The notes under the pieces are model-generated. The model did not search any database. It worked only from the letters and a program-made list of their open reading frames with translations, and was not told the DNA's origin. Below, in pieces: positions 1-37,128 of a DNA stretch of 37,128 nt. Numbering within the stretch: the stretch's first letter is position 1; each line of letters opens with the position of its first letter. The translations under genes and the position numbers were made by a program. This DNA is from Anaerolineales bacterium (GTDB taxonomy: Bacteria; Chloroflexota; Anaerolineae; Anaerolineales; Villigracilaceae): assembly GCA_016789365.1 (NCBI GenBank), contig JAEURH010000027.1:1-37128 (forward strand), in the 5' to 3' direction.

Positions 1-729
1 ATTTGCATTTCCACAACGCTCACCCACGCCATTGATTGTGCCTTGTACTTGAATCGCACCATTCCGAATTGCGATTAATGAATTGACCACTGCACATTCA
101 GAATCATTATGGGTATGAATCCCAAACGGATGAGAAACCGCTTCTTTTACCTGACTGATAATTGATTCTATTTCCCACGGCATGGTGCCACCGTTCGTAT
201 CGCATAACACGACAGTTTCTGCTCCCCCACGAATTGCTGAGCGTAAAGTTTCAATGGCATAGACTGAATCCGCTTTGTAGCCATCAAAGAAATGTTCGGC
301 ATCATAAATGACACGTTTGTTGTTTGACTTTAAATATGCAACCGATTGCTCAATGATGCGCAAGTTATCTTCAAGCGTGGTCAACAACACTTCTTTAACA
401 TGTAACGTCCATGTTTTGCCAAAAAGCGTACAAACTGGAGTCTGTGAATTTAATAATGCTTTGATGTTGGCATCATCTTCAGGTCCACCTTTGACACGAC
501 AAGTAGAGCCAAATGCTGTAATCAGCGCATTCTTCCATTGCATGTCACGCGCGCGTTCAAAGAACTCAACATCTTTTGGGTTTGAGCCAGGCCAACCACC
601 TTCAATGAAGGCAACGCCTAAGTCATCGAGTTTTTGTGCAATGCGAATCTTGTCATTGCCTGAAAGAGTGAATCCTTCAGACTGGGTGCCATCTCGCAGG
701 GTGGTATCGTAAATTTGAATCTGTTGCAT
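1..729 (-). CDS. cimA: Citramalate synthase, N-terminal part (cut by window edge)
   Basis: Condenses pyruvate with acetyl-CoA to (R)-citramalate, the first step of threonine-independent isoleucine synthesis. The reverse strand from the ATG at 729 is open to base 1 (243 codons) and begins MQQIQIYDTTLRDGTQSEGF, the DTTLRDG metal and substrate loop of the HMGL/isopropylmalate synthase family. The segment FIEGGWPGSNPKD near residue 47 is typical of the CimA branch rather than LeuA, which has [11 protein letters not shown] in this window. IHTHNDSE gives the metal-binding HxH pair, and the NGVGERCGN motif sits right at the edge. The C-terminal regulatory domain lies outside the window. It is the last visible gene of the ilv-leu operon, 65 bp after leuD. 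No strong ribosome site is seen. Confidence 0.9.
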   Translation of the reverse strand, partial: MQQIQIYDTTLRDGTQSEGFTLSGNDKIRIAQKLDDLGVAFIEGGWPGSNPKDVEFFERARDMQWKNALITAFGSTCRVKGGPEDDANIKALLNSQTPVCTLFGKTWTLHVKEVLLTTLEDNLRIIEQSVAYLKSNNKRVIYDAEHFFDGYKADSVYAIETLRSAIRGGAETVVLCDTNGGTMPWEIESIISQVKEAVSHPFGIHTHNDSECAVVNSLIAIRNGAIQVQGTINGVGERCGNAN

Positions 730-794
730 ATTAGTTATTAGAGAGTAGAGAATAGAGAACAGTAGCGAGCAATTACTAATTATCTAATCTCTAA
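730..794. repeat. AT-rich spacer with imperfect inverted TAAT/CTCTAAT motifs
   Basis: The gap between leuD and cimA is low in complexity and contains scattered inverted copies of CTCTAAT/ATTAGAG and a repeated GAGAACAG-type motif. It resembles a decayed palindromic intergenic element more than a terminator; no T-run follows a stable stem. Weakest of the repeat calls in this window. Confidence 0.35.
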
Positions 795-1373
795 TCATCT
801 GTTCTCGTATTCTGCAATTTCTTTTTCAAAATTCATGATGTAACCAAGTTCATCTACACCATTAAGCAAACAAGTTTTACTAAACGAGTCGATTGGAAAG
901 GTGAACGAACCTCCAGCGAATGATACTGTTTGGGTTGCCAAATCAACTGTCAAGTCAGCACGAGGCGCTTCATCATATAAATCAAAAAGCATTTTGTGAG
1001 TCGCTTCATCCACAACGATGGGAATTAATCCATTCTTCAAAGCATTGCTACGAAAAATATCCGCAAATGAAGTTGAGATGACGGCACGAATGCCAAATGC
1101 GGTAAGTGCCCAGGGGGCGTGTTCACGGCTGGAGCCACAACCGAAGTTATCACCTGCTAACAAAATTTGTACACCTTGTGCTTCGGGTTTGTTGATGATG
1201 AAATCTGGTTTTGGAGATTTATCATCGTTGTAACGCCAGTTATAAAATAATGCATCTGCCAATCCATTTTTATCTGTAACTTTTAAAAACTGTGCAGGGA
1301 TGATTTGGTCTGTATCAATATCATTGGTTGGTATTGAAATCATGCGAGAAGTGATTGATGTAAATTGAGCCAT
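795..1373 (-). CDS. leuD: 3-isopropylmalate dehydratase small subunit
   Basis: Small (swivel) subunit of isopropylmalate isomerase, which converts 2- to 3-isopropylmalate in leucine synthesis together with LeuC; the pair also acts on citramalate in many CimA organisms. The 192-residue length is normal for LeuD. The N-terminus has the family pattern IPTNDIDTDQIIPAQFLK, followed by LLAGDNFGCGSSREHAPWAL, the substrate-binding GCGSSRE loop. The start is supported by GGAAATATAAACATG. It lies 27 bp after leuC, one of only two junctions in this operon without a palindrome, which fits tight co-expression of the two subunits. Confidence 0.96.
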   Translation of the reverse strand: MAQFTSITSRMISIPTNDIDTDQIIPAQFLKVTDKNGLADALFYNWRYNDDKSPKPDFIINKPEAQGVQILLAGDNFGCGSSREHAPWALTAFGIRAVISTSFADIFRSNALKNGLIPIVVDEATHKMLFDLYDEAPRADLTVDLATQTVSFAGGSFTFPIDSFSKTCLLNGVDELGYIMNFEKEIAEYENR

Positions 1374-1400
1374 GTTTATATTTCCAATTATTGGTTAGAT

Positions 1401-2804
1401 TTACGAAACGAGTGTGCGTGGGTCAGTTACGAAACCGTTAATGGCAGTTGCAGCGGCAGTGATGGGGCTTGCTAAAAATGTTCGTCCACCTTTGCCTTGT
1501 CGACCTTCAAAATTACGATTACTTGTTGAAACTGCGTATTGACCAGGTTTCAATTCATCACCGTTCATCGCAATACACATACTGCATCCGGCTTCACGCC
1601 ATTCCGCACCAGCTTGTTTGAAGACTTTATCAAGACCTTCTTGTTCGGCTTGTTTCTTTACATCTTGTGAGCCGGGCACAACCATCACACGTAAACCATC
1701 AGCTACTTTTCTATCTTTCAAGAATGAAGCGGCGAGACGTAAATCTGAAATTCGTGAATTGGTACATGAACCAATAAACACCACATCCACTTTTTGACCT
1801 AATAAAGATTGACCGGGTTGTAAACCCATGTAGGTCATTGCTTTTTCAAAAGCGGCTTTTTGTGACGACTCTGTAAATGAATCAACTGTTGGAATTCGGT
1901 CAGTGATTCTCATGCCCATACCGGGATTCGTTCCATAAGTAATCATCGGTTCAAGTTCAGAGGCATTGAGGGTGATGGATTTATCATACACAGCACCTTC
2001 ATCGGATGGAAGTGCTCGCCATTTTGCTACTGCTTTATCCCATTCTTCACCTTTGGGTGCAAACTCACGACCTTTCAGATACTCAAATGTTGTTTCGTCT
2101 GGAGCAATCATGCCTGCTCTCGCGCCACCTTCAATGGACATATTACAAATGGTCATGCGTTGTTCCATCGTTAATGAACGAATCGCTTCGCCTGTGTATT
2201 CAAACACATGACCTGTCCCCCCACCAACTCCTATCTTGGCAATTAAGGCGAGGATGATGTCTTTTGCTGAAACACCTTTTGCAAGTTGACCATCTACTCG
2301 AACTTCATACGTCTTTGGTTTCTTTTGTAACAAACATTGAGTTGCTAATACATGCTCAACTTCAGATGTTCCAATACCAAATGCTAATGCACCAAACGCG
2401 CCATGAGTTGCAGTGTGACTATCTCCACACACAATTGTCATGCCCGGTTGTGTGCGACCAAGTTCAGGTCCAATCACATGCACAATGCCACGATGTGGAC
2501 TAGTCATGCCATGTAATGTAATTCCAAAGTCAGCAGCATTTTTTTCCATTTGCTTGATTTGGGCGGCGGCTAATGCATCCGCAATAGGAACATCTATCGG
2601 CGTGGTTGGAATCGAATGGTCCATCGTCGCCAATGTTTTATCAGGTCGGCGGACTTTTAATCCGCGAGTGCGAAGCCCTGTAAAGGCTTGTGGAGATGTC
2701 ACTTCATGAACCAGATGCAAGTCAATATAAAGAACCGCTGGAGCATCTTCTTGTTGGGATACAACATGTGAATCCCATATTTTTTGAAATAAAGTTTTTG
2801 CCAT
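1401..2804 (-). CDS. leuC: 3-isopropylmalate dehydratase large subunit
   Basis: Large, iron-sulfur subunit of isopropylmalate isomerase, a member of the aconitase superfamily. At 467 residues it has the standard length for LeuC. The three [4Fe-4S] cysteines are visible as C347 in FIGSCTNSR and C407/C410 in [23 protein letters not shown] near residue 126 is another family signature, and the C-terminus [19 protein letters not shown] is intact. The start follows AAAAAGGAAACTATG, a good ribosome site. The 199-bp gap upstream, toward leuA, holds two palindromic repeats. Confidence 0.97.
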
Positions 2805-2828
2805 AGTTTCCTTTTTATTTATACTCCG

Positions 2829-2900
2829 TTGGTCGAGTAGGTGGCGGGAGTCTGTTTATCTTTTTAAGACTCCATATCTCCGCCACCGTACCGAGACCAA
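2829..2900. repeat. GGTCGAG-type palindromic repeat, copy 1 (leuA-leuC gap)
   Basis: TTGGTCGAGTAGGTGGCGG at the left end is mirrored by CCGCCACCGTACCGAGACCAA at the right end, so the unit folds into a long imperfect hairpin with a variable centre. Same family as the copies at 2946-2993, 5849-5894, 5931-5977 and 28084-28123. The ends (TGGTCGAG / CGAGACCA) are conserved and the middles differ. Confidence 0.85.
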
Positions 2901-2945
2901 TAAGTTACATAAATATTTTTATTTATAAAGTTTTCTTCATTAACT

Positions 2946-2993
2946 GGTGGTCTCGATACGTTGCTCGTTATCACTCGCAACGACTCGACCACC
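2946..2993. repeat. GGTCGAG-type palindromic repeat, copy 2 (leuA-leuC gap)
   Basis: Opens GGTGGTCTCGATACGTTGC and closes with GCAACGACTCGACCACC. It is in the opposite orientation to copy 1, 45 bp away, so the leuA-leuC intergenic RNA would carry two hairpins in a row. Neither is followed by a T-run, so they are unlikely to be simple terminators. Confidence 0.85.
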
Positions 2994-3003
2994 GAATATA
3001 TCT

Positions 3004-4647
3004 TTAACCTAACATCACGCCAAAATCATTTTTTACTTTTTCTTCACTACCCTCTGTTTGAGCAATGATGAGTTTATTCAAGGCATTGATATATGCTTTC
3101 GCACTAGCGACGATAATATCTGTATCCGCGCCATGCCCGCCATACACACGCACATATTCCATTTCACTTTGTGGGTCCATGGATGTATGTCCATTTTCAC
3201 TTTGAATACGAACACTCACTTCACCCAAAGCATCAATCCCCTCGGTAACAGCATGGACATTAAACTCAAGTAATTTGCAACGAACTTTTACAACACCATC
3301 AATCGCTTTGTATGTTGCATCAACGGGGCCTGTTCCAATAGCGGCTTGGGTATAAATTGTTCCATCTGGTCCACGCAAACGGACTGTCGCTGTTGGCATA
3401 CCCATCGTTCCACATGTCACTTGCATTCCATGTAATGTATATACATCGCGTGGTTTATAAAATTCATCAGCAATCAAGGCTTCTAAATCTAAATCAGTGA
3501 TGACCTTTTTTCTATCAGCCAATTCTTTGAAGCGTGCAAAGGCTTTATCCAATTCAACTTCATCGAGTGAATGTCCCATTTCAGCCAAACGATTTCGCAA
3601 CGCATGACGACCTGAATGTTTTCCTAAAACTAATTTGGTTTGATTCACACCCACATCTTCGGGGCGCATAATTTCATATGTAGTCTGATGTTTCAACATC
3701 CCATCTTGATGAATGCCCGCTTCATGTGCAAACGCGTTCGCACCAACGATTGCTTTATTAGGTTGCACCACCATGCCCGTGTAATTGCTCACCAATTTGC
3801 TCATGCGCGAAATTTGTTTTGTATCTATTCCAGTTTCCAAATTAAAAACTGGGTGGCGCGTTTTCAACGCCATCACAACTTCTTCAAGCGATGTGTTACC
3901 AGCACGTTCACCAATTCCGTTTATGGTCACTTCGGCTTGGCGCGCACCTGCACGAATGCCTGCTAATGTATTGGCAGTTGCCATTCCCAAATCATCATGG
4001 CAATGCACTGAAACAGTTATGCCTTCGTGCATTCCCGGCGTGTTTTTGATAATGCCATCAATCAATTTGTAAAATTCATCAGGCGTTGTGTAACCAACTG
4101 TGTCAGGGATATTCAATGTTGTTGCACCAGATTTAATCGCCTCACCTAAAACAACATACAAAAATTCTGGGTCAGAACGCCCCGCATCTTCTGGCGAAAA
4201 CTCCACATCATCACAAAAACTTTTTGCATACGCCACCATTTCAGAAACACGTTGAACCACTTCCTCTGGGTCCATTTTCAATTTATGTTTCATGTGAATT
4301 GGCGATGTTGCTAAAAACGTATGAATGCGCGGATGCTTTGCATGTTGCACGGCTTCCCATGCTTTATCAATATCAGATTTATTTGCACGCGCCAAACCCG
4401 CAATGACTGGAACTTTCGCTTCATTCTGACTTGAAGTTGGGTTGCCCACCTCAACCGCAATTTGCCTGACGGCTTCCAAATCATCCGGTGAGGCGGCAGG
4501 GAATCCCGCTTCAATAATATCCACACCCAGACGTGCGAGGTTATGTGCTACCTCCAACTTCTCAGCCGAAGTCATTGTCGCACCTGGAGATTGCTCACCA
4601 TCTCGTAAAGTTGTATCAAAAATCTTAACGTAGTTATGATTTGTCAT
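3004..4647 (-). CDS. leuA: 2-isopropylmalate synthase
   Basis: Condenses 2-oxoisovalerate with acetyl-CoA, the committed step of leucine synthesis. The 547-residue protein has the catalytic TIM barrel first ([15 protein letters not shown], residues 11-25; HCHDDLGMA with metal ligands H215 and H217; NGIGERAGN), then the linker and the C-terminal leucine-binding regulatory domain of long-form LeuA (about residues 400-547). [11 protein letters not shown] marks it as LeuA rather than CimA. The start follows GAGAGGAAGACTTTATG. Leucine feedback inhibition is expected from the family because the regulatory domain is complete. It is flanked on both sides by palindromic repeats. Confidence 0.97.
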
Positions 4648-4668
4648 AAAGTCTTCCTCTCAGTAAAG

Positions 4669-4766
4669 AAGTACACAAGGAAACAGGTATACATGTAAGC
4701 AGGTGTAACTCGTAACTTGTATCTCGTAACTTATTTCCGTGTCTACTTGTTTACCTGTCTACTTAT
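4669..4766. repeat. GTACACAGGTA/GTAGACAAGTA inverted repeat (ilvC-leuA gap)
   Basis: AAGTACACAAGGAAACAGGT on the left is mirrored by ACCTGTCTACTTAT on the right, with further inverted GTAACTCGTAACTT motifs inside. A related element lies at 12599-12660 between lysC and asd. The right end supplies the stop codon of ilvC (4763-4765), suggesting the element landed at the very end of the gene. Confidence 0.75.
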
Positions 4767-5818
4767 CCCTTCTTCCAATTCTCCGGTCTCAACGACCTGA
4801 CCGCCGCACCTGCTCGCCACATTTCAGAGTCACGAATCTCAGCCAGTTCTTTATCTAACTTTTCTCGATAGTCTGGTTGACTATTTGCTTCGAGAGTAAT
4901 TCTGGCTTCATTACCAGTCACTACACTTTGATATAAATCCTTGAACACAGGTGCAACTGCATCACGGAATTTATTCTTCCAATCTAATGCGCCACGTTGA
5001 GCAGTAGTGGAACAATTGGCATACATCCAATCCATACCATTTTGACCAACCAAACGAATCAATGATTGAGTCAATTCTTCAACGGTTTCATTGAACGCTT
5101 CACTTGGAGAATGTCCATGTTTACGAAGTTCTGTATATTGTGCTTCCATCACACCGGCTAATGCACCCATCAACACACCACGCTCACCAGTTAAATCTGA
5201 ATACACTTCATTTTGAAAAGTAGTTGGGAATAAATAGCCTGCACCAATAGCAATGCCTAATGCAATGGTTCTTTCTTTTGCTTTTCCTGTTGCATCTTGA
5301 TGAACCGCGAAACTAGCATTGATTCCAGAACCATCCAAGAAATTTGTTCGCACGCTACGACCAGACCCCTTTGGAGCAACCAGCGCCACGTCCACATGAG
5401 GCGGAGGAATCACACCTGTATCTTCTTTGAAAGTGACAGAAAATCCATGAGAGAAATAAAGCATATCGCCTTCATTCAAATTTTCCACAATCTTTGACCA
5501 TTGCGAACGTTGACCAGCATCAGATAATAAATACTGAATGACAGTTCCTTTTTCCGCCGCTTCTTCAATTGAAAATAATGTTTCGCCTGGCACCCAACCA
5601 TCTTCAATGGCTTTGTCCCAATTTTTTGTGCCTTCACGTTGACCAACAATTACTTTGATTCCGTTATCACGCATGTTTAATGCTTGCGCCGGACCTTGTA
5701 CACCATAACCAAGCACAGCCACCACTTCATTTTTTAAAACTTCACGCGCCTTTTCAAGTGGAAATTCATCACGTGTTACAACTTCTTCTTCCACACCACC
5801 AAAATCAATTTTTGCCAT
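4763..5818 (-). CDS. ilvC: Ketol-acid reductoisomerase (NADP+)
   Basis: Isomerises and reduces 2-acetolactate or 2-aceto-2-hydroxybutyrate to the dihydroxy acid in valine, leucine and isoleucine synthesis. The Rossmann motif GYGVQGPAQALN (residues 37-48) and the cofactor loop VGQREGTKNW follow the N-terminus. The knotted helical C-terminal domain contains the acidic motif DLTGERGVLMG and the E residues of GVMEAQYTELRKHG. At 351 residues it is a class I enzyme. The start chosen is MAKIDFGG at 5818 because AGGAGAATACAAAATG is an excellent ribosome site; the ORF extends 9 codons upstream through that site, which is not credible coding sequence. Confidence 0.95.
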   Translation of the reverse strand: MAKIDFGGVEEEVVTRDEFPLEKAREVLKNEVVAVLGYGVQGPAQALNMRDNGIKVIVGQREGTKNWDKAIEDGWVPGETLFSIEEAAEKGTVIQYLLSDAGQRSQWSKIVENLNEGDMLYFSHGFSVTFKEDTGVIPPPHVDVALVAPKGSGRSVRTNFLDGSGINASFAVHQDATGKAKERTIALGIAIGAGYLFPTTFQNEVYSDLTGERGVLMGALAGVMEAQYTELRKHGHSPSEAFNETVEELTQSLIRLVGQNGMDWMYANCSTTAQRGALDWKNKFRDAVAPVFKDLYQSVVTGNEARITLEANSQPDYREKLDKELAEIRDSEMWRAGAAVRSLRPENWKKG

Positions 5819-5848
5819 TTTGTATTCTCCTAGTTTTTTATACATTCG

Positions 5849-5894
5849 GTGGTCGAGTAGTTCCGAGCGATAGTGAGGAACGTATCGAGACCAC
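5849..5894. repeat. GGTCGAG-type palindromic repeat, copy 3 (ilvN-ilvC gap)
   Basis: GTGGTCGAGTAGTTCC on the left is mirrored by GGAACGTATCGAGACCAC on the right. Forward orientation, like copy 1. It ends 36 bp before copy 4. Confidence 0.88.
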
Positions 5895-5930
5895 AGCGTT
5901 TACAAATTATTTTTTATTTTTACAAAACTT

Positions 5931-5977
5931 GTTGGTCTCGATACGAGCGATAAGAACAATCGCTCTACTCGACCAAC
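5931..5977. repeat. GGTCGAG-type palindromic repeat, copy 4 (ilvN-ilvC gap)
   Basis: GTTGGTCTCGATACGAGCGA on the left is mirrored by TCGCTCTACTCGACCAAC on the right. Opposite orientation to copy 3, so the pair again forms a head-to-head arrangement, as in the leuA-leuC gap. Confidence 0.88.
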
Positions 5978-5985
5978 GAGTTTAT

Positions 5986-6546
5986 TTACGGCATCATCTC
6001 TGCCATTTGACTTAACTCATCATAACGATTGCCATTTACACCGGGCATACGGCGCACACCATCATTCACGCCGCGCGTCATCGAAACTTTGCCCGTGCGA
6101 ACCATTTCAACAATACCAATCGGACGAAGCAATTCAATCATGCCTTCAATCTTGTCTTCTGTGCCAGTAATTTCTACAATGACCGAATCAACTGCCACAT
6201 CCACAATGCGCGCGCGAAAGATTTCAGCAAGTCCATTCACTTCGGCACGGCGTTCTGGACCAACTTGTACTTTTATCAACGCCAAATCGCGCGTCACAGT
6301 TGGTTGATGAGTCACATCTTGCACATCAATCACATTTACTAACTTATATAAATTTGATTCGATGCGATGCGCATCCATATCTCCATTCGGGCAGTGAACC
6401 ACAACCGTCATGCGAGATACTTCGGGGTTATCTGTTTTCCCAACCGCCAATGACTCAATATTGAAATTTCTACGCCGAAACAACGAAGCAATTCTATTCA
6501 ACACGCCAGGTTTATTCTCAACTAATGCGATAAATGTGTAATTCAT
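5986..6546 (-). CDS. ilvN: Acetolactate synthase small (regulatory) subunit
   Basis: Regulatory partner of IlvB that confers valine feedback inhibition. The 186-residue protein opens with the ACT domain signature YTFIALVENKPGVLNRIASLF followed by RRNFNIESLAVG. The second half (VTRDLALIKVQVGPERRAEV onward) is the C-terminal domain of the IlvH/IlvN family. Both domains are present, so this is the full-length form rather than the short IlvM/IlvN type. The start follows GATAGGAGTTAATAAGAATG. It lies 100 bp after ilvB, with a palindrome in the gap. Confidence 0.96.
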   Translation of the reverse strand: MNYTFIALVENKPGVLNRIASLFRRRNFNIESLAVGKTDNPEVSRMTVVVHCPNGDMDAHRIESNLYKLVNVIDVQDVTHQPTVTRDLALIKVQVGPERRAEVNGLAEIFRARIVDVAVDSVIVEITGTEDKIEGMIELLRPIGIVEMVRTGKVSMTRGVNDGVRRMPGVNGNRYDELSQMAEMMP

Positions 6547-6582
6547 TCTTATTAACTCCTATCATTTCTCTTTCCTACAATT

Positions 6583-6648
6583 GACGGCAGACCGCCGACG
6601 ACTGACCATTAATTACTACTTACGGTCTATCGTCCGCCGTCTGCGGTC
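6583..6648. repeat. GACGGCAGACCGC imperfect palindrome (ilvB-ilvN gap)
   Basis: GACGGCAGACCGCCGACGAC on the left faces GTCCGCCGTCTGCGGTC on the right around an AT-rich centre. The right end overlaps the ilvB stop codon (6647-6649). It belongs to a different sequence family from the GGTCGAG repeats nearby but has the same design: a GC-rich imperfect hairpin squeezed between two operon genes. Confidence 0.8.
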
Positions 6649-8332
6649 ATGCTTTTACAGGTCTTTGAATCATTTCATGCAGTGCCGCGCCTTGTGGCAC
6701 CATCGGATAGACCGCTTCTTCTTGCTCGACTCTAAATTCAAGCACCACTGGACCTTGAGTCTTTCTCGCCCATTCAATCGCTTCATTCACTTCCTCACGC
6801 TTGGTGACTCTCCGAGCAGGCACGCCATGCGCCTCAGCCAATTTGACGAAGTCCGGTGTGAGCATATTCACAGCCGAATATCTTTTATCAAAGAAAAATT
6901 CTTGCCATTGCCTCACCATGCCTAAGTATTGATTATTCATAATCGCCACTTTGACATTTGCATTTTCTTGCACAGCAGTTGTTAACTCTGCGGCAGTCAT
7001 TTGAAAACCACCATCACCAGCCACTGCCCAAATCTCTTGGTCTTTCGCCGCAAACCATGCGCCAATAGCCGAAGGTAAACCAAAGCCCATCGTCCCTGCC
7101 CCACCAGAAGTAAGCCAACGATTCGGTTTTTCTAAAAAGTAATATTGTGCCGCCCACATCTGATGTTGCCCCACATCCGTTGTGACAATTGCATTACCAT
7201 CGGTTGCTTTCCAAATATCAGCAATGAGATGAGCCACATATAATTTGCCATCTTCTTCCCAATTCATAATGCTACGAGCATCGCCTTCGGCTTTCCATTG
7301 ATTAATCTCCTGCTTCCATTCTTCGTGTTCATACTCATCCACCAATGGAATCAAATCTCGTAAAACAGTTTTCAAATCACCGACCAAAGGAACATCTACA
7401 AAAACGTTTTTATGAATTTCAGATGGGTCAATTTCAATATGAATCTTTTTTGCTTTCGGCGTATATGTTTTCAACGTGCCAGTCACGCGGTCATCAAAGC
7501 GCATACCAAATGCCAATACCAAATCCGAATTTTGAATTGCTAAATTCGTATGCACTTCACCGTGCATCCCCATCATGCCCAAACTTAATTCATGCGAGGC
7601 AGGGAATGCCCCCAAACCCAATAATGTGCTTGCTACTGGAGTTTGAGTCTTTACTGCGAATTGCATCAACTCTTCTTCGGCTTTGGATTGCAAAACACCA
7701 TGCCCGCATAAAATAATCGGCTTCTTTGCTTTTTCAATTAATTCAACTGCTTGGTCTAATAAATTCTTTGGCGAGCGCATCATAGGTTGATAGCCCGGTA
7801 ACTTCACTTCTTCAGGATAAATAAACTCACAAGACTCAACTTGTGCATTTTTACAAATATCAATTAACACAGGTCCTGGTCGTCCGCTTTGAGCAATATA
7901 AAATGCTTCGCGAATCGTGTCGGCAATTTCATCTGCCCGCGTCACCAAATAATTATGTTTTGTAATTGGCAACGTAATGCCAGTTACATCTGTTTCTTGA
8001 AACGCATCACCACCAATTAAATGTGCCGCAACTTGACCCGTAATAAATACAACTGGAACCGAATCCATCATCGCGGTACAAATACCTGTCACCAAATTTG
8101 TTGCACCCGGACCTGATGTCGCCATCGCCACACCAACTTTCCCCGAAGCACGAGCGTATCCATCCGCCATGTGTGAAGCGCCTTGTTCATGTCGCACCAA
8201 CACATGATGCACCGGGTAATTCAACATCGCATCATAAATTGGCATGTTCGCGCCGCCGGGGTAGCCAAACACAACTTCCACACCTTCGCGCACTAAACAT
8301 TCCCAAACAATTTCTGCACCTTTTAATTTCAT
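6647..8332 (-). CDS. ilvB: Acetolactate synthase large (catalytic) subunit
   Basis: Thiamine diphosphate enzyme that makes 2-acetolactate or 2-aceto-2-hydroxybutyrate, the first common step of branched-chain synthesis. The 561-residue protein has the catalytic glutamate E49 in [18 protein letters not shown], the FAD-binding central region ([10 protein letters not shown]) and the ThDP/Mg motif [15 protein letters not shown]...NN at about residues 439-467. The start is set at [10 protein letters not shown] (8332) because GTTAAAGGAGAGAGAATG precedes it and a further upstream start would overlap ilvD. It begins 10 bp after the ilvD stop, implying tight coupling. Confidence 0.97.
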
Positions 8333-8342
8333 TCTCTCTCCT

Positions 8343-10010
8343 TTAACTTTCCAACACCGCGCCAGTATCGGCACTCGTGACGAAATGCGAATATCTCTTT
8401 AACCATTTCGATGTTGTTTTAGATTTAAACTCCGGCAACGCTTCAAGCCGACTCTTAATTTCCGCTTCACTTAATTTGACATTCAAACTGCGTGCTACCA
8501 AATCAATTTGGATAATATCCCCAGCCTTGAGTGCTGCTATTGGTCCGCCCGCCGCCGCTTCTGGTGATACATGACCAATACATGCGCCACGAGTTCCACC
8601 GCTGAATCTTCCATCAGTGATTAATGCAACTTTATCGCCAAGTCCTTGCCCCATAATTGCGGATGTCGGCGATAACATTTCTTGCATCCCCGGTCCACCT
8701 TTTGGACCTTCATATCTCACAACAACACAATCACCTGCTTTAACTTTTCCAGCAAGTATTCCTGCCATACATTCTTCTTGTGATTCAAAAATTACAGCAG
8801 GTCCTTCAAACTTCATCATCGCTTCACTTACACCACCTACTTTTACAACTGCACCTTTGGGTGCAAGGTTGCCAAATAAAATAGATAAACCGCCTTTTTT
8901 AGAATGAGCATTGTCATATCTGCGAATCACTTCTTCATCTTTGATATCCACCCCATGAATCGATTCGCCTAATGTTTTTCCAGTGACAGTGATACGGTCA
9001 AAATGCAACATGCCTGTTCCCCACTGAATTTCATTTAAGATGGCAGGGATTCCACCTGCACGATGCACATCTTCCATGTGCCATTTGCCCGCTGGGCTTA
9101 CTTTACAAATATGCGGTACTTTATCTGCTACTGCATTGATTCTTTCTAATGGATAATCTACCCCTGCTTCGTTTGCTAATGCTAAAGTATGTAAAACAGT
9201 ATTCGATGAACCACCCATTGCCATATCTAATGCAAAGGCATCGTCAATTGCTTCGGCTGTGACAATATCTCGCGGCTTGATGTCTCTTTCAATCAATGTC
9301 ACAATTTGACCAGCGGCTTGTTTTGCTAATGCTTCCCGTTCGGGAGTCTTTGCTAAAGCGGAGCCGTTATAAGGTAAAGCCAAACCAAGAACTTCCATCA
9401 AACAATTCATTGAGTTGGCTGTGAACATGCCAGAGCAAGAACCACAAGATGGACATGCAAATTTTTCTAATGTAGTTAATCTTTTTTCATCTATCTTACC
9501 TGCTGAGAATGCCCCCACGCCTTCAAATACTGAAATCAAATCTATCGTTTCGCCTTCGGGAGTCATGCCTGCTTTCATGGCGCCACCAGATACAAAAATG
9601 GTCGGGATGTTGACTCGCATTGCGGCAAGTAACATGCCAGGCACAATTTTGTCACAGTTTGGGATGCAAACCATCGCGTCAAACCTGTGGGCTTCAATCA
9701 TGGTCTCTACGCAGTCAGCAATTAGTTCGCGAGAAGGAAGCGAGTACTTCATCCCCATGTGACCCATTGCAATGCCATCATCTACACCAATAGTATTAAA
9801 TTCAAATGGCACGCATCCAGCCGCACGCACTGCCTCTTTGACGAGTTTGCCAAAATCCTGCAAATGCACATGACCTGGCACAACATCTACATACGAATTG
9901 ACGATGGCGACAAATGGCTTGTTGAAATCTTCATCTTGCAAACCTGTGGCACGAAGCAATGCACGATGAGGGGCTTTATCAAAACCTTTTTTGACTGTAT
10001 CTGAGCGCAT
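8343..10010 (-). CDS. ilvD: Dihydroxy-acid dehydratase, [4Fe-4S] type
   Basis: Dehydrates the dihydroxy acids to the 2-oxo acid precursors of valine and isoleucine. At 555 residues it is of normal length. Cluster ligands are visible as C119 in CIPNCDK and the [11 protein letters not shown] motif (C186, C189, C192). At the position where [2Fe-2S] enzymes have Cys in a PCN motif, this protein has PGHVHL (residues 45-50) like E. coli IlvD, which suggests the oxygen-sensitive [4Fe-4S] class. The start follows CTAAAAAGGAAAAGACATG. It is the first structural gene of the operon, directly downstream of the attenuator and a 33-bp palindrome. Confidence 0.96.
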
Positions 10011-10024
10011 GTCTTTTCCTTTTT

Positions 10025-10057
10025 AGACCTGACAGGTTTTGAAAACCTGTCAGGTCT
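10025..10057. repeat. Perfect 33-bp palindrome just upstream of ilvD
   Basis: AGACCTGACAGGTTTT, one central G, then AAAACCTGTCAGGTCT: 16-bp perfect arms. It sits between the attenuator terminator and the ilvD ribosome site, which starts only a few bases after the right arm on the transcribed strand. It would form a very stable hairpin in the mRNA. There is no following T-run beyond TCTAAAAAGG, so it is more likely a mobile palindromic repeat or a mRNA stabiliser than a terminator. Confidence 0.85.
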
Positions 10058-10071
10058 TATAAATTTTGATA

Positions 10072-10104
10072 ACAAAAGAGCCGCCTTCGGTTAGGCGGCT
10101 CTTT
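10072..10104 (-). terminator. Attenuator terminator of the ilv operon
   Basis: On the minus strand an 11-bp perfect stem (AAAGAGCCGCC / GGCGGCTCTTT) with the 8-base loop TAACCGAA is followed by TGTTATC; the last stem bases and tail give a short U-run. It lies between the leader peptide stop (10123) and ilvD (10010), inside the transcript from the promoter at 10249-10276, so readthrough must be controlled for the operon to be expressed. Confidence 0.85.
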
Positions 10105-10196
10105 GCGTTTACGTAAGTGTGTTTATTTCTTCACTCTCACCGTTGCCATCCTAACCGAAAATAATCCTTCAATAATGAGGACTACAATAAGGATGG
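10086..10196 (-). promoter_or_regulatory. Alternative helices of the ilv attenuator
   Basis: Segment 1 (CCATCCT, 10196-10190) can pair with AGGATGG (10152-10146). Overlapping that, segment 2 (TTCGGTTAGG, 10159-10150) is exactly complementary to CCTAACCGAA (10095-10086), which is the top two bases plus loop of the terminator; two G-U pairs extend the helix to 12 bp. A ribosome stalled on the Leu/Ile/Val run would cover segment 1 and free segment 2. The complementarity is seen directly; the regulatory reading is inference. One caution: the helix invades mainly the terminator loop and only two bases of its 5' arm. Confidence 0.65.
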
Positions 10197-10227
10197 TAAT
10201 AAGGGAGAGGGACAATAAGATGTTCAT
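10123..10227 (-). CDS. ilvL: ilv leader peptide (Leu/Ile/Val-rich, 34 residues)
   Basis: A short reverse-strand ORF translates to a 34-residue peptide in which 14 of the first 19 residues are Leu, Ile or Val (residues 9-19 are LITILIVVLII). It ends VRMATVRVKK then TAA. It lies about 15 bases after the predicted transcription start of the ilv operon and 18 bases before the terminator hairpin. This matches the logic of the E. coli ilvL attenuation peptide, although the sequence is not similar. No clear Shine-Dalgarno is visible (CACCAACAAATG). The alternative is a small membrane peptide, but its position between promoter and terminator argues for a leader. The symbol is used by analogy. Confidence 0.75.
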   Translation of the reverse strand: MNILLSLSLITILIVVLIIEGLFSVRMATVRVKK

Positions 10228-10248
10228 TTGTTGGTGATATTTCGCACG

Positions 10249-10276
10249 ATTATAGGCACTTTCGGAAATTCGTCAA
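10249..10276 (-). promoter_or_regulatory. Sigma-70 promoter of the ilv-leu operon
   Basis: Reverse strand: TTGACG (10276-10271), 16-bp spacer, then perfect TATAAT (10254-10249). Predicted start near 10242, so the leader peptide ATG at 10227 follows after about 15 bases. It diverges from the promoter of the membrane protein gene, whose -35 begins 43 bp away. Confidence 0.85.
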
Positions 10277-10318
10277 GGGGGAAATGTAGGATTCGGCTTC
10301 AATCTTTATTAAGAGGGC

Positions 10319-10348
10319 TTGACAAGCATGCTATAGTATTTATATCAA
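10319..10348 (+). promoter_or_regulatory. Sigma-70 promoter for the membrane protein gene
   Basis: TTGACA at 10319-10324 and a -10 candidate TATATC (10341-10346, 16-bp spacer) or TATCAA (10343-10348, 18 bp). The -35 is perfect, the -10 imperfect. The ATG at 10372 lies about 20 bases after the expected start. Confidence 0.65.
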
Positions 10349-10371
10349 TACACTCTGAATTTGGAGGAAAC

Positions 10372-10917
10372 ATGAAAACCAAGACCGCAAATCACGAACC
10401 TACAAAAGAAAAAATGGATACTTCGGATTTCGTTGTAGGGTTTATATATATGTTAATTAGTTTAGGGATTTTAATTGCATTAGGTGTATATTATTGGAAT
10501 ATACATGGGGGAAGCTTAGAAAATTTTTCTTTTTGGGAAGATGAACGAAAAAAATGGCTTGAAGTTGTATTTTGGGCATTCTTTGCATCCATTGCGCAAA
10601 ATATTGGATATGGCATGTATAAAATGGGAGAAGGAATACTTCAAAAGCGGAATATATTGTTGCTGTTTGCTCGTAACATTGAAGCACCTTTCATCTCATT
10701 AGCACTGATTTTTGTTTTATTTAATCTTGGAGTAGCGTTCGGAGATGCAACTATAACATTAAAAGATGTACCTGTTACTGTAATGATTGCGTTTACAATC
10801 GTTACAAGTTTTTTTTCGTGGCAAACAAAAGCATCTTTAGAAGTTGTTTCTGTTTGGTTTACTAAACAACTGAAAAAATCTTTAGGCATAGAAGATAAAG
10901 AACTAAAGTCTCCATAG
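10372..10917 (+). CDS. Membrane protein of unknown function, four predicted helices
   Basis: A 181-residue protein not recognised as any named family. The start chosen is MKTKTANHEP at 10372, preceded by TTTGGAGGAAACATG, a strong ribosome site; the longer reading frame upstream runs through the promoter. A charged 18-residue N-terminal tail is followed by hydrophobic segments at about 19-41, 63-83, 97-120 and 131-155 and a charged C-terminal tail ending KELKSP. No catalytic motif, signal peptide or cysteine pattern is visible. It has its own promoter and is divergent from the ilv operon and upstream of the lysC promoter, so it is probably monocistronic. Its function cannot be told from context. 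Confidence 0.8.
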   Translation: MKTKTANHEPTKEKMDTSDFVVGFIYMLISLGILIALGVYYWNIHGGSLENFSFWEDERKKWLEVVFWAFFASIAQNIGYGMYKMGEGILQKRNILLLFARNIEAPFISLALIFVLFNLGVAFGDATITLKDVPVTVMIAFTIVTSFFSWQTKASLEVVSVWFTKQLKKSLGIEDKELKSP

Positions 10918-10950
10918 TATAAGTAATAATAAAATCATATACTTAAACTC

Positions 10951-10978
10951 TTGACACATTTAACATTAGTAGTAGAAT
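10951..10978 (+). promoter_or_regulatory. Sigma-70 promoter of lysC-asd
   Basis: TTGACA (10951-10956), 16-bp spacer, TAGAAT (10973-10978). The predicted start is near 10985, only about five bases before the leader peptide ATG at 10990, so translation of the leader peptide is probably leaderless. The spacing and quality match the ilv promoter. Confidence 0.85.
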
Positions 10979-10989
10979 ACCGCCCAATT

Positions 10990-11088
10990 ATGAACTGTCA
11001 CATCAACAATGCCAAGCACGGCTTGGGTACCATGACCACTACTACCTCTCGGCTCTCCGTGAGGGATTTTGTGTTTGGGATGATGTGA
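10990..11088 (+). CDS. Threonine-rich leader peptide of the lysC-asd operon (32 residues)
   Basis: A short ORF begins MNCHINNAKHGLG and reaches TMTTTTS at residues 14-20, then ends at TGA after FGMM. Five threonine codons in six, with one methionine, fall just before the first strand of an RNA hairpin, as in the E. coli thrL leader. It sits between a strong promoter and an intrinsic terminator directly upstream of aspartokinase. No Shine-Dalgarno is present, but the predicted transcript begins about five bases before the ATG. Alternative: a structured RNA that happens to contain a Thr-coding frame. I favour a leader peptide because position, codon run and alternative helices agree. Confidence 0.72.
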   Translation: MNCHINNAKHGLGTMTTTTSRLSVRDFVFGMM

Positions 11089-11128
11089 CCGAATTTTAGG
11101 TTAAGTCAAAACACATAACGCCTCGCGG
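10997..11128 (+). promoter_or_regulatory. Alternative helices of the lysC leader RNA
   Basis: Seen directly: hairpin CCAAGC/GCTTGG (11012-11026) with loop ACG; helix 1:2 CCTCTCGG (11045-11052) with CCGTGAGG (11057-11064), one U-U mismatch; helix 2:3 CCGTGAGG with CCTCGCGG (11121-11128), eight pairs with one G-U, which would block the terminator 5' arm; and an outer 9-bp helix GTCACATCA (10997-11005) with TGATGTGAC (11081-11089). A ribosome held at the Thr codons (11035-11046) would mask strand 1 and favour 2:3, the antiterminated form. Confidence 0.7.
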
Positions 11129-11150
11129 AACACGCGAGGCGTTTTTGTTT
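11117..11150 (+). terminator. Attenuator terminator before lysC
   Basis: Perfect 11-bp stem AACGCCTCGCG / CGCGAGGCGTT with loop GAACA, followed by TTTGTTT. It lies 98 bases into the untranslated space between leader peptide and lysC and inside the lysC transcript, so it must be bypassed for expression. Confidence 0.9.
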
Positions 11151-11162
11151 ACCTCACCCCAA

Positions 11163-11186
11163 CCCCTCTCCTAAAAAGGAGAGGGG
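11163..11186 (+). repeat. CCCCTCTCC/GGAGAGGGG palindrome before lysC
   Basis: CCCCTCTCCT, AAAA, AGGAGAGGGG: perfect 10-bp arms. A sister copy lies before metA (15370-15394). Its right arm is purine-rich like a ribosome site, but lysC has a better one (TAGGAGAAAAATTATG) after it. Confidence 0.8.
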
Positions 11187-11203
11187 AATTTAGGAGAAAA
11201 ATT

Positions 11204-12598
11204 ATGAAACAAAAAACATTAGTAATGAAATTCGGAGGAACATCTGTTGGCTCAGCAGATGCATTGAAAAGTGCCACACAAATTATTCGTGATGCACAGA
11301 AAGATTGGAGTCGCATTGTGGTGGTGACTTCTGCAATGGCTGGCGTGACAAATTTGTTATTGGATTCGGCGAATCATCCGACCGATGCACATGATGCCGA
11401 ATCAAAATTGCGAGAAAAACATTTTTCTGCGGCAGAGGCATTGATAAAAAATCAATCATTGCTTGAAGAAACAAAAAAAGAAATCAATGCATTAATTGAA
11501 ATCTTTGTCAATTTATGTAATGCGATTCAAGTTCTCGGTGAAGCAAGTCCACGTGCATTGGATGCAGTTGCTTCACTTGGAGAAAGAATGAGTTTGAGAT
11601 TATTAACAGCAGTAATTATTGAGGCAGGAATCAAAGCCAAAGGAATCGAGTCAACAGAATTTATAGTCACTAATTCAAATTTTCAAAATGCACATCCTGA
11701 TTTCTTAACGACAAAAGAAAAAACACAAGCATTATTAAATCCATTATTGGATGAAGGAAATATTGTCATCACCACAGGCTTCATTGGAGCAAATGCTGAG
11801 GGTACAGTAACAACTTTAGGTCGAGGAGGAAGCGATTATTCCGCCGCTATTATTGGTTCTGTATTGCCTGCAAACGAAGTCTGGATTTGGACAGACGTAG
11901 ATGGCGTGATGACCACAGACCCACGCATTGTTTCATCTGCAAAAACATTATCTGAAATTAGTTATGGAGAAATTGCGGAGTTAGCATATTATGGTGCAAA
12001 AGTTCTACACCCAAAAACGATTAGACCTGTTGTAGATGCAGGCATTGGATTAAGAATTTGCAACACGTTTAATCCTACCCATGCAGGTACGCGATTAACT
12101 GCCAATGGAAAAAAGAACGGGCATGTGATAAAAGCGGTAACAGCGATTCAAAAACAAAGGTTGGTGACAATTGAAGGACGTGGCATGTTAGGTGTGCCGG
12201 GTGTAGCGGCGCGTGCATTTGGTGCAGTGGCATCTACAAAAACAAGTGTTCCATTGATTACACAAGCATCATCTGAACAATCCATTTGTTTTGCTGTGCC
12301 ATCTGAAACTGCTGACAATGTTTTGAATGCACTTGAAAAAACATTTGCCCTTGAAATTGAAGAAGATGATATTGACAGAGTTTGGTCAACGGATGATGTT
12401 TCGATTGTGACTGTGGTTGGTGCTGGTATGAGACATACGCCCGGCGTGGCAGGAAAAGTTTTTAGTCAGCTTGGAAATAATGGTGTGAATGTACTCGCAA
12501 TTGCACAAGGCTCATCAGAGGTTTCGATTAGTTTAGTAGTAGATGCAAAAGATACAGAACATGCGGTTAGAACGTTGCATGAGTTGATAGTGAGTTAA
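11204..12598 (+). CDS. lysC: Aspartokinase (monofunctional)
   Basis: Phosphorylates aspartate, the entry step to lysine, threonine and methionine. The 464-residue protein begins MKQKTLVMKFGGTSVGSADA with the kinase KFGGTS motif at 9-14, has the catalytic core through TTLGRGGSDYSAAI and DVDGVMTTDPR, and ends with two ACT domains from about residue 305 (VTIEGRGMLGVPG and VTVVGAGMRHTPGVAGKVF). The length and the lack of a dehydrogenase domain make it the monofunctional form; the two ACT domains imply end-product inhibition. It is preceded by a threonine-type attenuator and followed 95 bp later by asd. The ribosome site AGGAGAAAAATT fixes the start. Confidence 0.95.
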   Translation: MKQKTLVMKFGGTSVGSADALKSATQIIRDAQKDWSRIVVVTSAMAGVTNLLLDSANHPTDAHDAESKLREKHFSAAEALIKNQSLLEETKKEINALIEIFVNLCNAIQVLGEASPRALDAVASLGERMSLRLLTAVIIEAGIKAKGIESTEFIVTNSNFQNAHPDFLTTKEKTQALLNPLLDEGNIVITTGFIGANAEGTVTTLGRGGSDYSAAIIGSVLPANEVWIWTDVDGVMTTDPRIVSSAKTLSEISYGEIAELAYYGAKVLHPKTIRPVVDAGIGLRICNTFNPTHAGTRLTANGKKNGHVIKAVTAIQKQRLVTIEGRGMLGVPGVAARAFGAVASTKTSVPLITQASSEQSICFAVPSETADNVLNALEKTFALEIEEDDIDRVWSTDDVSIVTVVGAGMRHTPGVAGKVFSQLGNNGVNVLAIAQGSSEVSISLVVDAKDTEHAVRTLHELIVS

Positions 12599-12660
12599 GT
12601 ACACAGGTAAATAGGTAGACAAGTAAATATGTGTACCTGTGTACGTGTTTACTTGTTTAC
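12599..12660. repeat. GTACACAGGTA inverted repeat (lysC-asd gap)
   Basis: GTACACAGGTA (12599-12609) is perfectly mirrored by TACCTGTGTAC (12634-12644), interleaved with GTAGACAAGTAAAT and its inverse at 12647-12660. It starts one base after the lysC stop. It is related to the element at 4669-4766 in the ilv operon, so this repeat family is inserted in two biosynthetic operons. Confidence 0.8.
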
Positions 12661-12693
12661 ATTTTACACAAACAAAAATTAGGAGAAATCACA

Positions 12694-13755
12694 ATGTCAT
12701 CCCCCATTCCCGTAGCAGTTCTTGGCGCAACAGGTTCAGTTGGTCAGAGATTTATTTCGTTGTTAGATAATCATCCTTGGTTCAAAGTAGTTGCACTCGC
12801 CGCGTCTGATAAATCGGCTGGGCAAAAATATTCGCAAGCCACACGTTGGGTTTTAGATTCGCCGATGCCTGATTATGTAAAAGATATGGTCATTGTGCCT
12901 GCAACAACCGAAGCAGTACAAGCAAAAATTGTTTTCTCGGCATTGCATAATGAAGTTGCCAAAGACCTTGAACCACAATTTGCAAAAGCAGGTTCAGCTG
13001 TTTGTTCCAATGCTTCATCATATCGGCGTGGTGAAGATGTGCCATTGTTACTTCCAGAGGTAAATGCGAATCATATTCATCTTGTCAAAGAGCAGAGAAA
13101 AAATAAAAATTGGAGCGGATGTATTATCACCAATCCGAATTGCACAAGCACAGGTTTAACTATCGCGCTCAAAGCATTGGATGATACATTTGGCGTGAAA
13201 AAAGTTTTTGCAGTTTCTCTGCAAGCACTTTCGGGTGCGGGTTATCCTGGCATTTCGTCTATGGATATTATGGATAACATCATCCCGAATGTTGGTAATG
13301 GTGGTGAAGAAGAAAAAGTGGAATGGGAACCACGCAAGATGCTTGGAAAATTAAACAATAATCAAATTGATTTAGCAGATATAAAATTTTCAGCACATAC
13401 GAATCGCGTAGCAGTATTAGATGGGCATACTGTATGCACAAGTGTTGAATTTTCTTCGCCTCCATCTGACATTCAAACTGTTTTGCAAACCTTGAGCAGT
13501 TATCAAGCCCCAGCCGAGGCGAAAGAATTGCCGTCGAGTCCGCAACCAGTTATCAGCGTAAGAGAAGAAGCGGATAGACCTCAGCCAAGATTAGATAGGT
13601 TAACAGGTAAAGGTATGTCAACAGTCATTGGTCGTGTGAGAAAAGATTCAATCTTAGATATTAAGTTTGTTGTTTTATCGCATAATACGATACGTGGCGC
13701 GGCTGGTGGTTCTATCTATAATGCTGAGTTATTAGTGAATGAAGGTTTGTTGTAA
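12694..13755 (+). CDS. asd: Aspartate-semialdehyde dehydrogenase, archaeal/fungal type
   Basis: Reduces aspartyl phosphate to aspartate semialdehyde, the branch point to lysine and homoserine. The protein starts MSSPIPVAVLGATGSVGQRF (Rossmann GATGSVGQ at 11-18) after TTAGGAGAAATCACAATG. The catalytic cysteine is C150 in NPNCTSTG, and NRVAVLDGHT contains the active-site histidine. The 353-residue length and the RVAVLDGHT motif fit the archaeal/fungal branch of the family rather than the common bacterial one. The upstream in-frame extension runs through an intergenic repeat and was not used. Product of the same transcript as lysC. Confidence 0.94.
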   Translation: MSSPIPVAVLGATGSVGQRFISLLDNHPWFKVVALAASDKSAGQKYSQATRWVLDSPMPDYVKDMVIVPATTEAVQAKIVFSALHNEVAKDLEPQFAKAGSAVCSNASSYRRGEDVPLLLPEVNANHIHLVKEQRKNKNWSGCIITNPNCTSTGLTIALKALDDTFGVKKVFAVSLQALSGAGYPGISSMDIMDNIIPNVGNGGEEEKVEWEPRKMLGKLNNNQIDLADIKFSAHTNRVAVLDGHTVCTSVEFSSPPSDIQTVLQTLSSYQAPAEAKELPSSPQPVISVREEADRPQPRLDRLTGKGMSTVIGRVRKDSILDIKFVVLSHNTIRGAAGGSIYNAELLVNEGLL

Positions 13756-13774
13756 AAGATTACCCATTTGGGTA

Positions 13775-13804
13775 TTGACATAATAGGATTCGCTATGATA
13801 TAAA
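13775..13804 (+). promoter_or_regulatory. Promoter of the met operon
   Basis: TTGACA at 13775-13780 and TATAAA at 13799-13804 (18-bp spacer). A 14-bp perfect palindrome, TACCCATTTGGGTA (13761-13774), touches the -35 and could be a weak asd terminator or an operator. The SAM riboswitch begins about 20 bases after the -10. Confidence 0.7.
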
Positions 13805-13822
13805 CTGCGAAATTAAATATTC

Positions 13823-13943
13823 GCTCTTATCCAGAGAAGCGGAGGGACCGACCCTTTGATGCTTCGGCAACCAGACGAAAGTTATGGTGCCAAATTCGGC
13901 AAATAAGAATAGCAATCGCTATTCATATCTGGAAGATGAGAGG
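13823..13943 (+). promoter_or_regulatory. SAM-I (S-box) riboswitch aptamer
   Basis: The core reads AGAGAAGCGGAGGGACC, CCCTTTGATGCTTCGGCAACC and GGTGCCAAATTC, the standard S-box signature. P1 is formed by CTCTTATC (from 13824) with GATGAGAG (13935-13942). It binds S-adenosylmethionine and turns off the downstream genes when methionine is plentiful. It lies between the promoter at 13775 and metY1. Confidence 0.95.
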
Positions 13944-13959
13944 ACGGTATAGACGTATG

Positions 13960-13994
13960 CCTCTTCTTGTACTTTCAGAAGAGGTTATTTTTTT
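13960..13994 (+). terminator. Terminator of the SAM-I riboswitch
   Basis: Stem CCTCTTCT (13960-13967) with AGAAGAGG (13977-13984), then TTATTTTTTT. The 5' arm CCTCT can instead pair with AGAGG at the end of P1, the usual S-box antiterminator choice. Confidence 0.9.
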
Positions 13995-14010
13995 AAGCGC
14001 TTGAAAAATT

Positions 14011-14058
14011 AACTCTTCTGATAGGCGGATTTTATTTAAAAAAATTTCAAGAGGAGTT
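14011..14058 (+). promoter_or_regulatory. Possible helix hiding the metY1 ribosome site
   Basis: AACTCTTCT (14011-14019) can pair along nine bases (one G-U) with AGAGGAGTT (14050-14058), which contains the metY1 Shine-Dalgarno. CTCTTCT can also pair with the 3' arm of the upstream terminator (AGAAGAG). This could add translational control to the riboswitch. Pairing is seen; function is inference. Confidence 0.4.
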
Positions 14059-14063
14059 TACCA

Positions 14064-15356
14064 ATGGCTATCGAAATTCAAGAAAGAAGTTTAGGGTTTG
14101 CAACCCGTCAGTTACACGCGGGTTATAACCCCGACCCCACAACAGGAAGCCGTGCTGTACCGTTGTATCAAACAACGAGTTATCAGTTCAAAAGCACTGA
14201 ACATGCTTCCAATTTGTTTGCGCTGAAAGAGTTGGGGAATATTTATACGCGCATTATGAATCCCACAACGGATGTGTTAGAACAACGCATTGCTTCACTC
14301 GAAGGTGGTGTAGCAGGTTTGGCAACCAGTTCTGGACATGCCGCGCAAGCACAAGCATTGTTTACTTTGCTCAATGCTGGTGACCATATTGTTTCATCGT
14401 CACGCTTATATGGGGGTACATACAATCAGTTCAAATATACTTTGCCGAAGTTAGGAATCGAAGTCACATTTGTTGACCCAACTGACCCGAAGAATTTTGA
14501 AGCGGCGATTAAGCCCAATACCAAAGTGATTTACGGTGAAACTTTAGGAAACCCTGATATTGCCATCTTCCCGTTTGAAGAAGTTGCAGATATTGCCAAG
14601 AAACATCAATTAATTTTGTTGATTGATAATACTTTGGCAACCCCTTATCTCTTCCGCCCGTTTGAATGGGGTGCGCATGTAATTGTTCATTCCACAACAA
14701 AATTTATCGGCGGACATGGCACTTCGATTGGCGGCATCATTGTGGATGGTGGTAATTATGATTGGAGCAATGGCAAGTTTGAAAACTTCAACACACCAGA
14801 CCCTTCGTATCATGGTTTAGTGTATTCCACACTTACTGGTGCTGGTTTGCCGCCATTTGCAATCAAAGCACGTGTGCATGTGTTGCGTGATATTGGCGCA
14901 TGCCAATCTCCATTCAATGCATGGCAAACGATTCAAGGGTTGGAAACTCTCAGCCTTCGTATAGAACGTCATGTACAAAATGCACAAGCCGTGGCTGAGT
15001 ATTTGGAAAAACATCCAAAAGTTACTTGGGTCACATATCCCGGACTTAAAAGCCATCCTGATTATGAACGTGCCAAGAAATATTTACCAAAAGGTGCAGG
15101 TGCAATTTTGGGATTTGGCATCAAAGGTGGTTTGGAAGCAGGCAAAAAATTCATTGATAGCTTGCAACTGTTTAGTCACCTTGCTAATGTGGGTGATGCA
15201 AAGAGTCTTGCCATTCATCCTGCTACAACTACACACAGTCAATTGACTGAAGAACAACAAATCACTGCAGGCGTAAAACCTGATTTCATTCGTTTGAGTG
15301 TTGGTCTCGAAGATATTGACGATATTCTTTGGGATTTAGACCAAGCGCTTGCTTAA
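14064..15356 (+). CDS. metY: O-acetylhomoserine sulfhydrylase (aminocarboxypropyltransferase), copy 1
   Basis: PLP enzyme of the Cys/Met metabolism family that makes homocysteine from O-acetylhomoserine and sulfide. The 430-residue protein begins with [20 protein letters not shown], the MetY N-terminal signature. The PLP lysine is K213 in [11 protein letters not shown], and YTRIMNPT and ETLGNPD are other family motifs. MetY is longer than cystathionine synthases, in agreement with 430 residues. The start follows AAGAGGAGTTTACCAATG. It is the first gene after the SAM-I riboswitch. A paralogue of nearly equal length follows metA. Confidence 0.93.
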
Positions 15357-15369
15357 CCCTCACCCCTAT

Positions 15370-15394
15370 CCCCTCTCCCAAATTGGGAGAGGGG
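15370..15394 (+). repeat. CCCCTCTCCC/GGGAGAGGGG palindrome before metA
   Basis: CCCCTCTCCCAA, A, TTGGGAGAGGGG: perfect 12-bp arms, related to 11163-11186. Its right arm GGGAGAGGGG is the only candidate ribosome site for metA (ATG at 15407), so the repeat may both supply and hide the translation signal. Confidence 0.8.
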
Positions 15395-15406
15395 AACAAT
15401 AAACCC

Positions 15407-16366
15407 ATGCCTGTAAAAATTCCAACTACACTTCCTGCTCGTTTTATTCTTGAGCGCGAAAATATTTTCGTGATGGATGAAGAACGCGCATCACATCAAG
15501 ACATTCGTGCTTTACGTGTGGCGATTCTGAATCTGATGCCCACGAAAGTTATCACCGAAACGCAATTGTTACGTTTGCTTTCCAATTCGGCTTTGCAAGT
15601 GGATGTGACTTTAATTCACACTGCTTCTTATGAATCAAAAAATACATCGGCTGAGCATTTGTTAAAACATTACGTCACGTTTGATGAAATCAAAAGAGAA
15701 AAATTTGATGGCTTAATCGTCACAGGTGCACCTGTGGAGCAAATGCCATTTGAAGAAGTAGATTATTGGGATGAACTCAGGAAAATTTTTGATTGGGCTG
15801 AGACAAATGTTGAATCAACTTTCAATATTTGTTGGGGAGCACAAGCGGCGTTATATCATCGTTATGGAATCCCAAAATATGATTTACCTCGCAAGATGTT
15901 CGGTGTGTTTGAACATCAAAATTTAGCACCGAATGAAAATTTAATGCGTGGGTTCGATGATATTTTTCTCGCGCCACATTCTCGGCATACAGAAATTCGA
16001 GGCGAAGATATTGCTCAAATAGACGAGATACAAGTATTAGCGGAGTCAGAAGAAGCGGGGATTTACATCGTAGGTTCAAAAGATGGCAGACATATTTTCG
16101 TCACAGGTCATTCTGAATATGACCCATTGACTCTCAAAGCCGAATATGACCGCGATGTAAATAAAGGTTTGCCGATTCATGTTCCAAAAAATTATTATCC
16201 GAATGATGACCCAACACAAACTCCCAACGTGCGTTGGCGTGGACATGCCAATTTATTGTATTCAAATTGGTTAAATTATTATGTGTATCAAAACATGCCA
16301 TTTGATTTGAATGAGATTCCAATCAAACCTAATTCAATTAAGAAAGAGAGCATCAACAATGGATAA
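15407..16366 (+). CDS. metA: Homoserine O-acetyltransferase, MetA family
   Basis: Activates homoserine by acylation at the start of methionine synthesis. From [20 protein letters not shown] the protein has 319 residues; an upstream in-frame ATG would run through a palindrome and the metY1 end. The catalytic cysteine C142 is in [12 protein letters not shown], and H235/E237 in VTGHSEYD complete the triad. Residue 111 is Glu in GAPVEQMPF; in this family Glu at 111 is associated with acetyl-CoA and Gly with succinyl-CoA, so O-acetylhomoserine is the likely product, matching two flanking MetY enzymes. It overlaps metY2 by 8 bp, implying coupled translation. Confidence 0.93.
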
Positions 16367-17642
16367 CTCTCGCAAATTTGGTTTTACAACGAGACAATTA
16401 CATGCAGGTTATGAAGTTGACCCTGCAACTGGAAGCCGTGCTGTTCCAATTTATCAGACCGCCGCATATAACTTACAAAATACAGAACGTGCCGCAAGAC
16501 TTTTTGCTTTGCAAGAAACGGGTCACATTTATACGCGCATCTCTAACCCAACCACAAATGTTTTTGAAGAACGTATTGCGAGTTTAGAAGGTGGCATTGG
16601 TGCACTTGAAACAAGTTCAGGTCATGCCGCGCAAGCCACTGCGATTCTTACAATTTGTGAAGCAGGTGACCATATTGTTGCACCAGCCACTTTATATGGT
16701 GGCACGGTTACACAATTTAAATATACATTTCCAAAGTTAGGTATTCAGGTAACATTGGTTGACCCCAAAGATCCTGAAAATTTTAGACGTGCGATTCAAC
16801 CGAATACAAAAATTATTTATGGTGAAACGATTTGTAATCCACTCGTGAATGTTTTTCCATTTGAAGAAGTTGCCGCCATTGCAAAAGAATTTTCAATTCC
16901 GTTAATGATTGATAACACGTTTGCTACGCCATATTTGTGTCGTCCGTTTGAATGGGGTGCGGATATTGTGACTCATTCCACAACAAAATTTATCGGTGGA
17001 CATGGCACTGCAATTGGTGGCGTGATTATTGATAAAGGAAATTTTGATTGGAAAAAAAGCGGACGCTTCAAAAACTTCGTTGAGCCTGATCCTGCTTATC
17101 ATCATGTTGTTTACGCTGACGATTTTGGTCCAACTGCATTTATTTCGAAAGCACGTGCAGGCATCTTACGTGATTTTGGCACATGTCAACAACCCATTGC
17201 TTCATGGTGGTTCTTGCAAGGACTTGAAACTTTATCCTTACGCATAGAACAACATTGTAAAAACGCACAATGCGTTGCAGAATTTTTAGAAAGTCATCCA
17301 AAAATTAAGTGGGTCACATATTCAGGTTTAGCAAGTCATCCCGATTACGAAAAAGCAAAAAAATATCTCCCCGAAGGTTCAGGCGCAATGCTTGGATTCG
17401 GGATTCATGGCGGAAAAGAAGCAGGCGCACGCTTCATTAACAATCTACAATTATTTAGTCATGTAGCAAATTTAGGTGATGTGAAATCTATGGCGATTCA
17501 TCCTGCTAGCACAACCCATTCACAACTTTCGGAAGAAGAACAAATCGCCGCAGGTGTTAGCCCAGATTTTATTCGTTTGTCTGTAGGGCTAGAAGATATT
17601 GAAGATATTCTTTGGGATATTGATACGGCGTTGAGTGCGTAG
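16359..17642 (+). CDS. metY: O-acetylhomoserine sulfhydrylase, copy 2
   Basis: A 427-residue paralogue of the protein at 14064-15356, alike over its full length. Signature [24 protein letters not shown] lysine K210 in [11 protein letters not shown], and the same C-terminus ([17 protein letters not shown]). The start MDNSRKFGF at 16359 lies inside the last codons of metA. Differences cluster around residues 95-110 and 225-290, leaving room for a different sulfur donor or affinity, but active-site residues are kept in both copies. It shares the SAM-I riboswitch transcript. A metA-like remnant follows it immediately, pointing to a duplicated metY-metA block. Confidence 0.92.
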
Positions 17643-17685
17643 CTATTACCAAGTTATACCGTATGATGTGAATGAGATTCCATGA
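17641..17685 (+). pseudogene. Remnant of a second metA 3' end
   Basis: Right after metY2 the sequence reads [14 protein letters not shown] then TGA. The intact metA of this window ends ...[14 protein letters not shown] plus 15 further residues; 8 of the last 12 positions are identical and the bases AATGAGATTCCA are unchanged. This looks like the tail of a lost metA copy. Confidence 0.6.
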
Positions 17686-17696
17686 ACAGATAAAGG

Positions 17697-17702
17697 TATA
17701 AT
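17697..17702 (+). promoter_or_regulatory. Candidate -10 box for the restriction-modification genes
   Basis: TATAAT at 17697-17702, 26 bp before the nuclease ATG. No convincing -35 is seen at the right distance, so this is a weak call. TTGGAGAAAG follows as the ribosome site. Confidence 0.4.
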
Positions 17703-17728
17703 GTTGGATTATTGGAGAAAGTATAGAT

Positions 17729-18358
17729 ATGTCAATTAAAGATAAAATTCGTGAATTAGCGGCATCATACTCTGAAAAACTAAAAGTAAAGATGGTAAAT
17801 CGCGTTAAAGAAATGAAAGAAGACGATAAATCTCATTTCTTGATTTATCAAGTTCTTGGTATTACAGATGAAGAAGGGGAATTAATAGACATGTATCAAA
17901 ACAAAGGTCGTTTTCTTTATAATAACGCTGGGTCTTTTCTTGAAAGAGCAACCCTTTTATGTTTTCAAGAAAAATACCCACGGGCTACTCGCAAAAGGAT
18001 TAAGAATACAATTGGTAAAAAACCCAAAGAGTTTGAAATTGATTGCTTGATTAACAAAGACGCAATTGAAATTAAGTGGCGTGATGCCACTACTGATGGT
18101 GACCACATAACAAAGGAGCATTCTAGAATTCAAGCCATTAAATCAGAAGGCTATAAACCTATTAGGGTAATGTTTTATTATCCCAACCGATCCCAGTCTA
18201 TTAAAGTACAGGAAATGATGAAGACGATGTATCGAGGTGTTGGAGGGAAATATTATGTGGGTGATGAAGCCTGGAATTATGTTCTTGTTCGCACTGGCGT
18301 TAATCTTCAAAAAATCCTTGTAGATATTGCAAAAGAAAATAAAAGGATGCGTAAATGA
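17729..18358 (+). CDS. Type II restriction endonuclease, ApaLI-like
   Basis: A 209-residue protein resembling the ApaLI restriction endonuclease family, judged from the pattern EIDCLINKDAIEIKWRD followed by TTDGDHITKEH. The catalytic PD-(D/E)XK core is D105, E114 and K116. The size is right for a type II homodimeric nuclease. It cuts unmodified foreign DNA; ApaLI itself recognises GTGCAC, but the target of this protein cannot be read from sequence. It starts after TTGGAGAAAGTATAGATATG and overlaps the methyltransferase gene by the four bases ATGA, so both are translated together. Both genes are visibly more AT-rich than the met genes, consistent with arrival by transfer. Confidence 0.75.
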   Translation: MSIKDKIRELAASYSEKLKVKMVNRVKEMKEDDKSHFLIYQVLGITDEEGELIDMYQNKGRFLYNNAGSFLERATLLCFQEKYPRATRKRIKNTIGKKPKEFEIDCLINKDAIEIKWRDATTDGDHITKEHSRIQAIKSEGYKPIRVMFYYPNRSQSIKVQEMMKTMYRGVGGKYYVGDEAWNYVLVRTGVNLQKILVDIAKENKRMRK

Positions 18359-19572
18359 AAGTTTTACAAGGTAATTGTCAAGAAATACTAAAAACACTTT
18401 CTCATGAAAGTGTTGATTTGGTTTATCTTGACCCACCATTCTTTACACAAAAAACTCACTCTTTATTGACAAGAGATAATTCGACAGAATTTTCTTTTGA
18501 AGACAAGTGGTCATCTTTACAAGAATATTTGGTTTTTATTGAGAGTGTGCTAATTCAATGCCAAAGAATACTAAAAGAGACAGGCAGCATTTTCTTGCAT
18601 TGTGATAAATCAGCATCGCATCACTTGAGAATTCTATTAGATAAAGTTTTTGGTGAAGAGAATTTTCAAAGTGAAATTATTTGGTCTTACAAAAGATGGT
18701 CTAATTCAAAAAAAGGTTTATTGAATTCTCATCAAACAATTTATTTTTATAGTAAAACAGAAAACTTCAAATTTAATACAATTTACACAGATTATTCGCC
18801 AACTACAAACATTGATCAGATTTTGCAGGCTAGAGTCAGGAATGACATCGGAAAAGTTACTTACATGCGAGATGAAGAAGGTAATACAGTTTTAGGTGAA
18901 GAAAAACGTGGCGTTCCACTTTCAGATGTTTGGAATATTCCTTTTCTAAATCCGAAGGCAAAGGAACGGATTGGTTATCCAACTCAAAAGCCAATTTTGT
19001 TATTGGAAAGGATAATTGAAATTTCCACAGAAAAAGGCGATTGTGTTCTTGACCCCTTTTGTGGAAGCGGAACAACTTTGGTTTCAGCAAAAATAATGGG
19101 AAGACAATATATTGGTATTGATATTTCAAAAGATGCAGTTGAATTAAGCAATAAAAGACTAATAGAACTAACAAAAAGCGAATCACAATTATTATCCATT
19201 GGTGAAGAAGGTTATTTGGATAAGTCTGATTACGAAAGAACAATATTGAAAGCAATTGATGCGGTTCCAGTAGAACGAAACAGTGGCATTGATGGATTCT
19301 TAAAAGACTATATAAATAATTCTCCTGTTTCAGTCAAAATCCAAAAACAAGGGGAAAGCCTTGAAATTTCCAAGCGTAAATTGCTAAATGCAAGTAAAAC
19401 AAAAAACTGTAAACTGATGATTTTAATTAAAACTCAAATGGAAATTGATACAACTCTTTTTAGTTGGAGTGATGAAAACATATTAGTAATTGATTCTTAC
19501 GACTTACAAATAAAGAATTGGCTTGATGAGCAAAACGAAATTCAATCTGATTTATCTACCACTCGGAAATGA
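18355..19572 (+). CDS. Type II DNA methyltransferase (amino-methylating, DPPF class)
   Basis: Partner of the preceding nuclease; protects host DNA by methylating an exocyclic amino group (N6-adenine or N4-cytosine). Motif order is catalytic first, DPPF at residues 26-29, then the S-adenosylmethionine site DPFCGSGTTLVSAKIMG from residue 233: the beta-class arrangement. GYPTQKPILLLERII precedes the SAM site, as usual. The 405-residue length leaves a C-terminal part (about 285-405) that I do not recognise; it may hold accessory or recognition functions. The target-recognition region is expected between the motifs (about 90-210). It ends 14 bp before the convergent exonuclease gene. Confidence 0.9.
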   Translation: MKVLQGNCQEILKTLSHESVDLVYLDPPFFTQKTHSLLTRDNSTEFSFEDKWSSLQEYLVFIESVLIQCQRILKETGSIFLHCDKSASHHLRILLDKVFGEENFQSEIIWSYKRWSNSKKGLLNSHQTIYFYSKTENFKFNTIYTDYSPTTNIDQILQARVRNDIGKVTYMRDEEGNTVLGEEKRGVPLSDVWNIPFLNPKAKERIGYPTQKPILLLERIIEISTEKGDCVLDPFCGSGTTLVSAKIMGRQYIGIDISKDAVELSNKRLIELTKSESQLLSIGEEGYLDKSDYERTILKAIDAVPVERNSGIDGFLKDYINNSPVSVKIQKQGESLEISKRKLLNASKTKNCKLMILIKTQMEIDTTLFSWSDENILVIDSYDLQIKNWLDEQNEIQSDLSTTRK

Positions 19573-19586
19573 ATTTTTGTACAACT

Positions 19587-20459
19587 TCACACTTGCCACT
19601 TCTTCACTCTTTCAACAATTCTTCCTTCTCTCAACTCCACACACACTCTCTTAAACTTTTCAGTTGCGCCTTTCCATTCCAAATCTTTTAAACTTTCTTT
19701 TAATGGCACATCTTGTCTCAAAGTAGATAATTCTCTAAACAACAAAGCATCTTTATAATTTGCTTGAAGATTTTCTAAGAGAGTTGTTGCACGCCCCAAA
19801 CTCAAAGGAATTTTCTTTGGGTCTTTGGGAATAGATTCGATATGTTTATATTTCGCCAAAATAGCTGATGTAGATTTTTCTCCCCAGCCTTTGATGCCGG
19901 GGTAGCCATCCGCTGAGTCGCCTACTAAAGCAAGATAATCTGGAATCGATTCTGGTTTCACGCCAAATTTTTCAATCACGCCTTTTTCATCCAAAAGGAT
20001 TTCACGTCGTCTATCCCAACAAATGACTTTCTTGCCTTCTACCATTTGAGTTAAATCTTTATCTACAGAACAGATGATGACTTGCTCTACAGATTTTTCT
20101 TTTTTGAATTTTGTGACTGCAGTAGCAATCGCATCATCCGCTTCAAACTTAACCATTGACCAAACAGGCACACCTAACGCAGCGACTGCTTTTTCAGCAA
20201 TCTCAAATTGATTCAAAATAATAGGGTCAACGCCTTCACTGGTTTTGTAACCTGCATACATCTTATTGCGAAATGACTCAATCACATGGTCAAATGCCAC
20301 AGCCACATGAGTCACGCCTTCGGTTTGCAACAGCATCAACAAACTGCGGATTAATCCTAATGTTGCGCCTACTTCTTGTCCACTCATGGATTTTTTCGGT
20401 GGAGCACCAAAATGTGCGCGGAATAATTCGTATGTGCCGTCAATTAAATGGATTTTCAT
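19587..20459 (-). CDS. Stand-alone 5'-3' exonuclease / flap nuclease
   Basis: Resembles the N-terminal nuclease domain of DNA polymerase I, here as a separate 290-residue protein; it would remove RNA primers or flaps. It starts MKIHLIDGTYELFRAHFG after TAAGGAGAATAAAATG. Metal-binding acidic motifs appear as DG at 7-8, AFDH, FEADDAIA, SVDKDLTQMV and the helix-hairpin-helix LVGDSADGYPGIKGWGEKS. No polymerase domain follows. A longer upstream reading frame covers an intergenic repeat and is not coding. It is convergent with the restriction-modification operon and downstream of the dioxygenase fusion gene, separated by a palindromic repeat. Confidence 0.9.
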   Translation of the reverse strand: MKIHLIDGTYELFRAHFGAPPKKSMSGQEVGATLGLIRSLLMLLQTEGVTHVAVAFDHVIESFRNKMYAGYKTSEGVDPIILNQFEIAEKAVAALGVPVWSMVKFEADDAIATAVTKFKKEKSVEQVIICSVDKDLTQMVEGKKVICWDRRREILLDEKGVIEKFGVKPESIPDYLALVGDSADGYPGIKGWGEKSTSAILAKYKHIESIPKDPKKIPLSLGRATTLLENLQANYKDALLFRELSTLRQDVPLKESLKDLEWKGATEKFKRVCVELREGRIVERVKKWQV

Positions 20460-20473
20460 TTTATTCTCCTTAT

Positions 20474-20570
20474 GTCTTTGCGAGCCACGCTTTTGTTCTT
20501 TGTGGCGAAGCAATCTCCAACTTAAACATGAGATTGCTTCGGGCGAGAAGAACATCGCCCTCGCAATGAC
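20474..20570. repeat. GAAGCAATCTCC-type palindromic repeat, copy A
   Basis: From TTTGCGAGCCACGC to CCCTCGCAATGAC, with the inner inverted pair GAAGCAATCTCCAACTT / GAGATTGCTTC. Same family as 26628-26725, 28071-28190 and a partial copy at 32042-32104. It fills the gap between the fusion gene and the exonuclease gene. Confidence 0.85.
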
Positions 20571-20620
20571 GATGTTATCAGAAAACAGAATCAACTATCC
20601 GCAGGTAAGAAGCGGGTTTG

Positions 20621-23600
20621 TCAGCGAGCAAAGGTTTCAAGGTAATTTGTCAAAACATTTGGTATTGACTTTAATATGTGCATTAAATCCTTGCGACCAT
20701 GTTGTAAAGTTTTGGATTCGTATTTTTCAAATATGAGTATGCCTTCGCTTAATTTCATTTTGAGTTGATGCAGAAATTTCTTATCGGCAGTTTCAAGCAA
20801 AGCACAATCCGATTCTAAATCAGAATCTGGTTGATGTAATTTTTTATTAAGTGATTCTTCATGCGCCAAAAATTGTTTTGCTAAGGTTGAGTTTTGAATT
20901 TGAGCAATTTGTTTTTGCATCCAATCGGCAGATGCTTTTTCATCGCACAAACTAGCAGTGATTAACCAAAGTTGATGAAGTGGTTCGCCAAACATTTTGT
21001 TTTGATAATCACGCCGAAAACGCGCATGGCTTTGCAAATATTGTTGATGACGATACACAGAAGGTGCAACCCCTGAATTAATTTCATTGTAGGTCATCGC
21101 TTCATAGCGAACACTAAAATCATTGGCGAGCGCATTTTCCATTTCAACAATTTGATATAAAAAGCGAATCCATAAACGATAAACATCTTGCAAGGTGATA
21201 AATTGCAAACCATTGTTCGAAAGTGAAACGCCCCAGCCTTGCGATAAATCTAAACGGCGCACCACACCAATTTCATACATGGCTAACAAAGCATCCACTT
21301 CTGGATTGGCTTGATGAAGCACCATGCGATACGCGGCAGTGGCATCCATGCCTGAGTATGAACGCATGATTTTTAATCCGCCTGGATGTAAATGTATAAA
21401 CTCACCGACATCATATACACGACCATCAATTATCATCCAATAACCATTTTCATCGTTGTTATGTGAAATCACTTGTGAGGCAGGGATGAGATTCGATTTT
21501 GAAAAATGCGCACCAGCATAGGTTGTGAAAACTTCCTGCAAATAACGGTCTTCACCGACCAACTTGTATAAAATTTGTTGAGCAGAATTTTCATCGTGAC
21601 CTTGCCCATGAAGTATTTTTTTGATGGCATTCATCACCGTGCTTGCAAATTCGGCATGACCACAAATGTAAAAGACCGCCTTGTTTTGAATCAGTTGGTA
21701 AATTATTTTTGCATTTTCTTCGCGCAACATTTCAGAATCAATGTATCCGCGTTTGCCATTGCTGAAATGAAAGCGCTTCTTTTTAATTTCAATTTGTTTG
21801 TCGCTTCGTGAAAATGCAACTCTGATTTGTAATTTGTTTTGGTTTACATAATCTTCAAGTTCATCGCTGTAATACAAATCATCAGGGGTGCGTGTGCCAA
21901 AGAACAACCAATTTTCGCCACTGGATTCATTTACTCGCGCTTGAATCAAACTGCGAAATGGAGCCAAACCTGTTCCGCCTGCAAACATCACAATTGGTTG
22001 AGATGAATCTTTTGGCAAACTAAAACGCGGCGGATGTAATAACCGAATCGAAACACGCCTGCTATTGGATTGTGAATCAAGCAAACGAGATAAGTATCCC
22101 GAACCAACGCCTTTTCTTTGGGCATGGTTTGAAACAGCAGTAGCAGGGGTTTCATAATTTAACCCACCTACCATTAATTGAAGGGATGTTAATTCTTGCG
22201 TTTGCGAATCTGTCTCAATCGAAGCAATCGAATAAATACGAAATGTTTCAGGCGGCACAATGCGGCAAATTCGTTCTACTTCACCTGCTTCGGCTTTCCA
22301 TAAACGGCGCGGGTCAAACCCATTTTGGCTTAATACATTTAATAAATCCCACAATTCCCATTGGTCTTCGGCGCGTGCCTCTAAAATTTTCCATAACGTT
22401 TGGTTATGAGTAATGCCATACAAAGTTTTTGCAGTTTCACGCAATATCGGGCGAATACGCCCAAAGGTTAACAAAGTTCGTAGTGATAATATTTTTGCTT
22501 GCTCGTATCCATCTCTTAATTTCACGGCTTCACGCCAAACTGTGTTAAGTTGAATCGGTTCATCGCCTAAAGCGTTTAATGCATCTAATGTTTTTTGTAC
22601 CAACACAGGGTCATTCTCTGGCAAAATCGCACAACGGTCACCTGGCTGGCAAGATAATCCCAAGCCTTGCACATCAAATGTAATTTGTTTTACCCATTTT
22701 TCATTTTCAACTCGCACATCACTTACATCTTTCACATTCACAAAATGTGTCACTTGCGGGTAGCGTGCATAACGCTCAGCCCGCGCACGTTCTAACTCAC
22801 CATCCATTTTGTCCCACATGCGGTCGTCAAATGCGCCAGAAAAACCACCCAATGTTTTGCTGCGTCCCGCTTTGAAAGATAAATCTAAAAATCCGTATGT
22901 CTTCAAACGATGCCGCCCCAATAAACCTGTTTCACCTGCATACGCATCCATTGCCGTTTGAAACAAGCCCGATAAACTTTTATCGTTTGCTTGTTTTACA
23001 AAATCAACCACAGAAATTTTTTCAACGGCATCCAAAAAATTCCGCCAGTGACGTGGAAACCAAGTACGCGCATGATTCGTTTCTTTGCCAATGTTGCTGG
23101 CATACACATTTCTGCCAAACAAAATGTCCAGCAGTTGAAATGCAGGAATGGCAGTGCCGCTCGGTCCGGGAATTCCGCCTTCGGTTTGAAACGGCGTTGC
23201 CAATGGCGCAACCGTTTTGCCCCACACCACAGGGTTTACATACAATGGATGATACGAATTTGGATTGACTTTCATAAACGTATCATAAGTAAGCGATTGC
23301 AACTTAGATAAAATGAATCTCAATTCGGATTTAATCGCTTCAATATCTTGACTGATAACTGCTTCTTGTACCCGAACCGTAGACTCCACTACGGGCGAAA
23401 ACCGCCCCATCATTTCAGTGGGGGTCATCTGAAAACGGCGTTCATCTTCATTGCCTAAAATTGGAATCAATAAAGATAAATTTTCCATTCGCATTGGGTC
23501 TGCTACATTTGGATTTATGTATCGCCAGTTGTATGCGTTCAAATCTATAAAAGATAAATTGGGAGCAGGTTGTTCAAGTCGTTTGCTGATTTCATTCCAC

Positions 23601-23959
23601 GGCTTTTGAATCGAATCAGGAATCTTTTCGTAAGGGTCAGGTTGCACATAATGATAGGCGTGTGCAAAAATTCCGAAGATGGCAGAGGCGCGCAACAAAT
23701 CTGCGTCAGGTAAAGAATCGGCTTGGGCTGAGAGAACAGGCATACGGTCAAGTTTGAAGCGTAATGTGACCGTGCGAAACATCTCAGGTAATTGAGAAGC
23801 CATCTCATCCCAAATCGCATGTTGAGGTGATGTCAATTTCAAACTGGGTTGTGAAGTTGGCATGAAGCCGTGTGAAGCGGATAAAAATCCAAAATTTTCG
23901 TGACCTAATTTTTTATTTTCTGCTTCGGCTTCAACTAAAACTTGGCGACTTGGAATCAT
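20621..23959 (-). CDS. Fusion of indoleamine 2,3-dioxygenase-like, FAD/NAD(P)H reductase and cytochrome b5 domains
   Basis: A 1112-residue multidomain protein. Residues about 20-375 resemble indoleamine 2,3-dioxygenase: VNPNSYHPLYV, the SGT loop in GGIPGPSGTAIPAFQLLD, WFPRHWRNFLDAVE, and H350 in GRHRLKTYGF at the place of the proximal haem histidine. Residues about 410-810 match the FAD module of cytochrome P450 reductase without its flavodoxin domain: RIYS (574), GVGSGYL (617), MFAGGTGLAPFRS (658), FFGTRT (686), YICGH (764). Residues about 825-900 are a cytochrome b5 fold with HPGG (H858) and H882, the usual 24-residue spacing of haem ligands. The last 200 residues are helical and unrecognised. 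The start at 23959 overlaps the upstream stop (TAATG). No signal peptide; cytoplasmic. Confidence 0.85.
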   Translation of the reverse strand: MIPSRQVLVEAEAENKKLGHENFGFLSASHGFMPTSQPSLKLTSPQHAIWDEMASQLPEMFRTVTLRFKLDRMPVLSAQADSLPDADLLRASAIFGIFAHAYHYVQPDPYEKIPDSIQKPWNEISKRLEQPAPNLSFIDLNAYNWRYINPNVADPMRMENLSLLIPILGNEDERRFQMTPTEMMGRFSPVVESTVRVQEAVISQDIEAIKSELRFILSKLQSLTYDTFMKVNPNSYHPLYVNPVVWGKTVAPLATPFQTEGGIPGPSGTAIPAFQLLDILFGRNVYASNIGKETNHARTWFPRHWRNFLDAVEKISVVDFVKQANDKSLSGLFQTAMDAYAGETGLLGRHRLKTYGFLDLSFKAGRSKTLGGFSGAFDDRMWDKMDGELERARAERYARYPQVTHFVNVKDVSDVRVENEKWVKQITFDVQGLGLSCQPGDRCAILPENDPVLVQKTLDALNALGDEPIQLNTVWREAVKLRDGYEQAKILSLRTLLTFGRIRPILRETAKTLYGITHNQTLWKILEARAEDQWELWDLLNVLSQNGFDPRRLWKAEAGEVERICRIVPPETFRIYSIASIETDSQTQELTSLQLMVGGLNYETPATAVSNHAQRKGVGSGYLSRLLDSQSNSRRVSIRLLHPPRFSLPKDSSQPIVMFAGGTGLAPFRSLIQARVNESSGENWLFFGTRTPDDLYYSDELEDYVNQNKLQIRVAFSRSDKQIEIKKKRFHFSNGKRGYIDSEMLREENAKIIYQLIQNKAVFYICGHAEFASTVMNAIKKILHGQGHDENSAQQILYKLVGEDRYLQEVFTTYAGAHFSKSNLIPASQVISHNNDENGYWMIIDGRVYDVGEFIHLHPGGLKIMRSYSGMDATAAYRMVLHQANPEVDALLAMYEIGVVRRLDLSQGWGVSLSNNGLQFITLQDVYRLWIRFLYQIVEMENALANDFSVRYEAMTYNEINSGVAPSVYRHQQYLQSHARFRRDYQNKMFGEPLHQLWLITASLCDEKASADWMQKQIAQIQNSTLAKQFLAHEESLNKKLHQPDSDLESDCALLETADKKFLHQLKMKLSEGILIFEKYESKTLQHGRKDLMHILKSIPNVLTNYLETFAR

Positions 23960-24825
23960 TACCAACCCCCTACCACTGCCTGACAAATATTTGCGCGTGA
24001 AACCGTGCCGAGCAAACGACCATTTTCTACAACGGGCAAACGTCGAATTTGTAAATTAATTAAAATTGTTGCGGCTTTGGCAACATGGTCATCGGGGTGT
24101 AACACTAGCGGGTTATGAATCACAAGCGGCATGATAGGTCTTTCGGAAAGTGCTTGCCCTTTTCGCAAAAAAAGATGATAGGCATCAAGCAATGTGCCGC
24201 CTTCTTCAAGAATTTCTTCGGCATTGGGCAATGCGGCGCGCAGAATATCACCTTCGGATAATACGCCGACAAAATCACCATCTTGATTGATGACCATTAA
24301 ATCTCCAATGCCTGAGAGTGCCACAATTTCTGCGGCGTGACGAAGATTTGAATTATCACGAATGCGTGCGGCTTGATTGTTCATGATTCCTTTTACTTGC
24401 ATGGTTGGCAATCGAACATCGGCTTGCCATGAATCAAGTAAATCATTTAGTGCGGGGTATAAATTTTCTTCGGGGTTGTTAATGGGTTGCACAAGGTAAC
24501 GGTCTATGCCCACTTCGTTAATGCTACGAATTGCACTTTCACTATCTGCAAAATCTGAAAGCAAAATTTTTCGAGCATGTGGATAATAACGGCTAGCTTC
24601 GATTAAGAATTTCATGCCATTCATGTGCGGCATTTGTTGATGGGCTAAGAATAAGGCAACGTCATCTTCTTGATTAATATAGATTTGTACTTGTGCCAAC
24701 GCTTCTTCACCTGATGCGGCAGTTGTGATTTGATATTCGGGTTGGAATTTTTTTTCAATTAGTGCAGTTAAGTTTTTTAGGATGTCTTTATTTTCATTGA
24801 TAAGAAAGAGAATCGGTTTTTTCAT
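23959..24825 (-). CDS. Pseudo-receiver protein with two CBS domains
   Basis: A 288-residue protein with an N-terminal response-regulator fold (about 1-135) and a CBS pair (about 150-288). The receiver resembles the one in response regulator-thioredoxin reductase fusions, but the key residues are changed: the acidic pocket reads INEN (9-12), the phospho-acceptor Asp is H62 (AHQQMPHMNG) and the conserved Lys is Q113 (LVQPINN). It cannot be phosphorylated in the normal way. CBS domains usually bind adenine nucleotides or SAM. Its stop and the start of the fusion gene share TAATG, so it is probably co-translated and may regulate that enzyme. The start at 24825 follows AAAAGGTCTATTGTATG; an upstream extension crosses hairpin repeats. 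Confidence 0.85.
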   Translation of the reverse strand: MKKPILFLINENKDILKNLTALIEKKFQPEYQITTAASGEEALAQVQIYINQEDDVALFLAHQQMPHMNGMKFLIEASRYYPHARKILLSDFADSESAIRSINEVGIDRYLVQPINNPEENLYPALNDLLDSWQADVRLPTMQVKGIMNNQAARIRDNSNLRHAAEIVALSGIGDLMVINQDGDFVGVLSEGDILRAALPNAEEILEEGGTLLDAYHLFLRKGQALSERPIMPLVIHNPLVLHPDDHVAKAATILINLQIRRLPVVENGRLLGTVSRANICQAVVGGW

Positions 24826-24892
24826 ACAATAGACCTTTTGAGTAATTTTGTTTCTGCATCGCATCGGGATAAATCCCTCGCTCAGTACAAAA

Positions 24893-24952
24893 AAGTCCTT
24901 CGGACTTAGCCCCGTAGGGGCTTTCATGAACGGAGGCAGGGCTTCAGCCTGC
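24893..24952. repeat. Three tandem small hairpins between ridA and the CBS gene
   Basis: AAGTCC-TTC-GGACTT, GCCCC-GTA-GGGGC and GCAGGGCT-TC-AGCCTGC follow one another within 60 bp. The cluster looks like a REP-type element. It could also partly end transcription after ridA, but no T-run is present. Confidence 0.7.
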
Positions 24953-24963
24953 ACCGAACATTG

Positions 24964-25347
24964 TTAATCAACAATCACAACCAACTCAATTTCTACTTTT
25001 GCGCCCAAAGGCAAAGCCCCTGCCTGATATGTAGTACGAGCAGGCGGTTTATCACCCATGTATTTTCCGTACACTTGATTCATTTCTGCAAAATAACTCA
25101 TATCGCCTAACAACACGGTGGCTTTGACTGTATGTTCAAAACTTGTGCCAGCCGCTTGCAACACGGCTTGTAAGTTTTGCATCACTTGTTCGGTTTCTTC
25201 GGCTACGGAACCTGTCACCATTTTGCCAGTGGATGGACTCAATGCAATTTGCCCCGCTGTAAATAACAAGTTGCCTGCTTTTACACCTTGCGAATAAGGT
25301 CCAACAACAGCAGGTGTTTTTTCTGTGAAGATAATTTCTTTTTGCAT
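24964..25347 (-). CDS. ridA: RidA family enamine/imine deaminase
   Basis: Hydrolyses reactive enamine/imine intermediates such as 2-aminoacrylate to oxo acids and ammonia. The 127-residue protein has the full YjgF/YER057c/UK114 pattern: GPYSQGVKAGNLLFTAGQI, the substrate-binding R104 in PPARTTYQ and E119 in VEIELV. The start follows CCTAAGGAGCATCTCATG. A TATAAT box lies at 25383-25378 on the reverse strand, 30 bp upstream, without a clear -35. It precedes the CBS/dioxygenase genes on the same strand, so the three may share a transcript; RidA would fit a role in detoxifying products of amino acid catabolism. Confidence 0.95.
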   Translation of the reverse strand: MQKEIIFTEKTPAVVGPYSQGVKAGNLLFTAGQIALSPSTGKMVTGSVAEETEQVMQNLQAVLQAAGTSFEHTVKATVLLGDMSYFAEMNQVYGKYMGDKPPARTTYQAGALPLGAKVEIELVVIVD

Positions 25348-25388
25348 GAGATGCTCCTTAGGTTTGAATTGTTTGTAATTATATATGC

Positions 25389-25425
25389 AAACAGCAGGTA
25401 ACTAGACTTAAGTCACCTGCTGTTT
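25389..25425. terminator. Strong hairpin between the HEAT gene and ridA
   Basis: AAACAGCAGGT and ACCTGCTGTTT form a perfect 11-bp stem around a 15-base loop that itself contains GACTTAAGTC. It follows a smaller hairpin, AAAGGC-GTATT-GCCTTT (25431-25447), which starts 8 bp after the HEAT stop and has GTTT after it on the minus strand. Together they probably end the minus-strand transcript from the DUF1801/HEAT genes. Confidence 0.65.
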
Positions 25426-25454
25426 GAAACAAAGGCGTATTGCCTTTACAAATT

Positions 25455-26003
25455 TTATTCTTTCCAAACCGTTTTATATTTCTTTTGATACTTTACATCT
25501 TTTTCAGTTTCAATCAAAGCCAATGCTTTTTCTTTAATTGTTTCATCTTTGACTTCATTATAAACATTCTTCATCGAAACCAAAATATCATAACGAATCA
25601 AAGAAGCATTCTTTTCTTTGACACATTCTTTATATCTTTTTTCCACACCTTCTATGTAAACTTTTTGTTGCTTTTTCCCCGCTACGCCAACTTTCCAAAG
25701 TGATTGCAGACAATGCCGTGCTGTCACAAATTTTTCATCTTTTGTTACCTCTAATAATTTGCCAAAATCTTTGAGCATCTTCTCTTTCGGGTCACTTTTT
25801 GCAAGGTTCACTAAAACTTGAGATGAAATCGCGCGCACATGATTATCTCTATGGTTCAATCCATCCAATAATTCATCCCAAATTTCATAAGCCCAATCCA
25901 CAGGTTTATCTGTTTTTTCAATCAAAGCATAGTAGGCTTTATTTTGTGCTTGTGGGTCTTCTGAACGGATGTTATCAAAGTGAGTGCGAATCGTTTTATC
26001 CAT
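25455..26003 (-). CDS. HEAT-repeat-like protein
   Basis: A 182-residue, helix-rich protein without catalytic motifs. Segments such as DELLDGLNHRDNHVRAISSQVLVNLAKSD look like HEAT/armadillo repeats, which serve as protein- or nucleic-acid-binding scaffolds. I cannot name a partner. It starts AAAGAGAAATGG style with GGAAAAGAGAAATGGA as ribosome site, 10 bp after the DUF1801 gene, so the two are probably translated from one message. The protein is strongly basic at its C-terminus. Two hairpins follow its stop. Confidence 0.75.
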   Translation of the reverse strand: MDKTIRTHFDNIRSEDPQAQNKAYYALIEKTDKPVDWAYEIWDELLDGLNHRDNHVRAISSQVLVNLAKSDPKEKMLKDFGKLLEVTKDEKFVTARHCLQSLWKVGVAGKKQQKVYIEGVEKRYKECVKEKNASLIRYDILVSMKNVYNEVKDETIKEKALALIETEKDVKYQKKYKTVWKE

Positions 26004-26013
26004 TTCTCTTTTC

Positions 26014-26607
26014 CTATTTTTGCAATTTAATTAAATCTTTAATCGCTTTTACAAAAGCAGTTTGCTTCGCTTTGATATCTTTCATGTTTGAAAAATAAGT
26101 CATACGCCTATCTTTATAATCGCCTTCCAGTAAATCACTTTTAACTTTTGCAATCATCGGGTTATGAAAAACAAGATGAATTCGTCTTGTATCGCGCAAA
26201 TTAAACGTCACCAAATATTCACCTTTGTAATTGAAAGATGGTGCTTTCCATTTTATTTCTTCATTGATATCTTTATCCACACCTTTGATGATAGACCTTA
26301 ACGCTTCTATCTCAGCCTTTAGTGGGTGACTCAACTCCAGCATAAATTTATCTACAGCATCTGTACGGCTGACAGTTGAACCTTTCTTCTTCAACTTTTC
26401 CCCCGTTTTGGCTTCTTTGAAAGATAACCCTTGTGCTTTCATCGTTTCTTTCAGAATTCGCACAGCCTTTGGACCTACCCCATGCATTTGTAACAACTCT
26501 GCTTCACTGAGTTTAGTCAACTGTTTGAGTTGAGTATAGCCTTCTGCTTCCAATGCACGAGTTGCAGGTGAACCAATTTTTGGAAAATCAGATTTTTGTG
26601 TAGGCAT
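26014..26607 (-). CDS. Helix-hairpin-helix plus DUF1801 protein
   Basis: A 197-residue protein starting MPTQKSDFPKIG after AATAAAGGAGTTTTCATG. The first 65 residues (IGSPATRALEAEGYTQLKQLTKL...LLQMHGVGPKAVRILKETM) form a helix-hairpin-helix type DNA-binding domain. Residues about 85-197 are a DUF1801 (YdhG-like) domain with EALRSIIKGVDKDINEEIKWKAP. DUF1801 proteins are small and poorly understood; a frataxin-like fold has been proposed. Two more DUF1801-type genes lie at 32113 and 33609. The longer ORF upstream runs into a palindromic repeat. Confidence 0.8.
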   Translation of the reverse strand: MPTQKSDFPKIGSPATRALEAEGYTQLKQLTKLSEAELLQMHGVGPKAVRILKETMKAQGLSFKEAKTGEKLKKKGSTVSRTDAVDKFMLELSHPLKAEIEALRSIIKGVDKDINEEIKWKAPSFNYKGEYLVTFNLRDTRRIHLVFHNPMIAKVKSDLLEGDYKDRRMTYFSNMKDIKAKQTAFVKAIKDLIKLQK

Positions 26608-26627
26608 GAAAACTCCTTTATTTTTCC

Positions 26628-26725
26628 CGTCATTGCGAGGAGGGCGTTCTTCCCGACGAAGCAATCCCATAATTATGTTGGAGATTGCTTCGCCGCAAAA
26701 AGCAAGAGCGCGGCTCGCAATGACG
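26628..26725. repeat. GAAGCAATCTCC-type palindromic repeat, copy B
   Basis: Perfect 12-bp terminal inverted repeat CGTCATTGCGAG / CTCGCAATGACG enclosing GACGAAGCAATC and GAGATTGCTTCG. It fills the gap between the MFS gene stop and the DUF1801 gene. Confidence 0.9.
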
Positions 26726-26733
26726 AAATAACT

Positions 26734-28059
26734 TTATGCCAATTCCGCTTCTGGCAATGGCTCGCTTACTCCATTCATATATCTATCAGACAATAACTTG
26801 TAATATTTTGTATTCATCGCAATAATTGTGAGAATTAAACCAACAATACCTGTCACTGTGAATACCAAAGCAATACCTCTATCCATACCTGTGCCAAACC
26901 ATGAACCGATTAAGCCAACGCCTGCGCCAGTGGTCATAAAGGGGATGAAAAAAGTCTCAGCAATAGGACCAATTAGAAAAGTCGTCAGAGGCGAAGCGGA
27001 TTGTTCAATGCTTTGGGCGAATCCAAAAACTCTTCCTTGCCTTTCATGCGGAACCACTTTTTGTAAAATCGTTTGTTCAGCGGCTTCGATAAATGGCACA
27101 ACACTAATATAAATGAACATGCCCACTGAAAGCAAAATGATAGATGGTTGAATGGTAAAGACAGCAGAGATAATCCAAATAATGATGTTTGCAATAAACA
27201 TCGCAACCAGCGGATTTTTGCCAAGACCATATTTTGAAATGTAAAGCCCACCGACAATGAAGCCACAACTAATGACGGCAAAAAGTAAACCCCATGTTTC
27301 AACCGAAACAAGTGATAAACCATACGCATCCATGAGACCCATAAATGCGCCACCTAAAAAGTTATTGATGGTGGTGAAAAGAATCAATGCCATCAAACCT
27401 GGGATGGCTACAACAACTGCATACGTACCACGCAAATCTACCTTTTGTGGTTGATGCTCAAGATGCACAATTTCTTTTTCTGGAATTGGTAAAAACCACA
27501 TGTGGGTAATGGAAAGAATCATCATCGCGATGCCGAGAATCAAAACATAAAACATGCCACCTGCACCAACCAAAATACCACTGATGGCAGAACAAATTAA
27601 AAATGCAATGCCAAAGGCTGTGCCAACCAAACCGTTGGCTTTGGCACGGTCATCTTCTGGAATCAAAATCGTAACCAATGTTGGAACTGCAATCGACCGA
27701 ATGTTGCCTGCAATTACACCAATTAATAGAAGTACATTGAAAATCCAAAGTATGACACTGGTTGGGTTCTTCCATATTTCGGCTGGAAGAATGATATACA
27801 TGATAAAACCGATAATGTAAATGATTAATGAAATCACACCTGAAAGTATCATGACATTTTTTTTCTTGTTATGGTCAACCAAACTGCCAAACCATATTCC
27901 TAAGCCTGCTGTAAAGACAAGATAAATCCCTGAAACAATTGATGTTGCCGTAACTGATTTTGTTTCAAGATATATAAAAAATATCATCGCAAACCAAACG
28001 GTCATGTTGGTGACGTTGGCTAAAACAGTATTTCCTAAAATTTGATAAAAAGTTTTCAC
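26734..28059 (-). CDS. MFS transporter, probable multidrug exporter
   Basis: A 441-residue inner-membrane protein with about 12 hydrophobic segments and the loop 2-3 motif GSLVDHNKKKNVM, a variant of the MFS G-x-x-x-D-R motif. The pattern VPTLVTILIPEDDRAKANGL and QKVVPHERQGRVFGFAQS is typical of MFS drug exporters of the macrolide-efflux type. The substrate is unknown. It starts with GTG at 28059 after GAGGAGAATAT; no in-frame ATG fits. It follows the short UvrA gene on the same strand, with nested repeats in the 134-bp gap, and may form a resistance unit with it and the FAD oxidase. Confidence 0.85.
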   Translation of the reverse strand: MKTFYQILGNTVLANVTNMTVWFAMIFFIYLETKSVTATSIVSGIYLVFTAGLGIWFGSLVDHNKKKNVMILSGVISLIIYIIGFIMYIILPAEIWKNPTSVILWIFNVLLLIGVIAGNIRSIAVPTLVTILIPEDDRAKANGLVGTAFGIAFLICSAISGILVGAGGMFYVLILGIAMMILSITHMWFLPIPEKEIVHLEHQPQKVDLRGTYAVVVAIPGLMALILFTTINNFLGGAFMGLMDAYGLSLVSVETWGLLFAVISCGFIVGGLYISKYGLGKNPLVAMFIANIIIWIISAVFTIQPSIILLSVGMFIYISVVPFIEAAEQTILQKVVPHERQGRVFGFAQSIEQSASPLTTFLIGPIAETFFIPFMTTGAGVGLIGSWFGTGMDRGIALVFTVTGIVGLILTIIAMNTKYYKLLSDRYMNGVSEPLPEAELA

Positions 28060-28070
28060 ATATTCTCCTC

Positions 28071-28190
28071 ATGTCATTGCGAACCGATGGTCGAGTAGTT
28101 GCGAAGCAACGTATCGAGACCGAAGTGAAGCAATCTCCAACTTAATCATAAGATTGCTTCGTCGTGCTAAAGCACTCCTCGCAATGACAT
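28071..28190. repeat. GAAGCAATCTCC-type palindromic repeat, copy C, interrupted
   Basis: Perfect 12-bp terminal inverted repeat ATGTCATTGCGA / TCGCAATGACAT. A GGTCGAG-type unit sits inside its left half at 28084-28123. Taking that unit out restores a continuous left arm (GCGAACCGAAGTGAAGCAATC). Confidence 0.9.
28084..28123. repeat. GGTCGAG-type palindromic repeat, copy 5, inserted in another repeat
   Basis: TGGTCGAGTAGTTGC / GCAACGTATCGAGACC, the same ends as copies 1-4. It is flanked by CCGA on both sides (28084-28087 and 28120-28123), consistent with a 36-bp insertion with a 4-bp target duplication. Confidence 0.8.
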
Positions 28191-28193
28191 ATA

Positions 28194-30440
28194 TTATTTT
28201 AAATATTGACTCGTCAAAGAACGCTTCACACTTAATAACTGCTTGGGTGTGCCTTCGAAAATCACTTCCCCACCTTTGCTTCCGCCTTCGGGACCCATGT
28301 CAATAATCCAATCCGCATTTTTGATGACGTGTAGATTATGTTCAATCACAATGACCGTGTTGCCCGTATCCACGAGGCGGTTCATCACTTCAAGCAAATG
28401 CCCAATATCAGACATGTGCAATCCAGTGGTAGGTTCATCCATAATGTAGATGCTTCCCTTTTTATGCAACTCACTTGCTAACTTAATTCTTTGGCATTCA
28501 CCACCAGACAGTGTGCTCAACGGTTGACCTAAACTTAAATAATCCAAACCGACATCGCTCATGGCTTGCAAGATGCGTTTGACTTCTTTAATTTCAAAAA
28601 ATTCCAAAGCCTGACTCACATTCATAGATAAAACTTCTGAAATATTTTTTCCATTGAGTTTATATTTCAACACTTCATCTTTGAAGCGTTTACCTTCACA
28701 CACTTCACATGGAAGTTTGGCTTCACTCAAAAATGCTAAGTCAGTGTAAACCACACCCAATCCCTGACAATTTTCACAAGCACCTTTTGAATTGAAACTA
28801 AACAAAGCGGGTTGCACTTTATTAGCACTTGCAAATGCTTTACGAATATCATCCATAATACCCGTGTATGTGGCAGGGTTTGAACGGCTATTCACACCCA
28901 CTGCTGATTGGTCAATCACAATTGCATCCGCGTGTTGTTTCAAAAAGACTTCATGAATCAAAGAACTTTTTCCCGAACCAGCTACACCTGTTACAACAGT
29001 TAATACACCAGTTGGAATATCCACACTGACATTTTTCAAATTATTTGCTTTGGCATTCTTAATCGGAAGTTTGCCAGTTGGCTCACGAAAATTATCTTTA
29101 AGAGAAATTTTTTCTTTGATGTGAGTACCCGTCAACGTTTTGGCTTTGAGCAGATTTGCATAACTGCCTTCATAGACAATTTCGCCTCCATGCTTGCCCG
29201 CTTTTGGTCCTACATCGACGATATGGTCTGCCGCCTTGATGACATCTGGGTCATGCTCTACAACGATGACTGTGTTGCCTTTATCTCTCAACTTTTGTAA
29301 CAATTCATTCATACGATGCACATCGCGCGGATGTAAACCAACACTGGGTTCGTCGAAAATATACATCACATCTGTGAGACTGCTACTTAAATGTTTGACT
29401 ATCTTCACACGTTGTGACTCACCACCAGACAATGTATCTGTCTCGCGATTGAGACTCAAATATTCCAAACCAATATCTACTAAATGTCCTAAACGTTCAG
29501 CCAATGTTTTGACCATAGAAGCGGCGACGGGTTCTTTAATGGCTTTGATCACTTTAATCAATTCGGTGATTTCCATATTTGCCATGTCTGCAATGTTATA
29601 GCCATTGATTTTGCTTTTCAAAATCGTTTGACTCAACCTCGCGCCTTTACATTCCGAACAATGACCCATGGTCATAAATGGTTCAATTTGTTTTTGAGTC
29701 CGTTCAGACATGGTCTTTAAATCACGCTTGATATATTTATTTGTAAATTGGTCAACAATGCCACTAAAGGTCATGTTGAATTCTTTTGCACCCACATTCG
29801 TTTTGACTTTCATGGGCGGATGATGCAAAAGCGCATCCATTTCTTTTGCAGTGTATTTGGATAACTTTTTATCAGGATCAAAAAGTTTTGTATTAATCAA
29901 CAAACTCCAACCCCAACTATTCACCGCGTATTCGCCGAATAAAATCGCGCCTTCATTTAATGATTTGGATGTATCTAAAAATTTATCCATATCCACATCT
30001 AGTTTGCGACCCAGTCCATTACAGTTTGGGCACATGCCTTGCGGATTGTTAAACCCAAATAAATAAGCAGGTCCAACAAATGGTTTTCCGATTCGTGAAA
30101 ACAGTAAACGTAAAAGTGTATAAATATCAGTTGCAGTTCCAACTGTGGAATGTGAACCACCACCCAATCGCTTTTGGTCCACCACAACAGACATGCTCAA
30201 GTTTTCAATCGAGTCTGCATCAGGTTGAGGATATTTCGGTAAAAAGTTACGCACAAACATGCTGAAATTTTCATTCAACAATCTTTGTGCTTCAGTTGCA
30301 ATCGTGTCAAACACAATTGAAGATTTTCCAGAACCAGAAACGCCTGTAAAAATCGTTATCTTTCTCTTTGGGATTTTCAAAGAAACATTTTTTAGGTTGT
30401 TCTCTCGTGCATGTTTAATCTCAATATATTCTTGGGTCAT
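28194..30440 (-). CDS. Short UvrA-like ABC ATPase (UvrA2/DrrC type)
   Basis: A 748-residue protein with two ABC ATPase halves: Walker A GVSGSGKSS (33-41) and GVAGSGKSS in the second half, signatures LSGGESQRVKI and LSGGECQRIKL, and UvrA zinc-binding motifs CPNCNGLG, CSECKGARL and CENCQGLG. Compared with the usual 940 or so residues of UvrA, the segment between YTLLRLLFSRIGKP and FGFNNPQGMCPNC lacks the UvrB-binding domain. Such class II UvrA proteins (for example DrrC) are associated with resistance to DNA-binding drugs rather than with general excision repair. The start at 30440 follows AATAAGGAAAAATTTATG. Neighbours are an MFS exporter and a FAD oxidase. Confidence 0.92.
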   Translation of the reverse strand: MTQEYIEIKHARENNLKNVSLKIPKRKITIFTGVSGSGKSSIVFDTIATEAQRLLNENFSMFVRNFLPKYPQPDADSIENLSMSVVVDQKRLGGGSHSTVGTATDIYTLLRLLFSRIGKPFVGPAYLFGFNNPQGMCPNCNGLGRKLDVDMDKFLDTSKSLNEGAILFGEYAVNSWGWSLLINTKLFDPDKKLSKYTAKEMDALLHHPPMKVKTNVGAKEFNMTFSGIVDQFTNKYIKRDLKTMSERTQKQIEPFMTMGHCSECKGARLSQTILKSKINGYNIADMANMEITELIKVIKAIKEPVAASMVKTLAERLGHLVDIGLEYLSLNRETDTLSGGESQRVKIVKHLSSSLTDVMYIFDEPSVGLHPRDVHRMNELLQKLRDKGNTVIVVEHDPDVIKAADHIVDVGPKAGKHGGEIVYEGSYANLLKAKTLTGTHIKEKISLKDNFREPTGKLPIKNAKANNLKNVSVDIPTGVLTVVTGVAGSGKSSLIHEVFLKQHADAIVIDQSAVGVNSRSNPATYTGIMDDIRKAFASANKVQPALFSFNSKGACENCQGLGVVYTDLAFLSEAKLPCEVCEGKRFKDEVLKYKLNGKNISEVLSMNVSQALEFFEIKEVKRILQAMSDVGLDYLSLGQPLSTLSGGECQRIKLASELHKKGSIYIMDEPTTGLHMSDIGHLLEVMNRLVDTGNTVIVIEHNLHVIKNADWIIDMGPEGGSKGGEVIFEGTPKQLLSVKRSLTSQYLK

Positions 30441-30455
30441 AAATTTTTCCTTATT

Positions 30456-30515
30456 GTAGGGACACAGCAAAACAATTTATTGTCATAATCTTTGTTCGTC
30501 TCGCTGTGTCCCTAC
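30456..30515. repeat. GTAGGGACACAGC inverted repeat
   Basis: GTAGGGACACAGC (30456-30468) is perfectly mirrored by GCTGTGTCCCTAC (30503-30515) around an AT-rich centre. It lies between the FAD oxidase stop and the UvrA-like gene and has the look of another REP-type family. Confidence 0.8.
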
Positions 30516-30528
30516 TGTGATTGTTCAA

Positions 30529-31881
30529 TTACGGCTTGATATTTTGATTCATCTTGAACAGATTCTCAGGGTCATATTTTGATTTGACTTGACGCAACTT
30601 TCCTAGCGTGGAAGCTGGGTACGCGGATTTGAGTTCATCTTCACCGACAGTGTTGATGAAGTTGACATACGCGCCTTTGTCACTTTGTGTGATGGCGTTC
30701 TGAAATTCATCTACCCATTTTTCGTGAATGGGTTTGTCATTTATATCTTGATACAATACTGCTAAGTTCGCCATAATCTTTGACTTACGATGTGCATACG
30801 CCGTCGCATCTTCTGACACACGACTCATCGCTCCGCCTAAGACTCTTAATTGAGTCACTGACATCATACCTGTGGCTTTGCTTAAATGATTCAAAATCGT
30901 TTCAGCAATAGATTCATCTACATAATCTAAAAACATGGTTCTTGACGAAGCAATTGGATGATACTCTGTATCATCAGGCGGGAATAATTCTGCATAACTC
31001 ATCGGGTGAAGCAAATCTGCTAAAGGTGTGGCAATGTTGCGGAATGACTGCATTACTTTTTCACCTTCTGCTACATCCCCTGCATAACACATCATAGCGA
31101 AGATGATAATTTTGCCATGATGTTCTTCTGCCAAGAATGGCATAGGTGGAGCAGGCATCACATTCGCAATGGTAGATAAGGCTTCGGGTGCAGAATCCGC
31201 TACACTTAAGAAAGAAGCGATTGTCTCTGGTGTGGCGGGCAGACATAATATCCCACCATATGCTTGAGTCAAATCATGTAATTGAAATTTGAATTTAGTT
31301 ACAACACCAAAGTTTCCGCCACCACCCCGAATCGCCCAAAATAAATCGGCATGATTCGTTTCATCAATTTGTAAAATGTTTCCATCGGCTGTGACAATTT
31401 CAGCGGCGAGCAAATTATCAATGGTAAGTCCATGCTTGCGAACGAGATAACCAACCCCACCACCGAGTGTGATGCCACCAATACCAACCGAGCCTGTGTC
31501 TCCAAAACCGATAACTAATCCATGTTCAAGCGTGGCAGAAGTTAATTCAACAGCGGTTAAACCTGTTTCAGCCCAAACTGTTTTTTCGTTTGTATCAATC
31601 TCGATTTTCTTCATCAATGAAAGGTCTAAAACAATTCCGCCATCTGTGGTGCTATACATGCTATGACCACCACTGCGGATTGCAAGTTCAAGCCCAGTTT
31701 CTTTTGCAAGTGAAATCACTTGAGCCACTTCATTTGCATTTGTAACTTTGATAATGACAGCAGGTCGGCGATTGATATCACCAGGCACAACTGTACGGGC
31801 TTTTTCATAATCTGCATCTTTGGGGGTAATGACGTTTTTGAATGTTTTGCGAAGTTTGGTAATTGAAAGTTTGGTTGCCAT
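30529..31881 (-). CDS. FAD-linked oxidoreductase, berberine-bridge-enzyme type
   Basis: A 450-residue flavoprotein oxidase with the PCMH-type FAD-binding domain in the N-terminal half (TNANEVAQVISLAKETGLELAIRSGGHS) and the BBE motif DPENLFKMNQNI at the C-terminus. H73 in RSGGHS is the place for covalent attachment to FAD. The second attachment site, a Cys in the GLTCDN context, is Ile here (I154 in GLTIDN), so attachment would be through His only. Substrates of this family are sugars, alkaloids or polyketide drugs; here it is unknown. No signal peptide. The promoter just upstream carries a clean operator palindrome. Possibly one transcript with the UvrA-like and MFS genes. Confidence 0.88.
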   Translation of the reverse strand: MATKLSITKLRKTFKNVITPKDADYEKARTVVPGDINRRPAVIIKVTNANEVAQVISLAKETGLELAIRSGGHSMYSTTDGGIVLDLSLMKKIEIDTNEKTVWAETGLTAVELTSATLEHGLVIGFGDTGSVGIGGITLGGGVGYLVRKHGLTIDNLLAAEIVTADGNILQIDETNHADLFWAIRGGGGNFGVVTKFKFQLHDLTQAYGGILCLPATPETIASFLSVADSAPEALSTIANVMPAPPMPFLAEEHHGKIIIFAMMCYAGDVAEGEKVMQSFRNIATPLADLLHPMSYAELFPPDDTEYHPIASSRTMFLDYVDESIAETILNHLSKATGMMSVTQLRVLGGAMSRVSEDATAYAHRKSKIMANLAVLYQDINDKPIHEKWVDEFQNAITQSDKGAYVNFINTVGEDELKSAYPASTLGKLRQVKSKYDPENLFKMNQNIKP

Positions 31882-31932
31882 GTTATTCTCCTGATTTTGT
31901 GTACGTTAAACCAATTTTTTTGTGAAAGGTTG

Positions 31933-31962
31933 ATTATAGAACATAAGTTCTAAAACCGTCAA
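31933..31962 (-). promoter_or_regulatory. Promoter with internal operator for the FAD oxidase gene
   Basis: Reverse strand TTGACG (31962-31957), 18-bp spacer, TATAAT (31938-31933). The perfect palindrome TAGAAC-ATAA-GTTCTA (31937-31952) fills the spacer and touches the -10, the usual place for a repressor to block RNA polymerase. The regulator is unknown; a MarR gene lies about 750 bp away. Confidence 0.75.
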
Positions 31963-32000
31963 GGCGAAAAATCAAGACCGATAATCATAACCGAAAAATC

Positions 32001-32031
32001 AGCCACAGAGTTATATTGAATCTCTGTGGCT
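32001..32031 (-). terminator. Terminator downstream of the 32113-32562 gene
   Basis: AGCCACAGAG / CTCTGTGGCT, a perfect 10-bp stem. On the minus strand it is followed by GATTTTTC. It would end the transcript of the DUF1801-like gene before the FAD oxidase promoter. Confidence 0.7.
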
Positions 32032-32041
32032 AATTATTATT

Positions 32042-32104
32042 TTGTCATTGCGAGGAGTGACGAAGTCACGACGAAGCAATCTTATTATTCAATTAGGGAT
32101 TGCA
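32042..32104. repeat. GAAGCAATCTCC-type repeat, partial copy D
   Basis: GTCATTGCGAGGAGTGACGAAGTCACGACGAAGCAATC is kept, then an AT-rich stretch ending AGGGATTGCA. The right arm is mostly lost, so this is a decayed or half copy. Confidence 0.75.
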
Positions 32105-32112
32105 TACTATTA

Positions 32113-32562
32113 TTAACGTACTGCCTTCTTAACAAGTGCCGCAATCTTTGACTCTTCAACAGAAGTTAACTTAATCACTGCAAAAGATGCCGCCCACATA
32201 TTGCCATCATCAAGTTTGGCATCAGGTTGGAAGCCAAATGTTGAGTATCGTGTACCGAATTTACTCGCGGCTTGAAAGAAGCAAATCACTTTGCCATCTT
32301 TATCCGCATAAGCGGGCATCCCATACCAAGTTTTTGGCATTAATTCTGGCGCGTTGGCTGTGACAATTTCATGGATTCGTTTTGCTAATGGACGGTCATT
32401 GGCATCCATTTTTGCGATTGCCGCCAACAAAATCTTTTCGCCTTCTTCTCGATTCTTGCTGGCACGCGCTTCGGCTTTCATTTCTTTGGCACGTTCTCGC
32501 ATGGCGGCTTTTTCTTCCTCCGACCACACTTTGGATTTTTCAGTAACTTTCTTTGGGCTCAT
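32113..32562 (-). CDS. DUF1801-like small protein
   Basis: A 149-residue protein with a charged N-terminal helix (about 1-45, rich in Lys, Glu and Arg, possible coiled coil) and a YdhG/DUF1801-like domain (KTWYGMPAYADKDGKVICFFQAASKFGTRYSTFGF). The function of the family is not established. The start follows AATAAGGAGATTTTTATG. It is divergent from a MarR-type regulator gene; its likely promoter (32616-32644) overlaps a palindrome, so MarR is a natural candidate for its repressor. A terminator hairpin follows it. Confidence 0.8.
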   Translation of the reverse strand: MSPKKVTEKSKVWSEEEKAAMRERAKEMKAEARASKNREEGEKILLAAIAKMDANDRPLAKRIHEIVTANAPELMPKTWYGMPAYADKDGKVICFFQAASKFGTRYSTFGFQPDAKLDDGNMWAASFAVIKLTSVEESKIAALVKKAVR

Positions 32563-32609
32563 AAAAATCTCCTTATTATTTAACCTTGCGGTAAAATCAA
32601 TTTAGTTAT

Positions 32610-32644
32610 ATAATAAAGATACTTTATAATCAAGATAATGTCAA
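32610..32644 (-). promoter_or_regulatory. Divergent promoter region with near-palindromic operator
   Basis: Reverse strand TTGACA (32644-32639) with -10 TATCTT (32621-32616) at 17 bp. ATAATAAAG-ATA-CTTTATAAT (32610-32630) is a near-perfect 21-bp palindrome covering that -10 and a forward TATAAT (32625-32630) for the MarR gene. Fits MarR control of both directions. Confidence 0.6.
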
Positions 32645-32695
32645 GGGTATTGTTACTGCCCACAGGGTGCGACGCACTCCGGAAAGCGAATTACT

Positions 32696-33157
32696 ATGAC
32701 CAACTCAAAAACAGATTTGAAAAAACGAGCACTCGCGGCAGTCAGAGATTACGGCGTTCATTTAACGTTATTCCGCAATGCAGTTAGTGAATGGGCAGGA
32801 GTCAATGTTACTGATATGGAATGTCTCAGGCTTTTATTTCTTAAAGGTACAGCCTCCCCATCCGAACTGGCTAAACATACAGGTCTCACATCTGGTGCAA
32901 CGACTGCTATGCTTGATAGGCTTGAACAGGCTGGCTTAATTGAGAGGCGACCTAATCCCAATGACAGACGCGGAACTTTAATCGCCGCCGCAGAATCAAG
33001 TGCTGAAAAAGCCGCCTCATGGTTTGCATCCGCAAGGAACGCACAAGATAAATTGATTTCCAGCTATTCAGAAGAAGAACTGGAAATCATTTCGGATGTC
33101 TTTGAAAAATTTACAAAATTATGGGATGACGAGCGCGAGAAATTACGAAAAGATTAA
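32696..33157 (+). CDS. MarR family transcriptional regulator
   Basis: A 153-residue winged-helix regulator. The recognition region GTASPSELAKHTGLTSGATTAMLDRLEQAGLIERRPNPNDRRG (about residues 51-93) includes the conserved DRR of the wing. MarR proteins bind as dimers to palindromes and usually repress their own and neighbouring genes, often releasing DNA on binding phenolic ligands. Its ATG has only a weak ribosome site (GGAAAGCGAATTACTATG), preceded by the small palindrome GTGCGACGCAC. Its stop overlaps the stop of the convergent VOC gene by 4 bp. It is the only plus-strand gene in this part of the window. Confidence 0.9.
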   Translation: MTNSKTDLKKRALAAVRDYGVHLTLFRNAVSEWAGVNVTDMECLRLLFLKGTASPSELAKHTGLTSGATTAMLDRLEQAGLIERRPNPNDRRGTLIAAAESSAEKAASWFASARNAQDKLISSYSEEELEIISDVFEKFTKLWDDEREKLRKD

Positions 33158-33612
33158 TTACCGTCATATGCTTTCTGTAAATCTGCAACAATAATTTTTT
33201 GCATCTTTAACATAGCATCTCTTACACGCCCAGCTTTTTCAGGGTCTGGGTCACCCATCAATTCCATTAATTGTTTCGGAACGATTTGCCACCACAATCC
33301 AAACTTGTCTTTACACCAAGCACACATGGATTCTTCTCCCCCATCGGCAGTGAGCGCGTTCCAAAAATAATCCACTTCCGCTTGGTCTTTGCAATCCACA
33401 TACATCGAAACCGCTTCATTAAACTTGAACTGTGGTCCTGCATTTAAACCCATGTATTGTTGACCTTCCAATTCGAAAGAAACAATAAAGGCTTTGCCAT
33501 CGGGTCCACGCGAAACGTTATGTACTTTTGAATTTTTGAAGAGCGAAACATAAAAATTCATCGCTTCTTCCGCTTGCGTATCGAACCATAAAAATGGGGT
33601 AATCTTGCTCAT
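33154..33612 (-). CDS. VOC superfamily PhnB-like protein
   Basis: A 152-residue protein of the 3-demethylubiquinone methyltransferase-like/PhnB group (glyoxalase-bleomycin resistance fold). Signature features are ITPFLWFDTQAEEAMNFYVSLF at the N-terminus, then GLNAGPQFKFNEAVSMYVDC and WCKDKFGLWWQIVPKQL. The catalytic role is generally unproven for this group. Its start overlaps the upstream DUF1801 gene by ATGA (33609-33612), so both are translated together. Confidence 0.9.
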   Translation of the reverse strand: MSKITPFLWFDTQAEEAMNFYVSLFKNSKVHNVSRGPDGKAFIVSFELEGQQYMGLNAGPQFKFNEAVSMYVDCKDQAEVDYFWNALTADGGEESMCAWCKDKFGLWWQIVPKQLMELMGDPDPEKAGRVRDAMLKMQKIIVADLQKAYDGN

Positions 33613-33989
33613 TTTATTTTCTCCTTTTTTTCACTTGCTACATTATCTGCAACTCGAAACTTCACAACTTGCCGAATCAATTTGATTGGTAATGGTTTAT
33701 CCAACATAAATTTGATTGTGCCTTTGCCATCAGCATAACTAGATATTTCTTGATTGAACGCCTCATCCCCAGCTGGAACAGGGTACAGCGAAACATGCAT
33801 TTTCCATCCCGCAAAATGGATTAAGTTCTTTCCATTCAATTCAAAACACGCAATCTGATAACTAATCTTTTCTTTTGCTTTCGGAGCAACTGCTTTTACA
33901 ATTTCACGAATCTTCTGCACATAACTTTGCGACTGCGGCGGGCAAGCGGCAATGTATTCATCAATGGATTGAAAATTTGTTTTTGCCAT
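33609..33989 (-). CDS. DUF1801/YdhG-like protein
   Basis: A 126-residue protein, MAKTNFQSIDEYIAACPPQS, with the DUF1801 pattern YVQKIREIVKAVAPKAKEKISYQI and LIHFAGWKMHVSLYP. Three adjacent start codons exist (GTG 33995, ATG 33992, ATG 33989); 33989 is chosen because AAGGAG then lies five bases upstream, while the others are too close. Family members have been suggested to act in iron handling, without firm proof. It belongs to the ArsR-led gene series but is separated from DUF1697 by a repeat. Confidence 0.88.
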   Translation of the reverse strand: MAKTNFQSIDEYIAACPPQSQSYVQKIREIVKAVAPKAKEKISYQIACFELNGKNLIHFAGWKMHVSLYPVPAGDEAFNQEISSYADGKGTIKFMLDKPLPIKLIRQVVKFRVADNVASEKKEKIK

Positions 33990-34011
33990 CATCACTCCTT
34001 TTCAATATCCC

Positions 34012-34080
34012 ACCACGGAGCACACAAAGTCCACAGAGAATTTTCAAGTTTTTCTCTGTGACCTCAGTGGTCTCTGTGGT
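34012..34080. repeat. ACCACGGAG/CTCTGTGGT inverted repeat
   Basis: ACCACGGAGCACACAAAGTC and CCACAGAGAA on the left oppose TTCTCTGTGACC and CTCAGTGGTCTCTGTGGT on the right. An imperfect hairpin of about 29-base arms in the DUF1697-DUF1801 gap; yet another intergenic family. Confidence 0.75.
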
Positions 34081-34087
34081 AAAAAAT

Positions 34088-34645
34088 TTATCCATTATCC
34101 TTTTCCATCATCGCCAAAAGTTTGGTGGTTGTATTCCAATTGCGAATGGTCATGTTTTGATACACAGGCAAACCAATGATTTTGGTTAAATGACTCGACG
34201 AGGCTTTTTCAATGAGGCGCGAAAAATACAAAGCCTGTTTGCCAGCATGAGCAGAATCTACACCTTCTTTTACACTGACATTATTCATCGCTTCTTTCGA
34301 GGTTAATGGTTCTTTCAAAAAAATCACATCATAACGATACGTCTCAGCATCTTTGCCAAATCCACGTGGAGCTTCTTTGACAATTTCCTTTAACTCTTTG
34401 TGTGAAATAATCACAAGTTTTGCTTCATACTTAAATGTTTTAGAAAGACCTTTTTCGATTTTGTCTGTCAAAACCTTTTTATCTTTTTCATCAGACTGAA
34501 ACAAAACATTTCCACTTTGAATGTACGTGACGACATTCAACAAGCCCATTGATTCAAAAGCAGATTTCAAATCCACCATTTTGATAATATTATTACCACC
34601 GACGTTTATGCCGCGCAACAAAGCAAGATATTGAATGTTTTTCAT
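34088..34645 (-). CDS. DUF1697 family protein
   Basis: A 185-residue protein with the full DUF1697 N-terminal signature YLALLRGINVGGNNIIKM followed by LNVVTYIQSGNVLF. The middle (APRGFGKDAETYRYDVIFLKEP) and end (NMTIRNWNTTTKLLAMM) are also typical. The biochemical function is unknown. The ribosome site is weak (AAGGACTAATAATTATG). It starts 5 bp after the AlkD gene, so it is surely in the same operon. Confidence 0.9.
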   Translation of the reverse strand: MKNIQYLALLRGINVGGNNIIKMVDLKSAFESMGLLNVVTYIQSGNVLFQSDEKDKKVLTDKIEKGLSKTFKYEAKLVIISHKELKEIVKEAPRGFGKDAETYRYDVIFLKEPLTSKEAMNNVSVKEGVDSAHAGKQALYFSRLIEKASSSHLTKIIGLPVYQNMTIRNWNTTTKLLAMMEKDNG

Positions 34646-34650
34646 AATTA

Positions 34651-35355
34651 TTAGTCCTTCAATTTCAAATAATGCTCGCGTAATTTTTTATCAAATTTTT
34701 CAGTTGCATATCGCAACGTCACGCGCGGCATGGTAGTGGCGTATTTGTCTAAAAATTTCATCAAACGCTTTTTATCTTTGTCGCCTGCAAAACGCAACGC
34801 CCAGCCATTGGCTTTATGAATCAAATCTTCTTTATCAGACAACATCAATTCAGCAAGTTTGAAAGCATCATCCACATCACCTTTGCCGATGAAAAATAAT
34901 GTACTTACAATCGCCGTTCTTCGTTCCGCCATTTTTTTAGACTTCGCCAACTTATATAAAACATCACGCTTCTTATCAAACAAATAACTTCCCACAACCC
35001 AAATCGCAGACCTATCTACCAAATCCCAAGTGTTGATGTATTTATGCTGTTTGATATATAAATTGAACAATTCTTTTTTTCGTTCTTCAGATGTCTTTTT
35101 ATGACGTGCCTGAAAATCCATAACGCTGACTGCACCTACACGCGCCTCATGTATCGGACTTTGAAGCAGTTTCTGTACCTCGACCAAATCCATGCTCATA
35201 CATTCTTTTGCCAAAGCAAACACCTGCCCCATTCTTACACCGATGATGACATCTTCTTTATCCGCGGCGAGATGGCTATGAGATTTAGCAACGCTTGCTG
35301 AACTTAATTTTTTTAATTGTTTAATAAATTCATCAGCAGTTAATGGGGTAGGCAT
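34651..35355 (-). CDS. DNA alkylation repair protein, AlkD-like
   Basis: A 234-residue HEAT-like glycosylase that would remove N3- and N7-alkylated purines. It starts MPTPLTADEF at 35355 after TTTAGGAATTACAAATATG; the longer frame overlaps the upstream gene. The AlkD active site motif is visible as NTWDLVDRSA with W110 and D114, and basic residues follow in KMAERRTAIVSTLFFIG. Bulky helical repeats fill the protein. It is 11 bp after DUF998. As part of an operon of small stress genes led by ArsR, repair of chemical damage is a sensible role. Confidence 0.9.
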   Translation of the reverse strand: MPTPLTADEFIKQLKKLSSASVAKSHSHLAADKEDVIIGVRMGQVFALAKECMSMDLVEVQKLLQSPIHEARVGAVSVMDFQARHKKTSEERKKELFNLYIKQHKYINTWDLVDRSAIWVVGSYLFDKKRDVLYKLAKSKKMAERRTAIVSTLFFIGKGDVDDAFKLAELMLSDKEDLIHKANGWALRFAGDKDKKRLMKFLDKYATTMPRVTLRYATEKFDKKLREHYLKLKD

Positions 35356-35366
35356 ATTTGTAATTC

Positions 35367-36008
35367 CTAAATTTTGATTGAATGTTTGGCTACAAATATA
35401 ACCCAAGCATTGTAAACAATAACAAGAAAGCGATTTACCCAGCCTACGAGACCAATGACTCCAGCAGGCAAAGCTGTGACCGTTGTTGAATCAGTTGGCA
35501 TTTCAGCACCAGATTGTGTAAATGTAACTATCAAAATTACAAAAGAGATTGCCATTAACAAAATACTGATCCACGTAAGGTTTGCACTCAACAAAAGATT
35601 TTTCTTTACACTAGCCCATGCTTCTTCTTTTACTAGACTTTTGCTAATCAACATTGCCGCAATTGCTAAACTTGGGATCCCAATAAATGAAGCCAAACTG
35701 TGTAGGCTGTGATTAATATCGAAGAAAGCCGCCATCACTTCACCAACTCCAGCCGCGATGAGAAAATACAAACCGATTCTGCCTGCCTTTGTTTTTGGTT
35801 CTGACCAAATTGCATATGCCAATGCCCAAGTGCTGATTCCCCAACATACAAAAAACAGAGACAATACCCAGCCATAGTTTCCATTTGCATATTCACTGAC
35901 CATTCGCCAAGCAGGATCAAATTCAGGGCTGAGAATGTTTAGAGCAACGAGCAATAACAAAGTCAAGACAGAAGCGATGATTGAGAATCTTGCAAATTGA
36001 TTTGACAT
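35367..36008 (-). CDS. DUF998 membrane protein
   Basis: A 213-residue integral membrane protein with about six hydrophobic helices (residues 8-27, 45-68, 76-95, 103-122, 138-163, 178-205). FDPAWRMVSEYANGNYGWVLSLFF is the DUF998 signature between helix 1 and 2. The function of the family is unknown. It starts 8 bp after the AHSA1 gene, with only a weak ribosome site (TTAGGGAAAAATATG), and ends 11 bp before the AlkD gene. Confidence 0.88.
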   Translation of the reverse strand: MSNQFARFSIIASVLTLLLLVALNILSPEFDPAWRMVSEYANGNYGWVLSLFFVCWGISTWALAYAIWSEPKTKAGRIGLYFLIAAGVGEVMAAFFDINHSLHSLASFIGIPSLAIAAMLISKSLVKEEAWASVKKNLLLSANLTWISILLMAISFVILIVTFTQSGAEMPTDSTTVTALPAGVIGLVGWVNRFLVIVYNAWVIFVAKHSIKI

Positions 36009-36016
36009 ATTTTTCC

Positions 36017-36499
36017 CTAACTCATTTTCTCTAAAAGTTCATCCAATTTTTCATAACCTTCAACAACGCCTGTTTCCATTCCAGATTCCATCATACCGTC
36101 GCGGTCAGCAACAGATTGAAACACAGATTGAATCGTAAGCCTTGTTCGGTTGTTTGGTAATGCTTCAAGTCGCATCGTATCCAATGTAACATGACCAGGT
36201 TCAGGTAGACCTTCAAACTCAAAAGTTTGAATCATTAATTCTTCCGTCATAGTATGAAACACGCCATGAAAAGCATATTCACCATTTTCATCTTTGTGAA
36301 TGTAACGATATTTTCCACCACTGACGGGTTCAAAGGTTTCGAGAATCATTTCTAAGCCACGTGGACCCAACCACTTGACATACAGTTCAGGGTCAATGTG
36401 TGCTTTGTAAACTAATGCACGTGGCGCATCAAATTCGCGGGTGATAAACACTTCTTGTTTATTCGGTTCCGCAGTGATAGTTACTTTATTTTTTGACAT
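36017..36499 (-). CDS. SRPBCC/AHSA1 family protein
   Basis: A 160-residue START-like (Bet v1 fold) protein of the activator-of-Hsp90-ATPase C-terminal family. Motifs: [30 protein letters not shown] at the N-terminus and the C-terminal helix [13 protein letters not shown]. These bacterial proteins probably bind a small hydrophobic ligand; they are very often paired with ArsR-type regulators, as here, where the start overlaps the ArsR gene end by 14 bp. Ligand unknown. Confidence 0.92.
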
Positions 36500-36827
36500 T
36501 TTTTTTCTTCTCCTGTTTTTTCAACTCTTCTAAAACTTTATCCAAACGGCTAAAACGCTCTTCCCAAAATTGACGATATTTTTCTATCCAATCAGTCACT
36601 TCATTTAACTTATCAAACTTTGCTTCGCAATATCGTTCACGCCCTTCTTGAATCACAATCACCAAACCACATTCTTTCAAAATTTTGATATGACGTGAAA
36701 CAGCAGGGCGACTAATGCGAAAATTTTCAGCCACACCATTTAGGTTTAGCCTTTCATTCTTTGCCAACAAACTTAAGATGGCTCTGCGATTAGGGTCTGC
36801 AATGGCTTGAAATACATCTCGTCTCAT
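36486..36827 (-). CDS. ArsR/SdpR family transcriptional regulator
   Basis: A 113-residue winged-helix regulator. The helix-turn-helix region is [30 protein letters not shown] (about residues 27-56), and the wing follows in [14 protein letters not shown]. There are no paired Cys residues of metal-sensing ArsR proteins, so it is the SdpR-like group linked to AHSA1 partners. A perfect operator palindrome lies directly against its start codon, so it very likely represses its own operon. The gene series ArsR-AHSA1-DUF998-AlkD-DUF1697 is tightly packed. Confidence 0.92.
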
Positions 36828-36879
36828 AATATGTAACCAATTTGTTACATATTTTAGAACAAAAATTCTGCTTTGTCAA
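36828..36879 (-). promoter_or_regulatory. Promoter and operator of the ArsR operon
   Basis: Reverse strand TTGACA (36879-36874), 17-bp spacer, TAAAAT (36856-36851). AATATGTAAC-CAATTT-GTTACATATT (36828-36853) is a perfect 10-bp inverted repeat between the -10 and the ATG at 36827. No Shine-Dalgarno is visible. Binding there would block transcription initiation: classic autorepression. Confidence 0.8.
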
Positions 36880-36894
36880 GAGGGGAATTTGAGT

Positions 36895-37128
36895 TTACTT
36901 AAATCGTGGATATGAGCCTAACACTCGCAACGTTAAAGCATATTCCCCCAAATGCTCCAAAGCGCGTTTTATCACATCATCTTCTGTTGAGCCAATGAAA
37001 TCAATATAAAAAAGATATTCCCATGGCTTACCTTGCAATGGGCGTGATTCGATTTTCGTCAAATCAATATCGCGTAAAGCAAAAACCGACATTGCCTTAA
37101 ATAATGACCCAGGCTGATTCTTCAATGT
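36895..37128 (-). CDS. pheA: Prephenate dehydratase, C-terminal ACT domain (cut by window edge)
   Basis: The reverse frame is open through base 37128, so the gene continues to the right. The visible 78 codons are the phenylalanine-binding ACT domain: [36 protein letters not shown] and the C-terminal LGSYPRF. ESRP and the GSYP end are typical of prephenate dehydratase. The ATG at 37125 is an internal methionine, not the start. The catalytic domain and promoter are outside the window. A monofunctional dehydratase is likely but cannot be shown here. Confidence 0.93.

Follow-up and report, generated by a model that had tools for sequence, protein, structure and literature searches.

The window, as the whole 37,128-nucleotide stretch of DNA analysed here is called, encodes a 1112-residue protein (20621–23959, minus strand) in which an indoleamine 2,3-dioxygenase (IDO) domain, a FAD/NAD(P)H module of the CPR/CysJ type, a cytochrome b5 domain and a conserved helical C-terminal domain are joined in a single chain. 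We consider this fusion to be probably a self-sufficient, NADPH-driven, His-ligated haem oxygenase with an IDO fold, belonging to the HDAO superfamily, with a noncanonical substrate pocket and under the control of nucleotide or phospho-signals. This reading is built on the observed architecture, fold, conservation of ligand residues, operon partner, and loss of tryptophan-binding residues. The features referred to below are as follows.

20621..23959, minus strand: fusion protein, 1112 residues, four parts in one chain (open reading frame and domain matches)
22760..23959, minus strand: IDO-fold domain, predicted to bind haem, residues 1–400
22910–22912, minus strand: proximal His350 of the IDO domain
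21524..22759, minus strand: CPR/CysJ-type FAD and NAD(P)H module, residues 401–812
21260..21478, minus strand: cytochrome b5 domain, residues 828–900 (PF00173)
21386–21388 and 21314–21316, minus strand: b5 histidines His858 and His882, respectively
20624..21253, minus strand: C-terminal helical domain, residues 903–1112 (structure model)
23959..24825, minus strand: REC and CBS-pair protein (Response_reg, E 1.8e-10; CBS, two stretches, E 1.7e-19)
24964..25347, minus strand: RidA-family gene upstream of REC-CBS (PF01042, E 1.2e-37; TIGR00004 over cut-off)
28197–30470, minus strand: UvrA-like protein, 758 residues (ABC_tran and UvrA DNA-binding-domain match)

The profile search suggested in a preliminary description of this DNA was run, and the Pfam IDO model (PF01231) matched the fusion at 112.9 bits against a curated cut-off of 26. 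The IDO fold spans residues 1–403, proximal-His helix included, and combines a TDO/IDO-like helical architecture with a histidine positioned as putative haem ligand, the features by which the HDAO fold is recognised. The reductase module has the fold of the FAD module of CPR and SiR; no Pfam match to an FMN flavodoxin domain was detected in the fusion or in the 40 aligned members (the window's protein and 39 of 52 nearly complete members). Matches among these 40 were obtained for IDO in 40, Cyt-b5 in 40, NAD_binding_1 in 39, and FAD_binding_1 in 36, confirming the earlier proposal that IDO, FAD/NAD(P)H and b5 domains share one chain, and the proposed domain order recurs in 52 nearly complete relatives. 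His350, previously named as the candidate proximal ligand, and the b5 pair His858 and His882 are likewise invariant in 40 of 40 aligned members, in agreement with the roles assigned to them. The C-terminal domain was modelled (residues 902–1112) with a pLDDT of 94.1, and no convincing relative was found for it in Pfam, PDB sequences, or PDB folds.

A genome scan queried with a five-row alignment (A1) returned 215 stretches encoding a relative, of which 80 were kept. The same chain is encoded by 56 of the kept loci (L019–L074), 52 of them essentially complete; three of the others (L021, L032 and L033) run off their contigs, and unresolved bases interrupt L055. Among the other kept loci, L075 matches only 380–664 and L076–L098 match only the reductase part. 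Finding this chain in 52 nearly complete loci, spread over many records, rules out misassembly or another artefact, and chance motifs were ruled out by the Pfam domain matches in the window's protein and the 40 aligned members. By record title, the 56 loci belong to five phyla (31 Actinomycetota, 17 Chloroflexota, 4 Pseudomonadota, 3 Armatimonadota, and 1 Myxococcota), counts that include many possibly misbinned MAGs as well as named strains, namely Ktedonospora (Chloroflexota) and several actinomycete records. A viral gene was rejected (20 pattern stretches in viral_contigs, none confirmed as a relative), as were a plasmid gene (48 matching plasmid records, none over 80% of the query, with the 20 listed of the 48 covering at most 38% of it, within the reductase part) and a defence system (PADLOC gave no match for the four proteins supplied). 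No paper found describes the architecture, as judged by title and start of abstract in a literature search with most subscription journals outside its coverage; the domains and fold class are already known, and in the literature searched there seems to be no description of their combination, of the altered IDO subfamily, or of the C-terminal domain.

The distribution of the fusion gene is patchy. Carriers make up 4 of 37 genomes in the window's genus, 17 of 200 in one actinobacterial order, and 3 of 400 in a Chloroflexota search (E up to 1e-20) that also returned one b5 and C-terminal piece; with the centre genome counted in each, 3 of 396 Actinomycetota, 4 of 188 Myxococcota, and 1 of 201 Armatimonadota genomes carry it. 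Throughout the searches of the actinobacterial order, Actinomycetota, Myxococcota, and Armatimonadota, every IDO match of the fusion type (E under 1e-100) falls in a frame of 1177 codons or more, apart from the 687-codon frame of a reductase-less variant, L103. Weaker, canonical-type IDO matches in the same searches lie mostly in frames of about 390–440 codons (exceptions: 636, 881, 960, and 981). Separately, an 877-residue frame with a provisional start (L130:932–3562, plus strand) has about 500 residues without a Pfam match followed by a complete canonical IDO (E 1e-98). The Chloroflexota piece (L013:1393–2376, minus strand, genome G142) encodes b5 and the C-terminal domain in one frame and shares 80% identity with the corresponding part of the Ktedonospora fusion; a stop lies just upstream, and no reductase was found in the remaining 141 bases before the contig ends. 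It is either a broken copy or a separate protein, and not simply contig-cut.

In a quick tree of the 40 fusion IDOs and seven stand-alone Chloroflexota IDOs, in which several terminal branches are long and 18 of 44 internal branches are unresolved, the fusions occupy one side of a branch with an SH-aLRT of 100 that is itself flanked by long branches. Pairwise distances of the IDO, reductase, b5, and C-terminal parts correlate with one another (r 0.84–0.97). From these two observations we conclude that the chain has been inherited largely as a unit. The Ktedonospora fusion clusters with actinomycete fusions (support 100), a placement that points to transfer across phylum borders.

Arg231 of IDO1 anchors the tryptophan carboxylate. 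When this column was placed by sequence alignment (the IDO2 alignment plus canonical bacterial IDOs, without superposed coordinates), arginine occupied it in 0 of 40 members, and the GTG[GS][TS] loop was absent from all 40, yet Arg231 is kept by the seven stand-alone IDOs from Chloroflexota, the same phylum as the window. The six stand-alone proteins that reach the loop read GTGGT in five cases and GTGST in one. Lys248 is kept in 39 of 40 members, and an arginine two residues off the Arg231 column (Arg238) is present in 17 of 40, the window's protein not among them. PMC12312684 attributes to this loop a part in setting the outcome of oxidation in MarE and in IDO/TDO. Since the residues that usually grip tryptophan are missing, the fusion probably oxidises something else, and canonically bound L-Trp is probably not its substrate. 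The tryptophan substrate entertained in the preliminary description is thus left unsupported, though it is not disproved.

A gene encoding a CBS pair adjoins the fusion in 53 of 56 loci, lying downstream rather than upstream in L058. Two of the three remaining loci (L021 and L033) start at a contig end. The third, L074, comes from a species with two copies of the fusion, and there the CBS gene accompanies the other copy, L044; two further members found, L131 and L132, also have it. In the window, the CBS pair is joined to a REC domain, and the REC-CBS stop codon and the fusion's ATG share one base (TAATG); the listed frame runs to 24954, and the start at 24825 was picked by likeness to L003. 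Across 23 aligned CBS proteins, the first half carries G-x-x-[SA]-x-x-D and the second half G-x-x-S-x-x-[DN], with Asn in the second-half motif of the window's protein, and we take these motifs to resemble the usual nucleotide-site motif. An N-terminal extension of at least 90 residues is found in 34 of the 52 nearly complete loci, with an FHA match in all 34, and these FHA-bearing members form two parts of the tree rather than one branch. The L053 fusion adds two cNMP-binding stretches. Also recurrent near the fusion, although neither is universal, are a cluster of 14 ORFs in 12 loci, the one scanned being sensor-kinase-like (HAMP, HisKA, and HATPase), and RidA. The window's RidA-family (enamine/imine deaminase-like) gene, directly upstream of REC-CBS, is a looser member of the fusion's own gene cluster, a gene of this kind lying upstream in seven listed relative loci (L004 and L022 being the same genome). 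Neighbour ORFs were called by a simple longest-frame rule that is weak in G+C-rich DNA, and a nine-'gene' neighbour cluster was rejected as antisense noise over the fusion itself.

Other domain additions were also observed. In a Chromatiaceae MAG (L037:1330–6048, plus strand), a saccharopine-dehydrogenase-like domain follows the C-terminal domain in one frame. Three members of about 1600 residues from the Myxococcota search (L125:1361–6124, plus strand; L126:2719–7584, minus strand; L127:3058–7911, minus strand) carry a GGACT/AIG2-like domain at the N terminus and additional sequence at the C terminus, and no CBS neighbour was found for them in the 8.5–9 kb fetched. The same search returned a more distant IDO domain fused to a cyclic-nucleotide-binding domain (L128:2351–5182, plus strand; L129:3103–5994, minus strand), with a possible methyltransferase domain in L128.

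A natural variant of the fusion bears on the route of electrons.

L103:3176–5158, minus strand: reductase-less variant, 660 residues, with IDO, b5, and C-terminal domains

It lies about 57 kb from a full fusion on the same 1,348,287-base contig and fills 381 of 400 IDO columns, 58 of 77 b5 columns, and 176 of 210 C-terminal columns; of the 412 reductase columns, just 26 are filled. The proximal histidine and the b5 pair are intact, two otherwise invariant C-terminal residues (998 and 1077) differ, and no CBS gene was found in the 7 kb fetched. Retention of b5 with IDO after loss of the reductase fits the expectation for b5 as the direct electron donor, although this is the only example, and the copy may be degenerating. 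The electron supply within the chain, put forward in the preliminary description, therefore holds up as an idea, with the chain kept in 52 relatives and only the reductase lost in L103; the path itself is a proposal. A preprint (PMC13142367) reports that CPR, with or without b5, supports IDO1 activity in vitro, and describes the reduction of IDO1 in cells and the role of CPR and b5 in vivo as unclear. For the HDAO enzyme MarE, PMC12312684 describes a shift toward monooxygenation, i.e., one-oxygen products, with ascorbate and mainly dioxygenase behaviour without it.

For the fusion, we infer the haem and flavin content, the electron path, oxygenation, and regulation. NADPH would reduce the FAD of the CPR/CysJ-type module; from the FAD, electrons would pass one at a time to the haem of b5, which would in turn reduce the IDO-type haem, where O2 would be bound and activated. 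Because the reductase is built in, electrons may be used at each turnover, in monooxygenation or a related reaction, beyond priming the haem. The remodelled pocket would accept a substrate other than canonically held L-Trp, and the CBS-pair partner (REC-fused in the window), together with the FHA domain of many relatives, would probably turn the enzyme on or off in response to adenine nucleotide or phospho-signals. Counting against the proposed oxygenase are L074, the three Myxococcota members, and the L103 variant, all without a detected CBS gene, as well as the mainly dioxygenase behaviour of MarE without ascorbate. A stronger form of the proposal, that the fusion is the first natural self-sufficient His-ligated (IDO-fold) haem oxygenase and the counterpart of P450 BM3, with a NADPH-FAD-b5 chain driving monooxygenation of a substrate other than L-Trp in a remodelled IDO pocket, under the gating of a dedicated CBS nucleotide sensor and, in many members, of FHA, is possible but somewhat doubtful, and is offered tentatively.

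Several other readings were weighed against the proposed oxygenase. The fusion could be a self-sufficient tryptophan or indole 2,3-dioxygenase whose chain only keeps the haem ferrous, yielding N-formylkynurenine or an indole analogue. Such an enzyme would agree with the IDO fold and proximal His, with Lys248 and the Arg238 of some members, and with the reported support of IDO1 by CPR with or without b5, but not with the 40 of 40 members that have neither arginine in the Arg231 column nor the GTGGT loop. Kynurenine-pathway genes were examined in 29 hand-picked carrier genomes. Kynureninase exceeds its cut-off in 17 of the 29, and nine of the 29 have no match in a search limited to TDO, as this reading would favour; however, kynureninase is about as common in a set of 61 genomes surrounding the window's, four of them carriers (33 of 61), and is not clearly enriched in carriers. 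A separate TDO is present in 20 of 29 carriers, within 5 kb of a kynureninase-family match in 11 of those 20, and the three genes (fusion, kynureninase, and TDO) are found on separate contigs of the window's genome (C199, C346, and C166, respectively). With a separate TDO in most of the sample, kynureninase not clearly enriched, and the window genome's genes on different contigs, a general role as the entry enzyme of the kynurenine pathway was rejected. Two carriers, G011 and G455, have kynureninase over the cut-off and no TDO match, so the fusion could be a tryptophan enzyme there. Overall, we regard the tryptophan or indole dioxygenase as unlikely. A stand-alone canonical IDO adjoins kynureninase in another genome from the window's order (G045:C407, L006); the fusion instead sits with the CBS gene.

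Alternatively, the IDO-type haem could bind O2, NO, or another ligand and signal to the CBS, REC, FHA, or cNMP partners, catalysis being secondary. A redox, gas, or ligand sensor of this type would explain the company the fusion keeps: the CBS gene in 53 of 56 loci and REC-CBS in the window, FHA in 34 of 34 extensions, the cNMP-binding stretches of L053 and the other IDO-cNMP fusions (L128 and L129), and the ORF cluster seen in 12 loci, whose one scanned protein is sensor-kinase-like. A complete reductase and b5 would nevertheless be costly for a sensor, and no DNA-binding, kinase, or cyclase output domain was detected in the full-length members scanned with Pfam, making a sensor fairly unlikely. 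Flavohaemoglobin follows a plan of haem domain plus FAD/NAD module, which the fusion resembles, and a NADPH-fed haem might dioxygenate NO in a similar manner or generate superoxide or peroxide. A flavohaemoprotein model does match, but only within the reductase (621–782, E 2e-8, far below its cut-off), the fold is that of IDO rather than globin, and the conserved remodelled pocket and added b5 would presumably be unneeded for such chemistry, which we consider highly improbable. The NADPH-driven oxygenase accordingly stays our preferred reading.

According to PMC12312684, whether MarE forms one-oxygen or two-oxygen products depends in part on its electron supply. With reductase, b5, and an IDO-fold oxygenase in one chain, and cultured actinomycetes among its sources, questions of IDO reduction and product outcome become addressable in a single protein. 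If the fusion is indeed a NADPH-driven His-haem oxygenase, it would offer a new self-sufficient biocatalyst scaffold outside the P450s, and its CBS and FHA partners would link a haem oxygenase directly to signalling.

Human IDO1 and IDO2 and canonical bacterial IDO differ from the fusion, which has no arginine in the Arg231 column and no GTGGT loop and which, relative to canonical IDO, adds the reductase, b5, the C-terminal domain, and CBS/FHA partners. Within the HDAO superfamily, of which PrnB is another member, MarE resembles the fusion in its His-ligated haem of the TDO/IDO kind (predicted in the fusion), but the sequence of the fusion is nearer to IDO. The SLGGR loop of MarE illustrates that HDAO loops other than GTGGS exist (PMC12312684), and MarE was assayed with ascorbate as reductant (PMC11904535 and PMC12312684), whereas the fusion has a built-in electron supply. 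The FAD/NAD module is like that of CysJ and NADPH-P450 reductase (24% identity to SiR-FP60, 1ddg, by Foldseek), although the fusion is without a detectable flavodoxin (FMN) domain. IDO1 supplied in trans by CPR and cytochrome b5 involves the same three partners as separate proteins, rather than as one polypeptide. If our model is right, the fusion is like P450 BM3 (CYP102A1) in joining a haem oxygenase and a CPR-type reductase in one chain, the reductases being homologous, but would employ a His-ligated IDO-fold haem domain instead, with b5 in place of the FMN domain, of which none was found.
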